DNA from: an uncultured Flavobacteriales bacterium
Lineage (GTDB): Bacteria; Bacteroidota; Bacteroidia; Flavobacteriales_G; Salibacteraceae
Length of the DNA: 64,000 nucleotides
Assembly (NCBI GenBank): GCA_943788725.1
Contig: CALSRJ010000001.1
Coordinates: 804,861 to 868,860 of the forward strand
Reading direction: 5' to 3'
Under the pieces are notes generated by a model. That model was given only the letters and a program-made list of their open reading frames with translations. It ran no database searches and was not told the DNA's origin. Made by a program: the position numbers and the translations under genes. Below, one piece after another: positions 1 to 64,000 of this stretch (its first letter is position 1; each line of letters starts with the position of its first letter).

Positions 1-203
1 AAACAGCATCCCTCAGCGCGCACGCAGACCAAGCTGATTTGATCGACTGGACCGCTCAATTTGACAAGCACCTCACGAAGGTTTTGCTCAACCACGGTGA
101 ACCCATGGCCAGCCATACATTAGCCCTTCAAATTCAAGACAAATTGGGGATTTCAGCAGAAGTAGCTCAACCAAACACGATCTACAATTTGGAGTCGAAT
201 TAG
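1..203 (+). CDS. C-terminal end of a beta-CASP metallo-beta-lactamase-fold RNA nuclease (partial)
   Basis: The window opens inside a reading frame (codons from base 3) that runs to a TAG at 201-203. The visible ~66 residues contain SAHADQADLIDW followed by KVLLNHGEP and a short tail. This is the pattern of the RMMBL (RNA-metabolising MBL) domain that closes beta-CASP nucleases: the SxHAD histidine and the xHGE segment are conserved in that family. These enzymes are zinc-dependent exo/endoribonucleases of the YSH1/CPSF-like group. The catalytic N-terminal part lies upstream of the window, so activity cannot be judged. The next gene is on the same strand after about 90 bp with no clear terminator. 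Confidence 0.75.
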   Translation, partial: TASLSAHADQADLIDWTAQFDKHLTKVLLNHGEPMASHTLALQIQDKLGISAEVAQPNTIYNLESN

Positions 204-296
204 TAAAATAAGGCAGGGGATAAATCCGTATCCTTGAAGGCTGAATTTCGCAGCAATCTAAGGCACTAAAAAGCCCACAGCCGAAATGAGATATTG

Positions 297-2192
297 ATGA
301 AAAAACGTGTATTTGTAACTGGCGCCAATGGAATGCTCGGAGCGAGCATTGTTCGAAACTTGATTAAAGACGGATACGAGGTACACGCGCTCATTTATCC
401 AGGTAGCAACACATCCGTGATCGAAGGGGTGAACATGCAGATAAGCGAAGGAGACTTATGCGCTGACCTACCGCTAGATGAATGGTTAAAAAATTGTGAT
501 TACATCATTAACGCAGCCGCAGTAACTTCCATCTGGCCAAGGCGAGAAAAGCGGGTTTGGGACGTCAACTATGATGCTGCATTGAAACTCGCTGAAGCGG
601 GGACAAGAGCGGGAATCAAACGCTTTATACACATCGGCACCGCCAACTCTTTCGATGCTGGCACGCAAGCCCATCCAGGCGTTGAAAAAGGCACCTACCA
701 ATCAGCGAAGTATAGGATCGACTACATGGACTCAAAGCATGCCGTCCAAACAGAGCTCCTAAGAAAATTCAAGGACGAAGGCTTCCCTGTTGTGATTGTA
801 AATCCAACCTTCATGCTTGGACCATTTGATTCCGGCCCCTCCTCAGGCAAATTGATTTTGAACGCCTTGGAAGGAAATGTTCCTGGATACTCTGAAGGAG
901 GTAGGAACTTCGTTTTTTCGAAAGATGTGGCGCGCGCCGTGGTCAATGCCATTGACTTGGGCCGCCTCGGAGAGTGCTATTTAGCTGCTGGCGAAAACCT
1001 TTCGTACAAAGAATTTTTCACCCTTGTTTTTGAGCAGCTTGGTCAAAAAAAGAACCTCAAAAAAGTACCCCATTTCTTAGCGCTGATGGGCGGTGGAGCC
1101 CTCTCCATATGGTCTAGGATAACTGGAACTACTCCGAGACTTAGCTTCACCATGGCTCGCCTGAGTAGAGCTGGAAGCTATTATTCCAATGCCAAAGCGG
1201 TTGCTGAATTAAAGATGCCAGAAACACCCATTTCTACAGCAATTGACGAATGTGCAACATGGCTACGTAATAATGGTTACGTAAAATTGGGAAACGGCTT
1301 TGCGGGCAAGACGGTTATCATTACGGGTTCAACACAAGGAGTAGGAAAAAAGCTTGCCCATGCGTTGCTGTCGAGAGGAGCTAATGTCGTGCTCAACGGA
1401 CGATCTAGAGCAAAAGCTGAACAGTTGGAATACGAATTTAGCTTTGCAAGAAACCGGGTAGTGTATGCCGCGGCAGACGTTTCTAAAGAGGAAGGAGCTC
1501 AACAGCTCATCGAAACAACGCTCCATTCGTTCGGAAGGATCGACGTTTTGATTAACAATGCAGGCATGTCATCGTATGGAGACCTTGAAGACAGCGCCCC
1601 GAAGGTGATTCATGAAGTGCTCGATTCAAATGCGACAGGATCCATGCTGGTAACGCATTTCGCCCTGCCACATTTGCGACAAACAAAAGGCAGCGTTCTC
1701 TTTATTTCGAGCCTCGCTGGACTTCATGGTCTAGGCGGTCACTCCATCTATTCGGCGGCTAAGATGTCGATGATTGGATTGGCCCAAAGTCTTCGCAAAG
1801 AAATGCAGCGGCATGATGTTTTTGTTGGCTATACATGCCTTGGTTTCACAGAAAATGACAGTGTAAAAAGAACATTAGCGCCGGATGGTAGATTGGAACC
1901 CGTTCCTTCCCGCCCAGGTATTCGCCCTGCCAGCCAGCAGTATGCGGTCAATAAAATCATCAAGCAACTCCAACGTAAAAAATTCAGGTCGGTACACACC
2001 TTTCCCGGGCGGCTCCTCTTCTTAGTAACGCGACTTTCTGAGGGTGTCACCATGTTCGCTATAAAGAAAGGCTATGATGCGGAACGCAGATTTTTGGAAA
2101 AGCTCAATCGGGAGCGACAAGAGACGGAATCCATCTCGATCTCCAAGAAGGAAGCTGAATCCGATAGATCATACCGAGAAGTACAGTTGTAA
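297..2192 (+). CDS. Fused double short-chain dehydrogenase (extended SDR + classical SDR)
   Basis: One uninterrupted frame of about 631 residues encodes two NAD(P)-dependent Rossmann oxidoreductases in tandem. Residues ~1-335 are an extended SDR (epimerase/3-beta-HSD-like) with TGANGMLG near residue 8 and an active-site YMDSK (YxxxK) near 143. Residues ~337-600 are a classical SDR with TGSTQGVG near 344, INNAG near 419, the catalytic serine region SSLAG near 471 and YSAAK near 485. The last ~50 residues are basic and charged. An in-frame TTG lies one codon upstream, but the ATG at 297 is preferred. Both active sites look intact, so both halves may work, perhaps on successive steps of a lipid or sugar pathway (inference). 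The substrate is unknown. It is convergent with icmF. Confidence 0.8.
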   Translation: MKKRVFVTGANGMLGASIVRNLIKDGYEVHALIYPGSNTSVIEGVNMQISEGDLCADLPLDEWLKNCDYIINAAAVTSIWPRREKRVWDVNYDAALKLAEAGTRAGIKRFIHIGTANSFDAGTQAHPGVEKGTYQSAKYRIDYMDSKHAVQTELLRKFKDEGFPVVIVNPTFMLGPFDSGPSSGKLILNALEGNVPGYSEGGRNFVFSKDVARAVVNAIDLGRLGECYLAAGENLSYKEFFTLVFEQLGQKKNLKKVPHFLALMGGGALSIWSRITGTTPRLSFTMARLSRAGSYYSNAKAVAELKMPETPISTAIDECATWLRNNGYVKLGNGFAGKTVIITGSTQGVGKKLAHALLSRGANVVLNGRSRAKAEQLEYEFSFARNRVVYAAADVSKEEGAQQLIETTLHSFGRIDVLINNAGMSSYGDLEDSAPKVIHEVLDSNATGSMLVTHFALPHLRQTKGSVLFISSLAGLHGLGGHSIYSAAKMSMIGLAQSLRKEMQRHDVFVGYTCLGFTENDSVKRTLAPDGRLEPVPSRPGIRPASQQYAVNKIIKQLQRKKFRSVHTFPGRLLFLVTRLSEGVTMFAIKKGYDAERRFLEKLNRERQETESISISKKEAESDRSYREVQL

Positions 2193-2257
2193 TTCGTGCG
2201 CATTGAATAAGACGAAAAGCGTTTTCACGAATTGATTGCAGTCCCCTTTCAAGAACG

Positions 2258-5200
2258 TCACATATTTCGTCTGTACTGACCTCCAACTTCAAACAGTGAG
2301 TTGGTAATTTGTCCAAGCGAACAGTACTTACACACCTCGAGAAGCTCTTCAAACATGTTGCGGTTGTTAATAGCAGCCAACTGTAAGTCGCGTAACAATT
2401 TCTCTTGTCGATCCGCATAGGCTTCTTGCAGGTGATTCAGCATCTTGATTTGGTACTCCTTCTCTTCGGTTGTGGCACGGATCACCTCCTTCGGCAATAC
2501 CGTAGGACTCCCCTTTGAACTCAAGAAGGTATTCACACCAATGATGGGGAATTCACCCGTATGCTTCAGGGTTTCATAGTACAGGCTCTCCTCTTGGATC
2601 TTACTGCGCTGGTACATAGTCTCCATTGCACCTAGCACTCCACCTCTTTCGGTGATGCGGTCGAATTCGGTCAGTACTGCTTCTTCAACCAATTCTGTCA
2701 ATTCTTCGATGATAAATGATCCCTGCAATGGGTTTTCATTCTTTGCCAAGCCCAGCTCCTTATTGATGATCAATTGAATCGCCATTGCACGACGCACACT
2801 TTCTTCTGTCGGGGTAGTAATGGCCTCGTCATATGCATTGGTGTGCAAAGAATTGCAATTATCATAGATGGCATACAATGCCTGAAGGGTCGTTCTGATG
2901 TCGTTGAAGTCGATCTCTTGTGCGTGCAAACTTCGACCGCTCGTCTGGATGTGGTATTTCAACATTTGCGCACGGGCATTCGCGCCGTACTTGTTCTTCA
3001 TAGCCTTGGCCCAAAGTCTTCGGGCGACTCGTCCAATAACCGCATACTCTGGGTCGATGCCATTGCTGAAGAAGAAGCTGAGGTTGGGACCAAACGCGTT
3101 GATGTCCATTCCTCTACTCAGGTAGTACTCGACATAGGTAAATCCATTTGCCAGGGTGAAAGCCAACTGGGTAATTGGATTTGCTCCAGCCTCGGCGATG
3201 TGGTAGCCACTGATCGAAACCGAATAGAAGTTCCTCACTTTGTGATCGATGAAGCTCTCCTGCACATCCCCCATCAACCGAAGGGCAAACTCAGTGCTGA
3301 AGATGCACGTGTTCTGGGCTTGATCTTCCTTAAGAATATCGGCTTGAACGGTTCCGCGCACTACGCTCATCGTTTCCGTTTTAATCTTCTGGTAGGCATC
3401 TTTGTCAAGCACCTGGTCGCCCGTAACTCCAAGCAGCATCAGCCCTAGGCCGTCATTCCCTTCGGGCAAGTCACCTTGGTACTTTGGTCGCTCAAGTCCT
3501 TTGTCTTCCCAAAGTTCCTTGAGTCTCGCCTCAACCTTCTTCTCTAGCCCATTGGCCACGATGAATTTTTCACATGCTTGATCGATTGCCGCATTCATAA
3601 AGAAACCGAGCAGCATCGGAGCTGGACCATTGATGGTCATCGACACCGACGTCTTAGGATCCGATAAGTCGAACCCAGAGTAGAGCTTCTTGGCGTCGTC
3701 GAGGCAGCAAATGCTCACTCCTGAATTGCCTACTTTTCCGTAGATGTCTGGGCGATGATCAGGGTCATTTCCGTAGAGGGTAACCGAGTCAAACGCTGTA
3801 CTCAACCTTTTGGCAGGCATTCCCAAACTCACATAGTGAAAGCGGCGATTGGTGCGCTCCGGCCCACCTTCTCCAGCGAACATCCGCGTAGGATCCTCGC
3901 CTTCTCGCTTGAAGGGAAACAAGCCAGCGGTATATGGAAATTGACCCGGCACGTTTTCTTGCAAGCTCCAGCGAAGAATATCTCCCCAACTTCTGTACTT
4001 GGGCGTCGAGATCTTGGGTATCTGCGAATGGCTCAAGCTCTCTGAATGAGTCCTGATCTTGATCTCCTTGTCGCGCACGTTAAACGAATAGAACTCATCT
4101 TTATACCGCTGCATTTGCGCAGAGAAGTCTTGCAACAGGTCCCAATTGTGGGGGTCCAAATCCTTCTTGATCTGCTCCAGCTTCTCTTCAATGGCAGATA
4201 CAAGCCCCTTCCCCTTATCATCGCTCCCGATCTCCTCAATGGTTCGGGTCAAGGCGTAAAGCTTATCCGCTATCTCGCTTTGCTCTGTAACCCACTTGTC
4301 GTAGGCGCGGTTGTTCTCAGAAATCTCACTGAGGTAACGTGTTCGAGCTGGAGGAATGATGAAAATCTTCTCACTCATTTCATCGGTAATCTCGAAGGTT
4401 GATTGGAGCTCTGTAGCGCCTGCTTTTTCAACCATCAGGTCCATGATCGCCTTATAGAGCGTATTCATGCCCGGGTCATTGAATTGACTCGCTATGGTAC
4501 CGTATACTGGAATATCGTCCACCTTAGCATCCCACAGTTGGTGATTGCGTTGGTATTGTTTCTTGACATCTCGCACAGCATCCAGGGCTCCCCGCTTGTC
4601 GAACTTATTCACGGCAACGATGTCTGCGAAATCGAGCATATCGATCTTTTCCAATTGAGTTGCAGCTCCGAACTCTGGCGTCATTACGTACAGACTCGCA
4701 TCGCTGTGGTCGAGGATTTCGGTATCGCTCTGGCCAATGCCCGAAGTTTCAAGAATGATCAGGTCAAACTGGGCGGCTTTGAGAATGCTGAGTGCTTCTT
4801 TTACATGCTTACTCAGTGCCAGGTTGCTTTGTCGAGTAGCCAGTGAACGCATATAGACCCGGTCATTCCGAATGGCATTCATACGAATACGGTCACCCAA
4901 AAGCGCTCCCCCTGTCTTCCGCTTAGAGGGATCTACAGAAACAATGGCAAGTGTCTTATCCTTGAAGTCAATTAAAAAACGACGAACGAGTTCATCTACA
5001 AGTGAGCTTTTTCCAGCTCCACCCGTTCCGGTGATACCCAAAATCGGAACCTTACTCTTTTCCGCCAGTTGATGGATCTTAACGAGTTCATCCTTGAATC
5101 CGTCCGGGTTGTTCTCTGCCGCAGAAATAAGTCGTGCAATCGAACCCCGATCCTTGGTGGACAGGTGTGAAACTTCTCCGTTCAAATGAACTCCAGTGGC

Positions 5201-5635
5201 GAAATCACATTGTTCGAGCATGTCATTGATCATGCCTTGCAAACCCATGGAACGACCATCGTCAGGATGATAAATCCTAGAAATTCCATATGTGTGCAAC
5301 TCCTTTATCTCTTCCGGCAAAATGGTACCGCCACCACCGCCAAATATTTTCACGTGTCCTGCTCCTTTTTCCTTGAGGAGGTCGTGCATGTATTTGAAGT
5401 ACTCCATGTGACCTCCCTGGTAACTCGTCATAGCGATCGCTTGAGCATCTTCTTGGATGGCACAATTCACCACTTCCTCCACGCTTCGATCATGTCCGAG
5501 GTGGATTACTTCGGCCCCCGTGCTTTGAATGATGCGACGCATGATATTGATCGCGGCATCGTGACCATCAAACAGGGAGGCTGCGGTTACGATGCGGATT
5601 TTATTCTTGGGTTGATAAGGAGCTACCTGCTGCAT
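2258..5635 (-). CDS. icmF: Fused isobutyryl-CoA mutase (B12 domain, G-protein chaperone, mutase)
   Basis: This ~1125-residue protein should interconvert isobutyryl-CoA and n-butyryl-CoA (or related acyl-CoAs) using adenosylcobalamin. Three modules are visible. The N-terminal cobalamin-binding domain has [13 protein letters not shown] near residue 20. A MeaI/ArgK-type GTPase follows, with P-loop [12 protein letters not shown] near 200, ETSGIGQSD and NKFDKRG near 341. The mutase barrel runs from ~548 with [17 protein letters not shown] and [20 protein letters not shown]. The order B12-GTPase-mutase and the [14 protein letters not shown] segment are those of IcmF, not of methylmalonyl-CoA mutase, where the B12 domain is C-terminal. 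The ATG at 5635 is chosen because a TAnnTTTG promoter lies at 5660-5667, inside the longer TTG-started frame. The chaperone module fits reloading of damaged cofactor. Confidence 0.93.
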
Positions 5636-5659
5636 AGGAAGTACTGATTTTGCGGTCTG

Positions 5660-5667
5660 CAAAAGTA
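5660..5667 (-). promoter_or_regulatory. Bacteroidota -7 promoter element (TACTTTTG) for icmF
   Basis: Read on the minus strand the bases are TACTTTTG, matching TAnnTTTG. Transcription would start near 5653, giving an ~18-nt leader before the ATG at 5635. No clear -33 TTTG is seen at the usual spacing. Confidence 0.5.
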
Positions 5668-5746
5668 ACAAACCGAAAGGGTTGATGGGTGTTTAGAAAA
5701 CGGGAAACACCCGCGCACTTTGGCATGAAAGCCTTCTAGCTGCGTC

Positions 5747-6292
5747 CTACTTTGCTTTGGGCACGAGCTGTGCACCTCCTTTGCCGTTGGACTGCACTCG
5801 GGGTGTTCCTTTATCTCCCGAACCTGCAGGCTTGGAGGACCCTTCCTGATTAGACGAAGGCGCACCCTGGCCTGAAGCCTTGGAAGAAGAGCCGCCATTC
5901 TCCGACTTATCCTCTATTCTCCGCAAGCGTTCACGTTTTTGCATACCGTCTTCGTCTCCCATTGGCCTGGATCTGTCTCCGCCTCTGGCTGGAGATTGTT
6001 GCAAAATGTATTGGTAGTGATAGTGAAAGCTCTTTCCATGTTTGTGGGTCGAAACATTGGAGGATTTTACATCATACCCATCCGTCCGATAATTCTCAAT
6101 GATCCTGATCAACTTGGTTTTTGCCGTGATGATGTCATCGAACTCTTCGGTTTCAATGGTCTGTTTCACCTCCATGATGTGAATAGCAGCAGTATTTTCT
6201 TCAGAACGCTCAGAGTAATCGATGAACATGGTCTGCGCTTGCAGTGCTGAACTGAACAGAAGGGTGGTAATTAAAAATGAAATCGTCTTCAT
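5747..6292 (-). CDS. Secreted protein with Ser/Gly/Lys-rich low-complexity tail, unknown function
   Basis: This 181-residue protein starts with a clear signal peptide (MKTISFLITTLLFSSALQAQ). Residues ~21-95 form a compact, probably folded segment (FIDYSERSEENTAAIHIMEV, then HKHGKSFHYHYQYIL) that I do not recognise. Residues ~96-181 are disordered, with basic and acidic patches and SSSK, GQG, SNQEGSSKPAGSGDKG and SNGKGG stretches. It lies between icmF and the GT39 gene on the same strand, 54 bp from the latter. No enzymatic motif is visible. Periplasmic or surface location is inferred from the signal peptide only. Confidence 0.6.
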   Translation of the reverse strand: MKTISFLITTLLFSSALQAQTMFIDYSERSEENTAAIHIMEVKQTIETEEFDDIITAKTKLIRIIENYRTDGYDVKSSNVSTHKHGKSFHYHYQYILQQSPARGGDRSRPMGDEDGMQKRERLRRIEDKSENGGSSSKASGQGAPSSNQEGSSKPAGSGDKGTPRVQSNGKGGAQLVPKAK

Positions 6293-6350
6293 AGTAGTTC
6301 AAATAAGAGTGGAAAGATAAACAGACTTAAGGCTTGCAGCCTTGTCAACT

Positions 6351-8195
6351 TCAATTCACTTTTGGGTTTTCCGAAAACAAACCATATCGACCTTCAACAC
6401 CGCGGTATGTGTTGACTTGCAAATACTCCACGGTAAAAGAATCGCGTTGAGGGTTCCATATGTACGTGTTCAGCCTGCCGCCAACCCTGTAACCGGGTAG
6501 ATCCCGGATATCTCCACCAAGGAGAACGTACTGGGAAGGAGCGGCTTGCCGAAAATTTTTGAGGTAAGCAGACCGCCATGTTTTTCTACCGTCACTGGAG
6601 GTCCATTCGTAAACGAGTTGTGCATCGCCCACCGCCCCTCCAGAGAAAGCGGCGTTCACACATAGGTAGTGATATCCATCCCTGTCTGAAATATCTACGG
6701 TTAGTGAATGTCCGTAGTCCTTGCCTCCAAAGCTTTCTGCTGCCGAATGAATACCCAAGTGCATGGCACTGGAGCCCGCGTCTCTCCATAACAAGTGTGC
6801 GCTGGCGGTGTGATACGCTCGACCCGTAATAAAAGCCGGAAAATACCATTGGGCCGTAGCAAGGTACTCTGGCTTTGACGCCGGAGTCGTCACGATCAAG
6901 ATTCCATCCACCGTAGCGGTATCGAGGTAATGACTCCACAATCCCGTCTTCCAAATCGGCTCGACCCATTCTACTTTCGAAAAATCCGCAATGCCCTCTT
7001 CTTGCAAAAAGGCGACGACATCGGGCCGCAAATCCATCAGCAAACGGATCTTCTTTCCATGAAGGTCAGGATGAATTTCACTCTCCACCTCCGACAAATA
7101 ACGCAGCGGGTCTTGGTATTCAGTCCGCAAGTTTGTTCCAACGTGTTGACGCACAGAAAAGAGTTCAAAGGTGCCGAACAAGAGCACGAATACGGCCATG
7201 AATTTCACTGATTCACGGTGAAAGGCTTGTCCAAAACTGGCGACCAAAAGCAAGAGAAAGGGCAGGATAAAGAACATGCTTGCGTAGTGCATCAAAGCGC
7301 TAACTCGATGAGAATAAACGAAGACCATTAAAAAAGGGATCAACCACATGCCCAGCAACATGGAGCGCTTCATCCAATCCTTCCGGCTCCACTTCCATTT
7401 GAAGATCGCTAATAACAACATCAGCATAGCCAGTCCGCCAATGACCCACGAATGGTTAAAGCTCATGGCGATCAAACGCTCCCAGAAATCTGGACTAGGG
7501 GGTTGAAGCCAGTCTCCAACGCCGCCAAGAGACAGATGATACAAGGTGATGTTCAAGTGTGGGATCCAAACCAAGGCTGCCAATAAACCGCCCATCACCA
7601 ACCATTTTCGTTGGTGTTTCTCCGCTTGAAAGATGCTGAGCATTCCGCTCACCACCAAGACTTGAAGCAGGGCCATGTAATGGGTGTATCCACACAGCGC
7701 CGCTGCTCCTGCAAAGCACAACAGATCTCGAAGTTTGTTAGTCCGCAGATAGTTCAAGAGAAACCAAGTGGCCCCCAAGACAAACAGCATCCCAAAGGCA
7801 TATGGCCTAGCCCATTGACTGAAAATCACCCCGTACTGCAGGACCGCCATAAAGGAAGCCGCCAGCCATCCTACGCGCCCTGAAAATAGGGCTTTGCCGA
7901 CACCGTAAAGCAGCCAAACAGTTGCAATACCACTGAGGATGAATGGAAGCTTTACCACGCCCGGATGATATCCAAATGCGCCTGTCCACGCCCAAAGGAA
8001 CCATTGTACAAATCCAGGGTGACCATCGACTCGTACGCCTTGGTCGATCAAGTCAGCAAAAGAATCGAAGCGGGTTCTGAGCAGGGCGCTGATCTCATCG
8101 TGGTGAAAATCCATCCAAGGGAAACCATAGAAACGCACTCCCGCAGCAAATGCCAGCACTATGAGTAGAAAGAGGTTTGAAGAGGGTATCTTCAC
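6351..8195 (-). CDS. Membrane glycosyltransferase, GT39/ArnT-like (dolichyl-phosphate-mannose-type)
   Basis: The 614-residue protein has many hydrophobic helices over residues ~1-350 and a soluble C-terminal region of ~260 residues. The first extracytoplasmic loop has the acidic motif MDFHHDEISAL, matching the catalytic-base loop (DE) of GT-C enzymes of the GT39/GT83 group. These transfer sugars from a polyprenyl-phosphate carrier on the outer face of the inner membrane. The aromatic and proline-rich loop near residue 230 (WLQPPSPDFW) also fits. It follows the methyltransferase gene with a 4-bp gap, so the two are probably co-transcribed, suggesting a glycan or lipid modification pair. Acceptor and donor are unknown. 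Confidence 0.75.
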   Translation of the reverse strand: MKIPSSNLFLLIVLAFAAGVRFYGFPWMDFHHDEISALLRTRFDSFADLIDQGVRVDGHPGFVQWFLWAWTGAFGYHPGVVKLPFILSGIATVWLLYGVGKALFSGRVGWLAASFMAVLQYGVIFSQWARPYAFGMLFVLGATWFLLNYLRTNKLRDLLCFAGAAALCGYTHYMALLQVLVVSGMLSIFQAEKHQRKWLVMGGLLAALVWIPHLNITLYHLSLGGVGDWLQPPSPDFWERLIAMSFNHSWVIGGLAMLMLLLAIFKWKWSRKDWMKRSMLLGMWLIPFLMVFVYSHRVSALMHYASMFFILPFLLLLVASFGQAFHRESVKFMAVFVLLFGTFELFSVRQHVGTNLRTEYQDPLRYLSEVESEIHPDLHGKKIRLLMDLRPDVVAFLQEEGIADFSKVEWVEPIWKTGLWSHYLDTATVDGILIVTTPASKPEYLATAQWYFPAFITGRAYHTASAHLLWRDAGSSAMHLGIHSAAESFGGKDYGHSLTVDISDRDGYHYLCVNAAFSGGAVGDAQLVYEWTSSDGRKTWRSAYLKNFRQAAPSQYVLLGGDIRDLPGYRVGGRLNTYIWNPQRDSFTVEYLQVNTYRGVEGRYGLFSENPKVN

Positions 8196-8199
8196 CTGG

Positions 8200-8985
8200 T
8201 CATGTTTTGGTCGCCTTCATGTATATGGACTGGTAATCATCGTTGCGAGGCGGAAATGCCGGGTAACGCTCTAAAAGCTTGCCCTCATCTACGCGCTCAA
8301 AACGGTTAAATCCAGCTTGTGTCAAGGTCCATTCGAGCAAGCCTTGATCAAACAGATTGCGGTGTTCTAGCTCCTGGTGGAACATGTCGTTCATGAAATG
8401 TTGATTCGGCAAACCCTTCAATCCCCAATGCGGCAGGCGCTTCTTTCTATCCGCGACCATGTCATCATTGCCCTGCTCAACGTAGGACCTGGCTACTTTC
8501 TCCATGTCTGGAGTCGACAACCAAATCTCACCACCCATGCTCAGGCAGCGGTGGCACTCTTTCAACAAGGGGATGAGCTCGTCTTCGATGGTCAAGTGCT
8601 CAATCACGTGTTGACTCACGATCACCTCGAACTGATCGTCAGCGAATGGCAGTGAGCCTCTAGCGATGTCTAGGTTCACATCGCTCTCGAAAAGGTCAAC
8701 ATTCAACCACCCTTTCAAGTGTCGATCTCCGCACCCTAAATGAAACTTGGTCAAGTCCGTTTCGAATTGTTTGGGAGCTCCTATCCGGCACTTCCACCGC
8801 TTGAATTCGTAGTTTAACGAACGCGCCAATTCGTATTGACGTATGGACAATCTTGCCTTCAGAAATGCTTTCATGTTTCGCGCTCGGATTAAGGGCAAAT
8901 GTAGCCATTCGAACTTCCTGAAACGCACTATCTGTGTGACTTTTGTCACGGTTTCCTTGTCAATATCAATGCTGAGTAAGGTCAT
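8200..8985 (-). CDS. Class I SAM-dependent methyltransferase
   Basis: About 261 residues. The core has FHLGCGDRHLKGWLNVDLF (motif I, SAM-binding GxGD-like) near residue 84, then LPFADDQFEVIVSQHVIEHL and LKECHRCLSMGGEIWLSTPD, the usual Methyltransf_11 layout. The ~80-residue N-terminal region is basic and not recognised. An internal ATG at 8871 (MKAFLKARLS) is an alternative start, because the first 38 residues look less typical. It sits directly upstream of the GT39 gene in the same orientation and divergent from the sulfur operon. The target could be a sugar, lipid or small molecule and cannot be told from sequence. Confidence 0.75.
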   Translation of the reverse strand: MTLLSIDIDKETVTKVTQIVRFRKFEWLHLPLIRARNMKAFLKARLSIRQYELARSLNYEFKRWKCRIGAPKQFETDLTKFHLGCGDRHLKGWLNVDLFESDVNLDIARGSLPFADDQFEVIVSQHVIEHLTIEDELIPLLKECHRCLSMGGEIWLSTPDMEKVARSYVEQGNDDMVADRKKRLPHWGLKGLPNQHFMNDMFHQELEHRNLFDQGLLEWTLTQAGFNRFERVDEGKLLERYPAFPPRNDDYQSIYMKATKT

Positions 8986-9007
8986 GTTTTAGGCTATGCT
9001 CGACTTC

Positions 9008-9015
9008 TACTTTCG
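9008..9015 (+). promoter_or_regulatory. Possible -7 promoter element (TACTTTCG) of the sulfur operon
   Basis: TACTTTCG differs from the Bacteroidota TAnnTTTG consensus at one position and lies 30 bp before the ATG at 9046. It is in the divergent gap between the methyltransferase and the oxidoreductase gene. Confidence 0.35.
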
Positions 9016-9045
9016 AAGTGTAATAAAAAGCCAAATCAAGGACTC

Positions 9046-10282
9046 ATGAAAAAAGATATCGTCATACTAGGAGCCGGAACCGCAGGAACCATGATGGCAA
9101 TCACTTGCGCAGGGCACTAGCCGATGACTGGTCTATCACCGTGATCGACCAACGCACCGAACACCATTACCAACCTGGGTATCTCTTCGTTCCATTTGGT
9201 GTCTACGAACCAGAAGACATCGTTAAACCCATCGAAAAATTCATTCCTAATGGTGTGGATTTGGTGTTGGGAGAGATCGACCGCATATATCCAGAGCACG
9301 ACAAGGTCGTCATGGGAGATGGTAAAGAATACAACTATGATATTCTCATCATCGCCACTGGAACCGACATCGCCCCTGAAGAAATTGAAGGCATGACGGG
9401 ACCGCATTGGCACAAGGATGTATTTGACTTCTATACCCTAGAAGGAGCGGTAGCTTTACGCGATAAGCTCAGGACATGGGAAGGCGGAAAGATGGTGATC
9501 AACATTGCCGAAATGCCTATCAAATGCCCGGTTGCCCCTCTCGAGCTCGCGTTCTTAGCCGACGCTTATTTCGAGCACCGCGGCATGCGTGATAAAGTTG
9601 AACTGGTATTCGCCACTCCGATGAGCGGTGCGTTCACCAAGCCTAAAGCAACTGAAAAACTCGACTACTTGTTGAAGGAAAAGAACATTCAAATCGTACC
9701 CGACTTCAACATTATGTCTGTTGACGGCGAAAACAAGACCATCAAAGATTACGCCGGGGAGGAGATCAGCTACGACATCCTCGTATCTGTTCCGACGAAC
9801 AAGGGAAGCGATTAATGGAACGTTCTGGAATGGGAGACGAATTGAACTATGTTCCTACCGACCGAGCAACGTTGCAGACCAAAGTGAAAGAAAACATCTT
9901 CGCGATTGGAGATGCCACCAACATTCCAGCATCAAAGGCGGGATCCGTAGCTCACTTCGAAGGAGAAATTCTTTTGGAAAATATCCTTCGCTACATTAAG
10001 GGTGAGGCGTTGAAAGAGGAATTTGATGGCCACGCCAACTGCTTCATCGAGACAGGCCACGGCAAGGCATTGTTGATCGACTTCAACTACACCCATGAGC
10101 CGGTCACTGGAACCTTCCCCTTCCCTGGAGTTGGTCCCTTGAGTCTCCTCAAAGAAAGCCGCATGAACCACATGGGAAAAATGGCCTTCAAATGGATTTA
10201 CTGGAACATGCTGATCACAGGCAGACACTTGCCTTTCGTATCAGCGCAAATGACGGAGGCCGGAAAGGTCTTTGACGAATAG
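9046..10282 (+). pseudogene. Sulfide:quinone oxidoreductase-like FAD enzyme, interrupted by two 1-base deletions
   Basis: Three frames together give one ~411-residue flavoprotein. Frame 1 starts MKKDIVILGAGTAGTMMA (GxGxxG FAD site) and stops at 9118-9120. Restoring one A at 9099-9100 continues it as NHLRRALADDWSITVID. The second segment runs to a TAA at 9813-9815, and one extra T near 9812 restores the join to MERSGMGDELNYVPTD. SQR-family features are IIATGTDIAP, the cysteine in MPIKCPVAPLEL, IFAIGDATNIP near the C-terminus (second FAD site) and NCFIETG with a second cysteine. SQRs oxidise sulfide to sulfane sulfur at the membrane and reduce quinone. The downstream TusE- and DsrE-like genes support a sulfur role. 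The rest of the sequence is well conserved, so assembly errors are a serious alternative to real decay. Confidence 0.8.
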
Positions 10283-10326
10283 CTCTCAACAGAATAACAA
10301 CAGAAACCAAACACAATCAACATATC

Positions 10327-10635
10327 ATGGAAAAGACAATGGCAGAAACGGCAATCCGAGTGAGCGAAGAAGGTTACTTGGAAGATTTCACTCAATGGTC
10401 TCCAGAAGTTGGAGCTGAAATCGCCGCGGAAGAAGGAATTACGATGACAGACGAACACTGGAAGGTGATCGACTACATCCAAGACCAATACAAAAACGAA
10501 GTACCACTCACCATCCGAAAGGTTGGAAAAAGCGGAGTCATCGATATCAAAGAATTCTATGCACTCTTCCCTGGTGGACCATTAAAGAAGGCGAGTAGAA
10601 TCTCTGGGATTCCAAAGCCAGTTAGCTGTATTTAA
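10327..10635 (+). CDS. TusE/DsrC/DsvC-family sulfur carrier protein
   Basis: This 102-residue protein ends in FYALFPGGPLKKASRISGIPKPVSCI, shown here as a whole family signature: the FPGGPxKxA stretch, the GxPKP turn and the penultimate cysteine (CysA), which carries persulfide in TusE and DsrC. The position of the second DsrC cysteine (about eleven residues earlier) is serine, so it resembles single-cysteine TusE-like carriers rather than dissimilatory DsrC. It lies 44 bp after the SQR-like gene and 19 bp before the DsrE-like gene, consistent with one operon passing sulfane sulfur to a cytoplasmic acceptor (inference). A second in-frame ATG at 10342 could be the real start. Confidence 0.88.
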   Translation: MEKTMAETAIRVSEEGYLEDFTQWSPEVGAEIAAEEGITMTDEHWKVIDYIQDQYKNEVPLTIRKVGKSGVIDIKEFYALFPGGPLKKASRISGIPKPVSCI

Positions 10636-10654
10636 TCGAATAAAACAAGAAATC

Positions 10655-11167
10655 ATGGAAGTATTAAAGCCCGTACCAGAAGAAAAGACCAAAAAAGAAG
10701 CGAAGCTCAAGAAGGTGATGATCATCGTTTCCAAAGCAACCTTAGAAAACGTTTACGCCAGCTTCATCCTTGCAAATGGCGCACGAATGGAAGGCATTGA
10801 ATCCGAATTGTTTTTCACTTTCTTCGGACTTGAAGCCATTACCAAATCGAAACTCGAGCACTTGCATGTAGCAACAGTGGGCAATCCAGCCATGCACATC
10901 CCGACCATGTTGGGTGGACTGCCAGGCATGGAAGCATTTGCTACCACAATGATGAAAAAGGAAATGGAGAAACTCGACATCCCACCCGTGGATGAGTTTC
11001 TTGAAATTCTCTCTGCTTCAGGAGTGAAAATGTGGGCCTGTAAACTGGCCATGGACATGTTCCACTTGGAGAAGAAAGACCTGATAGACGATTTGGAAGG
11101 CGTGTTGACCGTTGGAGATTTTTACAACCGAGCGCACGGTGAAGGCACCCACCTCATGTTCATATAG
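10655..11167 (+). CDS. DsrE/DsrF/DsrH-like sulfurtransferase family protein
   Basis: 170 residues of the large DsrE-like (DsrE2) type: a lysine-rich N-terminus, then KKVMIIVSKATLENVYASFILAN, ELFFTFFGLEAI and a C-terminal half with VKMWACKLAMDMFHL. The cysteine in MWACKLAMDM matches the conserved sulfur-binding cysteine of this family. These proteins accept and pass persulfide sulfur, usually with a rhodanese or TusA/DsrC partner. It closes the three-gene sulfur operon and is followed by a strong terminator. No transmembrane helix is obvious. Confidence 0.88.
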   Translation: MEVLKPVPEEKTKKEAKLKKVMIIVSKATLENVYASFILANGARMEGIESELFFTFFGLEAITKSKLEHLHVATVGNPAMHIPTMLGGLPGMEAFATTMMKKEMEKLDIPPVDEFLEILSASGVKMWACKLAMDMFHLEKKDLIDDLEGVLTVGDFYNRAHGEGTHLMFI

Positions 11168-11190
11168 AGCACAGAACATGGTAGAACGAT

Positions 11191-11224
11191 CGAACGACCT
11201 GTGGATCACTCCACGGGTCGTTCG
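11191..11224. terminator. Bidirectional hairpin terminator between dsrE-like and GT2 genes
   Basis: The inverted repeat CGAACGACCTGTGG / CCACGGGTCGTTCG forms a ~14-bp stem with a 6-base loop between two convergent genes. No long T run follows, so strength is uncertain. Confidence 0.7.
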
Positions 11225-11227
11225 TAT

Positions 11228-12187
11228 TTAAATTCGTTTGGTTTCTAGGTAGTTATTCCGATCTGGAGAAGACCGAGAGAGTAAGTCGCCAAGAAAACCC
11301 GCGACAAAAAGCTGTACCCCTACAATCATGGTCGTCAGCGCCAGGTAAAACCAAGGTCGATCGGTGATCAGTGGCACCTTGATTTTCAAGTTCAGATAAA
11401 AAAGTTTCTCAACTCCTAAGTAAGCCGTCAAGAGAAAACCTATCAGAAACATGAGCGTACCGATCAATCCGAAGAGGTGCATCGGCTTCTTACCAAACCG
11501 CCCCATGAACATGATGCTCAATAAGTCAAGCGGGCCATTGATGAAGCGGATCAAGCCGAACTTGGTCGTTCCGTACTTCCGCTCCTGGTGCTGCACCACT
11601 TTTTCGCCAATCTTGTTGTAGCCGGCCCATTTCGCGATGACCGGAATGTATCGATGCATCTCACCGTACACCTCAATCGACTTGATCACGTCCTGTTTGT
11701 AGGCCTTCAGCCCACAATTAAAATCGTGCAAGTGAATGCCGCTCATGCGCCTAGTGGCCCAATTGTAGAGCTTAGTGGGTATGGTCTTAGAAATGGGGTC
11801 GTAGCGCTTCTTTTTCCAACCAGAGACCAGGTCAAAGCCACCATCGGTTATCATTTGGTAGAGTCCGGGGATTTCTTCTGGACTGTCTTGCAGGTCCGCG
11901 TCCATGGTAACAATCACTTCTCCAGTGACTACCTCAAATCCAACATTGAGCGCCGCAGACTTGCCATAATTTCGTTTGAATTTGATGCCCCTAACGCCCG
12001 GATCCTGATCCGCAAGTCGTTCGATCACGTCCCAAGAGTCATCACGGCTGCCATCATCAATGAACCAAACTTCATAACGAAAATCGTTCTCCACCATGAC
12101 CTTGCGGATCCATTCGTGCAATTCTGGAAGCGACTCCGCTTCATTCAGCAAGGGAATGACGATGGATATGTGGGGCTGATCACTCAT
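11228..12187 (-). CDS. Family 2 glycosyltransferase (polyprenyl-phosphate sugar transferase type)
   Basis: About 319 residues. The GT-A domain has ISIVIPLLNEAESLPEL, a DDGSRDDSW segment and MDADLQDSPEEIP, as in DPM1/GtrB-like enzymes that load a sugar onto undecaprenyl phosphate. NCGLKAYKQDV and the QERKYGTTKFG motif also fit this subfamily. Two C-terminal membrane helices follow (LFGLIGTLMFLIGFLLTAYL; FYLALTTMIVGVQLFVAGF). The ATG at 12187 is preferred over a TTG at 12196. The start overlaps the DUF4199 gene by 8 bp, so the two are translationally coupled. This pairing with DUF4199 is common in Bacteroidota. The sugar is not identifiable. Confidence 0.88.
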   Translation of the reverse strand: MSDQPHISIVIPLLNEAESLPELHEWIRKVMVENDFRYEVWFIDDGSRDDSWDVIERLADQDPGVRGIKFKRNYGKSAALNVGFEVVTGEVIVTMDADLQDSPEEIPGLYQMITDGGFDLVSGWKKKRYDPISKTIPTKLYNWATRRMSGIHLHDFNCGLKAYKQDVIKSIEVYGEMHRYIPVIAKWAGYNKIGEKVVQHQERKYGTTKFGLIRFINGPLDLLSIMFMGRFGKKPMHLFGLIGTLMFLIGFLLTAYLGVEKLFYLNLKIKVPLITDRPWFYLALTTMIVGVQLFVAGFLGDLLSRSSPDRNNYLETKRI

Positions 12188-12767
12188 TGTCGACAAATGT
12201 CGGAGGTTTTTGCTTTAGTACCGCCGCCACGATCAGTGCAATCATAAAACCGGATACGGTCTTTCGCCAGAAGTCCATCATGGCGAAGGAACCCAAGTCA
12301 CGCTCTTTGATCAATTCCATCTGCTCGTCAAGGTTTAGGAACATAGACTCACCGGCCTCTTTTGTCAACTCAAGTACGCGCAGGTCATAGGTATTGGCAA
12401 ATTCAACAAAGCTGCCGTCGATGATGCTTCCGAAGAGAAACACCAGCATGCCTGCCAAGGATGCATAGATGAAGGTGAACATCACCCCAACCTGAAAAGC
12501 CCTTCCAAACAAGATGAAGCCTTCCCCCTCTTCCATTTTATAGCGCTTGACCGCCTTGTACATAAAGATTGATGGAATGACCAAGCCCAGCATGCGCACC
12601 GATCCAAAAGGATGGATACGAATGGTCATGGCCTCTCGCAGGAATTCTTCATTGAAATCCACCAGGACAAATTCAGCGCCCATGGCGAAATACAAAACAA
12701 GAAACCACCCGAAATCGATGACACCTGCCAAACTACCGCCGTTTAAAATGCTTATGTATCGGTTCAT
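12180..12767 (-). CDS. DUF4199 family membrane protein
   Basis: About 195 residues with four predicted helices: an N-terminal pair (GVIDFGWFLVLYFAMGAEF; LGLVIPSIFMYKAVKRYK), a third (FQVGVMFTFIYASLAGMLVFLF) and a C-terminal one (FMIALIVAAVLKQK). The pattern of a YK-type cytoplasmic loop followed by EGFILFGRAFQVG is the DUF4199 signature. Function is unknown. It is translationally coupled to the GT2 gene, suggesting a role in flipping or modifying its lipid-linked product (inference). The ATG at 12767 is taken because the earlier start adds eight unrelated residues. Confidence 0.8.
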   Translation of the reverse strand: MNRYISILNGGSLAGVIDFGWFLVLYFAMGAEFVLVDFNEEFLREAMTIRIHPFGSVRMLGLVIPSIFMYKAVKRYKMEEGEGFILFGRAFQVGVMFTFIYASLAGMLVFLFGSIIDGSFVEFANTYDLRVLELTKEAGESMFLNLDEQMELIKERDLGSFAMMDFWRKTVSGFMIALIVAAVLKQKPPTFVDNE

Positions 12768-12820
12768 ACTGCCACTTTTCAAAAGGAGCACAAAGGTAAT
12801 ATTCGATCGAAGAGGGACAC

Positions 12821-12850
12821 TTGTAAAACAGTCGTTGAATTGTACCTTTG
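12821..12850 (+). promoter_or_regulatory. Promoter of the SRP RNA gene (-33 TTG, 19-bp spacer, -7 TACCTTTG)
   Basis: TTG at 12821-12823 and TACCTTTG at 12843-12850 are separated by 19 bp, the spacing of the Bacteroidota housekeeping sigma factor. The predicted start, 7 bp after the -7 element, coincides with the 5' end of the SRP RNA at about 12857. Confidence 0.85.
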
Positions 12851-12856
12851 CACCCT

Positions 12857-12959
12857 TAAGGGCAAGTCTTACGCGACCAGCTCCTGGTGAACTCCCCCAG
12901 GTCAGGAATGAAGCAAGGGTATCCGGTTGTAGCGGTGCGATGTAAGTAGCTTGCCCTTA
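12857..12959 (+). ncRNA. ffs: Signal recognition particle RNA (4.5S-type, small bacterial form)
   Basis: The ends TAAGGGCAAG and CTTGCCCTTA pair as the closing helix. The apical region has GGTGAACTCCCCCAGG followed by GTCAGGAATGAAGCAAGGGT, which matches the conserved Ffh-binding loop (GGAA/GCAAG-type tetraloop and asymmetric loop) of bacterial SRP RNA. The length is ~103 nt. It directs Ffh-FtsY-mediated membrane targeting. It has its own promoter and is followed by TTTTGTG. Confidence 0.92.
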
Positions 12960-13054
12960 TTTTGTGCCCAATAGTCTGAGAATGTGGACGAAGGTGTTGA
13001 AAAGAAGCACCTTGCGTTCAGGAATACAGTTCTGGGGCTATCTACCTTCGGTAG

Positions 13055-15443
13055 ATGTTTTTGCGCGGCTCCATTTTCTTTCTCAGCGTGCTCTTTTGGA
13101 GCCTAACTTCCCCTGCACAACTCGTTTTCAACAAGACGGAACACGACTTTGGCGCTATCTCGCAGCGCGCCTCTCAATTTGAACAAGACTTCATCTTTCG
13201 CAACACGGGTGATCAACCGACAAAAATCCTCTCGGTTCGTTCGGTACACCCATCGCTGAACTTCATTTTCACCCGGTCCGAAGTACTGGAAGGCGAATAC
13301 GGATTCGTCAAGGTCAAAATTTACCCCGCCTCACTAGAAGGCCTCTTTCATGACGAGGTATACATCACCATGCAATACGGAGAGGAAGTGAAAAGTGAGG
13401 TCCTGTACCTCCGCGCCAACATTGACCGCTCAGGCAAATCTTCTGACGATCGCGCCTTTGAAGACGGTGCCATTAGCAATTCTGTAGAAGTTTCTCCTAG
13501 CGATATAGAAACCATGGAGGGCTTCATGGGAGGCGATCGCTTGAGTCAGGCTGAATCAGAGATATCTTATTTGAAGAAACAGGTGGAAATGAAGAGCGAC
13601 CTTATCGCAAAATTGAGCGACGACCTCTTTAAAAAGCAGGAACAAGAACAGGAAAACTTTCAGCGCCTAGAGTCATTGGAGAAAACCTTGAAGGACAATC
13701 AAACTCAAGGCAACAGTGAAGCGCTCTCTCAACTGAAAGAACTCACGCAGCGGCTCTTAGATATGCGCTCGTCAGACAGCCTACTGCGCCGTGAGATAAC
13801 CATCCAAGAAGCAGAGTACGATGCACTACGAGCCGAGGCCGACTCTGCACGTGCTTACGCGGAAAACCTTAGCCAGCAGTTGCAAGACCGTTTTGAAAGT
13901 GAAGCGCGCGCCATGGAGAAGGCTGAGCAACTCGCCCGCGATCTGAAAGTGAAAGAAGCTACAGAAAAACAGCAACAAGCGAAGATTGATTCGCTCAGTC
14001 AAATCCTTGCGCTCGCAGGTGATGACGTGGCTATTTCAGAGGAAATCAATCGATTGAAATCGGAGCTCAACCTGAAAAGAAAAGAGCAAGCCTTGCAAGA
14101 AGAGCATGCCAACCAGCAGAATGCGCGGATCCAAGCTCTCAAGCGGGGAAAACGAGTATTTCAAGCAAAATGCAGATAGCCTGCAAGCTTTTGCAGAAAG
14201 CAGTGCCGATGAAAATGAGAAATTACAAGCGCGACTCGATGCCAGTAACAAGCGCATCGGTGATTTCGAGGAGATGATCGACAGCCTGCGCACGCAGACG
14301 GCAAACATTGACGTCACCGAGCAATCTTCAGTGGAGGAATTGGAGCGATTGCGCCAAGAGCTCGCTAATATTGAATCCCAAGACAAAGCATTGAAGCAGC
14401 AAATCGCTTCCAAAGAGAAGGAAATGAGCACGCTACAATTTGAGCGCGATGAGGCCAAAAAGAACATGGATGCGCTGAAAAAAACCACTACCAAGCAGCA
14501 AGAACACGCACAAAACCTTCTCCACCGCATCAACAGCCTGTCTACCAAGGAAAGCGAGGCCCAATTGGAAGTCAAGTCGCTCAGGATACAGCTCAAGCAA
14601 AGCGAGTATAGAGAAGACAGCACGCGGCAATCTGTCAATGACTTGGTAGAAAAAATCAGCCAAGGAGAGGCGTCGATTGAATCGCTTTCTCAAGAAATCA
14701 ATACCAAGGAAAGTGAGCTCCTATCGATGCGTCAAGACAAGCGTAAAACGGAACAACTCCTGCGCGATGCACAGCAGGAATTGACAACGGATGATGCCTT
14801 GATCGATTCCCTGACCCAAGCACTCTCTCAAAAGAGCGATGGCACTTCCATGCTGCAAAACGACATTGTAAACCTGCAAAAGCAAGTCCTCTCTTCCAAA
14901 AACCGAGAAGAAGACTACAAAGACAGAGCGAACGAACTCGAGGTTAGACTTGAAAATGCCCACATGAGCAACGATTTGACCTTCCAAGAATTGAAAGGCG
15001 ATGTGAATGCGATGCGCGAGGAACGAGATGAGTACAAAGACAGATATAAAGACGCCCAGAAAGAGATCGAACGCCTGCAAGCAGAGTTGATGGAAAGCAA
15101 GAGAAACGAGGAAAGCGCCCTGGCCTTTGCCAACGAAATGCAAACCGGAAAAAACACTTTGACTGCAAAAACAGGATCAAAAGCCACCATCTTCTACAGC
15201 GTAAATGTCTTGACGAGCGATCGTCCCGTCGACATCGCTGCTCGATTCAAAGGAGAAGCCGTTCGGGAGTACATGGAAGGAAGTAACTATCGCTATGCGA
15301 TGGGTGAGCACGCCACTTTGAAAGAAGCGATCCAACAAAAGGAAGTGCTCAAAGCAAAAGGATATGACCTAGCCTTCATTGTGGCGTTCAAGAACGGGCA
15401 GCGAATCTCACTAAAAGAGGCGATGGAAGCAGCCCAACGATGA
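13055..15443 (+). pseudogene. DUF1573 / long coiled-coil / SPOR-like envelope protein, interrupted by one 1-base insertion
   Basis: Two overlapping frames (to 14179 and from ~14106) join into one ~795-residue protein if one base of the GGGGAAAA run at 14145-14152 is removed, giving ...RENEYFKQNADS. Residues 1-22 are a signal peptide ending SPAQ. Residues ~23-125 are a DUF1573-type beta domain (NKTEHDFGAIS, FRNTGDQPTKIL). About 530 residues of Glu/Gln/Lys-rich heptad coiled coil follow. The last ~85 residues (FYSVNVLTSDRPVD ... RYAMGEHATLKEA ... AFIVAFKNGQRISLKEAM) resemble the SPOR-like end domains of two other proteins in this window. A periplasmic spacer protein anchored at the cell wall is a reasonable inference. 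A TACCTTCG element at 13043-13050 lies only 5 bp before the ATG. Confidence 0.7.
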
Positions 15444-15474
15444 AGTCTGCCGCACTCACTTTTCACACCACCTT

Positions 15475-15482
15475 TACATTTG
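15475..15482 (+). promoter_or_regulatory. -7 promoter element (TACATTTG) for the aldo/keto reductase
   Basis: TACATTTG matches TAnnTTTG and lies 18 bp before the ATG at 15501. Confidence 0.5.
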
Positions 15483-15500
15483 TCGAAAGAATAACACAGC

Positions 15501-16478
15501 ATGGAATACAAAAGACTAGGTAAATCCGGCGTTCAAGTCAGCGCGCTCTCCTTTGGGTCGTGGGTAACCTTCGGAAATCAAGTGGAAAGTGGCGTCGCAC
15601 GCGAATGCATGCATTACGCCTACGACAACGGCATCAACTTCTTCGACAACGCCGAGGTCTATGCTCAAGGTAAATCTGAAGAGGTCATGGGCAAGATCAT
15701 CTCAGAAGCGGGTTGGTCGAGAGACAGCTACCTCGTTTCATCTAAGGTATTCTGGGGAGGCGAAAAGCCCAATCAGTCTGGATTGAGTCGTAAGCACGTC
15801 ATGGAAGCCTGTCATGCTGCCTTAAAACGTCTGCGAGTGGATTACCTAGACCTATACTTCTGTCATCGACCAGATAAGAACGCTCCGATGGAAGAAACCG
15901 TATGGGCCATGCACAATCTGATCCAACAAGGCAAAGTGCTGTATTGGGGCACCAGCGAATGGAGTGCACAAGAGGTGCAAGAGGCAATGATGGTGGCTCG
16001 AGAAAACCACCTCATTGGTCCGACCATGGAACAGCCGCAGTACAACATGTTGGTGCGCAAGAAGGTAGAAGTGGAATTCAACAAATTATTCCGCGACTAT
16101 GGATATGGAACAACTATCTGGTCTCCCCTCGCAAGCGGAATCCTGACCGGTAAGTACAACAAGGGCATACCGAAAGGTTCACGACTCACCCTTGAAGAGC
16201 TCACATGGCTGCGCGAGAAATTGCTCAACGATGCAAACATTGCCAAGGTAGTAGCGTTGAATTCACTCGCATCGGATCTAAGTACCACCCCTGCCAATCT
16301 GGCGATTGCCTGGTGCCTGAAGAATCCGTACGTAAGCACGGTCATCACAGGAGCGACCAAGCTCTATCAACTCAAGCAAAACCTAGGATCGTTGGATGTA
16401 GTAGAAAAGCTAACCGATGAGGTCATGGATCGGATCGAAGGCATTCTCGACAACAAGCCAACCATGCCGGCCTATTGA
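15501..16478 (+). CDS. Aldo/keto reductase, voltage-gated K+ channel beta-subunit-like
   Basis: 325 residues of the AKR (beta/alpha)8 fold. Catalytic residues are visible: D and Y in NFFDNAEVYAQGKSEEVMG, the K in SKVFWGG and the H in DLYFCHRPD. NADPH-binding features near the C-terminus include the VITGATKLYQLKQNL segment. The combination WSAQEV / QPQYNMLVR and LASGILTGKYN is typical of the Kv-beta-like (AKR6) branch that reduces aldehydes and ketones. It is followed closely by aat (8-bp gap). The physiological substrate is unknown. Confidence 0.9.
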   Translation: MEYKRLGKSGVQVSALSFGSWVTFGNQVESGVARECMHYAYDNGINFFDNAEVYAQGKSEEVMGKIISEAGWSRDSYLVSSKVFWGGEKPNQSGLSRKHVMEACHAALKRLRVDYLDLYFCHRPDKNAPMEETVWAMHNLIQQGKVLYWGTSEWSAQEVQEAMMVARENHLIGPTMEQPQYNMLVRKKVEVEFNKLFRDYGYGTTIWSPLASGILTGKYNKGIPKGSRLTLEELTWLREKLLNDANIAKVVALNSLASDLSTTPANLAIAWCLKNPYVSTVITGATKLYQLKQNLGSLDVVEKLTDEVMDRIEGILDNKPTMPAY

Positions 16479-16485
16479 TGTCCAG

Positions 16486-17175
16486 ATGAGCACAAAGTCG
16501 AGAACGGATGAAGCATATGCATTCCCATCTGTCGATCAGGCCGATGAACAGGGTTTCCTCGCTTATGGCGGGGATCTTTCTCCGGAAAGGCTGATCAGCG
16601 CTTATGAATCAGGCATCTTTCCGTGGTATGAAGAAGGCCAACCCATATTGTGGTGGAGTCCTCCGCAACGCATGGTACTCTATCCCGACGGCTTTCGGAT
16701 CTCGCGTTCGCTGAAACAAACCCTTCGGTCTGGGAAATTTGAACTTCGGATAGATACCGCCTTTGAGCAAGTAATCGAAGCTTGCGCCATCATTGAGCGC
16801 GATGGCCAAACGGGTACCTGGATCACCCCAGAAATGACACAAGCGTACAAACACCTCCACGATTTAGGGTTTGCACACAGTTTCGAAAGCTATGTAGACA
16901 ACGAGCTCGTAGGTGGATTATACGGGGTCTCATTGGGACAAACTTTTTTCGGAGAATCGATGTTCAGCCGAATCAGCGATGCGAGCAAGGTGGCATTCGC
17001 CGCGTTGGTGTCCTTTGCAAAGACGAAAGGTTTTGCCTTCATCGATTGTCAATTGTACACTGAACACCTGGCCTCACTCGGAGCTGTAGAGATACCCAGG
17101 GAACAATTTCAGCATGAACTTAAGTCGGCACTCGCGGCTGAAGACCTCACTGGTAAATGGACGTCTTATGCCTGA
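16486..17175 (+). CDS. aat: Leucyl/phenylalanyl-tRNA--protein transferase
   Basis: 229 residues, the usual Aat length. It transfers Leu or Phe from charged tRNA to proteins with an N-terminal Arg or Lys, marking them for ClpAP (N-degron pathway). Signatures are FLAYGGDLSPERLISAYESG, IFPWYEE, ILWWSPPQRMVL, THLHDLGFAHS-like (KHLHDLGFAHSFESY), GGLYGVSLGQTFFGESMFS and FIDCQLYTEHLASLG. The ATG at 16486 is chosen: the longer frame overlaps the end of the AKR gene and adds an unrelated 23 residues. The end overlaps the next gene by 8 bp. Confidence 0.95.
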   Translation: MSTKSRTDEAYAFPSVDQADEQGFLAYGGDLSPERLISAYESGIFPWYEEGQPILWWSPPQRMVLYPDGFRISRSLKQTLRSGKFELRIDTAFEQVIEACAIIERDGQTGTWITPEMTQAYKHLHDLGFAHSFESYVDNELVGGLYGVSLGQTFFGESMFSRISDASKVAFAALVSFAKTKGFAFIDCQLYTEHLASLGAVEIPREQFQHELKSALAAEDLTGKWTSYA

Positions 17176-18496
17176 ATCGATTCCCAACGCATTCATAGCG
17201 CCACTGACAGCCCACTTTGGCGTAGAAACGGCTACGCAAGTTTTAAAGGCATTGGAAGACGAGCCCAGTGTCTCCATTCGACTCAATCCGAGAAAATCAG
17301 CCTGTGCATTTACCTCGAAACGCATGGTCCCGTGGACGGATCATGGCTATCTTTTGGATGCTCGACCGAACTATGCACTTGACCCTTGTTTCCATGGAGG
17401 AGGCTATTACGTGCAAGACTCCTCGAGCATGATACTCGAACGCGTTCTTAAAGCATGCGCGCCACCGAGACAAGGCACCTATCTCGACGCATGTGCTGCA
17501 CCGGGTGGTAAATCGACCATTCTACTAGACTACCTCAACGGTGAGGGCTTCCTCGTCGCCAATGAAGTGGATGGAAAGCGAAACGCCGTGTTGCGAGAGA
17601 ATCTTCTAAAATGGGGACACCTCAACCATGGCATAACTTCCATTTCCACCGAACGATTCAAAGAATCGTATGCGCGTTTCGATGTGATCCTCGTCGACGC
17701 ACCTTGTTCGGGTGAAGGCATGTTCAGGAAGGATGCATTTGCACGTAAACAATGGTCTGAAGATTTAGTGCGCAGCTGCACGCGTACCCAGCGTTCGATT
17801 TTGGAAGACCTCACGCCTGTTTTAAAAGAAGGTGGACTGCTTTTGTATGCCACTTGCACGATGAATCAAAAGGAGAACGAAGAACAGATCTTAGCGCTTC
17901 TCGATACAGGAAATTTTGAACTCGCCAATCCGGACCTTTCCAATCTAAAAGATTTTGTCCTGCCCGCCGTGCACGCCGATGCGATCATCGGACATTACTT
18001 GCTACCCGGGATTTCTACCGGTGAGGGCTTGTTCATCGCCGCATTGAAGAAAAAGGAGGGTGCCGAATCGGTGATGTCCTCTTCTATTGCGCAAAGGCTC
18101 CAGCCTGCAGACCCCGCCTTTGAGCGTGCGTTTCCCACTCTGACCCCACTTGCGCTTGACTTTTGGGAATGGAAGGATGAATATTACGGAATACAGAATG
18201 CAGCGTACGCACCCGAACTGTTCTATAAGCGACTCGGTCTTCCGTGCTATCAGATCAAAGGGAACGACGTCATTCCACTCCATGGATTGGCCATGATGGA
18301 GAGCGAGATAGAACACCTTGCTGTAGATCATGAAAATGCATTGCGCTACTTGAGAAAAGAAAGCATTTATTTGCCGCACGAAATGCCAAAGGGATGGTAC
18401 CTGATCAGTTACGAAGGGATCAAACTTGGCTGGCTGAAGGCAATTGGAACACGTACAAACAATTATTACCCCAACGGGTTAAGACTGAGAATTTAG
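17168..18496 (+). CDS. NOL1/NOP2/Sun-family RNA cytosine-C5 methyltransferase (RsmF-like)
   Basis: 442 residues. SAM-binding motif I is LDACAAPGGKST (~residue 105). The two catalytic cysteines of m5C RNA methyltransferases lie in DAPCSGEGMFRKD and YATCTMNQKENE. The ~150-residue C-terminal region ending GWLKAIGTRTNNYYPNGLR resembles the YebU/RsmF C-terminal PUA-like domain. Family members methylate 16S rRNA or tRNA. The start ATG at 17168 overlaps the aat stop, indicating translational coupling. The longer frame adds only 18 residues shared with aat. Confidence 0.9.
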   Translation: MPESIPNAFIAPLTAHFGVETATQVLKALEDEPSVSIRLNPRKSACAFTSKRMVPWTDHGYLLDARPNYALDPCFHGGGYYVQDSSSMILERVLKACAPPRQGTYLDACAAPGGKSTILLDYLNGEGFLVANEVDGKRNAVLRENLLKWGHLNHGITSISTERFKESYARFDVILVDAPCSGEGMFRKDAFARKQWSEDLVRSCTRTQRSILEDLTPVLKEGGLLLYATCTMNQKENEEQILALLDTGNFELANPDLSNLKDFVLPAVHADAIIGHYLLPGISTGEGLFIAALKKKEGAESVMSSSIAQRLQPADPAFERAFPTLTPLALDFWEWKDEYYGIQNAAYAPELFYKRLGLPCYQIKGNDVIPLHGLAMMESEIEHLAVDHENALRYLRKESIYLPHEMPKGWYLISYEGIKLGWLKAIGTRTNNYYPNGLRLRI

Positions 18497-18499
18497 ATC

Positions 18500-18772
18500 A
18501 TGGCAGAAGTAACAATCATCCTAGACGATAAAGAACACACGATCCAAGTAGGCTCTGAAACGGTTCTTGAAGCAGCTTTAAAGGCAGGAGTCGACGCTCC
18601 ATTCTCTTGTAGAAGTGCAATTTGTTCTACTTGCATGGCTCAACTGGTAGAAGGCAAAGTGGAAATGGAAATGAACCACGTCTTGACCGACGAGGAGTTG
18701 GAAGAAGGCTTCATCGTCACATGTCAGTCTCATCCGACTACCGACAAGGTCAAGATCTCGTACGACTACTGA
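18500..18772 (+). CDS. Plant-type [2Fe-2S] ferredoxin
   Basis: 90 residues. The cluster motif is CRSAICSTC (Cx4Cx2C, residues ~36-44) with the fourth cysteine in FIVTCQSHPTT (~residue 75), standard spacing for plant-type ferredoxins. The upstream VLEAALKAGVDAPFS segment resembles the ferredoxin domain of PaaE/Hcr-type reductases, but no reductase domain is present. It follows the methyltransferase by 3 bp. The redox partner is unknown. Confidence 0.93.
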   Translation: MAEVTIILDDKEHTIQVGSETVLEAALKAGVDAPFSCRSAICSTCMAQLVEGKVEMEMNHVLTDEELEEGFIVTCQSHPTTDKVKISYDY

Positions 18773-18779
18773 TTCCTTC

Positions 18780-19565
18780 TCAGGTTCCGAACGGAAACTT
18801 TAATCCGTGGTATTCCTTCAATTCAGAGCGAATGGACCCCACGCGTATTTGAGACTCGATGTAGATCGGAATCAGGTTGCGGTCCTTGGTCACCCAAACC
18901 TTCATGCGCTCTCCAGCTTTAAAGATTGTCCCTTCCACGAGGAGCGGGGCGAAAACATAACACTCCACCTCACCCAAGTCGTCGTGATCATAGGTTTCTG
19001 TTCCTAAGAATCTGATGTACAAGTCGAAAATCTCTTGGTCAATGACCATCCGAATCGGAATCTTTTCACCGATCTCCTTGTGCGCGAAATCGATGTCGCG
19101 CGCTGCGTAGACAAGGCTCAAGACATCAAAACTGTTGGGCAAAATATCAAACGTATCGAGCTGGATCGGATTCTCTTTCACCTTCAGCACGCTGTAAATA
19201 ACGCTGTCTCGATAATTGTAAATGTTATCCTCGTAGAAGTAAAAGCCTCCTTCACTCACGTCGCGTTTGAAGCGAAAGGGATGTAAATCATTTCTACTCG
19301 CATAGGATTCATAGGTATCTCTTACCTGGAAAAACCAATCGTAGCGCGAATAAGTTGTTCCGTAGCCTTTGAAGCGAAAACAATCCTTCCCCAAAAATGC
19401 ATCGTCATGCACCGAAAAGGTTACCTCACCGGCCCCCACCCATACGCCCATTAAGTAATAATAGATACCATACCGCAACGACTCGCCAGCCTTGAATGGA
19501 TGCGCTTGTCCCTTTACCGATAAGACAGCAAAAACGAGAAGGGTGCTGAGTAAAGCATGTCTCAT
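18780..19565 (-). CDS. DUF3108 family secreted protein
   Basis: 261 residues with a signal peptide (MRHALLSTLLVFAVLSVKGQ). The pattern FKAGESLRYGIYYYLMGVWVGAGEVTF, with later RFKGYGTTYSRYDWFFQVRDTYESY and WVTKDRNLIPIYIES, is the DUF3108 signature. This family has a LolA/LolB-like or YceI-like beta fold and is predicted periplasmic. Its function is unknown. It is convergent with the ferredoxin gene, and the terminator of the upstream DUF1573 gene lies just before its start. Confidence 0.85.
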   Translation of the reverse strand: MRHALLSTLLVFAVLSVKGQAHPFKAGESLRYGIYYYLMGVWVGAGEVTFSVHDDAFLGKDCFRFKGYGTTYSRYDWFFQVRDTYESYASRNDLHPFRFKRDVSEGGFYFYEDNIYNYRDSVIYSVLKVKENPIQLDTFDILPNSFDVLSLVYAARDIDFAHKEIGEKIPIRMVIDQEIFDLYIRFLGTETYDHDDLGEVECYVFAPLLVEGTIFKAGERMKVWVTKDRNLIPIYIESQIRVGSIRSELKEYHGLKFPFGT

Positions 19566-19570
19566 GGCGC

Positions 19571-19598
19571 AAAAAAAAAGCGGGTGATCAACCCGCTT
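19571..19598 (-). terminator. Rho-independent terminator of the DUF1573 gene
   Basis: Stem AAGCGGGT / ACCCGCTT with loop GATCA. On the minus strand it is followed by a nine-base T run. Confidence 0.85.
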
Positions 19599-19606
19599 GT
19601 AAATTA

Positions 19607-20176
19607 CTAAGAATCTTGTTTCTCCGGCTCTACCATGGCCGAGATCTTGAGGACTGTTTCCCCTGGATCTGTATTGGCGGTGATGGTGACCGTTTTCGAT
19701 TGATTGCCTTGCTGGGTGCCAGGCTTGTATACCACTTCAATCTGTGCTGTTTCTCCAGGAGGGACTGGCTCTTTCGGATATTTAGGTACGGTACAACCGC
19801 ATGAACCTTTTGCATCTTGGATGATCAAAGCATTGGGACCGGTATTCACAAACTTGAATATATGCTTGTTCTCTGAGTTCTGCTTGATGGTTCCAAAATC
19901 GTGCTCCATTTTTTCAAACGCCAGGGTGGTAGGCGGGCCGGCTGGCTTTGCAGGTTGTACCACTTCAGTATTGCCTGTAGCGGCATCGAAGGTCTTTGCT
20001 ACCGTACTTGGAGCTTCAAACTGACCATCAGGGCGAGCCGACTCCACCAAAGCTGTATTTGCGCTCGGCGTCTCGATCACTCTGCCAGATCCACTGTTGG
20101 TGAACACGAAGTAGGTATTGATGAGCGTCAACGCAGCAACGCCATACAAAATGTAGTCTTTGATCTTATCGTTCAT
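19607..20176 (-). CDS. DUF1573 family protein, membrane-anchored
   Basis: 189 residues. One N-terminal helix (YILYGVAALTLINTYFVFT) could be a signal anchor. A ~60-residue Ala/Pro-rich linker follows. The C-terminal ~100 residues are the DUF1573 Ig-like domain: FEKMEHDFGTIKQNSENKHIFKFVNTG, SCGCTVPKYPKEPVPPGETAQIEV and GNQSKTVTITANTDPG. The SCGCT motif is characteristic of the family and is absent from the divergent DUF1573 domain at 13 kb. Function is unknown. A TACATTCG element precedes it on the minus strand. Confidence 0.88.
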   Translation of the reverse strand: MNDKIKDYILYGVAALTLINTYFVFTNSGSGRVIETPSANTALVESARPDGQFEAPSTVAKTFDAATGNTEVVQPAKPAGPPTTLAFEKMEHDFGTIKQNSENKHIFKFVNTGPNALIIQDAKGSCGCTVPKYPKEPVPPGETAQIEVVYKPGTQQGNQSKTVTITANTDPGETVLKISAMVEPEKQDS

Positions 20177-20209
20177 TTTCTGTTTGTTTAAATGCGAATG
20201 TAATGCTTG

Positions 20210-21814
20210 CTATCGAAGTCCTAATTCTTTCACTGTGCCTTCATTGATCGCTGTGAGCGCGGAGAGTACGTCATCGTCATAGGCCGCCAAGGCTTGATAG
20301 TAGGCTTCCCTTCCATAGACGTATCGAGCCAGTGGAATCTTAATGAATCGTTCTACCATTCCCACATTTGCTTCAATGTCTCCTTCTTCCACTTCTATAC
20401 CTCGCTTGGTGATAAAGTGCTCCATGGACTTCAGCTGCTCTGCTCCCAAATGAAAATCTTGGATGAAGGCCACTACATTGCTCGATGCTTCGCGTATATG
20501 ATCTCCTTCCTTTAATGCCATTTGGAGGGCGAAGCCATCAAACAGTCCACTTCGTCGCATGGCAACGATTAGTTCAGGGTAATGGGTGGTATCCTGTGGA
20601 ACGAAGCGGTCAGGAACAATCCCACCTCCCCCGTACACTTTTCGTTTGGAAGGGGTGAAATAGATAAGGCTATCTGCAAGTTGGATCGAATCTGCGGACA
20701 ACAATTCGCCGCTCCGATTCCGTTGACGAATCTCTTCACGATAGACATCTACGCCTTGCTCATACGGTCGCTGAATGCTGCGGCCAGTAGGGGTATAATA
20801 GCGCGAAATGGTCAATCGCATTGCTGAACCATCGCTGAACTCTACGGTGCGTTGCACCAATCCCTTTCCGTACGACCTGCGACCAATGATCAGTCCGCGA
20901 TCTAGGTCTTGAATAGCTCCTGCGAGGATCTCACTCGCCGAAGCCGAATTCGCATCAATGAGCAAGTACAGCGCGCCATCTGTATACCTTCCTCCTGAAT
21001 TGGCAAAGGTTTCACGCTTGTCTTGATGCAGTCCTTGGGTATATACGATCAACTTGCGATCCTCTAAAAATTCATCGGCGATCTTTATGGCCACGTTTAA
21101 GTACCCACCTCCATTTCCTCGAAGGTCGAGGATAAGGTTCCTTACTTTCTCTTTCTTCAATTCATCCAACCCATCCCGAAAATCCGAGAGGCTAGAAGCA
21201 CTGAATCGCTCTAATTTGATGTATCCGGTACGATTATCAATCATGAAACTCGCCGGGACACTGCTCACTTCCACTTCACTTCTTTCGATGATGAGCGTGA
21301 TGGCTCTCCGATCCGGATGGTTTCTGACGATGTCAAATTCCATTTCATCGCTCTCAGCCGCCTTGATCTTTCGCGAGACATTCCTAGACGAAATATCGCT
21401 GCCTGAAACGGTGTCTCCAGCAATGGCTATAACCTGATCTCCCATCATGATGCCCGATTTCTCCGCAGCACCTCCAGGAATCAACTCCAAGATGGTCATG
21501 GTATCATTGATCATGAGAAAGCGCACTCCAATGCCTTTGAACTTCCCTTTGAGAGGCTCATTCGCGCGATCGTAGGCATCTTTATCCAAGTAAACAGAAT
21601 GCGGATCCAACTCCTCCAGCATTCTTCGCATTCCCTCCTCTACAATGGCTTTGGTTTCCACCTCGTCAACGTAGTTCTGATCTAGGTTTTTGAGGAACTT
21701 CTCCAGCTTTTCGATGTCCTTTTCAATCTCATTTTGAGCCCGTACGGATGCAGGTGAAAATGCAGCAAGCGCAAAGACAAGCAGCAAGGAGGTGGAAAGA
21801 AATCGAGAAATCAT
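20210..21814 (-). CDS. S41-family carboxy-terminal processing protease (CtpA/Prc-like)
   Basis: 534 residues with a signal peptide (ending SVRAQ). A PDZ domain covers ~70-160 (GIGVRFLMINDTMTIL, GIMMGDQVIAI). The S41 protease core follows, with LRGNGGGYLNVAIKIADEFL. The catalytic serine is in ANSASASEILAGAIQD and the catalytic lysine in GRRSYGKGLVQ (Ser/Lys dyad). The C-terminal ~150 residues are family-typical. It should cleave periplasmic or outer-membrane proteins near their C-termini. The next gene on the strand (DUF1573) starts 33 bp downstream. Confidence 0.93.
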   Translation of the reverse strand: MISRFLSTSLLLVFALAAFSPASVRAQNEIEKDIEKLEKFLKNLDQNYVDEVETKAIVEEGMRRMLEELDPHSVYLDKDAYDRANEPLKGKFKGIGVRFLMINDTMTILELIPGGAAEKSGIMMGDQVIAIAGDTVSGSDISSRNVSRKIKAAESDEMEFDIVRNHPDRRAITLIIERSEVEVSSVPASFMIDNRTGYIKLERFSASSLSDFRDGLDELKKEKVRNLILDLRGNGGGYLNVAIKIADEFLEDRKLIVYTQGLHQDKRETFANSGGRYTDGALYLLIDANSASASEILAGAIQDLDRGLIIGRRSYGKGLVQRTVEFSDGSAMRLTISRYYTPTGRSIQRPYEQGVDVYREEIRQRNRSGELLSADSIQLADSLIYFTPSKRKVYGGGGIVPDRFVPQDTTHYPELIVAMRRSGLFDGFALQMALKEGDHIREASSNVVAFIQDFHLGAEQLKSMEHFITKRGIEVEEGDIEANVGMVERFIKIPLARYVYGREAYYQALAAYDDDVLSALTAINEGTVKELGLR

Positions 21815-21877
21815 GCTTCCGAATTTACCGAAATAAGGGGTCGATAGGATGCCATTTAGAATTCAGTAACAAATCTG

Positions 21878-22882
21878 TTAGCGAAGATGAAGCTCCAACC
21901 GCGCTGGCAGATGATCGGAAAACCCTCCGTAAAAGGCCGAGCTTCCATAAAATCGATTAGGATACAACCGGTGGTAGCGCTTATTCTCGTACATCATCCA
22001 ATCGTACCAAACGAAATCACCGCGTCGAGGATCCGCTGACCAACCGTTTAGATCCAGCAACCGTTGATTGACCAGAATCTGATCCAAAACACCCCACTCT
22101 CCTTTGTAAGCATAGCTCCCAGAGTCCAGCTCCAAATACCGCTCGTGTGCATTGACAAGGCAAGGATCACGCTTCGGATCCTCACACTTGCCTAGCAGAC
22201 GGACACTCTCATCGTCAGGATGGTCATTCAAATCTCCCATTAAAATCACTGAAGACTCCGGGAATTCCAGAGAAAATGAATCGATCAAAGCAATGCAGGC
22301 ACGAGAAGCGATCAATCGCTTTTCATTAGACGCCTCTTGTCCGCCATACCGCGAAGGCCAATGATTCACCAACACAAAAAACGGATCTCCGGTACGGTTC
22401 TCATGCAACACCGCCCAAAGAATGCCTCGTGTGGGATGTGATTTTCCTCCGAGTTTTATATGCCTCAATCCCGAATGAAGCAGGCCAAATTGAAGGGTGT
22501 CGTACATCAGTGCATTGTCAATCCCACGGCGGTCAGGCGAGTCAAAGTGGACAATGGCCAGGTGATGGGGTATGCCGTAGGTGGCCCTCAAGTCTTCGAG
22601 CACGGTGTGATTTTCAACTTCGCAAAGGCCAAGCAGTCCAGGGCTATCACCGTTAAAGCTAGAATCAAGGACTTTGGCCAGGTGCTTCAACTTCAAGCCA
22701 TACCGCTCCGCTGTGTGATGCAATTTTCCGTTCGGTGTATAGTCTTGATCAGAGACGCCGGGAGCATCAATGGTATCGAACAAGTTCTCGGTATTGTAAA
22801 AGAGCACACGGATCACATCATCCTGGGCATAAAGCCATCCGGAGAGGAAAAAGAAGAGAAGAAGTGTGGTGCAACGCTTCAT
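21878..22882 (-). CDS. Secreted endonuclease/exonuclease/phosphatase (EEP) family protein
   Basis: 334 residues with a signal peptide (ending GWLYAQ). DNase I-like fold residues are visible: YNTENLFDTID, LGLCEVEN (metal-binding Glu), VNHWPSRYGGQE, MGDLNDHPDDESV and the final FSDHLPARLEL (SDH motif). It is probably an extracellular or periplasmic nuclease or phosphodiesterase. It precedes the CtpA gene by 63 bp on the minus strand. Substrate is unknown. Confidence 0.88.
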   Translation of the reverse strand: MKRCTTLLLFFFLSGWLYAQDDVIRVLFYNTENLFDTIDAPGVSDQDYTPNGKLHHTAERYGLKLKHLAKVLDSSFNGDSPGLLGLCEVENHTVLEDLRATYGIPHHLAIVHFDSPDRRGIDNALMYDTLQFGLLHSGLRHIKLGGKSHPTRGILWAVLHENRTGDPFFVLVNHWPSRYGGQEASNEKRLIASRACIALIDSFSLEFPESSVILMGDLNDHPDDESVRLLGKCEDPKRDPCLVNAHERYLELDSGSYAYKGEWGVLDQILVNQRLLDLNGWSADPRRGDFVWYDWMMYENKRYHRLYPNRFYGSSAFYGGFSDHLPARLELHLR

Positions 22883-22894
22883 ACAAGTTCACTA

Positions 22895-22927
22895 AAAACA
22901 AAAAAGGTGGCTTTAGGGCCACCTTTT
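22895..22927 (-). terminator. Rho-independent terminator after the small secreted protein gene
   Basis: Stem AAAGGTGGC / GCCACCTTT, followed on the minus strand by a T-rich run (TTTTTTGTTTTT). Confidence 0.85.
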
Positions 22928-22946
22928 CCAATTCGTTTCTGCGTTA

Positions 22947-23225
22947 TTACTTCGCAGGTTGAGCTTCGGCAGCTCTCTTTTGGCGGTTGGTCGCTTTCTC
23001 ATTCTGTCCCGTGGTAGCTTCGCCTTTATCTCCACATGCCTTCTTATCCGCAGGAGAACATGACTTTGCAGCCATACCAGCGCAACAACCCGATTTAGGG
23101 CTTGGAGCAGCCTTTACTGGAACAACGGAAGGAGCCTTTTCACTTGAGGAAGACTGTTCAACGGACTGTCCCACCGCCATGCTGCTCACAAAAACCGTAG
23201 CAGCGATCAATATCATCTTTTTCAT
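22947..23225 (-). CDS. Small secreted Cys-containing protein, unknown function
   Basis: 92 residues with a signal peptide (ILIAATVFVSSMAVGQ). The mature part is Ser/Ala/Lys-rich with a cysteine cluster GCCAGMAAKSCSPADKKACG and a basic tail (NRQKRAAEAQ). I do not recognise the family. The four cysteines within ~18 residues could bind a metal or form disulfides (inference). It starts 5 bp after the SPOR-domain outer-membrane protein gene and ends at a terminator, so it is the last gene of that transcript. Confidence 0.6.
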   Translation of the reverse strand: MKKMILIAATVFVSSMAVGQSVEQSSSSEKAPSVVPVKAAPSPKSGCCAGMAAKSCSPADKKACGDKGEATTGQNEKATNRQKRAAEAQPAK

Positions 23226-23230
23226 TGTAA

Positions 23231-25408
23231 TTACTTTAAGAGGTCAATGCCTTCGTTGGCAGAAATGATTTTTCCATTGTACTCCGCGGCGATGAATGCA
23301 TCTGGGAACCCAAACGCGACCAACTCATTTTTGAGCGCTTTCGCTTCGTCGTAGCTATTAAATTCTCCAGTGAAGTAACGGGTCGCCCCATCGTCACCTT
23401 CCCTTTGGTCGATGCGACCTAAGCTCATCATCTTATCAAGGATGTCTGTTGGAATCTGACCTGCGTAGGCTCCTACTTGAACCTTGAATTTTACTTTTCC
23501 AAAGTTGGCCGAATTGGTCCCGTCGAGTGGCACAACATTACTCGCTGGTGTAGCTCCAACATCCTGAAGCAATGCTCTGTTGCCTTGCTTGAACGGAATT
23601 ACGTGGGCTCCATCGTAGCCTTTCTGAAGCAAATCGACCTTGCGCTCTGCCGCCTGCTGGTACGACGTAAATGCACCAGAGTAGTAGCGGGTCAATCCAT
23701 CTGCAGTCGTGATCACGAGGAGGTCATTCACGTCATCGAAAATGTCATTGGACAGCTTGTTCGCGAAGGCTCCGATTTGGATCCTGTAAACAGAAACATC
23801 ACCGTACTGCTCATCTGGAGCCGTCGTAACGCTGCGCTCATCGATCGGACGATTGAGGGTGTATTCGTTCTTACTCAAGATCAATCGCTCAGGCGGTGGC
23901 AAGGTCTTGTTCTTCTGAATGGCCTCGGTCACGCTCATGCCCAAGGTTTCTCGGGAAATCATATCCTGCTCGATGGTAGAAACACGCGAAGTTTGGCCTT
24001 CAGCACTCGTCTCCAATACGTCAGATGTCACAATACCACTTGTCTCTAGGTCAATCTTACGTTGCAAGGCGTCGGGCATGTTCTCAAAATTGCCAACCTC
24101 AATGATAGTCTTGCCATTTTCTTCTCGTGTAGTAACGTCAGGCATGCTGAGCAGCACATTCGCCAAGCTATCATCCACACCCTCTTCAAACTCACCGATC
24201 TTAACACTGAATTTCTTCTTTGGACGAATGGTCTTTCGTTCCACGGTTTCTTGAGAATAGCTGGTATTGGTGTATTGGGAGTACATTCCGCTCTCATCGG
24301 TATACTCGAGGAACATCTGTTCGATCAGCTCATCCGTAAGCGCAATACCGTTCGTATCTACCACAGCTCCCTCAGGAGAGTTCAATTCTAAGTCTAGGTA
24401 ATCTGCAATTCCGTCTGCATCACTATCCAAAGGACAACCCGCTGCATCCACCTCTACGCCGATTGGCGTCGATGGACAAAGGTCTTCCATATCCGGAATG
24501 CTATCCAAGTCGGAATCGGCCATATCTCCACCCGAGAAATCAGGAACTTCCTCATGCGGAACGGGCGTCAGGTCGTAGGTCAATCGCATGAATGTATGGA
24601 GAAACTTGTCGGACCTTGTATTTCCTTGACGTACGCCCCTAGAGTCTTCCGTAACCCCATCGATGTAATCGGTAAACGTCCAGTGGTATTCCATTCCCAT
24701 TTGGAAGCTCGTCTTCTTGTTCATGATGAGGTTGAAACCAACCCCTACCGGTATGGCAAAGGCCCGTTCTGGATAATTCCCCAATCCATCGGCGTTGAGC
24801 GCCCGAATGTCCGATTCATAGTGATAATCACGCGTAATTACAATCGCCGTTTCGAGGTATTCCTTAGCCTCAGGCAAATTGCGAATCGTACCATCAGACC
24901 AATAGAAATAAGGATTTCCGTAAGCGTCGATCAAATCGGTCTTAGAGAGAAATTCAAATGCCTCAAATCCGACGGAAACAAAAGGTTCCAACGAATGGTC
25001 TGGCTTGAGTAAGTGAGAGAAGTTGTAGGATAAGTTGACACCCCCTGCGGTGATTTGGCTCTCAAAGTTCAGGTTTCGCTCTAAGGTTCTTTCGTCTGCT
25101 GCAAGCTTGCCTCGCATCATGAAAAAGTTCAGATCCAAGTAGCTCGTGATGGGCTGCGCCACATTCACATGAAAAGACAGCTTGTTTTGAAAGGGATTGA
25201 AGTAGCTCCTACTTCCTACCAAATCTCCTTGGTAGTTCATCATTCCACCGCCGATGGAAATGCGTGGACGAATGTTCCACTCTATGACTTCGGTAGTATC
25301 CTCAGAACTATCTGACTGAGACAGGGCAGTAGGCACTAAAAACATCATGCCAATCAGCAGCAAAGCCATAGGCCTACCGTAGAGGGAAAGATGGTCCTGG
25401 AGTCTCAT
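23231..25408 (-). CDS. Outer-membrane beta-barrel protein with TSP3 linker and repeated SPOR-like domains
   Basis: 725 residues. After a signal peptide (ending PTALSQ), residues ~45-280 form an outer-membrane barrel-like domain (RPRISIGGGMMNYQGDL, LDLNFFMMRGKL, TFMRLTYDL). Residues ~295-350 are calcium-type thrombospondin-3 repeats (DSDLDSIPDMEDLCPS, DSDADGIADYLDLE). Three related SPOR-like modules follow: KFSVKIGEFEEGVDD (~410), VYRIQIGAFANKL (~560) and KFKVQVGAYAGQI (~640), the last two with RYYSGAFTSYQQA / RYFTGEFNSYDEA. SPOR domains bind denuded peptidoglycan, so this could tie the outer membrane to the wall at specific sites (inference). It is followed by the small Cys protein. Confidence 0.75.
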   Translation of the reverse strand: MRLQDHLSLYGRPMALLLIGMMFLVPTALSQSDSSEDTTEVIEWNIRPRISIGGGMMNYQGDLVGSRSYFNPFQNKLSFHVNVAQPITSYLDLNFFMMRGKLAADERTLERNLNFESQITAGGVNLSYNFSHLLKPDHSLEPFVSVGFEAFEFLSKTDLIDAYGNPYFYWSDGTIRNLPEAKEYLETAIVITRDYHYESDIRALNADGLGNYPERAFAIPVGVGFNLIMNKKTSFQMGMEYHWTFTDYIDGVTEDSRGVRQGNTRSDKFLHTFMRLTYDLTPVPHEEVPDFSGGDMADSDLDSIPDMEDLCPSTPIGVEVDAAGCPLDSDADGIADYLDLELNSPEGAVVDTNGIALTDELIEQMFLEYTDESGMYSQYTNTSYSQETVERKTIRPKKKFSVKIGEFEEGVDDSLANVLLSMPDVTTREENGKTIIEVGNFENMPDALQRKIDLETSGIVTSDVLETSAEGQTSRVSTIEQDMISRETLGMSVTEAIQKNKTLPPPERLILSKNEYTLNRPIDERSVTTAPDEQYGDVSVYRIQIGAFANKLSNDIFDDVNDLLVITTADGLTRYYSGAFTSYQQAAERKVDLLQKGYDGAHVIPFKQGNRALLQDVGATPASNVVPLDGTNSANFGKVKFKVQVGAYAGQIPTDILDKMMSLGRIDQREGDDGATRYFTGEFNSYDEAKALKNELVAFGFPDAFIAAEYNGKIISANEGIDLLK

Positions 25409-25482
25409 TCCTTTAAGTTACATAGGGTTAAGAGACGCTAAGGTAGTGAAAGCCTCAACACGATACAATTTAATGTGCTGTA

Positions 25483-26868
25483 TCACTTGAACCACTGCTG
25501 GTTCGAGATCATCAGCGCTTCTTGAACCGTGATTCTTTCCCCAGCATTGTAGGCCGTCACAAATGGCCCTGGGAAATTGTGCTGGGCGGCGACAAGTGAC
25601 TCTCTTTTATCCCTTGCCTGCTTGTATACATTGAACTGTCCTGTAATGTACTTCACCCATCCTTCATGGTTATCAAGCACATAGGCTTCTTGAAATTTAT
25701 ACGTCTCCCGTAAATATGCCTCTTCCACCACCTTGTGCCCTGCTACGATCTGCACTTTGTACACAATGCCGGTTTCTGGAGCCGGAATGTCCGTTACCCT
25801 TTCTGGAATCAGTGTCTCTTCTACTGAAGCTGTTTGCTCCTCAATTTTCTCTTGCACCTGCTCTTCAGGCTGCTCTTCAGGCTGCTCTACTGCCTGCTCT
25901 TCTACTTGCGCCACCTCGGGTTCGTCTGGCGTTGCCATTTGCTCTGGCTCCGGCTCACTCACTTCATTGATATCCTCAGCGCCCGTATCGGCAATTTCTT
26001 GCTCAGCAGTATCCGCAGGCTCCTCAGGCACGGTCACTTCCTCCACTTCGGCGATGGATGCGGCTTCCTCCACCTCGGTTCCCATGATCGCAACAGTTTT
26101 CGTTTCGTTTTCATCGAGGAATGCAAAATTCCCTTCCATGGATTGCAGCTGAGCGAGAACATCACCACTTGCCTTTACTGAGTAGGCAATTTTCAATTGC
26201 TCACCATCTGGGATGCTCATCCAAACAAATTTGGCCTTCTCATCCACTTGGCTGAATACTGACTTTTCTCCGGTCAACATTTCTGCCTCGGCTCCAGCAG
26301 GTAAATACTCTTCGAGCTTAGAGAATCCAAAAATTCCCTGCTTGTCAATGGTAAGATCTACCCGGTAGGACCCATTCCCTTCGTCCGTAACGGTACGCGA
26401 AACCTCAGCCAATGCTGGTAGCTTGACCTCTTCTACTTCATCACTGATGACCCGAACGGTTCGGTTGGGAATATCGTAGCTCTTGCGCTCGTTGTCTTGG
26501 ATGTAGGAGAATCTGCCCTCAATGATGGATTGTTCTGGCGCATCTGAATAGGCGGTCAATGCGTACGTAACCTTCACCTCATCCGTCTCTGGCAGTGCCA
26601 TCCAAATGAATTTCATTTTACCATCAGCAAAGGTGAAGCTGGCCTCAGCCGTTTCTACGGGTTTGGCTTCAAAGCCCTCTGGAAAATCTTGTTGGTATTT
26701 GGCAAATCCAAAGAGGTCGCCCTTTTTTATGATTACATCCACTACGTAAGTAGAGTCTTTCACCAACTCATCCGGAAGGTTAGATTCAATCTCGATGCCA
26801 TCCGAAAGGAAGATCGTGACGAAGGACATGGAGACGAGGTGAAATAGAAGGATGAGTTGCTTTAACAT
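25483..26868 (-). CDS. Secreted protein with two tandem beta domains, acidic linker and C-terminal SPOR-like domain
   Basis: 461 residues. An N-terminal hydrophobic segment is the signal. Two ~110-residue repeats follow: YVVDVIIKKGDLFGFAKYQQ ... FIWMALPETDEVKVTYAL and YRVDLTIDKQGIFGFSKLEE ... FVWMSIPDGEQLKIAYSV. They are clearly homologous to each other but of no family I recognise. Residues ~275-360 are a Glu/Pro/Gln-rich linker. The final ~95 residues (VYKVQIVAGHKVVEE ... VKYITGQFNVYKQA ... VTAYNAGERITVQEAL) are SPOR-like. It lies 74 bp upstream of the barrel protein gene on the same strand. Confidence 0.7.
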   Translation of the reverse strand: MLKQLILLFHLVSMSFVTIFLSDGIEIESNLPDELVKDSTYVVDVIIKKGDLFGFAKYQQDFPEGFEAKPVETAEASFTFADGKMKFIWMALPETDEVKVTYALTAYSDAPEQSIIEGRFSYIQDNERKSYDIPNRTVRVISDEVEEVKLPALAEVSRTVTDEGNGSYRVDLTIDKQGIFGFSKLEEYLPAGAEAEMLTGEKSVFSQVDEKAKFVWMSIPDGEQLKIAYSVKASGDVLAQLQSMEGNFAFLDENETKTVAIMGTEVEEAASIAEVEEVTVPEEPADTAEQEIADTGAEDINEVSEPEPEQMATPDEPEVAQVEEQAVEQPEEQPEEQVQEKIEEQTASVEETLIPERVTDIPAPETGIVYKVQIVAGHKVVEEAYLRETYKFQEAYVLDNHEGWVKYITGQFNVYKQARDKRESLVAAQHNFPGPFVTAYNAGERITVQEALMISNQQWFK

Positions 26869-26897
26869 GTGTCCAAGGGATTGATTTCCTTGGAAAA

Positions 26898-26905
26898 CAA
26901 ATCTA
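26898..26905 (-). promoter_or_regulatory. -7 promoter element (TAGATTTG)
   Basis: The minus strand reads TAGATTTG, matching TAnnTTTG, about 30 bp before the ATG at 26868. Confidence 0.5.
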
Positions 26906-26978
26906 CCCCGCTATACACGGGGCTTTCCGCACCCTAAGCCACAATTACAAACAGAATTCTGTTAATTGGTGAAAACGA

Positions 26979-27686
26979 TCAGAAGTTGGGCTTGATAACG
27001 GAACCGAGGTAGAAGTCTCGTATAATTTGCACCACTTCATCGGCATTATCTACTACTTGAAGGATATCTAAGTCTTGAGGGGACACCATTTTCTCCCCGA
27101 TTAAGCGTTCCTTGATCCAATCGATCAACCCACCCCAATACTCTTTCCCGACCAAAATTACCGGGAATCGATCGCTTTTACCGGTTTGGATAAGGGTCAA
27201 GGCTTCGAAAAGTTCATCCATGGTGCCAAATCCACCTGGCAACACTACGAAGCCTTGGGCGTACTTCATAAACATCACCTTTCGCACGAAAAAATAGTCG
27301 AAGTGCATTAGTTTGTCCTTATCGATATAGCTGTTCGCTTCTTGCTCAAAAGGCAATTCAATGTTCAATCCGACACTGTGGCCTTTGCCTCGCTTGGCTC
27401 CTTTGTTTGCCGCTTCCATGATCCCACCACCACCGCCACTGATGATGCCGAAGCCTTCTCGGGTAATCCGGTAGGAGACCTCCTCGGCCAATGCGTAATA
27501 AGGATGATCCTCCGTCAACCTTGCGGATCCGAAAACGCTGACACAGGGTCCAATTTTATACAGGGTTTGAAACCCTTCTACAAATTCAGCCAGTATCTTG
27601 AACACCATCCAAGAGTCGTTGGTCTTGATTTCATTCCAACTCTTAGGTTCAATGGAGTTTCCGTTCGTGTTTTTGTGTGTTGTCAT
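26979..27686 (-). CDS. TIGR00730/LOG family protein (nucleoside 5'-monophosphate phosphoribohydrolase)
   Basis: About 235 residues from the ATG at 27686; the longer frame adds 33 residues that overlap the upstream gene. The Rossmann-like lysine-decarboxylase-related fold shows SVFGSARLTEDHPYY, IISGGGGGIMEAANKGA and the active-site motif VVLPGGFGTMDELFEALT (PGGxGTxxE). LOG proteins hydrolyse AMP-type or cytokinin ribotides to free base and ribose 5-phosphate. The older lysine decarboxylase label is wrong. It starts 2 bp after the membrane protein gene. Confidence 0.92.
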   Translation of the reverse strand: MTTHKNTNGNSIEPKSWNEIKTNDSWMVFKILAEFVEGFQTLYKIGPCVSVFGSARLTEDHPYYALAEEVSYRITREGFGIISGGGGGIMEAANKGAKRGKGHSVGLNIELPFEQEANSYIDKDKLMHFDYFFVRKVMFMKYAQGFVVLPGGFGTMDELFEALTLIQTGKSDRFPVILVGKEYWGGLIDWIKERLIGEKMVSPQDLDILQVVDNADEVVQIIRDFYLGSVIKPNF

Positions 27687-27688
27687 GC

Positions 27689-28147
27689 TTATTTTTTTCT
27701 GAGGATCAAAGAAAGGACTGCTGAAGTGATGATGGCGATGAATAAAAATCCCATGCATTCCATGAAAATCAAGGATAGCACCCATTTCACAATGGGAACT
27801 CCTTCCGGAACGCCCTGTAAAAACGATTCCTTAAAGACGAACATCAGCAGACCCGTGACCAACGTTGTGAGTACAAGTGCATTAAAAGCGCTTAAAAAGG
27901 CAAAGCGAAAAGGAAAAAATGCCTTGTTTTTGGCTTTGAGAGAATAAATGATCAAAAAACTACCTACTGCCGCTACCCCTATCCATCTCCACAGAGAGGA
28001 AAGTTCGGACAGGTAGACGTATTGCAATAGGATAGCGTAAAAGGAAACCAAACCAAGCGGGATTCCGTATCTCAAGGAGTCGATCACGACGCAAGGATAA
28101 TCAAGAATTCTGCAAAACAAGGTGGGATACACCTTCCGCAAAGGCAT
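27689..28147 (-). CDS. Small four-helix membrane protein, possibly DUF4199-like
   Basis: About 152 residues from the ATG at 28147 (MPLRKVYPTLFC). The longer frame runs into the divergent gene and is rejected. Four hydrophobic helices are visible (IPLGLVSFYAILLQYVYL; WIGVAAVGSFLIIYSL; FLSAFNALVLTTLVTGLLMF; WVLSLIFMECMGFLFIAII). The YSLKAKNK loop after helix 2 and FRFAFLSAFNALV after it resemble the DUF4199 layout, but identity is too weak to be firm. It is coupled to the LOG gene with a 2-bp gap. Confidence 0.6.
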   Translation of the reverse strand: MPLRKVYPTLFCRILDYPCVVIDSLRYGIPLGLVSFYAILLQYVYLSELSSLWRWIGVAAVGSFLIIYSLKAKNKAFFPFRFAFLSAFNALVLTTLVTGLLMFVFKESFLQGVPEGVPIVKWVLSLIFMECMGFLFIAIITSAVLSLILRKK

Positions 28148-28213
28148 TTTGTCAGAATTCAGATATTCGCGCCTAACTATCGGACGCAGTCCGTCGTCTA
28201 CAAGGACGAAAGC

Positions 28214-29203
28214 ATGAAGAAGAAGCACTATATATTGGTATGGCTGGTGATGGGGATTGTACTCATGGCAGGGTGTAAGAAGAACAATGAACCTCTTGCT
28301 ACACCGCCTGAGGATCAAGTTGAAGTGCCAGAAACAGAAGGGGTCGTATATGCCTCCAATGCGAGTTCCAGTTTTGAAATCTGGAGGTTAGAAGGCGAAT
28401 CTAGCCAGCAATTGACTCATTTCAACGATTCAGATGCATGGTGGCCGCGGTATTCTTCCGAGAATGCATCCATTTTATTTTACTCCTCTAAAGGAACAAG
28501 GGACCTCAACGATTACACGTCGGCTGACTTGAACGTCATGGATGCTGATGGAAGCAACGTCAAGATCATCATAGCTACTGGTGCCAATGGCTGGGAGCAG
28601 CAAGGATTGGCCAACTGGTCTAACGACGGCGAGCGCATTGTAGTGGCTGCCGAGGATCCGGCCATTGGAAGATGGCAGATCTACGTATGTGATCTGGATG
28701 GTCAAAACCCCACACGCATTTCAACCCGCAGCGGGGTTGATTACCTGGATCCAATATTTGATTTAGACGACCAATCGATACTGTGCGTCACCGTACCGGA
28801 AGGCGAGTCTAACACCGAAAGCAATTATGAAGTAATTCGATTGCACATCGCTGATGGCTTAGAGGAGCGCTTGACGAACAATGGAAGAAGAGATCAACAC
28901 CCGGCTATTTCACCGGATGGTGAGACGGTAGTATACGAAAGCCTGATCGATCCAGAATACTTGTCGATTGGCAAGTGGGCCCTGATGGAACTCACCCTTT
29001 CCAGCGGCAATGAAAGCACGCTGCTTGACAACGACCACATCAATCTCTTTCCTCGCTATTCAAAAGACGGTGAGTACGTTATTTACACCCGTCTAAACGT
29101 AGAATCTTTCGCAATGACCGTTGGTCGTGTCAATCGCTCTTCTGGCGAATCTAAACTGCTGGTTTCTGAAGAGTTTCAGTGCATGAATGGCGACCCTTAC
29201 TAG
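28214..29203 (+). CDS. TolB-like beta-propeller lipoprotein (PD40 repeats)
   Basis: 329 residues. A lipoprotein signal ends in VLMAGCKKNN. The rest is a beta propeller of PD40-type repeats: VYASNASSSFEIWRLEGES, WPRYSSENASILFYSSKG, WSNDGERIVVAAED, HPAISPDGETVVYES and FPRYSKDGEYVIYTR. Such proteins resemble TolB and DPP-type propellers and usually scaffold envelope complexes. No TolB N-terminal domain or protease domain is present. It is divergent from the membrane protein gene. Confidence 0.8.
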   Translation: MKKKHYILVWLVMGIVLMAGCKKNNEPLATPPEDQVEVPETEGVVYASNASSSFEIWRLEGESSQQLTHFNDSDAWWPRYSSENASILFYSSKGTRDLNDYTSADLNVMDADGSNVKIIIATGANGWEQQGLANWSNDGERIVVAAEDPAIGRWQIYVCDLDGQNPTRISTRSGVDYLDPIFDLDDQSILCVTVPEGESNTESNYEVIRLHIADGLEERLTNNGRRDQHPAISPDGETVVYESLIDPEYLSIGKWALMELTLSSGNESTLLDNDHINLFPRYSKDGEYVIYTRLNVESFAMTVGRVNRSSGESKLLVSEEFQCMNGDPY

Positions 29204-29253
29204 TCGTTCTCCTTCAGCGGTCATTTTCCGTTCCTTTTCAAGAAAAAATCACG

Positions 29254-29261
29254 TAGGTTTG
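29254..29261 (+). promoter_or_regulatory. -7 promoter element (TAGGTTTG) for clpP
   Basis: TAGGTTTG matches TAnnTTTG, 23 bp before the ATG at 29285. Confidence 0.5.
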
Positions 29262-29284
29262 GGTCCAAATAATGCGAGCATTCC

Positions 29285-29881
29285 ATGATGGACTTAAGAA
29301 TGGCAGATAAGAAAGAAGAAGGAAAGGATAAGAAATCCGAGCAGTCAATGATCAGTGAGAAATTCCTGGAGAAACGTCTCGTATTTCTTTGGGGAGGTGT
29401 AGACGATGATTCTGCCAAGCACGTCATCAACCGCTTGCTCTACCTAGAGAGTGAAAAACCTGGTGAGCCCATCGATTTTTACATCAACTCTCCCGGTGGA
29501 TATGTAACCTCAGGATTGGCCATTTACGACACCATGCAAATGATTTCTTCTCCCGTGCACACCATCTGTATGGGACTTGCAGCTTCAATGGGATCCATTT
29601 TGCTTTCCGGAGGAGAAAAAGGCCATCGCAAGATCTTCAGTCACGGTCGAGTAATGATTCACCAACCCAGCTTAGGAGGCTTTCAAGGCACGGCGAGCGA
29701 TATTGAAATCCAGACAAAGGAAATCATCAAGACCAAAGAACTCAGCGCACACATCCTAGCGGATAATTGCGGACAAAAGTTTGACAAAGTGATGAAGGAC
29801 TTTAATCGAGATCATTGGCTCAATGCTGAAGAATCCATCAAGTATGGGATTGTGGACGGTGTTCAATCCACATTCAAGTAA
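29285..29881 (+). CDS. clpP: ATP-dependent Clp protease proteolytic subunit
   Basis: 198 residues. The serine-protease triad is visible: the nucleophile in GLAASMGSILLS, histidine in GRVMIHQPSLGG and the aspartate region in KDFNRDHWLNAEESIKYG. FYINSPGGYVTSGLAIYDTMQ is the family oxyanion-hole segment. It degrades unfolded or tagged proteins with ClpX or ClpA/C ATPases, which are not in this window. The N-terminal ~25 residues are charged, and an in-frame ATG at 29300 could be the real start. It lies upstream of the response-regulator gene, possibly co-transcribed. Confidence 0.95.
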   Translation: MMDLRMADKKEEGKDKKSEQSMISEKFLEKRLVFLWGGVDDDSAKHVINRLLYLESEKPGEPIDFYINSPGGYVTSGLAIYDTMQMISSPVHTICMGLAASMGSILLSGGEKGHRKIFSHGRVMIHQPSLGGFQGTASDIEIQTKEIIKTKELSAHILADNCGQKFDKVMKDFNRDHWLNAEESIKYGIVDGVQSTFK

Positions 29882-29905
29882 GAATTACCTACTAAACCTA
29901 TTTGC

Positions 29906-30297
29906 ATGAAAGTCTGTGTGATCGATGACGACGATATCTATCAGTTTTTACTGAAGAAAGAACTGAAGCACACAAATTTGGTGGATCGTGTCAATGTCTT
30001 CACCGACGGCCAAAAGGCAATCGATTATTTCTTAGACAATCGCCACAGCGAGAGTCACCTTCCCGATGTCATCTTTCTCGACATCAACATGCCCATCATG
30101 AATGGGTGGCAGTTTCTGGAAGAGTTTAAAAAGCTCAAAACGCGACTAAACAAGCATATACCATTTATTTGGTGAGTAGTTCTTTCGATGACCGAGACAT
30201 TTCAAGGTCTAAGGAATACGCAGAAGTCACCGACTACATCATAAAACCCGTGAAGAGGGCCAACCTGATTTCTGTATTGGAAGAGATCGCCGATTGA
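29906..30297 (+). pseudogene. Single-domain response regulator (CheY-like), interrupted by a 1-base deletion
   Basis: The first frame gives MKVCVIDDDDIYQFLLKKEL (acidic pocket near residues 8-11) and VIFLDINMPIMNGWQF with the phospho-acceptor Asp near 53, then stops at 30173-30175. Restoring one C at 30161-30162 continues it as PIYLVSSSFDDRD and ends with DYIIKPVKRANLISVLEEIAD, supplying the switch Ser and the conserved Lys, to a TGA at 30295. The corrected ~130-residue protein is a stand-alone receiver of the type common in Bacteroidota. No kinase is nearby. Assembly error is likely because every receiver motif is intact once corrected. Confidence 0.8.
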
Positions 30298-30321
30298 CCA
30301 CTTCCTTTTCGCCCATCACCC

Positions 30322-31233
30322 CTACCTTCCGCCATCGTTGATCCCACCGTACTTATTGGCATTGGCGGGGTCCACCGTTTCTAACAAGGTGATCAATTCG
30401 TTTTTCTCGCTGGCCTCTGCCTTTGTAAATAGTTTGATGATCTCATCGTTCTTTGCCGTATAGAACAGCCTTGTATTGAACGAATTCGGCTCCGCCTTGT
30501 GCACTTTCTGGGTGAGTTTTAGCGCCTCAAAAACGGCACTTCGTCCTTTCTGCACATTCTCACTCATCTGATCAAAGCCTTGACGATGGTACATGTAGAT
30601 ACAATCCCTCAAGGGCTTATAACGATCGTTCAGGTAATTCTGAACGAGCCAGTAACGATTGTTTCGCGAAGAAAAGGACAACCACCCTCCCTGCCCTGAC
30701 GTTTGCGCATTGCTCACAATCTGCTGGGCCTTTTGCCAATGCTCTTGGCCTCCGTATAATGCATACGAATCATTGTCCATGGCGAGGATGACGTATGCGT
30801 AATATCCAAGAATTGACGTCAATTCAGTCAAGTAGGCATTGGCGGAAAAATCGAGCACATCAAATTGGAGGTACTTGAACACTACGGATTCATCTTGGTA
30901 CCGAAAAAGAGGACTGGAATACGTGGATCCGTAGATGGGACGCGAAGACGAAATCTGAAAAGTCGCCTCGTAGGTGTCGGTTGAAATGCGTTTGTTGATT
31001 TGGATAAGGAGGCTGCAATCTATCCGCTCAGATGGGCGGTATTTGTCGTTGGTCCAACGCCTTGAATTCATGAATTCATAGACAGAACGCTGCATGGCTT
31101 CAAAGACCGTGTTGTCGTTTATCGCGATCTGCTGGCTGTTGATCTGCACTTGACAGTTCAGTTCTTGAGAAAGCGCCAAGAAGGGCATCCACAACATCAA
31201 AACCAACGTTCCTATGCGCAACCTTCTCTTCAT
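30322..31233 (-). CDS. DUF4835 family protein (PorD-like)
   Basis: About 303 residues with a signal peptide (ending FLALSQ). Family features are ELNCQVQINSQQI, FEAMQRSVYEFMNSRRWTND, IDCSLLIQI, TYEATFQISSSRPIYGS and a C-terminal NLYDPAN-like segment (LITLLETVDPANANKYGG). DUF4835 is Bacteroidota-specific, and some annotation sources call it the T9SS protein PorD. I treat that role as probable, not proven. It starts 1 bp after coaBC (ATG at 31233), the last gene of the bamD-rpoZ-coaBC operon, a conserved order in Flavobacteriia. Confidence 0.85.
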   Translation of the reverse strand: MKRRLRIGTLVLMLWMPFLALSQELNCQVQINSQQIAINDNTVFEAMQRSVYEFMNSRRWTNDKYRPSERIDCSLLIQINKRISTDTYEATFQISSSRPIYGSTYSSPLFRYQDESVVFKYLQFDVLDFSANAYLTELTSILGYYAYVILAMDNDSYALYGGQEHWQKAQQIVSNAQTSGQGGWLSFSSRNNRYWLVQNYLNDRYKPLRDCIYMYHRQGFDQMSENVQKGRSAVFEALKLTQKVHKAEPNSFNTRLFYTAKNDEIIKLFTKAEASEKNELITLLETVDPANANKYGGINDGGR

Positions 31234-31234
31234 C

Positions 31235-32428
31235 TTAGAGCATCCTTTCAATTTCATCCAATATATCTCCCGCGACTTCGGTCTTCAGTTTTAAAACTCC
31301 TTCCTTCACCTGGTCAGGAAAAACAAAGGTCACTTTGTTCGTGTCGGTTCCAAATCCTGCTCCTTCATCCCGAAGCGAATTCAAAACGAGCAAGTCTAGG
31401 TTTTTATTTTCCAATTTTCGCTGTGCATGCACCAACTCGTGGTCGGTCTCTAACGCGAATCCAACCAAGAGCTGCTTCGTTTTATTCGACCCGCAATGGG
31501 CAAGGATATCTTCCGTTTTCTCCAGCGCGATAGAAGCGAGATCAGCGGATTCTTTTTTCAATTTCTTGTCGGCAATCGATGCAGGGCGGTAGTCCGCTAC
31601 GGCCGCCGACATGATGAGCACATCTGCCTCCTGGAAGAGCAACGTAACCTTCTCGAACATGTCCTTTGCCGAAACAACATCGTATCGTTGCACCAATGGA
31701 TCGTGCTGCAAATGGGTAGGACCAGCTACTAAATGGACATCTGCGCCTCGATCTGCCGCTGCTTGGGCAAGGGAGAACCCCATTTTACCGGATGAATGGT
31801 TGCCGATGAAGCGCACCGGGTCAATCGCCTCGTAGGTGGGTCCTGCTGTGATGAGTATCCGTTTTCCTTTCAACTTGGATCGAGGATCAAAATGATCGGT
31901 GATGGCATCGCAAATCTCTTCCGGTTCCTGCATGCGTCCTTTACCGGTAAGTCCACTGGCCAATTCGCCTTCACCAAAAGGCAGAACATGCACTTGCTTC
32001 TCTTTGAGCGTGTCAATGTTTTGTTGGGTCGTCCAGTGGTCAGACATATCCAAATCCATGGCCGGTGCTATCATGATCGGACAGGTAGCGCTCAAATAGA
32101 CGGCCATCAGGAGGTTGTCACACTCTCCGCTGACCAGCTTTGACAATGTGTTGGCAGAACAGGGAGCAATGACCATTAGGTCGGCCCACTTTCCCAGTTC
32201 AACGTGGTTTGCCCACTCCCCAGTTTCCTCGTTTTCAACATAGGCGCTGTGCACGGGATGCTTAGAGAGGGTAGACAAGGTCAAGGGTGTCACAAAAGAC
32301 AAAGCCGATGGTGTGAGTACAACTCGCACATCGGCTCCAGCTTTGGTCAACACTCGAACGAGCGTTGCAGTTTTGTATGCTGCGATACTACCGGTGATTC
32401 CAAGCAGTATCTTCTTTCCCTTCAGCAT
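31235..32428 (-). CDS. coaBC: Bifunctional phosphopantothenoylcysteine synthetase/decarboxylase
   Basis: About 397 residues, the normal length. It makes 4'-phosphopantetheine for coenzyme A: CoaB ligates Cys to 4'-phosphopantothenate and CoaC decarboxylates the product. The N-terminal flavoprotein (CoaC) shows KILLGITGSIAAYKTATLVR, the active-site histidine region EWANHVELGKWADL, APCSANTLSK and the APAMDLDM motif. The CoaB half shows ILITAGPTYEAIDPVRFIGN, SSGKMGFSLA, ADVLIMSAAVADYRP and KKLKKES. The ATG at 32428 is used because the longer frame overlaps rpoZ and adds 46 unrelated residues. Confidence 0.96.
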   Translation of the reverse strand: MLKGKKILLGITGSIAAYKTATLVRVLTKAGADVRVVLTPSALSFVTPLTLSTLSKHPVHSAYVENEETGEWANHVELGKWADLMVIAPCSANTLSKLVSGECDNLLMAVYLSATCPIMIAPAMDLDMSDHWTTQQNIDTLKEKQVHVLPFGEGELASGLTGKGRMQEPEEICDAITDHFDPRSKLKGKRILITAGPTYEAIDPVRFIGNHSSGKMGFSLAQAAADRGADVHLVAGPTHLQHDPLVQRYDVVSAKDMFEKVTLLFQEADVLIMSAAVADYRPASIADKKLKKESADLASIALEKTEDILAHCGSNKTKQLLVGFALETDHELVHAQRKLENKNLDLLVLNSLRDEGAGFGTDTNKVTFVFPDQVKEGVLKLKTEVAGDILDEIERML

Positions 32429-32438
32429 GAGGGGTGTA

Positions 32439-32795
32439 TCAGGATTCTGTTTCTTCCGTTTTCTCCTCAACCTCTGGACGACGGAAATAAACCTTGTCTG
32501 ACAAGAATTCTTCCATGGCCAAGATGGAAGGCTTTGGCAAACGCTCGTACATCTTAGAGATCTCAATCTGCTCGCGGTTCTCGAAAATCTCTTCCAGGCT
32601 ATCGGTTACAGAAGCAAACTCTTGCAGCTTCGCATCAAGCTCCTGCTTGATCTGTGTGCTGATCTGGTTTGAACGCTTAGAAACGATGGTGATCGCCTCG
32701 TAGAGGTTACCACACTTCTTCTCCAGGTGCTCAACATCACGGGTAACTGCACTCGTAGGTGCTTCGTATCGTTGGTATTCTTTCAATAAATCCAT
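32439..32795 (-). CDS. rpoZ: DNA-directed RNA polymerase omega subunit (Bacteroidota type)
   Basis: 118 residues. VEHLEKKCGNLYEAITIVSKRSNQI is the omega fold with the conserved Asn-Tyr-Glu and S-K-R-A/S-xQ motif. The C-terminal extension with KPSILAMEEFLSDKVYFR is typical of Bacteroidota omega proteins. It helps assemble RNA polymerase. It lies 1 bp after bamD and 10 bp before coaBC, matching the usual gene order. Confidence 0.92.
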   Translation of the reverse strand: MDLLKEYQRYEAPTSAVTRDVEHLEKKCGNLYEAITIVSKRSNQISTQIKQELDAKLQEFASVTDSLEEIFENREQIEISKMYERLPKPSILAMEEFLSDKVYFRRPEVEEKTEETES

Positions 32796-32796
32796 A

Positions 32797-33603
32797 TCAG
32801 CTTATATTCTTTGTTTCTTGAAGTAACTCTGACAATTGAGTGTACAAATCTTCAGCTTCCTTGACAAATTTACTCTGTGGAAAACGGTCGACAAAAGTAA
32901 CGTATGCATCCATAGCCTCTTCAATTCTCTCTACTTTTTTGTCTTCTACACTATTGATCGCCAAGAGATAACCGCTCTTGAACTCCAAAAAGTAGCACTC
33001 CTCTCGGTAACGGCTGCTCGGATAGCTCTGGTTGAAGTTAGAGAAGGCGCGCTGCGCGGCCCTATACGTCTCCATTTTGTAGAACAAAATCGCGGCCTTG
33101 TATTCCTTCAGCTCCAATTTAAAACGAAGCTCATCCAACAAGGCATTGCAACTATCAATGCGCGCACTTTCAGGGTGATCTATGGCAAACAATTGCAGGG
33201 AACGTAAAGCGCGTTCCGTATCTGCTTGATCCAAAGACCATTTTGGCGACAGCATGTAGTTGCAATAAGCAGACAGGAACTGGGTTTCTTCCGCGTATTC
33301 AGAATTTGGGTAGCTGCGATAGAATTGGTTCAGTCGATGGCCTGCTAGAATGTAATCCTTCAGCTTGAAATCCGACTTCGCCTGATAATAGGCAATGCGC
33401 TCTCCTTTATCCGTTCCTCTGTAGACGATGTAAAGCTCTTCAAACAACGGATATGCACGGGTCACCTTGCCGTCCTTGTAATACTCAAGTGCTTTGTCGT
33501 ACTTGTACTGCATATCGTCACTTTTCAACACTTGACGGTATTCCGTGCAGCTTGAAAGTGCGATAGAGATCAACAAGAATGTCGTGAAGAATGCGCTTTT
33601 CAT
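32797..33603 (-). CDS. bamD: Outer-membrane protein assembly factor BamD
   Basis: 268 residues. The lipoprotein signal ends IALSSCTEYRQ. TPR-like repeats follow: ALEYYKDGKVTRAYPLFEEL, IAYYQAKSDFKLKDYILAGHRLNQFYRSYPNSEYAEE, AQRAFSNFNQSYPSSRYREECYFL and AYVTFVDRFPQSKF. BamD is the essential lipoprotein of the BAM complex that inserts beta-barrel proteins such as the many barrels encoded here. It is the first gene of the operon. Confidence 0.93.
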   Translation of the reverse strand: MKSAFFTTFLLISIALSSCTEYRQVLKSDDMQYKYDKALEYYKDGKVTRAYPLFEELYIVYRGTDKGERIAYYQAKSDFKLKDYILAGHRLNQFYRSYPNSEYAEETQFLSAYCNYMLSPKWSLDQADTERALRSLQLFAIDHPESARIDSCNALLDELRFKLELKEYKAAILFYKMETYRAAQRAFSNFNQSYPSSRYREECYFLEFKSGYLLAINSVEDKKVERIEEAMDAYVTFVDRFPQSKFVKEAEDLYTQLSELLQETKNIS

Positions 33604-33611
33604 GAAGCGTG

Positions 33612-33619
33612 CAAAATTA
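33612..33619 (-). promoter_or_regulatory. -7 promoter element (TAATTTTG) for bamD operon
   Basis: The minus strand reads TAATTTTG, matching TAnnTTTG, 8 bp from the bamD ATG. The predicted transcript would have almost no leader. Confidence 0.45.
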
Positions 33620-33697
33620 ATGGTCTGATTGAAATTGACGTGTTAATAAATGCTCACGTATACGGGCCTTTCAACTCAGTGGCGTACCATAGATTGC

Positions 33698-33705
33698 TAA
33701 CTTTG
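33698..33705 (+). promoter_or_regulatory. -7 promoter element (TAACTTTG) for the oxoamine synthase
   Basis: TAACTTTG matches TAnnTTTG, 33 bp before the ATG at 33739 and divergent from the bamD promoter. Confidence 0.55.
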
Positions 33706-33738
33706 CGCTAAAATAAGCGCTAAACCAAATCTCTATAT

Positions 33739-34983
33739 ATGAAGGATATTTTTGAGAAAATCCGGGAGAACCGTGGACCTTTAGGACAGTACAGTCAAGT
33801 GGGCCATGGATACTTCTTCTTTCCCAAACTGGAAGGTCCTATATCGAACAAGATGATCTTCAGAGACAAAGAGGTCTTGACGTGGAGTTTGAACAACTAC
33901 CTCGGCCTTGCCAATCATCCTGAAGTACGAAAAGCGGATGCCGACGCAGCTGCCGAATGGGGCCTTGCCTATCCAATGGGAGCCCGGATGATGTCAGGAA
34001 ACTCAAACTATCACGAACAACTCGAATCCGAACTTTCCTCTTACGTAGGAAAAGAAGACACCATTCTTCTCAATTACGGCTACCAAGGCATGTCTTCGAC
34101 GATCGATGCATTGGTCGATCGAAATGACGTGATTGTGTACGACAGCGAATCCCATGCGTGCATCATGGATGGGATGAGAATGCACGTTGGTAAGCGATTC
34201 GTTTACCAGCACAACGACATGAATAGCCTGAAGGTTCAATTGGAGCGGGCTACCAAATTGGTTGCCAATACATCAGGTGGTATCCTCGTCATTACGGAAG
34301 GTGTATTCGGCATGGCTGGAGACCAAGGAAGACTCAAGGATATCGTTGACCTCAAGGCAGACTACAATTTCCGCCTCTTTGTGGATGACGCGCACGGTAT
34401 CGGCACCATGGGACCTACAGGAGCTGGTACTGGTGAGGAGCAAGGCTGTATGGATGGCATCGATGTATACTTCGGAACTTTTGCGAAGTCTTTTGCCTTG
34501 ATCGGCGGATTCATCTCAAGCGAGGAGAAGATCATTGAGTACTTAAGGTACAACACTCGATCTCAAATCTTCGCCAAGTCGCTTCCAATGCCTTTGGTCA
34601 TCGGAGCCTTGAAACGACTCGAGCTTATGCGAAACGATCCTTCGCACAAGGAGAATCTCTGGAAGATTGTTCGTTCCCTCCAAAGCAAACTGTTGGACAA
34701 TGGATTCAACCTCGGCCGCACCAATTCACCAGTAACCCCCGTCTTTTTAAGCGGCGGACCGTTTGAAGCAGCCAATGTAATCCTCGACCTAAGGGAAAAC
34801 CACGGCATTTTCTGCTCCATGGTGATTTACCCAGTGGTTCCAAAGGATACGATCATGCTTCGCTTGATCCCAACTGCGGTGCACACAGAAGAGGACGTGA
34901 ACTACACCATCGAGATCTTCAAAAATGTGAAGGACAAACTCGAAAATGGACATTACGCGAAGGACAAGATCGTTTACGCTTAA
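33739..34983 (+). CDS. PLP-dependent alpha-oxoamine synthase (serine palmitoyltransferase or cysteate acyltransferase type)
   Basis: 414 residues of the fold-type I aminotransferase class II. LTWSLNNYLGLANHPEV is the family N-terminal motif. YDSESHACIMDGMRM contains the PLP-stacking histidine, LFVDDAHGIGTMGPTGAG the PLP-binding Asp-x-x-His, and VYFGTFAKSFALIGGF the Schiff-base lysine near residue 247. The enzyme condenses an amino acid with an acyl thioester. In Bacteroidota two close relatives exist: serine palmitoyltransferase (sphingolipids) and cysteate acyltransferase (sulfonolipids such as capnine). Sequence alone does not decide between them for me. It is monocistronic, with its own promoter and terminator. 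8-amino-7-oxononanoate synthase is a less likely alternative. Confidence 0.8.
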   Translation: MKDIFEKIRENRGPLGQYSQVGHGYFFFPKLEGPISNKMIFRDKEVLTWSLNNYLGLANHPEVRKADADAAAEWGLAYPMGARMMSGNSNYHEQLESELSSYVGKEDTILLNYGYQGMSSTIDALVDRNDVIVYDSESHACIMDGMRMHVGKRFVYQHNDMNSLKVQLERATKLVANTSGGILVITEGVFGMAGDQGRLKDIVDLKADYNFRLFVDDAHGIGTMGPTGAGTGEEQGCMDGIDVYFGTFAKSFALIGGFISSEEKIIEYLRYNTRSQIFAKSLPMPLVIGALKRLELMRNDPSHKENLWKIVRSLQSKLLDNGFNLGRTNSPVTPVFLSGGPFEAANVILDLRENHGIFCSMVIYPVVPKDTIMLRLIPTAVHTEEDVNYTIEIFKNVKDKLENGHYAKDKIVYA

Positions 34984-35006
34984 TACTCCTAGAAACTATA
35001 TTTTTC

Positions 35007-35034
35007 GGGGCTGGTTTTAAACCGGCCCTTTTTA
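35007..35034 (+). terminator. Rho-independent terminator
   Basis: Stem GGGCTGG / CCGGCCC (one G-T pair) around TTTTAAA, followed by CTTTTTATTT, 24 bp after the oxoamine synthase stop. Confidence 0.8.
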
Positions 35035-35059
35035 TTTCTGTTACAACAACAAACAATAC

Positions 35060-35908
35060 ATGAACAAGATCTACACCACGATCGCAGCAGCGATCCTCAC
35101 CTTGGGACTCAACGCCCAGGATCTGCCTAAACCAAGTCCATCTGCCATGGTTGAGCAGACCGTAGGCTTAACGGATATTGCCGTTACCTACTCTCGTCCA
35201 GGAGTCAACGACCGCACCATTTGGGGTGAGCTTGTCCCCTATGATGAAGTATGGAGAGCAGGAGCCAACAAAGCGACGCTTTTCTCCATCAGTGCAGACA
35301 TCAAGATTGAAGGCAAAACACTAGCTAAAGGTGATTACTCGCTTTTCATCCTACCTAAGAAGGATGGCCTATGGACGTTGATCTGGAACAAAGAAACTGA
35401 GCTGTGGGGATCCGGTGACTACAAGGAAGAAAACGACGCATTGCGCATCGATGTGCCAGCTGAGGCCATTGAGTGTGGATCTGAGCGTCTGGAGTATCGC
35501 TTCATCGATGTGGACATGAGTACCGCACAGTTCGCAATGGATTGGGCTGGAAAGCGCGTTCAGGTAATGATCAGCGCCGACCCAACGGCACAAGTAAAGG
35601 CGAACATTGCCACAGCAATCGAGGAGTCGAAGGATGAAGATCTATGGCGTGTCTACCGCAATGCAGCGAGCTACGCCGAGGATAACAGCATGACGAAGGA
35701 AGGCCTTGAGTGGATTACCAAATCAGTGGAATTGAAAAACGACAACTGGTACAGCTATTGGGTTTATGCCAATTTGTTGGCTCAGAACAACGAGCTCAAG
35801 AAAGCCATTGAAATGGGAAAGAAATCGATCAAAATCGGAAAAGAAGGAGAGAACTTCAGCTACGAAGGACGTATCCAAGCCGATATCGACGCCTGGTCTA
35901 AGAAGTAA
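35060..35908 (+). CDS. DUF2911 family secreted protein with C-terminal TPR-like helices
   Basis: 282 residues with a signal peptide (ending LGLNAQ). The DUF2911 beta domain shows PKPSPSAMVEQTVGLTDIAV, YSRPGVNDRTIWGELVPYDE, VWRAGANKATLFSIS and GKTLAKGDYSLFILP. Residues ~185-282 are helical (ATAIEESKDEDLWRVYRN, ELKKAIEMGKKSIKIG). Function is unknown. It lies between two terminators and so is probably a single-gene transcript. Confidence 0.9.
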   Translation: MNKIYTTIAAAILTLGLNAQDLPKPSPSAMVEQTVGLTDIAVTYSRPGVNDRTIWGELVPYDEVWRAGANKATLFSISADIKIEGKTLAKGDYSLFILPKKDGLWTLIWNKETELWGSGDYKEENDALRIDVPAEAIECGSERLEYRFIDVDMSTAQFAMDWAGKRVQVMISADPTAQVKANIATAIEESKDEDLWRVYRNAASYAEDNSMTKEGLEWITKSVELKNDNWYSYWVYANLLAQNNELKKAIEMGKKSIKIGKEGENFSYEGRIQADIDAWSKK

Positions 35909-35923
35909 TCGCGCTTTACATCA

Positions 35924-35956
35924 TAAAAAAAGGGGATCGAATGATCCCCTTTTTTA
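35924..35956. terminator. Bidirectional terminator between DUF2911 and FKBP genes
   Basis: Stem AGGGGATC / GATCCCCT with flanking A7 and T6 runs, located between convergent genes. Confidence 0.9.
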
Positions 35957-35975
35957 TTGCCTTGTAGTGAACCAA

Positions 35976-36752
35976 TCACTCGACCGATATAAGCTCAACA
36001 TCAAACACTAAGGTCTCGCCCGGTCCGATTGAATTCCCAGCACCTTGATCGCCATAAGCCAATTGACTAGGAATGAAAAACCTGTACTTAGATCCTGGCG
36101 TCATTAATTGTACTCCTTCTGTCCACCCTTTAATGACTTGGTTCAGTCCAAAAGTAGCCGGTTGTCCACGCTTATAGCTGCTGTCAAAAACGGTTCCATC
36201 CAACAGGCGTCCTTCATAGTGCACGCTCACCTTGCTCGTAGCTTTCGGCTTTTCTCCGGCACCTTCTTGAAGCACTTCGTATTGCAGTCCGCTTGCTGTC
36301 GTCGTTACTTCTGCTCGTTCGCTGTTCTTTTCTAGAAAAGCAGCACCGTCTTTCTGCGCGGCAACCGCACGCTCTTGTATCATTCGTCCCATGTATTCAT
36401 TGAGAAACTGTTGTGCCTGAGCACCACTCATTTCTGGTTCTCCACCTATCAATGCATCGGCAACTCCCTTTGAAAGCGCAGTATAATTGATGCGCTTGAT
36501 ACCCTGGGCCTTAAAATTCTCTCCAAACGAAATCCCAAAGGCGTAGCTCAATTTGTCCAAGTCTTTCCCCATATCCACATCCGTCCCATACAGGTCGATC
36601 AGCATTTCCTGGTTCTCCAGGACCTGATCCACTTTGGCAGTCGTCTCTTGTTGTTGCTTCAATATTTCATCTTGTTTCGGAGCCGTAGCTTTTTGGGACA
36701 TCGCCATCGCCGAAACTCCAACCATACAGGTGATCATTACTATTCTCTTCAT
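35976..36752 (-). CDS. FKBP-type peptidyl-prolyl cis-trans isomerase (secreted)
   Basis: About 258 residues from the ATG at 36752. A signal peptide (MKRIVMITCMVGVSAMAMSQ) is followed by the helical FKBP N-terminal dimerisation domain (LSYAFGISFGENFKAQGI, MSGAQAQQFLNEY). The C-terminal FKBP domain shows SGLQYEVLQEGAG, VSVHYEGRLLDGTVFDSSYKR, QVIKGWTEGVQLM, YRFFIPSQLAYGDQG and ETLVFDVELISV. It resembles FkpA/Mip periplasmic isomerases that catalyse prolyl isomerisation of secreted proteins. The 31 residues upstream overlap the DnaJ gene and are rejected. Confidence 0.92.
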   Translation of the reverse strand: MKRIVMITCMVGVSAMAMSQKATAPKQDEILKQQQETTAKVDQVLENQEMLIDLYGTDVDMGKDLDKLSYAFGISFGENFKAQGIKRINYTALSKGVADALIGGEPEMSGAQAQQFLNEYMGRMIQERAVAAQKDGAAFLEKNSERAEVTTTASGLQYEVLQEGAGEKPKATSKVSVHYEGRLLDGTVFDSSYKRGQPATFGLNQVIKGWTEGVQLMTPGSKYRFFIPSQLAYGDQGAGNSIGPGETLVFDVELISVE

Positions 36753-36762
36753 CTCTCTTTTT

Positions 36763-37482
36763 CTATTTTGATAGTTTATCGTACGCTTCTTGCACTTGAT
36801 TAAATTTCTCTCGGGCTGCCTTGATAACATCCTCGCCCACATCACCTAGTCGGTCTGGGTGATACTTCTTCACCATCTTTCGATACGCGGTCTTAATTTC
36901 TTGCTGTGTAGCCCCTTTTTCAATTTCCAAAATGCGGTAGTGACGGTCGGTGTCCATATCGTACATCGCCTCTAAAGACTCAAGGTCCTTTTGTGAAATG
37001 CGCAGCAAACGGGCAATGTGCATGGCAGTTTCCCACTCGGCTCTATGCAACTCGCCGTCCGCATTCGCTATGCCCAGCAAGAAATGCATGAGTTGAAGTC
37101 GCTGTGGATGACTCATAAAGGCGTCGATCTGATGACAAACCGAAGCAAGCGGGATGTCCTTTTCAAGCAGGTCTTTTAAAACGCGAAGAAGTTCAAGGGA
37201 TTTGGTTTCTCCGAACTGCGCGATGAGGAATTGCTTTACGTAAGTCAACTCTGATTTGAGCACTTTTCCATCCGCCTTCATCATGGCAGCCGCCAGCACG
37301 AGTAGGCTCACAGCAAAGTCGCCCGCGTGGGTCTGACTACCGGGTTGACCGCCCGGTCGCACAACTTGAAGGGTTGCGTTATCCCATAGGTATCCAAGCG
37401 AAAAACCTACGAGCGCACCTATCGGCCCTCCAAAGGTCCATCCCAGGGCTCCCCCTAACCACTTTGCGTACTTATTTGCCAT
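36763..37482 (-). CDS. TerB-DnaJ domain protein (DjlA-like co-chaperone)
   Basis: About 239 residues from the ATG at 37482. The N-terminus is a glycine-rich hydrophobic hairpin (WLGGALGWTFGGPIGALVGFSLGYLWD), probably a membrane anchor. Residues ~65-165 are a TerB-like helical domain (LVLAAAMMKADGKVLKSELTYVKQFL, LLGIANADGELHRAEW). The last ~65 residues are a J domain with the YHPDRLG motif that stimulates Hsp70 ATPase. This architecture equals DjlA. It starts 10 bp before the FKBP gene, suggesting a folding-related pair. Confidence 0.9.
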   Translation of the reverse strand: MANKYAKWLGGALGWTFGGPIGALVGFSLGYLWDNATLQVVRPGGQPGSQTHAGDFAVSLLVLAAAMMKADGKVLKSELTYVKQFLIAQFGETKSLELLRVLKDLLEKDIPLASVCHQIDAFMSHPQRLQLMHFLLGIANADGELHRAEWETAMHIARLLRISQKDLESLEAMYDMDTDRHYRILEIEKGATQQEIKTAYRKMVKKYHPDRLGDVGEDVIKAAREKFNQVQEAYDKLSK

Positions 37483-37531
37483 TGTAAAGCCGCCAAATAT
37501 AATTGTTAACATTGCGGGAATACGGAGCTAA

Positions 37532-37954
37532 ATGCCAAAGGTCTTTAAATATCACCCGCCACCCATTCCATCCGCAGGAGTCTACTACTTTACCTCAGAT
37601 GCTGGAGTAGATGACGAAGTTCGCTTTGGCAGGAAGCAAGGCAATATACTGGCGGTCAACATCGTATTCGGCGTGTTGAATGACGAGTATGAAGGAGAGG
37701 AATACGTGCTGACCAACAAAGGAGAGTTCTATTCGGTCATGCTTACCCTTCAAGCCATCATTGCTGATTTCCAAGGTAAAAACCAAAGCGTTCACACCTA
37801 CGAATTCTCCGGCGAACCGAGGGATGAACATGAAAGTTTAGACATGCCTACCAAGCGCACAACCTTGTACCTGAAGTACGCAAAAAGGATCTTCCCAATC
37901 AGTAATTGGAACCACACCATGTCTGGCAACAAAGTTTCAATCGAAAGATTGTAA
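37532..37954 (+). CDS. Conserved-looking hypothetical protein (140 aa)
   Basis: 140 residues, no signal peptide and no membrane helix. The sequence (KVFKYHPPPIPSAGVYYFTS, ILAVNIVFGVLNDEYEGEEY, SVMLTLQAIIADF, RTTLYLKYAKRIFPISNW) alternates beta strands with a central helix. I do not recognise the family with certainty. It lies alone between the divergent DnaJ gene and tRNA-Ser. Coding is supported by the absence of competing frames and normal codon use. Function is unknown. Confidence 0.65.
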   Translation: MPKVFKYHPPPIPSAGVYYFTSDAGVDDEVRFGRKQGNILAVNIVFGVLNDEYEGEEYVLTNKGEFYSVMLTLQAIIADFQGKNQSVHTYEFSGEPRDEHESLDMPTKRTTLYLKYAKRIFPISNWNHTMSGNKVSIERL

Positions 37955-37982
37955 TCAGATTCGGATAATTCTTCTAAACGTT

Positions 37983-37990
37983 TACTTTTG
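37983..37990 (+). promoter_or_regulatory. -7 promoter element (TACTTTTG) for tRNA-Ser
   Basis: TACTTTTG matches TAnnTTTG, 12 bp before the mature tRNA 5' end. Confidence 0.6.
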
Positions 37991-38002
37991 CGCACCCATT
38001 AA

Positions 38003-38092
<90 letters not shown>

Positions 38093-38103
38093 ACCAAAAC
38101 GAA

Positions 38104-38127
38104 GACGCCCCATAAGGGGCGTTTTTC
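38104..38127 (+). terminator. Terminator of tRNA-Ser
   Basis: Stem ACGCCCC / GGGGCGT with loop ATAA, followed by TTTTTC. Confidence 0.85.
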
Positions 38128-38284
38128 ATTTACAGCAGCACAAGCCGAGCTCGCTCGAGCGAAGGGCTGATGAAAATGAAAACAGGGATGCGAAGCAGCA
38201 CCCTGAGTGAAGGTAGGGACCTCCCCCCTTTCGGGGATTAAGGAATTAAGATTGAAAAATAGCAATGGATGCGTGCTTGCACCC
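38128..38284. other. Palindrome-rich intergenic stretch downstream of tRNA-Ser
   Basis: No gene is supported here. It holds the perfect palindromes GAGCTC (38147-38152) and GCTCGAGC (38153-38160) and a C-rich/G-rich hairpin (around 38222-38236). The layout resembles tRNA-adjacent repeat elements. No second copy was recognised in the window, so repeat status is unproven. Confidence 0.35.
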
Positions 38285-41200
38285 TTACTCTGTGATGTAG
38301 AATTCTGTTCTACGGTTTATGGCGTGTTCTTCATCTGAGCAATCAACTCCATCGAAGCATCCATTGAGCAAACCGGCTTCTCCATAACCCTTGCCTTGAA
38401 TCCTAGAGCGATCGATGCCCTTGCGTACAATGTAATCTATTGACGCTTTTGCCCTGGCTTCTGATAGCTTAAGATTGAATTCCTCGGCGCCTTTGCTATC
38501 TGTAAATGACCTTACTTCAATACTCAATTTGGGATGTCGTTTGAGGAAATCGATGACCCTATCCAGTTCTGACAACTCCTTTTCACCGATCGTTGACTCG
38601 CCAAATGCGAAGTAAATTGGACGAAGGTCGGGATGTGCTATTCTCACTTCCTCCACAACGGTCTTTACACTGTCATTGCCTTCAGACATGGCAGAAACAA
38701 TCGGGCTCACCCAGATGCTTGGAGCCATGAAGGCAATGATATCTGCGCCGACGCGCCATGACTTCAATTCCTTTTCAGAATCCGAATCGAAGATGGACCA
38801 TGTGGCATCAGACAAAAGGGCCGTATCCTTATCATCCACCCGCAGGAAGTAAGTCTGTCCCTCCTTTAAACCATGGATATCAAACCGTCCCGATTTTGAG
38901 ACATGAAGTGTATCGATGGTAACACCCTCTTGATCTACGAGATAGAATCGCACGGCTCCATCTGGCAAGGTCGTATAGCGGAATTGACCGCTTGCAGAAC
39001 TTCTCAGATCAAAGGGGACGTCCTTTTCTACAATGCGCTCAATGGATGGTATATGGATAGGTGGCAGCAATATAAAGCGGTATTCGTTGAAATTGCGCAT
39101 ACTGGCCGTATCCGAAATATGATAGCGCGTGTCACGGATGTAAAGGGTGCTCTCCTCAAATAAGCCTATGTATTCTTTGCTCAGCCGAATCGTGTATGGC
39201 TTGCAATGCTCGAGTCCTTCGAAGATGAATTCACCCAAGCTATCAGTGGTAAGCCTCCCCAACCCGAACTCCATTCTCATTGAATATCAGCAACCTAACA
39301 TCCGCCAGCAAAATGTCTTGATGCAGGAATACTCCTTTCATCTCAACCTTGCCCATTTCGGGATCCTCATCCGAAGAGAGACGCACGCCGAAGCGACTCG
39401 AGTTCAAGGTAATCCTGCCATTGTTCAGGTGCACTTCCTCCCCTTCGGGATAGGCTTCATTGATCAAATAGACCCGTGCAGAATCAATGGTAGCAAGAGT
39501 AGAATCATTGATTGACAGGGTGTAGTCTGTGTTCACCTTTAATTCTTGGAATTCAAATTCTCCATTTACTGCCGTAGTGGTCGAATCAGGCTCGAGGCCA
39601 TCTTCATCGATGAGGTATAACTTCACACCTTCCTTTGGATCATTCCTATCGGTAAAGAAGCCGCTCAAACTCCAAGATTCATCCTTCTCCTCAATCAGGT
39701 CAAGCGGCATGGCCACGTCCTTGGGGAGATGGATAAATGTAAATTCATTGAAACGGTACACGGCGGCCGTGTCCTTTGGTTCTCTGTACTCATCCAGCAG
39801 GTAGATCTTACTTCCGTTGAAGAGGTCTGAATACGCTTCTGCAAGCCTCAGTTTGTACTCTCTGAAATACTCAACATCCTCAAAAATGAATTCGCCTGTG
39901 CTATCCGTGGTTGTGGTAGAAATGAACTCGCCATCCTGATCAAAGAGAGAAATGACAACCCCATCCTTTCCTTGTTCGTCAATCACGAACTTACCGACGA
40001 ACTGAGATCGCTTTCCACGAAACAATTCGGCATTGTCAAATGCAATTTCCTTGCTCGCGGTAAAAGCAAAACTTCCATCCTCCGTTTTTTTAGCAAAACC
40101 AACCACACCGCTGTCCGATGAAATAAACTCAATCGAAGCAAACTGCATGTCCATGGTATCATCGTCCAATACCCGAACGAGATACTCTTCATTTGCCCTC
40201 AACTTGTCAAAGGTGAACAGTCCCAAGGAGTCGGTAAGAACGGTATCACGAATGTCTTGCTCATCCAAAATTTCTAGGTTCATCGGGCCGGTAGCCAGTC
40301 CCTTGTACGAGAACTGGCCCACTACCGTTAGGTCAGACTCATCGAACTCGTCAATCGCAGGACGTACCGCATACTCTTTGGGCAGGTACTGGAATGAATA
40401 GGCATTAAAAAGTAATGTTCGGGCTGAATCCACTTTATTCCCTTCTTGGTCTAAGAAGTAGATCGTACTCTGATCGAATAGTCCCTCGCCCTCCTCACTC
40501 AATTTGACGATGTAGCTATCGTAGAAATTCAACCCCTTGAAAACAAACTTGCCGTCCTCGTCCGTGGTAGCAGCGCCGATCAAGTCGCCGTCCTCATTGT
40601 ATAAATTGAGGAGGACACTGTCTTGGGCCACTTTTCCGAGAAACAAACTTGCCGCGCAGATCTCCCTGTCCTTCGGCGTACTCGAAATCACCCAACTCTG
40701 CTGAGTGCACATTCAACGGATCGTGATATAGGATAGAATCAATCCTTTCCCGCTCGGTGAATCGAATGATATCGTCGCTGCCCGCCCCTCCAGACCTGTT
40801 CGACGAGAAATACCCATTGGTCCGGTCATCGCTCACTAACATTCCAAAGTCATCCCGATTCGAATTGAAAGGGAGTCCGATGTTGGTAATGTACTTCAAA
40901 TGACTTCCGTCAACAGAACCTACAAACAGGTCGAGTCCTCCAATTCCAGGGTGCCCATTGGATGAAAAGTACAAGAGGCTGTCCTTGGTATGCAGGTACG
41001 GAAACATCTCCTGTCCTTCCGTATTGACATCTCGTCCAAGGTTGATGGGAAAACCCCATCCTTTTTCTGCCCTCGCTTTTACCATATACAGGTCTGATTT
41101 TCCAAAACCACCGGGCATATCGGAGGAAAAATAGAGCACTTTTCCATCCGCTGACAGGGTCGGGTGACCCACGGAATAATTCGGATGGTTGAACCACATT

Positions 41201-42021
41201 CCTTCTGGCTTTGTCCACTTGCCGTCGACCTTTTTCGAGAAGAACAATTGGAAATTCAATGCACCTTCATCCCCTTCATCTGATCCAACATTCCTCGTAA
41301 ATACTGCTAAATCACCGGCTTCATTAAAAGCGATAGGGCCGTCGTGATATTTACTATTGAACGGCCCTTCCAGTGCTTGGACATCGATAAAATCACCCAG
41401 ACTATCCACTTCCGCTGTGAAGAGGTCCAAGTACGGCGTGCCCGTCCAATTCCATTCTCTTTTTATAGGAGCCGTTTGAGGACGTGAAGAGGTAAAAACA
41501 ATGGACTCGCCATAACGCACAGGTCCAAAATCCTGTTGGGGAGTGTTGGCCTTTAAAAACTTAAGTTCAAAATTAGCTGTATCCTGAATAATTCGGTTGT
41601 AGGACTCGGGATCGGCAAACTGCCGCAACACCCTCGAATCGTGGGGACGTTTTTCAGAATAGACCGCCAACCAGTGAAACGCTTCGTCGTACTTACCATT
41701 CACCTTTAGCACCTCGGCGTATTCGTAGAGGTCGATGATCTCGTGAAATCCTGTATTGATGACTTGCAGGTAGTACTTCTCCGCACTGTCCATTTGATTC
41801 AATCGACTGTAACTGATCGCCATGCCCCGCATGCCTTTTGGCGTCAAGTACTTGGAACGATAGAAGTAATCAATCGCCCCTCGATAATCGTAGTCTTCCA
41901 TGGCATCCAATCCCTTCTGCTCGATCCTCGATTGACCGTAAACGTCACAACCCAAGCTGAAGCCAACGACCAAAAGGACGAGGTACAGGGCTAAGTTTCG
42001 AATGTGGATCTTACACGTCAA
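38285..42021 (-). pseudogene. OmpA-family protein with PD40 propeller and Cna-B-like repeats, interrupted by two 1-base insertions
   Basis: Three frames (42021 to ~40633, to ~39252, to 38285) join into ~1244 residues if one base is removed from the T4 run at 40632-40635 and from AA at 39251-39252. From the N-terminus: a signal peptide from a TTG start (LVLLVVGFSLGCDVYGQ); TPR-like helices; PD40 propeller blades (VGHPTLSADGKVLYFSSDMP, LYFSSNGHPGIGGLDLF); three long composite repeats each beginning TTDxxGxFxF; and an OmpA domain (IYFAFGESTIGEKELSELD, VRSFTDSKGAEEFNLKLSEARAKA, RIQGKGYGEAG, INRRTEFYI) that binds peptidoglycan. This build resembles T9SS-associated OmpA proteins. It follows the PorP/SprF gene by 54 bp. 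Once corrected all domains are intact, so consensus errors are likely. Confidence 0.78.
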
Positions 42022-42075
42022 AAGGTCAGTCTAGTTAGCTTGGGGTCAGGTTAGGTTTTAGAGGCATAGGTGAAA

Positions 42076-43038
42076 TCAAAAATATCTTGGCGATCTCACT
42101 TTGGCCTTTTTCGCGTATTTAAAATCATAAGTGAGCATGACCTCATGGGTTCCGATGCTCTTGGTTAACAATGCAGAAGTAGGAAGGTCAAACGAATAAC
42201 CCACTTTTAATTGCTCTGTAAACGAAAAGGCAGCGAGGATACCCACTGCATCTCTCATTCTATACATGGCTCCGAGCCAAAGCCTTTCCTTGATCAAAAA
42301 ATTCGCTGTAACATCCACCTCTATTGGCGCGTCGGGAACAGCCTTGATCATGGTCGATGGCTTGAATTGAAGATCGGCACCTAAGCCAAAGAAAGCCCCG
42401 GCAATCAGGTAATAGTGACGTCTTTCTGTGGCTTGGGCTTGCGTAATCCTCACCTGATCCTGGTAAAAATCGCTTTCCAAAAGATTGGGAATCGAGACAC
42501 CGACATAATATTGAGGCTGGACGTAATAAGCACCAAACCCAACGTTCGGAATCATCTTGGTTCGGGCGTCACTTGAGAAGGAAGCGTCTTCGTCAACCGT
42601 AGCCAACTCGCTTAGCCGCGTTGATCTGTAGTATGCCCCTGCTTTCAAACCAAGGGACAGGATTCCCTCTTCACCAAGTGGCATGCGATAGGCAAAATCG
42701 CCTGAAAACTGCAAGTCCGAATTTGGACCGATACGGTCGTTCAATAAGGTCATTCCCAATCCGATGTGTTGACTCAGAATAGGTGTATGCATTGTAAGGG
42801 TCTGCGTTGTTGGAGCTCCCTCGAGTCCAACCCATTGATGCCGAGTTATGCCGGTAATGGTCAAGGCCTCACTGCTCCCTGCATATGCGGGGTTAACAGA
42901 CAGCGTATTGTACATGTAATGCGTAAACTGTGGCTTTTGCTGAGCAAATACCGAAATCGGAGCAAGTACGACCATGCAAATCGCAGCCCACTTACGCAGG
43001 AGCTTTCTACCCAATATATGTGCGCTTACTTTCCCCAT
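42076..43038 (-). CDS. PorP/SprF family type IX secretion membrane protein
   Basis: 320 residues with a signal peptide (ending ISVFAQ). The family opening QKPQFTHYMYNTLSVNPAYAGS is almost diagnostic. Later barrel segments include LSVNPAYAG, HQWVGLEGAPTTQTLTMHTP, IGLGMTLLNDRIGP, LSLGLKAGAYYR and a C-terminal MLTYDFKYAKK. PorP/SprF proteins are outer-membrane barrels that interact with the T9SS and with the secretion or attachment of type B substrates. It starts 1 bp after the giant adhesin gene, so it is the likely dedicated partner of that protein, as SprF is for SprB. Confidence 0.93.
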   Translation of the reverse strand: MGKVSAHILGRKLLRKWAAICMVVLAPISVFAQQKPQFTHYMYNTLSVNPAYAGSSEALTITGITRHQWVGLEGAPTTQTLTMHTPILSQHIGLGMTLLNDRIGPNSDLQFSGDFAYRMPLGEEGILSLGLKAGAYYRSTRLSELATVDEDASFSSDARTKMIPNVGFGAYYVQPQYYVGVSIPNLLESDFYQDQVRITQAQATERRHYYLIAGAFFGLGADLQFKPSTMIKAVPDAPIEVDVTANFLIKERLWLGAMYRMRDAVGILAAFSFTEQLKVGYSFDLPTSALLTKSIGTHEVMLTYDFKYAKKAKVRSPRYF

Positions 43039-43039
43039 C

Positions 43040-46000
43040 TCAACGGTTCAAATAGATGTATCCGGACGATTCATCGCCCTCTAAGGTAAGGATGTAGAAG
43101 TAAGTTCCTTCAGGAAGCACACCATTCCCTAGTGAAAATGAACCCACGGCATCCTCTCCCCCCCAGTTATTATCGTATGGTTTCTGTTCGAATACTTTGT
43201 TGCCCCATCGATTGAAAATGGTCAAAGCATTATCAGGAAATTGATCCAAACCAACGATCACGAATAGATCATTGACACCATCACCGTTCGGTGAAAACCC
43301 TTGAGGAATCAAGAACGGTGCGTCTTCCTCACAGAGGAAAGGATCTAACCAATCCGGAATACCGTTCTCATCGCAGTCGTCCCAAACGCCGTCCTTGTTA
43401 CGGTCCACTTCCGCGGAGTCGAGCAGGCCGTCGCCATCGCTGTCCTCGTCCAAGTAATTTGCTATTCCATCCTCATCCGGATCGTCGAGCGTGAATACGC
43501 AATCTCCCTCATCTCCTACTACTTCCAAGCTGTCTGGAATCGTATCCCCATCGCTGTCTTGATCTAAATGATTCGGGATGCCATCACCATCAAGGTCGCC
43601 ATATCTTTCGTAAAAATCTGGAATACCGTCTCCATCCGAATCCCTGGGAGTGATGGAGAAGGATACGAAAGAAGTATCGCAAAGAGAAGGAACGCGTTGG
43701 TCACAGACCCTGTAGGTCAGGGTATCCGCACCACAAAATCCGGAGGCTGAAAGGTATGCGATGGTATCTGTCCCCACCAAAGATGCCACTCCATTGCCCG
43801 GAGGAAGCACAACTTCTACCAGCAATCCATCGGCATCAGGATCTGAATCGTTTAGGAGAACCGCCGTATAAATGAAGGTCGAGTCAGCGCCTATTCCAAC
43901 GTCGGGCTGAGCCGTCGGTGGATTGTTCGGCGACAGGACTATATTGATGAATACCGTATCCGTATCGCAGAGACTAGGAACACCGTCATCACATATCGAG
44001 TAGAGAATGGTATCTGCACCCAAGAAAGATACAGGAGGGGAATAGCTCAAGCTATCGCCATTCAAAACGGCAACGGTGCCACCACTTGTTGGGCCACTTA
44101 TGATGGTGGTGGTCAAGAGATCATCCTCCAAATCCGTATCGTTGAATTGCACATCTATGACCGCATCAATGGTGTCCTTGTAAAATTCAGCCACATCTGA
44201 AAGGGCCACTGGAGCATCATTCACAGGAGTAATCGTGATGTAGATGAAACTCGAATCGCAAGCTTGCTCGCCCGCTACTTCGCACACGGAATAGCCAATC
44301 GTATCTACACCAAAGAAATCTACGGGGGCATCATAGCTAATCTGCAGGCTATCCAAATTCAAGAAAGTCGCTGTGCCGAGTGTTTGGGAGGAAAAGATAA
44401 TTCCAATGTGCAAAGCATCTCCATCAACGTCTGTGTCATTCAACAGCGGAGCAATCACCACCCCTGAAGTGTCTTCGCTGACCGTGATAGAGTCAACCAT
44501 CGCCACCGGCGCATCGTTTATTGGCATAACGGTGATGTACACCGTGTCCGTATCGCATAAATTTGGAAAACCATCGTCACAAACGGAATAGATCAAGGTG
44601 TCAGCACCGTTAAAATTGGAAGGAGGGATATAAACGATGCTATCCCCATTTAGCACAGTGGCAGTGCCACCACTAGTAGGTTGGGTGATGATGTTCGAAT
44701 ACAAGGAATCCAATTCTGGATCTGTGTCATTGCCCAAGACGTCGATGGTATCCCCCGGAGTATCCTCTGAAACGAACGCGTTATCCGTTGCAGCAACGGG
44801 TGCATCATTTATGGATGTTACCGTGATGTAAACGGGTGCAGAGCTGCAAAGCGATGGCGTTCCATTGTCACATATTTGATAGATCAACGTATCCAGCCCA
44901 AAGAAATTCGTGTCAGGAGAATAGGCAATATCCACACCAGATAGGGAAGCAACACCATGATATGGAGATGTCAAAATGGACGTGGTAAGGCTGTTGCCTT
45001 CTACATCAGAGTCGTTCGACTGCACCGTGAAAATATTCCCAAGTGATTCTTCTACTACGCTGACCGTATCATTCATGGCTACTGGGGCATCGTTTACAGC
45101 GGTCACCGTAATGAACACAGTGTCGGTATCGCAGAGACTTCCTACATCGCATACCGAATAGACCAGCGTATCGTTTCCAAAATAATTCGAATCTGGCGAG
45201 TAAGAAATGGAGTCGTTATTCAAGACAGAAAAGGATCCATGCCAAGGGCCGCCGATGACGGAGGTAGTCAACGCGCTTCCTTCTACATCGCTGTCGTTCG
45301 ATTGCACATCGACCACGGCATTGGTCGTGTCTTCGGTGACCGTGAACAAATCCACCACAGCTTCCGGAGGATCGTTCACCGGGGTTACAGTAATGTATAC
45401 CATGGCCGTGTCACAGGCAGAAGGAGATCCATCATCGCATACCAAGTACTGAATCGAATCCAGTCCGTTGTAATTCAGATTAGGCGAATAAAGAATCGAA
45501 TCTCCAAAGGATACCGTGTCAGATCCATTGCTGGACGAAGTCAAAATTGTAACGGTAAGTCCGTCATTTTCCAAGTCCGAATCGTTGAGCAACACGATGA
45601 ATACTGCATCCACAGCATCTTCATTTACCGTTACCGTATCGTTCAAGGCAATCGGAGCGTCGTTGACGGGTGTCACCGTGATGAACACTGTATCCGTATC
45701 GCACAATGCTGGTGAGAGCTGATCGCACACGCTGTAGACGACCGTGTCGTTGCCAAAGAAATTCGCATTCGGCGTATAGCCAACGGAATCACCCACGACC
45801 CATTCAGATCCAAAAGCAGCACTTTGAATAATGGAAACGAGGAGGGCATCACCGTCTGGATCCACGTCGTTGGCTACTACATCCACATAGCCTTGGGGGT
45901 CGTCTTCTGTAACCGTTAGCGCATCGTTGGAAGCGATGGGGGCTCGGTTGATCAGCGTTAAAAATACCTTGACCGTATCGCAATTGCCGCAGGCATCGCA

Positions 46001-49000
46001 TGCCGAATACTCAAGTGAATCGATACCTATGTACGTGGATGATGGAATCAATTGAACGCTGTCATTAGTAACCGATGCCGATCCATTATTTGGTTGTGTT
46101 ACCATAGCAATGGTCAAACTATCCCCTTCTGGGTCAGAATCGTTTGCCATGACATCAAACACAATGGCCTGGCCATGAATGACCGAATCAACCGTGTCGT
46201 TCACCGCTGTGGGTGGCTCGTTCATATCTACTTGCACCGAGTCGATCAATGTTGCCGAGCACCCTAAGAAACTCACTACTACATAAAAATCTTCCTCGAG
46301 TGCGTTGAGCAAGGATGAGCGATTGAAGACGGTGCCGTCGCCCGTATACGCCGCTCCGACCGCTGTGGTATCTGAATTACGATACACTTGGTAACTGAAT
46401 GAAGCGTTGTTTTCTGTTTGCACAGCAATCGAGACGGCATCAATAGGGCAAACCACTGCCGCTGAACCGGTCACGCTAACAGAGAGATCGGGTCCGACCA
46501 CATCGATTTGGGCGGTTCCAGCTAAATCATCGGAGCACTGCGAGACGCCGGTCGTGTCCGTAGCAATGATTCCAAAAGTCATGGCACTGTCTACATTGCC
46601 GGTAGGTAATTGAATGGTACCACCTGTTCCAGGGATTGCCGATCCGACCAAGGAGCCTGAAAGACTATCGTACAGTTGGTACTTAACCCCTAGTTCCGAA
46701 GAGAGCACCCGAAGGTTGATGGATTGTCCTACACATATGGAGCTGTCCGCCGGCAAAAAGCTCAGGGTAGTATCCGGAGAAGGATCGACCACAAATGTTA
46801 GCGTATCCTGCAAGACCGCTTCACACGTGATGCCTATAATTTTGTAGGCAAGCACACTGACATGTGTAGGATCGGTCACCAAAAGACCCGTCCGCATAAT
46901 AATATCGTTACCCGTGCCCAGAACAGAAGATCCAATCACAGTAGTAAGATCCGTGTCGTAGGGTTCATAGATGATCCCGGCCTCGGAAGACTCCAAGGTG
47001 AATACCCCCTGCTCCAATTCTTGGCATATATTGCTATCGCTAAATTCGAGATTAAGGTTTGTCGCTGGGAGTGCACAACTTACCGAGCAAACGTTAGAGC
47101 TATCACTTTCCGCATTGCCAGGCACAAAGGCCGTAGCATAGAGTGATCCCCCTGCATACAATGCAGAAACAGAGACGGTTGCGCTCCAGTTATTGGCCCC
47201 ATCAACTATCGCAGACCCAACGCTGTCTCCATCAATGTAGATGACGATGGACGCACCGACCGACGCGTGGGTACCAGATATCACGGTATCACCCTCTCCA
47301 TAATTCAGAGAGCAATCCAAGGTAGGTGCCGAAGCCGTATCCTGCACGACGCAAGTGACAGAAAGAGAGCCGGATGTGTAGCATCCCACCCCGGCAAAGC
47401 GCGCGTAGATGGAATCACCCGCTTCCATGATGTTGGAAAGGTCTCCTTGAAAGTTTTTGTAGGCCGACAGATAAAGCGTATCCATATAGGTCACTGTCGC
47501 CGAAACATCCACATGATAAATGAAAACGGTATCCAATGCGTTGCCGGTCCCAATGCCATTCACATAAGTATCACCAGCCCTCATTCCGCAGACCAGCGAA
47601 GGAGTCGCTGAAACATCTGTTACATATTTCGCTGATGATAATGCTGAAGCGCATGTCCCTGTCGTCGTTGCGCGTGCTTGAATGGAATCGCACAGCGTCA
47701 ACGTCAAACCACCAAACGTCCATATCCCAGAGGCATTGGCAGTGGTCGTTCCAATGATTCCGCCATTCTGATACACATAAATGGTAGCATTAGTATCACT
47801 CGTACCTGCTACACTCGTAGTCCCTATGCCCAACGCAGTGGTTGTGATGACAGGTGTGGAAGCACTTGACCCCAGCCCAAGACAGAGAAATATGGGGTTG
47901 GACTCGCATTCACCAGGGAGTTGCTGGGTAACGGAATAAGAACCATTGGAAAGGCAAGGGCCTCCACTTGTGCAACCAGCGGATCCATTGCACTTCCAAA
48001 TCCATGCGGAATCCGCCTGAACGGTAACAGTCCCCGTCGCATAAATAGATCCAGCGTTGGGCGTTTGAAGTGCGCCGTTAAGGTAAACCCTGATTTCCGC
48101 CCCTGGGAATGCACTACCCAAGGCTCCGCAGATTCCCTTGGTACTGATAGATGCTGATGTATCGATGATTTGAGGTGTACAATTCGAAGCGTAGGCTACC
48201 CAACGATAGACACAGTTGGTCAATGAAATAGATTTTCCCGGTGCCAATGCGGTCGCCGTTATGGAATCATTTTGATCCAAGATCGAATCCAATGCATTCA
48301 ATGACCAGTTGCCCGTGCCATCCGCAGTGATGGTATCGTATTCTACTGCCGCACCGTCCGTATAATGAATCTCAACAAATACCTGAGCATTAATCGCAGC
48401 CGATCCGTTGATAGCTGTATCTCCAGAGTATGCTTCATTGATCGCAGGGCAAGCCGTTCGCGCGGGTGGGAACCCAGAACAAGTCGCGCACAATGAGTCA
48501 AAAGGAGTAGCGACCTGTCCATTGATCATATCTTCGTAGATGCACGTTAAGCAACCTCCATACGCATCATCGTCCACGCCGCCCACATCGGATGCACTTC
48601 CTTCCAGTGCACAGGTATTTGAGGTGGATGTAACGGGAATCATGCGCAACGGCGTACTCGTGGTAATGCCAAATGCGCTGGTCAGCACGGAAAAGGGAAC
48701 GTAAAAATCATAGAGGTAATCAGCATCGCCGCAGCTTTCCTGGCCAGCGATTGCCTTCTGGTGATGTGTAGAAAGGGAAAATACCGTGTCGATGGCAGCG
48801 CAGTTATCCACACCATCGATGTCAGCAACGGAAACGTCGCTATTGGTTCGCAGAAAGAGCGCGATCTCAAATCCAGGATTGATAGATGTTGAATTGGTGT
48901 CAAAGGAACCAAATGCATTATCGGCGTCGATCAGAATCGTATATCCTTTTGCATTCGGCTTATAATCAGACAGGCGAAAACGGAAAATCAGGTTATTGCT

Positions 49001-49327
49001 ATCGTCCAAGGTGGTGTATACGGCAGCTCCATTGGTATCAGGTGATAGGTCTGTAAACCCACAATTCGGACCAGAACCGATATCGCCAGAAACCTCGCCT
49101 CCTCCCAAGATGATCATCGGGAACATGGTGATTTCGAACTCGTCTACGTCATAGCCGTCATTCGAAAAGCCAGATGTTGAATCGGAAACATATCCGTTTT
49201 GATCTGGATCCAAGACAGATGAACCCGTCTCAAATATGAATCCTTTTGATTGTGCCAATACCTCGCCCCCTAAAATCAGGAACAACGAAACGAGAAACAC
49301 TACTACCCCGTGAATTGTAAAACGCAT
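43040..49327 (-). CDS. Giant T9SS-secreted surface protein with nine cadherin-like repeats and type B sorting domain
   Basis: About 2095 residues from the ATG at 49327, followed by a signal peptide (ending EVLAQ). Residues ~20-270 form a domain with SSVLDPDQNGYVSD. Then come Ig-like modules to ~1050. Nine tandem ~95-residue cadherin-like repeats occupy 43655-46225, each opening NDAPVAxND / DxxxVxED and carrying LxNDSD, GxDTxxYSVCD and CDTDTVFITVT. Thrombospondin-3 repeats follow (DSDGDGIPDFYERYGDLDGD). The C-terminus IPQGFSPNGDGVNDLFVI ... IFNRWGNKVFEQKPYDNNW ... GTYFYILTL is the gliding-motility-associated domain used for type B T9SS sorting. It is probably a Ca2+-stiffened surface adhesin. 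The first gene of an operon with PorP/SprF and OmpA. Confidence 0.92.
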   Translation of the reverse strand: MRFTIHGVVVFLVSLFLILGGEVLAQSKGFIFETGSSVLDPDQNGYVSDSTSGFSNDGYDVDEFEITMFPMIILGGGEVSGDIGSGPNCGFTDLSPDTNGAAVYTTLDDSNNLIFRFRLSDYKPNAKGYTILIDADNAFGSFDTNSTSINPGFEIALFLRTNSDVSVADIDGVDNCAAIDTVFSLSTHHQKAIAGQESCGDADYLYDFYVPFSVLTSAFGITTSTPLRMIPVTSTSNTCALEGSASDVGGVDDDAYGGCLTCIYEDMINGQVATPFDSLCATCSGFPPARTACPAINEAYSGDTAINGSAAINAQVFVEIHYTDGAAVEYDTITADGTGNWSLNALDSILDQNDSITATALAPGKSISLTNCVYRWVAYASNCTPQIIDTSASISTKGICGALGSAFPGAEIRVYLNGALQTPNAGSIYATGTVTVQADSAWIWKCNGSAGCTSGGPCLSNGSYSVTQQLPGECESNPIFLCLGLGSSASTPVITTTALGIGTTSVAGTSDTNATIYVYQNGGIIGTTTANASGIWTFGGLTLTLCDSIQARATTTGTCASALSSAKYVTDVSATPSLVCGMRAGDTYVNGIGTGNALDTVFIYHVDVSATVTYMDTLYLSAYKNFQGDLSNIMEAGDSIYARFAGVGCYTSGSLSVTCVVQDTASAPTLDCSLNYGEGDTVISGTHASVGASIVIYIDGDSVGSAIVDGANNWSATVSVSALYAGGSLYATAFVPGNAESDSSNVCSVSCALPATNLNLEFSDSNICQELEQGVFTLESSEAGIIYEPYDTDLTTVIGSSVLGTGNDIIMRTGLLVTDPTHVSVLAYKIIGITCEAVLQDTLTFVVDPSPDTTLSFLPADSSICVGQSINLRVLSSELGVKYQLYDSLSGSLVGSAIPGTGGTIQLPTGNVDSAMTFGIIATDTTGVSQCSDDLAGTAQIDVVGPDLSVSVTGSAAVVCPIDAVSIAVQTENNASFSYQVYRNSDTTAVGAAYTGDGTVFNRSSLLNALEEDFYVVVSFLGCSATLIDSVQVDMNEPPTAVNDTVDSVIHGQAIVFDVMANDSDPEGDSLTIAMVTQPNNGSASVTNDSVQLIPSSTYIGIDSLEYSACDACGNCDTVKVFLTLINRAPIASNDALTVTEDDPQGYVDVVANDVDPDGDALLVSIIQSAAFGSEWVVGDSVGYTPNANFFGNDTVVYSVCDQLSPALCDTDTVFITVTPVNDAPIALNDTVTVNEDAVDAVFIVLLNDSDLENDGLTVTILTSSSNGSDTVSFGDSILYSPNLNYNGLDSIQYLVCDDGSPSACDTAMVYITVTPVNDPPEAVVDLFTVTEDTTNAVVDVQSNDSDVEGSALTTSVIGGPWHGSFSVLNNDSISYSPDSNYFGNDTLVYSVCDVGSLCDTDTVFITVTAVNDAPVAMNDTVSVVEESLGNIFTVQSNDSDVEGNSLTTSILTSPYHGVASLSGVDIAYSPDTNFFGLDTLIYQICDNGTPSLCSSAPVYITVTSINDAPVAATDNAFVSEDTPGDTIDVLGNDTDPELDSLYSNIITQPTSGGTATVLNGDSIVYIPPSNFNGADTLIYSVCDDGFPNLCDTDTVYITVMPINDAPVAMVDSITVSEDTSGVVIAPLLNDTDVDGDALHIGIIFSSQTLGTATFLNLDSLQISYDAPVDFFGVDTIGYSVCEVAGEQACDSSFIYITITPVNDAPVALSDVAEFYKDTIDAVIDVQFNDTDLEDDLLTTTIISGPTSGGTVAVLNGDSLSYSPPVSFLGADTILYSICDDGVPSLCDTDTVFINIVLSPNNPPTAQPDVGIGADSTFIYTAVLLNDSDPDADGLLVEVVLPPGNGVASLVGTDTIAYLSASGFCGADTLTYRVCDQRVPSLCDTSFVSFSITPRDSDGDGIPDFYERYGDLDGDGIPNHLDQDSDGDTIPDSLEVVGDEGDCVFTLDDPDEDGIANYLDEDSDGDGLLDSAEVDRNKDGVWDDCDENGIPDWLDPFLCEEDAPFLIPQGFSPNGDGVNDLFVIVGLDQFPDNALTIFNRWGNKVFEQKPYDNNWGGEDAVGSFSLGNGVLPEGTYFYILTLEGDESSGYIYLNR

Positions 49328-49521
49328 TGCAGTTAAGGGGGTTACTTTACGAATGTACGCGAAAAAATGCCCATTCTCATCCAATCCAACAATTGAGCCA
49401 CAGCCGCCTATGCCCTAGAAACATTGGGTTGGAGAATCTCAACCTCAATGAACCAATAGCAGCAGATGGCCAGCTCAAAGAAATCGTGGTCTCTGAGGTG
49501 TACGTAAATTCCGCTCGGAAG

Positions 49522-49552
49522 TTTGCCAGTTTCAAGCATCCCATTAGATTTG
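49522..49552 (+). promoter_or_regulatory. Promoter (-33 TTTG, 19-bp spacer, -7 TAGATTTG)
   Basis: TTTG at 49522-49525 and TAGATTTG at 49545-49552 are separated by exactly 19 bp. The predicted start near 49559 gives a ~22-nt leader to the ATG at 49581. Confidence 0.75.
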
Positions 49553-49580
49553 CGGGCTAACTGATCCTTAAACTTTTAGA

Positions 49581-50405
49581 ATGAAGACGATGAATCGCCT
49601 ATACTTAGCGTCCGCTGCCCTAGCATTAATCATGTTATCCGCCTGTGGTGGTGAAGAGGCTCCAACAGGGCCTAAATACAATTTTGAGCGAGCCGAAAAG
49701 CTGCCTGATGGTTACTTGGAAGAGCTCGGAATCATAAAAACAAACATCGAAGTCACTGCGAAGTTGTACGAAGACATGAATGCAAGCGGATACTCCTTTT
49801 CCGAGAGCATGCTTCTTTCTTCAGGAAAATCATTCAGTGGCTCTACCAAGCAAGCAATGGGTATCGGAGCCATTGGTAGCGACATGGTCTATTGTTCAGC
49901 ATTCGGACAGACGCAGAGCGCCATGAGCCGAATGGAAAGTTTGATGAAGACTGCAGGTGCGCTTGGCGTTGCAGAGGCATTCGATCAAGAATTGATTCAG
50001 CAAATGGCCAGCGAAGACACGACCATCAACAAAAGCGTTCTGCTTACCAAGGCCTATTTAAACGCGAAGGATCAACTCTTCTCAGAAGAACGAGCTCAGT
50101 ACGCTACGTTCATGGTGATTGGTGGTTGGCTTGAAGGATTGCACGTCGTTACACAATTGACGAAGGAAGAGCTTTCGAACGACAACGTTCGCATTGGACT
50201 TTGGAGCGTGGTTGATTCATACGACAATGTGGTTCACATGTGCAAAGTGTTCGAGTCCAACGCTGAAATGCAGAAAATTGCCACAGAATTGGAAAGCATT
50301 GCCCCACAGATCAATAAGATTAAAAAGAACGCCAAAAAATTCAAGCCTGCGGATGTTGCCGCACTTGCTGAAGCTGTGAATGGAATTCGAGGCAACTTAA
50401 TCTAA
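49581..50405 (+). CDS. Lipoprotein of unknown function, helical
   Basis: 274 residues. The lipoprotein signal ends LALIMLSACGGEEAPTG (lipobox LSAC). The mature protein is mostly alpha-helical (AKLYEDMNASGYSF, AMSRMESLMKTAGALGV, SVLLTKAYLNAKDQLF, MVIGGWLEGLHVVTQL, MQKIATELESIAPQINKIKK). I do not recognise the family. It has a strong promoter and ends just before the tRNA-Pro promoter/terminator region. It is divergent from the adhesin operon. No motif points to catalysis. Confidence 0.75.
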   Translation: MKTMNRLYLASAALALIMLSACGGEEAPTGPKYNFERAEKLPDGYLEELGIIKTNIEVTAKLYEDMNASGYSFSESMLLSSGKSFSGSTKQAMGIGAIGSDMVYCSAFGQTQSAMSRMESLMKTAGALGVAEAFDQELIQQMASEDTTINKSVLLTKAYLNAKDQLFSEERAQYATFMVIGGWLEGLHVVTQLTKEELSNDNVRIGLWSVVDSYDNVVHMCKVFESNAEMQKIATELESIAPQINKIKKNAKKFKPADVAALAEAVNGIRGNLI

Positions 50406-50431
50406 GGCGTAGGATTTTTCGATATTAGTTT

Positions 50432-50439
50432 TACATTTG
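50432..50439 (+). promoter_or_regulatory. -7 promoter element (TACATTTG), probably for tRNA-Pro/Arg
   Basis: TACATTTG matches TAnnTTTG and lies 40 bp before tRNA-Pro. The predicted start falls inside the overlapping hairpin at 50439-50467, so one of the two calls may be wrong. Confidence 0.45.
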
Positions 50440-50467
50440 CCGTCCTTTAAAAAGGGCGGCATTTTTT
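50439..50467 (+). terminator. Probable terminator of the lipoprotein gene
   Basis: Stem GCCGTCC / GGGCGGC (one G-T pair) followed by ATTTTTT, 34 bp after the stop at 50405. Confidence 0.6.
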
Positions 50468-50478
50468 GTTCTTTTTTT

Positions 50479-50553
50479 CGGGGTGTAGCGTAGCCCGGTT
50501 ATCGCGCCTGCTTTGGGAGCAGGAGGTCGCAGGTTCGAATCCTGCCACCCCGA
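50479..50553 (+). tRNA. tRNA-Pro(TGG)
   Basis: Acceptor CGGGGTG / CACCCCG, D arm with TAGCGTAGCCCGG, anticodon loop CTTTGGGAG with TGG, T arm GCAGG-TTCGAAT-CCTGC and discriminator A. CCA is not encoded. Confidence 0.95.
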
Positions 50554-50555
50554 CA

Positions 50556-50585
50556 AAAGGTCTCCATGGGGGACCTTTTTTTTTG
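50556..50585 (+). terminator. Terminator after tRNA-Pro
   Basis: Stem AAGGTCTCC / GGGGACCTT around ATG (one T-G pair) followed by a run of about ten T. Confidence 0.75.
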
Positions 50586-50603
50586 CTTTGAAATGTTTTA
50601 GTC

Positions 50604-50700
50604 GGTCCACTAGCTCAATCCCGCCTTTGGCGGGACTCACGGCCTGAGACGAGATTGAAATCTCGCTCATTCCGGAGCTGGATAGAGCGCCATGCCTTGG
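50604..50700 (+). pseudogene. Broken tRNA-Arg-like copy split by a palindromic insertion
   Basis: Bases 50604-50618 (GGTCCACTAGCTCAA) equal the 5' end of the intact tRNA-Arg 131 bp downstream, and 50678-50688 (CTGGATAGAGC) equals the piece that should follow directly in its D loop. Between them lie 59 extra bases. After GAGC the copy diverges (GCCATGCCTTGGGCTTG) and has no recognisable T arm or 3' acceptor strand. It cannot fold into a working tRNA. Confidence 0.7.
50619..50677. repeat. 59-bp palindromic element inside the broken tRNA copy
   Basis: Two hairpins are visible: TCCCGCC-TTT-GGCGGGA (50619-50635) and CGAGAT-TGAA-ATCTCG (50650-50665). The element exactly separates two adjacent tRNA segments. 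No clear target duplication and no second copy in this window were seen, so a mobile-element origin is inferred from position only. Confidence 0.5.
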
Positions 50701-50734
50701 GCTTGTAGTTTTGATTGAACATTGTTCTTTATAT

Positions 50735-50808
50735 GGTCCACTAGCTCAACTGGATAGAGCAGCTGCCTTCTAAGCAGCAGGTTTCAGGTTCGAGCCCTGA
50801 GTGGATCA
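50735..50808 (+). tRNA. tRNA-Arg(TCT)
   Basis: Acceptor GGTCCAC / GTGGATC (one G-T), D arm with TAGCTCAACTGGATAGAGC, anticodon loop CTTCTAA with TCT (AGA codons), T arm CAGG-TTCGAGC-CCTG and discriminator A. CCA is not encoded. Confidence 0.95.
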
Positions 50809-50817
50809 CTTGGTGAT

Positions 50818-50856
50818 AAAGCCTTGTCAGCGAAAGCTGGTCAAGGCTTTTTTTGT
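50818..50856 (+). terminator. Terminator after tRNA-Arg
   Basis: Long stem AAAGCCTTG / CAAGGCTTT with an inner CAGC-GAAA-GCTG stem-loop, followed by TTTTTTG. Confidence 0.85.
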
Positions 50857-50962
50857 TGCCAGCCGTTGAGCTTGCTCATACGTATGGAGATCACTTCATC
50901 CTCCAGACGCGCGCATGTATGGCGTTCAAATCGTACATTCGAGTCCATCAAAAGCATTTACC

Positions 50963-51295
50963 ATGAAAAGATTGTTGTTAGGCTTGACCGTTGTTCTTGG
51001 AATCAGTTTGGTCTCCTGTGAAAAATGTAGAGAATGCGCGTGTGAAACAACCACCGAATATTACTTCGAAGATGGGTTTAACGCAGGCATTGAATCAAGT
51101 ATCCGCGACGGGTATGACAAAGAGTTTGATGAAGACTATCCTGCCTTCAGCGAAGAACTCTGCGAAAGCCGGGGGAAATTTGATGATGCGAAAGCCGATT
51201 TTGAGTCAAAATCAACGGTGATCTCTGACGGAGACGCCGTCCAAGGATTTGATTGGTCGGTCGACTTTTCTCGCTCCTGTACTTGCGAGGATTAA
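50963..51295 (+). CDS. Small Cys-rich lipoprotein, unknown function
   Basis: About 110 residues from the ATG at 50963. The lipoprotein signal ends in ISLVSC, and the mature N-terminus starts directly with CEKCRECACETTTEYYFEDG, a dense CxxCxxCxC cluster. Two further cysteine sites occur near the end (ELCESRG and SRSCTCED). The rest is acidic. Similar small lipoproteins opening with C-x-x-C pairs are common in Bacteroidota and uncharacterised. The cysteines may be disulfide-bonded or bind metal (inference). It is a single-gene unit with a terminator. Confidence 0.65.
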   Translation: MKRLLLGLTVVLGISLVSCEKCRECACETTTEYYFEDGFNAGIESSIRDGYDKEFDEDYPAFSEELCESRGKFDDAKADFESKSTVISDGDAVQGFDWSVDFSRSCTCED

Positions 51296-51320
51296 GTGTC
51301 TAAAACCCTATAAAATTATT

Positions 51321-51345
51321 GAAGCGCCTCCGGGCGCTTTTTTTT
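51321..51345 (+). terminator. Rho-independent terminator
   Basis: Stem AAGCGCC-TCCG-GGCGCTT followed by a T run, 26 bp after the small lipoprotein stop. Confidence 0.9.
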
Positions 51346-51450
51346 ATCTCCCACTCCACTTATACCACTCTTCAGCCAACCATCAAACCTTTCACGCCTT
51401 AGCACTTTTTTAAAGGCCCACGAGTCATTCTATGCCTAACATTGTATCCT

Positions 51451-52131
51451 GTGATAAAACTGACGAACATCAATAAGTATTACAGCACGGGGTCGCATGA
51501 CCTTCACGTGCTGCAGGACGTCAACCTTGAAGTGGGTGCCGGCGAACTTGTATCCATCATGGGATCCTCCGGGTCTGGAAAATCTACATTGCTCAATATA
51601 CTAGGCATCCTTGATGTCTACGATAGCGGTGAGTATACCTTAGACGATACCCTCATCAAGAACCTAAGCGAACCGAAAGCCGCCAAATACCGAAATGAAT
51701 TCATCGGTTTCATCTTTCAGTCTTTCCACCTGCTTGGTTATAAGAATGCACTCGAAAACGTGGCCCTTCCTCTCTATTACCGAGGCATCAGCCGGAAGAA
51801 GCGGAATATCATGGCGATGGAGTACTTGGACAAGGTCGGATTGAAAGATTGGGCTGAACACATGCCCAGCGAACTCTCTGGAGGACAACAGCAGCGTGTT
51901 TCCATTGCACGCGCCTTGATCTCACAACCCAAATTGATCTTGGCAGACGAGCCAACCGGAGCCTTAGACTCAGTGACGTCAAACAACGTCATGCAGCTTT
52001 TCCGTGAGGTCAATAAACTAGGTATTACCGTCATCATCGTTACGCACGAGACCGATATCGCCAACCTGACCGATCGACAGATCCACCTGAAGGATGGTAA
52101 GATTGTAGAAAACGTAGACGCCCATGTTTGA
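51451..52131 (+). CDS. ABC transporter ATP-binding protein, MacB/LolD type
   Basis: About 226 residues from a GTG at 51451 (a TTG at 51442 is also in frame). Walker A is MGSSGSGKSTLLNILG, the Q loop is FIFQSFHLLGYKNALENV, the signature is ELSGGQQQRVSIARAL, Walker B is KLILADEPTGALDS and the H loop is VTHETDIA. The sequence class (MacB/LolD/FtsE-like, without a fused permease) works with FtsX-type permeases in envelope export rather than classical import. It overlaps the first permease gene by 8 bp. Confidence 0.93.
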   Translation: MIKLTNINKYYSTGSHDLHVLQDVNLEVGAGELVSIMGSSGSGKSTLLNILGILDVYDSGEYTLDDTLIKNLSEPKAAKYRNEFIGFIFQSFHLLGYKNALENVALPLYYRGISRKKRNIMAMEYLDKVGLKDWAEHMPSELSGGQQQRVSIARALISQPKLILADEPTGALDSVTSNNVMQLFREVNKLGITVIIVTHETDIANLTDRQIHLKDGKIVENVDAHV

Positions 52132-53356
52132 CCTAGACAAATGGCAAGAGATCTTCAGCACGATCCGCAAGAATAAACTCAGAACATTCTTGACTGGATT
52201 CAGCGTAGCTTGGGGAATATTCATGCTCATTTTGTTGTTGGGATCTGGCCAAGGCCTGCAAAACGGCGCACAAAACCAATTCGCTGGAGACGCAATCAAT
52301 TCCATCTGGATTTCCCCAGGCCGTACTTCCCTCCCATATGAAGGACTCAAACCAGGCCGGCAGATCCGCATGCAAAACGAACATTACAGCGACCTGAAAG
52401 CAAACATTGAAGGAGTAGACAATATGTCGGCTCGCAAATACCAATGGGGATCTGGCCTTACCTCTTACAAGAACAAAACCGGAAATTTCGACATCCTTGG
52501 ATGCTATCCAGGTGAAAAGGAGTCAGAAAAGATTTTGCTCATCGAAGGGCGCTTTGTGAATGAACTCGACATCAAAGACGCGCGTAAGGTGGCCTGTATC
52601 GGGTTGGACATGAAGAAAGAACTCTTCGGAGAGGCGAACCCCATCGGCGCCTATATCAACATCCAAGGCATTCCGTTCAAGGTAATTGGTTTCTACACCG
52701 ATCAGGGAGGAGGTCGTGATGTGCGTCGTGCATGGATTCCACTTTCAACCCACCAGCGCGTATTTGGAGATCCCATGCGGATCGATAGAATGGCGATGAC
52801 AACGGGAGATGCCACCATTGAAGAAGCCGCTGTTATTGTAGAAGAAATTCGAGGTCGCCTATCCAAACAATTGCGCTTTGACCCCGCAGATGAACGCGCG
52901 ATCTTCATTCGCAATCGCGCTGAGTTCTACCAACGCTTTGTGGACCTCTTTGCAGGAATTCGGGCATTCATATGGATCATTGGCTGCGGTACGATCTTGG
53001 CAGGAATTGTAGGAGTGAGTAACATCATGATGATCGTGGTGAAAGAAAGGACAAAGGAGATCGGTATTCGAAAAGCATTGGGTGCCACTTCAGGGTCGAT
53101 CATAGGATTGATCATGCAGGAGGCAATTTTCATCACCACGATCGCAGGCTACATCGGACTTTGCCTGGGCGTCTTACTCTTGGAATGGGCAGGCTCATCA
53201 ATTACGGATTCTGACTTTTTCAAAAATCCAGAAGTAGACCTCGGAGTAGCCATCAGCGCAACCGTTTTATTGATCATTGCTGGCAGTATCGCGGGATTAA
53301 TCCCAGCAATACGTGCATCGAGAATTCAACCCGTAGTTGCACTAAGAGAAGAATAA
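52124..53356 (+). CDS. MacB/FtsX-type ABC permease (first of two paralogues)
   Basis: 410 residues. One N-terminal helix (FSVAWGIFMLILLLGSGQGL) is followed by a ~220-residue MacB-PCD periplasmic domain (SIWISPGRTSLPYEGLKPGR, VIGFYTDQGGG). Three C-terminal helices follow (IIGCGTILAGIVGVSNIMMIVV, IGLIMQEAIFITTIAGYIGL, VLLIIAGSIAGLIPAIRA). The motif VKERTKEIGIRKALGAT is the cytoplasmic FtsX loop that contacts the ATPase. It ends PVVALREE. It is a close paralogue of the next gene, 1 bp apart. Confidence 0.93.
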   Translation: MFDLDKWQEIFSTIRKNKLRTFLTGFSVAWGIFMLILLLGSGQGLQNGAQNQFAGDAINSIWISPGRTSLPYEGLKPGRQIRMQNEHYSDLKANIEGVDNMSARKYQWGSGLTSYKNKTGNFDILGCYPGEKESEKILLIEGRFVNELDIKDARKVACIGLDMKKELFGEANPIGAYINIQGIPFKVIGFYTDQGGGRDVRRAWIPLSTHQRVFGDPMRIDRMAMTTGDATIEEAAVIVEEIRGRLSKQLRFDPADERAIFIRNRAEFYQRFVDLFAGIRAFIWIIGCGTILAGIVGVSNIMMIVVKERTKEIGIRKALGATSGSIIGLIMQEAIFITTIAGYIGLCLGVLLLEWAGSSITDSDFFKNPEVDLGVAISATVLLIIAGSIAGLIPAIRASRIQPVVALREE

Positions 53357-53357
53357 C

Positions 53358-54614
53358 ATGTTTGACGCAGACCGTTGGCAAGAAATCTACCATGTGCTCG
53401 CAAAGAATAAGCTGAGGACAGCACTCACAGCGTTTGGCGTGTTTTGGGGCATGTTTATGCTCGTTGTGCTTATGGGCTCTGGCAATGGCCTTCGGACAGG
53501 CGTGCTCGGAGGATTCTCGAGCTTTGCGACGAACAGCTTCTTCATGTGGGGACAGACCACGAGTATGCCGTACAAAGGCTTTCAACGCGGTCGCTACGTG
53601 GCGTTCACGAATGACGATACAGAAGCTCTGCAAAGAGAATTGCGTGGTGCTGAAGTAGTTGCCCCACGCTGTCAATTGGGCGGATACCGCGGAACCAATT
53701 ATGTTACGCGTGGAAAATTCAGTGGAAGCACCTTTTCCATCACTGGGGATGTGCCTGAGGTGATGGCAATAACACCGAAGAAGATTGTGCTTGGAAGGTG
53801 GTTGAATAGCAAAGACATAGACGACAAACGAAAAGTAGCGGTCATCGGAACACGCGTAAGGGATGTGCTTTTTGAGCCCCATGAGGATCCTCTTGGCGAC
53901 TACATCAACATCGGCGGAATTTACTTTATGGTTGTTGGCGTTCACGACCTGGAATTCACCTCTGAGCACAATGACGGAGAGCTTGAGTCGATCCTCACCC
54001 CTATCTCTACCTTTCAACAGGCTTTTAATTGGGGAGAAAGAGTAGGCTGGTATTCCATCATGGGGAAACCCAACATTATGATCGAAGATTTGGAGCAGGA
54101 GGCCCGTCAGATCATCATGAAACGACACAACGTGCACCCAGATGACCCACGTGCAGTGGGCGGTTGGAATGCATCCGAAGAATTTGAGAAAATCAGTGGC
54201 CTATTCACGGGCATCGACATGCTCGTTTGGATCGTCGGCATCTTCACGTTGCTTGCAGGGGTGATCGGCGTGAGTAACATCATGTTGGTCGTGGTCAAGG
54301 AAAGAACCAAAGAGATCGGTATTCGAAAAGCAATTGGCGCCACACCCTACTCCATCGTTTCTCAAATCATTTTAGAAGCGATCATCCTTACCGGAATAGC
54401 GGGGTACCTCGGACTTTCCGCGGGCGTTTTTGTCTTGGAAGCTGTCAACAGCGCCATGGGCGAAGGAGCCCCCATGTTTAGAAACCCTGAAATCGACCTG
54501 AATGCAGCTTTGTTTTGCTTGGTAGTGATCGTTCTTGGCGGAGGATTAGCCGGAGTGATTCCAGCGCAAAAAGCAGCCGGGGTGGATCCAATTGTAGCAT
54601 TAAGAAGTGAATAA
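53358..54614 (+). CDS. MacB/FtsX-type ABC permease (second paralogue)
   Basis: 418 residues with the same layout as its neighbour: N-terminal helix (FGVFWGMFMLVVLMGSGNGL), MacB-PCD domain (GRYVAFTNDDTEALQREL, INIGGIYFMVVGVHDLEF) and three C-terminal helices around VKERTKEIGIRKAIGAT. The opening MFDADRWQEIYHVLAKNKLR aligns with [20 protein letters not shown] of the first gene, showing tandem duplication. The two may form a heterodimer with the single ATPase (inference). Confidence 0.93.
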   Translation: MFDADRWQEIYHVLAKNKLRTALTAFGVFWGMFMLVVLMGSGNGLRTGVLGGFSSFATNSFFMWGQTTSMPYKGFQRGRYVAFTNDDTEALQRELRGAEVVAPRCQLGGYRGTNYVTRGKFSGSTFSITGDVPEVMAITPKKIVLGRWLNSKDIDDKRKVAVIGTRVRDVLFEPHEDPLGDYINIGGIYFMVVGVHDLEFTSEHNDGELESILTPISTFQQAFNWGERVGWYSIMGKPNIMIEDLEQEARQIIMKRHNVHPDDPRAVGGWNASEEFEKISGLFTGIDMLVWIVGIFTLLAGVIGVSNIMLVVVKERTKEIGIRKAIGATPYSIVSQIILEAIILTGIAGYLGLSAGVFVLEAVNSAMGEGAPMFRNPEIDLNAALFCLVVIVLGGGLAGVIPAQKAAGVDPIVALRSE

Positions 54615-54620
54615 CAACAT

Positions 54621-55700
54621 ATGAAATCAATCATCAGAATCGGATTTGGAGTCCTGCTATTAGGACTTTTCGTTTGGACCCTTTGGTTCCTCTATCAGAA
54701 GAACCAAGAAGAACCGGTAGTGTTTGAGACCAAGTCTCCCATTGCCAGAACGATCATCAAAAAGAGCGTAGCAACAGGATCTGTAGTTCCGCGAAATGAA
54801 ACGTTTATCAAACCACAGATCTCGGGTATCCTGCAGACGATCTATGTGAAGCCAGGTGAAATCGTGAAGGAAGGCGACCTGATTGCGAAGGTGAAAGTGA
54901 TCCCTAACATGGTCTCCTTGAACAATGCGGAGAACCGCGTCAATCGTGCGAAGATCTCATTGAACAACGCACAGATGGATTACGACCGAAACGAAAAGCT
55001 CGCAAACGACAAGGTGATCTCTGAGGCTGAATTTCAGCAATTCCAGATTGCACGCAGACAAGCCCAAGAAGAAGTAAATGCCGCCGAAGACGCACTTGCC
55101 ATCGTGAAAGAAGGCGTTTCGAAGAAATCGGCGAGTAGCTCAAACACCCTCATCCGTTCCACTGTAAACGGTATGATCCTAGACGTTCCTGTAGAGGAAG
55201 GTTTCAACGTCATCGAGGCCAACAACTTCAACGACGGCACTACGATCGCCAGCGTGGCAGACATGGACAACCTCGTTTTCGAAGGAATGATCGATGAATC
55301 AGAAGTGGAAAAATTGAAGCTCGGAATGGAGTTGATCATGACCATTGGAGCGATTGAAGAGAATGAATTCACGGCGATATTGGAATACATCTCTCCAAAG
55401 GGAATCGAAGAAGAAGGCGCCATCAAATTCGAGATCGAAGCGGCGGTGAAGACAGATACCAATCACTTCATCCGCGCGGGATACTCCGCGAATGCAAACG
55501 TGGTACTTGAGCGGGCAGATGACGTGCTTTCCATCGATGAAGGCCTCGTGACGTTTGAAGAGGAGAAAACATTCGTAGAAGTAGAAACCGAAGCTCAGAA
55601 ATTTGAGAAGCGAGAAATCCAGACGGGTATATCGGACGGTATTTTCATTCAAGTAATCTCAGGACTCACCGCGGAAGACAAGGTCAAAGTACCACAGTAG
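54621..55700 (+). CDS. Periplasmic adaptor (MacA/HlyD-type membrane fusion protein)
   Basis: 359 residues. An N-terminal membrane anchor (GFGVLLLGLFVWTLWFLY) is followed by the first lipoyl half (PQISGILQTIYVKPGEIVKEGDLIAKV). A coiled-coil hairpin (~85-165) with RVNRAKISLNNAQMDYDRNE follows, then the second lipoyl half (NTLIRSTVNGMILDVPVEEG) and beta-barrel domains (DNLVFEGMIDESEVEKLKLG). It would link the ABC permeases to an outer-membrane TolC-like channel, which is not in the window. It is the last gene of the operon, 6 bp after the second permease. Confidence 0.92.
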   Translation: MKSIIRIGFGVLLLGLFVWTLWFLYQKNQEEPVVFETKSPIARTIIKKSVATGSVVPRNETFIKPQISGILQTIYVKPGEIVKEGDLIAKVKVIPNMVSLNNAENRVNRAKISLNNAQMDYDRNEKLANDKVISEAEFQQFQIARRQAQEEVNAAEDALAIVKEGVSKKSASSSNTLIRSTVNGMILDVPVEEGFNVIEANNFNDGTTIASVADMDNLVFEGMIDESEVEKLKLGMELIMTIGAIEENEFTAILEYISPKGIEEEGAIKFEIEAAVKTDTNHFIRAGYSANANVVLERADDVLSIDEGLVTFEEEKTFVEVETEAQKFEKREIQTGISDGIFIQVISGLTAEDKVKVPQ

Positions 55701-55804
55701 TATTAGGATTCGCCCCTTTGGCATGAGCAATTTATTGGGGCCCAACGCTTAAGAGTCAATCCTTTGTGTTCAAGAAATTCTAGTTGAATCAGCAACGGAA
55801 TCCG

Positions 55805-57163
55805 TTACCGTACGGCGATCTCCCACTTCGTTCTGAAAGGACAGGTCTGGTATTGCGGATCCACCCAGATGTAGGCAGCGTCGGAGTGGTTTTTGATCCA
55901 CGTTTCCAATTGGATGTTCTCCTTTTTCCGCTTCGCCGATTGTTGCAGGCGATTGTAGTCGTCTTTGATATTCGCCACGTGCGGCTCGGTCATATCAACC
56001 AATTGAACCAATCGATACGCCCGCTTTCCATCGTCCGACTGGAATAATTCCGGACCGGCCATTTCTCCCTCTTTCAATTTCTCAATCGTAAACAGAAGGT
56101 TGCGGTCCATCTGCCCCAAGGTCTCCATGTCAAACTTGTTGGTTGCATTGGTCGGATTGATCATCATACCTCCGTTCATGCGCGTCCCTTCGTCACTGCT
56201 GTACTTGATGGCCGCCTGAGCGAACGTCAAACTATCGATCGTTTCGATCTTGTTTTTGATACTATCCAACCACACTTTCGCTTTCTGAAGGTCTAGCGGA
56301 GAAACTTGTGGAATGAGCAAGATGTGACGGGCGTTCATGCGATCTCCCCTTCGCTCCAACAATTGAATGATGTGGTAACCAAACTGCGTCTTCACAATAT
56401 CTGAAACCTCACCCGGCTGCAGCGCCATGGCCGTATTGGCAAACTCAGGCACCAATTCTGTCCGATCTACAAATCCGAGTTCACCGTTGTTCATGGCAGA
56501 ACCTGGATCTTGGGAATAGAGGTAGGCCAAGGTTCCGAAGTCTTCTCCCCCATCTTCAACGCGCTTTCGAAAGCTTCGCAATTGATCCTTGATTCGATCT
56601 TCCTCTTCCGACGAAATAGGCGGCTTGCGCACGATCTGAGCGATCATCGCTTCCGCATTGATATAGGGAATACTGTCCTTTGGAATAGACGCATAAAACT
56701 CACGCACTTCTGCGGGAGAAATCTTCACGCCACCTACCACGTTTTGTTGCATTGTCTGGATGAGCAACAAATCCCTGACCTCATCCTTAAAGTCGGCCTT
56801 GATTTCATCGATGGTCTTGCCGTAAAACTTGACCAACTCATCTTCCGAACCGAATTGAGAAATGAAGTAGCGCAGTCGACGACTCAATTCTTGGTCTACT
56901 TGCTCTGGAGTAACCGTTACACTGTCCGCTTTGGCCTGCGTCAGAAATAGCTTCTGGTACATTTGATCCTCCAACACCTCGCAGCGTGAATTCTCAGTGA
57001 TTGGCACTTCTGAAAGCGTCATTTGATCGATCTGCTCCTCCACGTCTGAGTACAATACGATGTTTTCGCCTACCACGGCCACCACCTTATCGATGACCTC
57101 TCCTTGGGCCATTGCAGTCACCGACACCAGACTTACTATCACATTGAAAACGAGCTTTCGCAT
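55805..57163 (-). CDS. SurA-like periplasmic peptidyl-prolyl isomerase
   Basis: 452 residues with a signal peptide (ending SVTAMAQ). A SurA-type N-terminal helical domain (IDKVVAVVGENIVLYSDVEEQIDQM, SRCEVLEDQMYQKLFLTQAKAD) is followed by two parvulin domains: EAMIAQIVRKPPIS ... LGFVDRTELVPEFANTAMAL ... VKTQFGYHIIQLLERR and ARHILLIPQVSPLD ... MNGGMMINPTN. SurA escorts outer-membrane barrels to BAM. It is the last of four genes on the strand (guaB, two chaperone-like genes, this), with gaps of 4-29 bp. Confidence 0.92.
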   Translation of the reverse strand: MRKLVFNVIVSLVSVTAMAQGEVIDKVVAVVGENIVLYSDVEEQIDQMTLSEVPITENSRCEVLEDQMYQKLFLTQAKADSVTVTPEQVDQELSRRLRYFISQFGSEDELVKFYGKTIDEIKADFKDEVRDLLLIQTMQQNVVGGVKISPAEVREFYASIPKDSIPYINAEAMIAQIVRKPPISSEEEDRIKDQLRSFRKRVEDGGEDFGTLAYLYSQDPGSAMNNGELGFVDRTELVPEFANTAMALQPGEVSDIVKTQFGYHIIQLLERRGDRMNARHILLIPQVSPLDLQKAKVWLDSIKNKIETIDSLTFAQAAIKYSSDEGTRMNGGMMINPTNATNKFDMETLGQMDRNLLFTIEKLKEGEMAGPELFQSDDGKRAYRLVQLVDMTEPHVANIKDDYNRLQQSAKRKKENIQLETWIKNHSDAAYIWVDPQYQTCPFRTKWEIAVR

Positions 57164-57167
57164 GGTG

Positions 57168-58025
57168 TTAATTCGGTATTTGTGGCTTTTCGTAGGTGGT
57201 CACATTTCCTTTCGAAACTGCGGTCTTGTATAGTTTACTTCGGATCGAGCTCAGCAATTCGAGTTTTCTCTTGTTCAAAATCAAACTGTTGATGCGCTCG
57301 TGTTCCAACTCCAAGGGTGAAAGCGTGTTCTTCGATTGGAGGTCCCTGATCGAGAGAAAGTAAATATGTTCTGGATCGGTGAATTCCACGAGGTTATCAG
57401 AACGAAGAAACGATTCTTTATTGTAAACCTCGATCGGCAATTCGCGCAGCAACTCATTGAAATACACCCAATTCGTATCGTTGAAGTACTTCACAGCGTA
57501 CTTGTGGCAATATTCGGTTAGAGCTTCTAAGTCCTCTTCCTCCTCGGATTGTATCCAGGTCTGCACTTCCTGTTGGTTGGGACTGTTCAAGGCCAGCTTT
57601 ACGTAGCGGACTTTTAGGATGTAGTCATTGAGCTGGAAAATCGCCTGGTTCTCATCGTAAAAGTCAAGGATCTCTTGCTCGGTAATCATCGTGTCGAGCT
57701 TTTGGTTGACCTGTTCCTTCTCGTAAGCGAATATGTACAGCTCTTTGCGGTACTTCTCTACCCGGTCTTCTATATCGGTCTCAATGCCCTGCAAGTTGTA
57801 CTGGGCCTGGCTGAACATCAACTCTCGGTTGATCCACGTTTGAATGAGGTTGGTTGCCAATTCTGTGCTATCCTCTGCCGTCAGATCATTCGGAATAGAC
57901 GCCATCAATTCGGCGTAGGTGAGGTAGTTATCACCCACCTTGGCAATTACGGGGTCCTTCGACTCGGTCTCTTGGCACCCCGCAAAGCAGAGCAGCAACA
58001 AAGTTCCTATGAAGGCAAGTCTCAA
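57168..58025 (-). CDS. SurA-N-like lipoprotein lacking a parvulin domain
   Basis: About 285 residues from a TTG at 58025, which makes a compact lipoprotein signal (LRLAFIGTLLLLCFAGCQE). The longer frame overlaps the upstream gene. The helical region VIAKVGDNYLTYAELMASIP, LIQTWINRELMFSQAQYNLQ resembles the SurA N-terminal domain. The following part (TEQEILDFYDENQAIFQLND, YILKVRYVKLAL) has the shape of a parvulin region but no intact isomerase core. It sits between two parvulin genes and is probably a dedicated chaperone subunit (inference). Confidence 0.8.
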   Translation of the reverse strand: MRLAFIGTLLLLCFAGCQETESKDPVIAKVGDNYLTYAELMASIPNDLTAEDSTELATNLIQTWINRELMFSQAQYNLQGIETDIEDRVEKYRKELYIFAYEKEQVNQKLDTMITEQEILDFYDENQAIFQLNDYILKVRYVKLALNSPNQQEVQTWIQSEEEEDLEALTEYCHKYAVKYFNDTNWVYFNELLRELPIEVYNKESFLRSDNLVEFTDPEHIYFLSIRDLQSKNTLSPLELEHERINSLILNKRKLELLSSIRSKLYKTAVSKGNVTTYEKPQIPN

Positions 58026-58029
58026 AGCC

Positions 58030-60003
58030 TTATTCGTCGATGGTTTGGAAGACGTCCATGTTGATGCTGTGGCTGTATTTGGCGCGAAGCTCATCGATCC
58101 ACTCTTTTTCCAATTGGGATTGGTAATCCGAAGTGACCAAACCTCTGCATTCCGAAAGTGCCTTTGGCTCAGGTGCCTTCACAGCATAGATCTGAACGAT
58201 GACCTTTTTCCCGTTGTTGCCATCTACTTGGTGCAGACCTGCAGCCCAAGGTGCTTGATCGATGTATTCGTCTTCGCCTTTCGTGTACAATCCAGACCGA
58301 ATGGTGAGGTTCAATGGATTTTCCTTGTTCACCATTTCGAGGATGTCGTTGTCGGCATATCCTTTCTTCAATCGCTTCTTTGCAAGTTTCATGGTCTTCT
58401 TGGCGATCTCCTCGTTCTCACAGAGGTAAACAGAAGCATCTACCCGCTCATCCCACATGTAGTTTTGCTTGGAAGCAGCATAGAAAGCATCCAGACCTGT
58501 TGTGTCTTTCACCGCCTTTGACCACACCTTCTGATCCATAAGGTCGAACAACAAAATACCATCATGGTATTCCTGTACAAGCGCTTTGTATTCTGGATAC
58601 TTGTACGGAAGCGCATCGTTTTCGAAATCGATGATGCACGCATTGACAAAACCATCCCACTGAGAGGCAAGCGCATCACTGATGGTCTCATTGGCTCCGT
58701 ACTTGCGCTGAAACTTACGCAGGTAATCGAAGTAATCGAGTTGCGTAAACTCTTGGGTCATCTTGCTGTACTTGTTATCGGTAATGATCAATACCACTTC
58801 TGCCAAGCCTTCTGGCTGCTCCGGCGTCCACTTACCCGTGAGGTATTCGCTAGGAACCAGCTTATCCACCGCATTGCGCATTTTGTAATTGAAGCTGAGG
58901 GTATACTCCTCCTTGAGCTTCTTCAACAACGAAAGGCGTCCTTTCTGTCCGCGTGAATCTCGCTCGATGCGCTTCTTGATTTCGGTCTTCAACTCATCAA
59001 ATGTCCCAATACCGCGATAGTCATCGCGCTGGATGATGTGCCATCCGAAGTTTGTTTGAACGGGTTCGGTAACCTGCCCGTTTTCTTGCAACTCGAACGC
59101 AGCATCTTCAAAGGCCTGCACCATTCGTCCTGTACCGAACCAAGGCAATTGTCCTCCATTCTTGGCAGAAGAGTTGTCGTCTGAATATTCTTGCGCCAAT
59201 GTTTTGAAGTCTTCTCCACCTTTTACGCGCTGGTAGATCTCATCAGCTTTTTCCTTGGCGCGCACCCGCTCTTCATCACTCATTTCGGCGTTGGCCTTGA
59301 TCATGATGTGCGAAACTTTCACCTCTCCCCTGGCCTGGCGCTTGTCTTTTACAAAGACCACGTGGTAGCCGAATCGGGTTCTAACCGGGTCGCTCAATTT
59401 TCCTTCTTCAGTCGCATACGCGGCGTTCTCAAATGGATACACCATGGAAAACGCCGTAAAGTACCCGAGATCTTCTGCGATCACGGAACCGTCGTTGGCG
59501 TTTCGGATGCGACCCATGGCGAGTTGCATGTCCTTCTCGGTTTGGATTTCCTTGGCAATTTTCTTGATACGCTTCAATGCTGCCAGCGTGTCCTTTGGGC
59601 TAGCGTCTTCAGGCAATTTTACCAAGATGTGGTAGGCATCAACATCCTGCTGCATTCTATTGTAGCCTTCTAGGATCAGGTGATCGTTGGTTTCGCGGTC
59701 TACTAAATAGGGTTGAGCCAACTGGCGACGGTACCCTTCCAGTTCATTGATGAACTTCGGAGCGGTATCCATACCTAGCTCTTCAGCTGCTTTTACTTTC
59801 AACTTGAAATTGAGAAAGAGATCGAGGTACTCCTCCATCGTCTTCTTATCGACCACAGTCGACGTGTTGTTCTTGTTATAGATGGAAAGGAATTCATTGA
59901 CCGTCACTTCGTCCTTCTCAATGGTCATCAACACACGGTCGTCCTGAGCCATCGCTCCAAACGAAAGACAACCGATCAACATCGCTACAAATACTTGCTT
60001 CAT
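58030..60003 (-). CDS. Periplasmic PpiC/SurA-type isomerase with two parvulin domains
   Basis: 657 residues with a signal peptide (ending SFGAMAQ). The N-terminal helical domain (VNEFLSIYNKNNTSTV, YLDLFLNFKLKVKAAEELG) is followed by two parvulin modules: DAYHILVKLPEDASP ... FGYHVVFVKDKRQ and VSHIMIKANAEMSDEE ... GGQLPWFGTGRMVQAFEDAAF ... FGWHIIQRDDYRG. A ~280-residue C-terminal region without recognised domain follows. It should act as a periplasmic folding factor. It is 29 bp downstream of guaB. Confidence 0.92.
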   Translation of the reverse strand: MKQVFVAMLIGCLSFGAMAQDDRVLMTIEKDEVTVNEFLSIYNKNNTSTVVDKKTMEEYLDLFLNFKLKVKAAEELGMDTAPKFINELEGYRRQLAQPYLVDRETNDHLILEGYNRMQQDVDAYHILVKLPEDASPKDTLAALKRIKKIAKEIQTEKDMQLAMGRIRNANDGSVIAEDLGYFTAFSMVYPFENAAYATEEGKLSDPVRTRFGYHVVFVKDKRQARGEVKVSHIMIKANAEMSDEERVRAKEKADEIYQRVKGGEDFKTLAQEYSDDNSSAKNGGQLPWFGTGRMVQAFEDAAFELQENGQVTEPVQTNFGWHIIQRDDYRGIGTFDELKTEIKKRIERDSRGQKGRLSLLKKLKEEYTLSFNYKMRNAVDKLVPSEYLTGKWTPEQPEGLAEVVLIITDNKYSKMTQEFTQLDYFDYLRKFQRKYGANETISDALASQWDGFVNACIIDFENDALPYKYPEYKALVQEYHDGILLFDLMDQKVWSKAVKDTTGLDAFYAASKQNYMWDERVDASVYLCENEEIAKKTMKLAKKRLKKGYADNDILEMVNKENPLNLTIRSGLYTKGEDEYIDQAPWAAGLHQVDGNNGKKVIVQIYAVKAPEPKALSECRGLVTSDYQSQLEKEWIDELRAKYSHSINMDVFQTIDE

Positions 60004-60032
60004 TTCCTAATTACTTGAAAGTTATAGATGAT

Positions 60033-61568
<1,536 letters not shown>

Positions 61569-61593
61569 CTAAATAGTCTTTAACAAGGAGCAC

Positions 61594-63654
61594 TTATCGA
61601 ATCAGATGGATCTTCCCAGCCTGTTCGATTACCTCTCCGTGCACATTTCGCATGGTGAGATAAAAGGCGTAGGTTCCGATGTGATGACCTTCTCCATTCC
61701 AGCCTATATCAGGATTTTCGGTCTCAAACACCAATCTTCCCGTGCGGTCGTAAATGATCAAACGGTAATCGGATCGATCGATGAAATTCAGGTGGGGTTG
61801 GAAGACATCGTTCACCCCATCTCCGTCGGGACTGAAGGCATTTGGAACAAAGGCCAAGGCAGGGAATTCGAAGCAGAGCAGGTTCGAAATGGAAGTATCC
61901 TGAATGCCATAGCTATTCTCACCATCCTCAGGCACGGCCACATAGTAACAAACATCCCCCTCCAAATCTGGCAAATAGCCAATATCGTCCTGATGCCGAA
62001 CAGGGTTGTCATAGGAGGCCAACACTTCTTCATAACCTGCAGATCGGTAAATATCATAGCCCAAAACGCCATTGCCCAATGTGTCGAATCCTTCGTAGGA
62101 CGTCCAATTTAAGGTATTGATCAAGTCTCTGATGTTCTTTGTCCCCGAGAGGTGGACGCTATGCGCAACCTGAGACCATCCGATGATGGCGTCGCATGCA
62201 TCGTAGGCTCCAATTTGATAGCGATAGGCCACCTGACCGGCCTGTGCGCTTTGATCCTCTATGTTGAAATTAGACGGCTGATCAGCCGACTCTTTCTCTA
62301 CCAACACGAAGCGATCGTCTCCATCGAATGCTCGGAACAAGCCATACTGTAGCGTTTCAGCCGTCGTATCCGCCAAGATATGAACGCGGTTATTCCCCGT
62401 CTCGTGGTCATTCTTGACGCTCTTGATGTACAAGAAATCCGGCGCGTTTTGCTTCTTTAGGTCGAAAATCAATTTGTTGGAGAGGGCTTCTTTGCCATTC
62501 ATGGCATCGATGCAGGTCACTACGTACGTGTACTTGTTACCCGGCACAAGACCGCTGTCAATGAAGATGCTATCCAAGGCAGATAAAGTCTCAATCTTTT
62601 CGGAGGGTCCGCCATTGGTTTGCCGGTAGACTACAAATCCGCCCAGGTTTCTCACTCCCAATGCAAATGGTTCCGCAGGGTGCGACCATTTGATGGCCAA
62701 TTTCCCAGCGCAGCGTTCAAAATCGACGGTGTCAATGAAGAGCGTCACAAAGCGAATGCTGTCCGGCGCCTGGTTGTACCACATATTAGTGCTGTCAAAA
62801 CAACTGTCAAATGGAGCGACGGAAAGCGTCTCAGGGCGCAGTAGGCCGTTGATTTGGTGATCTGAGTACGTATGGGACAATACAGAATCGCCAAAAGAGG
62901 TGTCGGTGCGGACGAAGTCCTCAAAATAAAAGACCAAGTAGCCATAGGTGTCCCCGGACTTACTGGCGTTCCATTCAAGGTTAACCACTCCAGTCGCGGT
63001 GTCCACGCTCGCACAAGCCAGGTTCACTTGCAAGGGAGGTTCTTCATCCACTACTACTTTCTGAGCTCGGTTGGAACGACTGATGCAGCCTCCCACTCCT
63101 TTGGTTTCAACACGGTAGGCTACTTCTTCTGTGCACAAGGCGATAGTGTCACGAACAGCGGTGCCTGGAAAGTCCAATTTCTTGAACAACTGATACACAC
63201 CACCGGTATCCAGCTTGTAGACTCGGTATATCGAGTCTTGGCTTTCCAGTCCAGAATGGTTCCAACCCAGACTCACGCGTTTGCCGTTGGAAGAAATACC
63301 AACCACAATGGGTGAAATCGTATCGGAAGCTAGGCTGGTATCGGCAAAACCGTTGTACACCTGTACGACATAAAAGCTTCCGGAACCCGCAAAACTACCG
63401 TTGACCAACACCGAGGTTTGGTTATAATCTGTGACTTGACTGAGGATCGAGAAGTTGGCGGTTGAACCGGAACGGTAGTAGACGAGGTATTGATTAAAAT
63501 CAGCCCCTGTGTCGGATGGCTGCACCCAATAGAGAGTCACATCATCGTTATCATCCAGAGAAATACAGCGCAGGGAAGGTATGGTCTGCGCATGCGTAGC
63601 AAAGGCGAGCAACACGCAAACTAGGGGAAGAAAGTATGTCGGTATAGCTTTCAA
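61594..63654 (-). CDS. T9SS type B-sorted secreted protein (gliding-motility-associated C-terminal domain)
   Basis: 686 residues from a TTG start at 63654 with a signal peptide (LPLVCVLLAFATHAQ). Residues ~25-590 consist of fibronectin type III-like modules (VTLYWVQPSDTGADFNQYLVYYRSG, ISSNGKRVSLGWNHSGLES, GVVNLEWNASKSGDTYGYLVFY). The C-terminus ALAFVPNAFSPDGDGVNDVF ... YRLIIYDRTGRLVFETENPDIGWNGEG ... GTYAFYLTMRN is the type B sorting domain. It is a probable surface or secreted protein exported by the T9SS. No enzymatic domain is visible. Confidence 0.88.
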   Translation of the reverse strand: MKAIPTYFLPLVCVLLAFATHAQTIPSLRCISLDDNDDVTLYWVQPSDTGADFNQYLVYYRSGSTANFSILSQVTDYNQTSVLVNGSFAGSGSFYVVQVYNGFADTSLASDTISPIVVGISSNGKRVSLGWNHSGLESQDSIYRVYKLDTGGVYQLFKKLDFPGTAVRDTIALCTEEVAYRVETKGVGGCISRSNRAQKVVVDEEPPLQVNLACASVDTATGVVNLEWNASKSGDTYGYLVFYFEDFVRTDTSFGDSVLSHTYSDHQINGLLRPETLSVAPFDSCFDSTNMWYNQAPDSIRFVTLFIDTVDFERCAGKLAIKWSHPAEPFALGVRNLGGFVVYRQTNGGPSEKIETLSALDSIFIDSGLVPGNKYTYVVTCIDAMNGKEALSNKLIFDLKKQNAPDFLYIKSVKNDHETGNNRVHILADTTAETLQYGLFRAFDGDDRFVLVEKESADQPSNFNIEDQSAQAGQVAYRYQIGAYDACDAIIGWSQVAHSVHLSGTKNIRDLINTLNWTSYEGFDTLGNGVLGYDIYRSAGYEEVLASYDNPVRHQDDIGYLPDLEGDVCYYVAVPEDGENSYGIQDTSISNLLCFEFPALAFVPNAFSPDGDGVNDVFQPHLNFIDRSDYRLIIYDRTGRLVFETENPDIGWNGEGHHIGTYAFYLTMRNVHGEVIEQAGKIHLIR

Positions 63655-63665
63655 ATCCGAAGGTG

Positions 63666-63673
63666 CAAAGGTA
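63666..63673 (-). promoter_or_regulatory. -7 promoter element (TACCTTTG)
   Basis: The minus strand reads TACCTTTG, identical to the SRP RNA element. It ends 12 bp before the TTG start at 63654, predicting a leader of only ~5 nt. Confidence 0.5.
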
Positions 63674-63759
63674 CAACGCTTTAACCCTCGAATTGATTGT
63701 CCTAGGGGGACTTAATATTCACTCTATAGAAACTTCGTCTGAGGGGTTTGAAAAACTTT

Positions 63760-63767
63760 TACATTTG
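63760..63767 (+). promoter_or_regulatory. -7 promoter element (TACATTTG) for the porG-like gene
   Basis: TACATTTG matches TAnnTTTG, 11 bp before the ATG at 63779. Confidence 0.5.
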
Positions 63768-63778
63768 CCAACTGATCT

Positions 63779-64000
63779 ATGCTGCAGAAAACGCTCATCA
63801 TCGCCACTATTATTAGCCTGTTCTCCTTCGGTTCAGCGCGTGCGCAATACGCGCTAGACGTCGGTGTAAACATAGGTGCAGCCAATTACCTCGGCGAAAT
63901 CGGTGGCGGTCCTGGTCTAGCACGTGATTGGATCCTCGACATGGAGCTCAACCAAACACGATGGAATCCAGGTGTTTTTGCGCGTTATCGACTTGATTAC
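63779..64000 (+). CDS. porG: PorG-like (DUF6089) T9SS outer-membrane protein, N-terminal part
   Basis: Only the first 74 codons are in the window; the gene continues past the end. A signal peptide (MLQKTLIIATIISLFSFGSA, then RAQ) is followed by YALDVGVNIGAANYLGEIGG and then WNPGVFARYRLDY. This start (short barrel strand, then xNYLGExG) is typical of PorG/DUF6089 proteins, an outer-membrane component of the T9SS attached to the PorK/N ring. The rest of the gene is needed for certainty. Confidence 0.7.
   Translation, partial: MLQKTLIIATIISLFSFGSARAQYALDVGVNIGAANYLGEIGGGPGLARDWILDMELNQTRWNPGVFARYRLDY

Follow-up and report, generated by a model that had tools for sequence, protein, structure and literature searches.

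How did a partial copy of a tRNA gene, interrupted by two hairpins, come to lie just upstream of the intact gene, and does it represent a relic, an RNA in its own right or part of something mobile? The question is raised by a tRNA-Pro/tRNA-Arg locus in a 64-kb stretch of DNA (hereafter the window) from a host genome of 2.93 Mb in 7 contigs. A sequence-only reading had described the copy as split in its D-loop and had proposed a nonautonomous element scar or a recombination remnant.

Anatomy of the interrupted tRNA-Arg copy

The feature (50604-50688) consists of nt 1-15 of tRNA-Arg(TCT), 59 bp of other sequence and nt 16-26 of the same gene, all read on the + strand. The first piece, GGTCCACTAGCTCAA (50604-50618), is identical to nt 1-15 (15/15 against 50735-50749) and ends with A15 at the start of the D-loop, and the second, CTGGATAGAGC (50678-50688), is identical to nt 16-26 of the intact gene (11/11). 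The intact tRNA-Arg(TCT) gene (50735-50809, +) lies on the same strand, 131 bp downstream of the start of the partial copy, and the upstream neighbour is an intact tRNA-Pro(TGG) gene (50479-50554, +), both being recognized by ARAGORN and Rfam. The 59-bp insert (50619-50677), placed between A15 and C16, forms two hairpins. Hairpin 1 (50619-50635, +) has the form TCCCGCC-TTT-GGCGGGA and holds the sole copy of TCCCGCCNNNGGCGGGA in the genome. Hairpin 2 (50636-50677, +) comprises 17 base pairs interrupted by a bulged A and by one further bulge, and is supported by its pairing and by covariation in the 16 copies of the R3 family described below; it extends beyond the hairpin drawn earlier, with outer pairs CTC/GAG and CGG/CCG around the bulged A. 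Past nt 26 the tRNA-Arg copy degenerates, and sequence comparison indicates that 50689-50734 (+) comprises its decayed remainder and spacer. Sequence and BLAST thus agree with the earlier observation that pieces of 15 and 11 bases are both present, in order and parted by two hairpins. The description of a copy split in its D-loop is accurate as to the position of the insert, but what is interrupted is an extra 5′ fragment without a 3′ half rather than a whole gene, and no functional gene has been split, the intact one being kept alongside.

In a BLAST comparison of tRNA-Arg with the 64-kb window the 15-mer alone has an E value of 0.011. Chance is nevertheless negligible because the 15-mer sits 131 bp upstream on the same strand with the exact 11-mer next in order, an arrangement whose probability is roughly 1e-10 by hand estimate rather than by a computing tool. 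The segment 50604-50715 folds better than 200/200 dinucleotide shuffles both as RNA (z -3.45) and as DNA (z -4.12), and these scores together with the ordered exact match to tRNA-Arg rule out a chance origin. Rfam returned nothing at gathering score for the 59-bp insert, the best match within 50560-50734 having an E value of 0.29, and a sigma-70 scan found no site, its consensus not being expected to suit the host phylum. A group I intron was rejected as the 59 bp lie in the D-loop and not the anticodon loop, no 3′ half is present and there is no Rfam intron match.

The orthologous locus in congeners

The tRNA-Pro/tRNA-Arg locus was sought in 12 congeners, of which two (G002, G008) have contigs that end there and one (G009) was left out of the reading. 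The site is empty in 8/12 (G001, G003, G004, G006, G007, G010, G011 and G012), with tRNA-Arg following within ~60 bp of tRNA-Pro and no fragment in between. The sole filled congener site is that of G005, which shows an equal arrangement at an equal place and also has no ORF. Identity of the flanking protein to that of the window genome is 93% in G008, the closest congener, and 71% in G005.

When the inserts of the window and G005 are compared, six of the 28 drawable pairs carry double compensatory changes and two are broken in G005. Compensation of this extent was equalled by 6/500 shuffles, and sliding the pairing partners gives at most 2 double changes; as a comparison of two sequences only, it is modest evidence for the structure. 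The hairpin has been retained with compensation across 29% protein divergence, unlike a decaying scar, and such persistence fits structure selection or symmetry-restoring repair as well as it fits mobility. The compensating pairs in G005 and in the other copies described below indicate that a structure, of RNA or of DNA, is maintained. The feature is not simply a dead scar: pair compensation in another species, which the sequence-only reading had named beforehand as refuting its proposal and as a sign of a functional RNA, is what G005 displays.

Copies of the double hairpin at other sites

A DNA search of the window's own genome with a 101-bp stretch returned only the self match, diverged copies being detectable only by covariance models. 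Model R1, built from the window and G005 copies with their tRNA flanks included, matched 3/35 family genomes and picked up copies at other tRNA genes of G005 and G008. Model R2, built from six copies, also includes tRNA flanks and is not usable as evidence of tRNA preference; it matched 8/395 genomes of the class (19 rows) and on its own added one tRNA site in G208 (Arg-TCT) and one in G315 (Phe). Model R3 describes hairpin 2 only and contains no tRNA sequence, its 16 training copies all coming from R1 and R2 hits. In this training set 15/19 pairs carry double changes (55 cells), a value reached in 0/500 shuffles.

R3 matched 9/395 genomes of the class, the 35 rows merging into 31 sites, of which 14 were new relative to R1 and R2 (three at tRNA fragments and 11 elsewhere). 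The window copy, itself among the 16 training sequences, is matched at 50634-50677 with 46.9 bits and is the sole R3 hit in the window. With all flanks read, 20/31 sites lie in tRNA fragments (six in G126, five in G008, three each in G000 and G092, two in G005 and one in G193), including two weak cases with one side decayed (G092:C16 and G126:C20), two G008 sites (C4 and C11) that are probably one site split by contig ends, and two at G008:C13 for which the intact tRNA gene is beyond the contig end. The other 11/31 are outside recognisable tRNA fragments (five in G193, three in G388, two in G306 and one in G257, the last being 79 bp past tRNA-Ala with no clear fragment), which rules out a double hairpin exclusive to tRNA fragments.

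The genome from which the window comes has three R3 copies: the window site at tRNA-Arg(TCT), C3:377371-377415 at tRNA-Arg(TCG) and C2:28428-28509 at tRNA-His(GTG). Each interrupts the D-loop of a 5′ fragment that directly precedes an intact tRNA gene. The tRNA-His locus is empty in G001, G002 and G007, where two overlapping hits show the upstream flank continuous with the tRNA. These empty sites imply that the fragment marks the original place of the gene and that the 5′ part of the now intact gene is the added copy. The searches for further element copies and for empty sites that had been proposed with the sequence-only reading were thus both productive, and because copies and empty sites exist a nonautonomous element is preferred over chance or a one-off scar. 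That part of the earlier proposal stands, whilst the notion of a simple dead scar is abandoned since compensating pairs persist.

Small GIY-YIG elements beside tRNA genes

Relatives bearing an ORF reveal a fuller form, in which an ORF for a GIY-YIG nuclease of ~80 aa adjoins a tRNA gene and is accompanied by a palindrome-interrupted tRNA fragment. At the tRNA-Pro gene of G001, a 5′ fragment with its anticodon arm replaced by TCCCGCC-TTA-GGCGGGA is followed by a GIY-YIG ORF (with one stop) and then by the intact tRNA-Pro. Comparable 5′ fragments with a D-loop palindrome and an ORF occur at genes for Arg(TCT) (L090), Val (L101 and L111), Ala (L097) and Arg(CCT) (L102), and 3′ forms at Pro (L093) and Ala (L077). 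Most of the ORF-bearing elements read contain single palindromes and not the double hairpin; by R2 and R3 the only link between the two is an element at tRNA-His (L290) that holds both double hairpin and ORF. All 10 members of the nuclease profile match Pfam GIY-YIG, and the closest solved structures by sequence profile are UPF0213 proteins and SLX1 (PDB 4xlg, 1zg2, 1ywl).

No GIY-YIG match was found within the 64-kb window, and the window copy has no ORF. Elsewhere in the same genome, a 3′-type ORF-bearing element (L365, C1:306600-310200) is present at tRNA-Met (C1:307328-307402), with a GIY-YIG ORF at 309423 that appears intact from its sequence. Approximately 2 kb, including a transposase-like coding sequence, separate tRNA-Met from this ORF, behind which lie tRNA-Met nt 21-59, within which TCCGCC-TCA-GGCGGA is embedded, and nt 59-75, parted by a further insert. 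The genome also contains a decayed GIY-YIG ORF after tRNA-Ala (L076).

A GTDB scan with three nuclease proteins gave 71 loci in many phyla, and the nuclease profile matches 205/296 genomes of the class, although not every match is at a tRNA. Loci with a tRNA and a partial tRNA copy were found in Patescibacteria-type, Ignavibacteria, Nitrospirae, Neomarinimicrobiota and Omnitrophica records. ORFs lie at most 600 bp from a tRNA gene in 46/76 cases of the GTDB set and 87/125 of the class set (133/201 together, in a protein-selected sample), the remaining 68/201 having no tRNA within that distance, and all 133 of the former are on the tRNA strand. A partial tRNA copy is present at 30/69 ORF-bearing loci of the GTDB set and 65/89 of the class set, and in the 202 loci read, hand-picked ones included, 253 partial copies are on the parent's strand and 3 on the opposite one. 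Among the best-scoring 30 general GIY-YIG loci, a tRNA was present at 0/23 with a profile score below 60 bits and at 4/7 above it.

The ends of the tRNA fragments are enriched in palindromes. Hairpins of at least 8 pairs start at 92/244 fragment ends versus 84/1861 random positions (51/97 loci), and a laxer test gave 164/321 versus 824/5045. Where hairpins could be placed on tRNAs shorter than 80 nt (n=75), 53 fall at nt 20-23, 32-39 or 52-59, corresponding to the D, anticodon and T loops. The phylogeny of the nuclease follows tRNA isotype: on a tree of 93 sequences, one per locus, there are 41 isotype changes, whereas 300 shuffles average 65.6 and never fall below 57, and 18 changes between 5′ and 3′ arrangement against a shuffled mean of 29.3 (minimum 22), the tree having few columns and 49/90 open forks and being used for its clustering only. 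Duplication extends beyond the tRNA gene in 9/37 5′ and 21/51 3′ fragments, judged by an identity of 70% or more over 30 nt (controls 0/778). In L120, L123, L192 and L201, which are four of these nine 5′ fragments, we read the shared flank as resembling the terminal part of an ORF copy lying upstream, and hence as a tandem insertion. For CCTGCCTGCCGGCAGGCAGG, a common palindrome of ORF-bearing elements, 5/6 sites in 8 genomes are away from tRNAs and 1/6 is in a tRNA fragment, ruling out palindromes exclusive to tRNA elements.

Tandem arrays of the GIY-YIG elements were also observed, with ten copies in 457-bp steps at L253 (G139:C9:906052-910392) and four copies each in G226 (322 bp) and G273 (404 bp).

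Discussion

We consider that the window feature is probably an ORF-less double-hairpin element that interrupts, at the D-loop, a duplicated 5′ portion of tRNA-Arg(TCT), and that it is a member or an offshoot of a class of very small tRNA-gene-targeting elements. It possesses the same-strand partial tRNA copy and the loop palindrome of that class and lacks the GIY-YIG ORF, and is therefore classed not as a full member but as a derivative or look-alike without an ORF. Its place in the R3 family follows from the covariance match of hairpin 2 and from its absence at the orthologous site in relatives. A member or derivative is the preferred assignment because the window feature shares every anatomical trait of the class except the ORF and because L290 joins both kinds. 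The reading draws on the anatomy, the copies at several tRNA genes, the empty sites, the compensation within pairs and the tendency of small GIY-YIG ORFs to occur with tRNA genes and with fragments that bear palindromes.

In a cycle of this kind the nuclease would cut a tRNA gene at or near a loop, and repair from an element-bearing copy would insert the palindrome and ORF and duplicate the gene's 5′ or 3′ portion. An intact tRNA gene would always remain owing to the duplication, and the displaced part, marked by its palindrome, would decay. In the full form the palindromes lie at the D, anticodon, variable or T loops of the partial copy, and ORF-less copies such as the window copy and its relatives would be either remnants or non-autonomous copies relying on a nuclease made elsewhere. 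Action in trans by a nuclease encoded elsewhere in the same genome is possible, since the ORF at tRNA-Met is apparently intact. We infer cleavage, homing, the origin of the palindromes, mobilisation in trans and the nuclease link, the last with reserve because the double hairpin and the palindromes also occur off tRNAs, the ORFs are partly without a tRNA and the persistence of the hairpin is ambiguous.

The same arrangement could result from two unrelated events with no nuclease involved, namely tandem duplication of the 5′ part of the tRNA gene followed by insertion of a REP/MITE-like palindrome into the spare copy, the D-loop position then reflecting tolerance or a cruciform-prone site. Such a history agrees with the occurrence of the double-hairpin family and the common palindromes away from tRNAs, with the lack of an ORF in the window copy and with the flank duplications counted above, which are expected of local duplication. 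We nevertheless find it rather unlikely, as fragment, loop hairpin and same-strand intact gene recur over many tRNA genes and phyla with one nuclease clade, and a coupling this frequent would not be expected of two independent accidents. REP sequences have RAYT transposases as partners; the elements described here resemble REP and MITE-like repeats as short dispersed palindromes without an ORF, some of them off tRNAs, but differ in having a GIY-YIG nuclease as the enzyme next to them and, within the window's genus, in residing mostly in tRNA fragments.

A structured RNA with a function in the tRNA transcription unit, under selection for instance for processing or stability of the tRNA-Arg precursor, would account for the compensatory changes between the window and G005, for the double changes throughout the 16 R3 copies and for the retention of the hairpin while the flanking protein fell to 71% identity; it is also consistent with the finding of no terminator-like site between the insert and the intact tRNA-Arg (50689-50734). 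This explanation appears quite improbable given that the structure is missing from 8/12 congeners at the orthologous locus, is present at unrelated tRNA genes and also off tRNAs, and has no Rfam match. Symmetry-restoring repair of DNA palindromes can produce paired changes, and could have yielded those seen here without selection on an RNA. As tRNA genes are classic attachment sites for integrase elements, which leave partial tRNA copies, the remnant of such an element or a prophage attachment site also has to be weighed, and we regard it as scarcely credible. The duplicated part is the 5′ part rather than the 3′ end, the insert interrupts the D-loop, tRNA-Pro and the upstream protein gene are undisturbed in the congeners read and a like insert occurs in fragments of other tRNA genes; on the duplicated 5′ part and the conserved flanks the feature was rejected as a member of that class.

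As described in the accessible part of PMC13096335, SegB is a free-standing GIY-YIG homing endonuclease of T-even phages located beside tRNA genes, is reported to cleave inside tRNA genes and to favour the tandem amplification of a tRNA-nuclease unit, and has a gene whose 3′ end is homologous to the 5′ end of a tRNA. The bacterial elements, compared with what that part of the source describes, similarly place a GIY-YIG nuclease adjoining tRNA genes and form tandem arrays (10 copies at G139:C9), but they reside in bacterial chromosomes, their ORF of ~80-100 aa extends barely beyond the catalytic domain, and they include a palindrome-interrupted tRNA fragment and ORF-less double hairpins. The SegB-like traits of placement, strand and isotype specificity were checked for the bacterial elements from sequence alone.

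Paquin et al. reportedly described in 1994, at the Allomyces atp6 gene, a mitochondrial endonuclease ORF that carries a duplicated end of its host gene. There, as here, the element's own copy restores the interrupted gene and the displaced part is left as a pseudogene fragment; atp6 is a protein gene, and its element is not known to bear a palindrome mark, whereas the target here is a tRNA gene. Truncated copies of atp6 and atp9 in a fungal mitochondrion are described in the accessible part of PMC4162613. Allomyces mitochondria also contain double-hairpin elements (Paquin, Laforest, Lang 2000) which, as far as the available summary in PMC2800124 goes, are likewise short, mobile-looking, composed of two hairpins and without an ORF, a likeness in form. 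Those elements, as summarised, are mitochondrial; the present ones are bacterial and mostly in tRNA-gene fragments by an intact gene.

SLX1 cuts branched DNA, an activity that would suit hairpin or cruciform substrates. SLX1 and UPF0213 proteins differ from the nucleases considered here, however, in having housekeeping repair or unknown roles, SLX1 in having extra domains, and the general GIY-YIG loci of low profile score in having no tRNA. No description of bacterial elements combining a GIY-YIG nuclease, a tRNA fragment and a palindrome was found in the open-access PMC papers searched, subscription journals and preprints being mostly outside that scope, and in the accessible part of PMC1564403 no statement on tRNA-gene neighbourhood was found.

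By analogy with the guide-plus-scaffold RNAs of IscB/TnpB-like nucleases, a transcript of tRNA fragment and hairpin might guide or recruit the GIY-YIG nuclease to the matching tRNA gene, with ORF-less copies retargeting a nuclease made elsewhere. We regard this as a long shot, which if true would explain why covarying hairpins abut 15-30 nt of target match and why one hairpin family is found within fragments of many different tRNA genes.

tRNA genes are known docking sites for large integrase elements. The tRNA-gene-targeting elements to which we assign the window feature are of a few hundred bases or less, and would duplicate part of the tRNA gene and mark it with a palindrome in such a way that the gene stays whole. 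If they home, they rank among the smallest selfish DNAs in bacteria and would account for odd partial tRNAs in annotations, and it becomes testable how a nuclease of ~80 aa recognises a single tRNA gene and by what route the palindromes originate and keep their symmetry.

Other features of the locus and its relatives

Just upstream of tRNA-Pro, directly after a TACATTTG box, the window contains a hairpin that resembles a terminator, T run included (GCCGTCC..GGGCGGC TTTTTT, 50438-50461); it is visible in 10/10 congener loci showing that place and is possibly an attenuator of the tRNA unit. Further upstream, on the minus strand (43040-49384), a 2114-aa ORF with a FSPNGDGVNDLF end apparently encodes a secreted repeat protein, such an end being typical of Bacteroidota secretion.

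A 3′ fragment of tRNA-Arg (nt 45-75; L004 1224-1254) lies downstream of the intact gene and is 31/31 identical in G005, and shorter tRNA-Arg 3′ fragments (..TCCTGATTGGGT(C/T)AC..) are present in G007, in G011 and at another Arg gene of G004 (L038, L040, L044). In G005 a second, longer pseudo-tRNA was observed 5′ of tRNA-Pro (L033); it is a tRNA-Pro copy with a D-arm hairpin, the anticodon arm swapped for a palindrome and the T arm retained. The same genome has an intergenic repeat in three near-copies (L277, L278, L279) composed of GTCTTTCGTC runs, a TGTCCGCC..GGCGGACA hairpin and CCTGCCTGCCGGCAGGCAGG. In genus g122, double hairpins of the R3 family occupy intergenic sites with no tRNA (L306, L307, L312, L314, L315, L320, L322, L326, L331, L332); a few of these are followed by TTCGAG, as in a T-loop, and may represent lost tRNA fragments.
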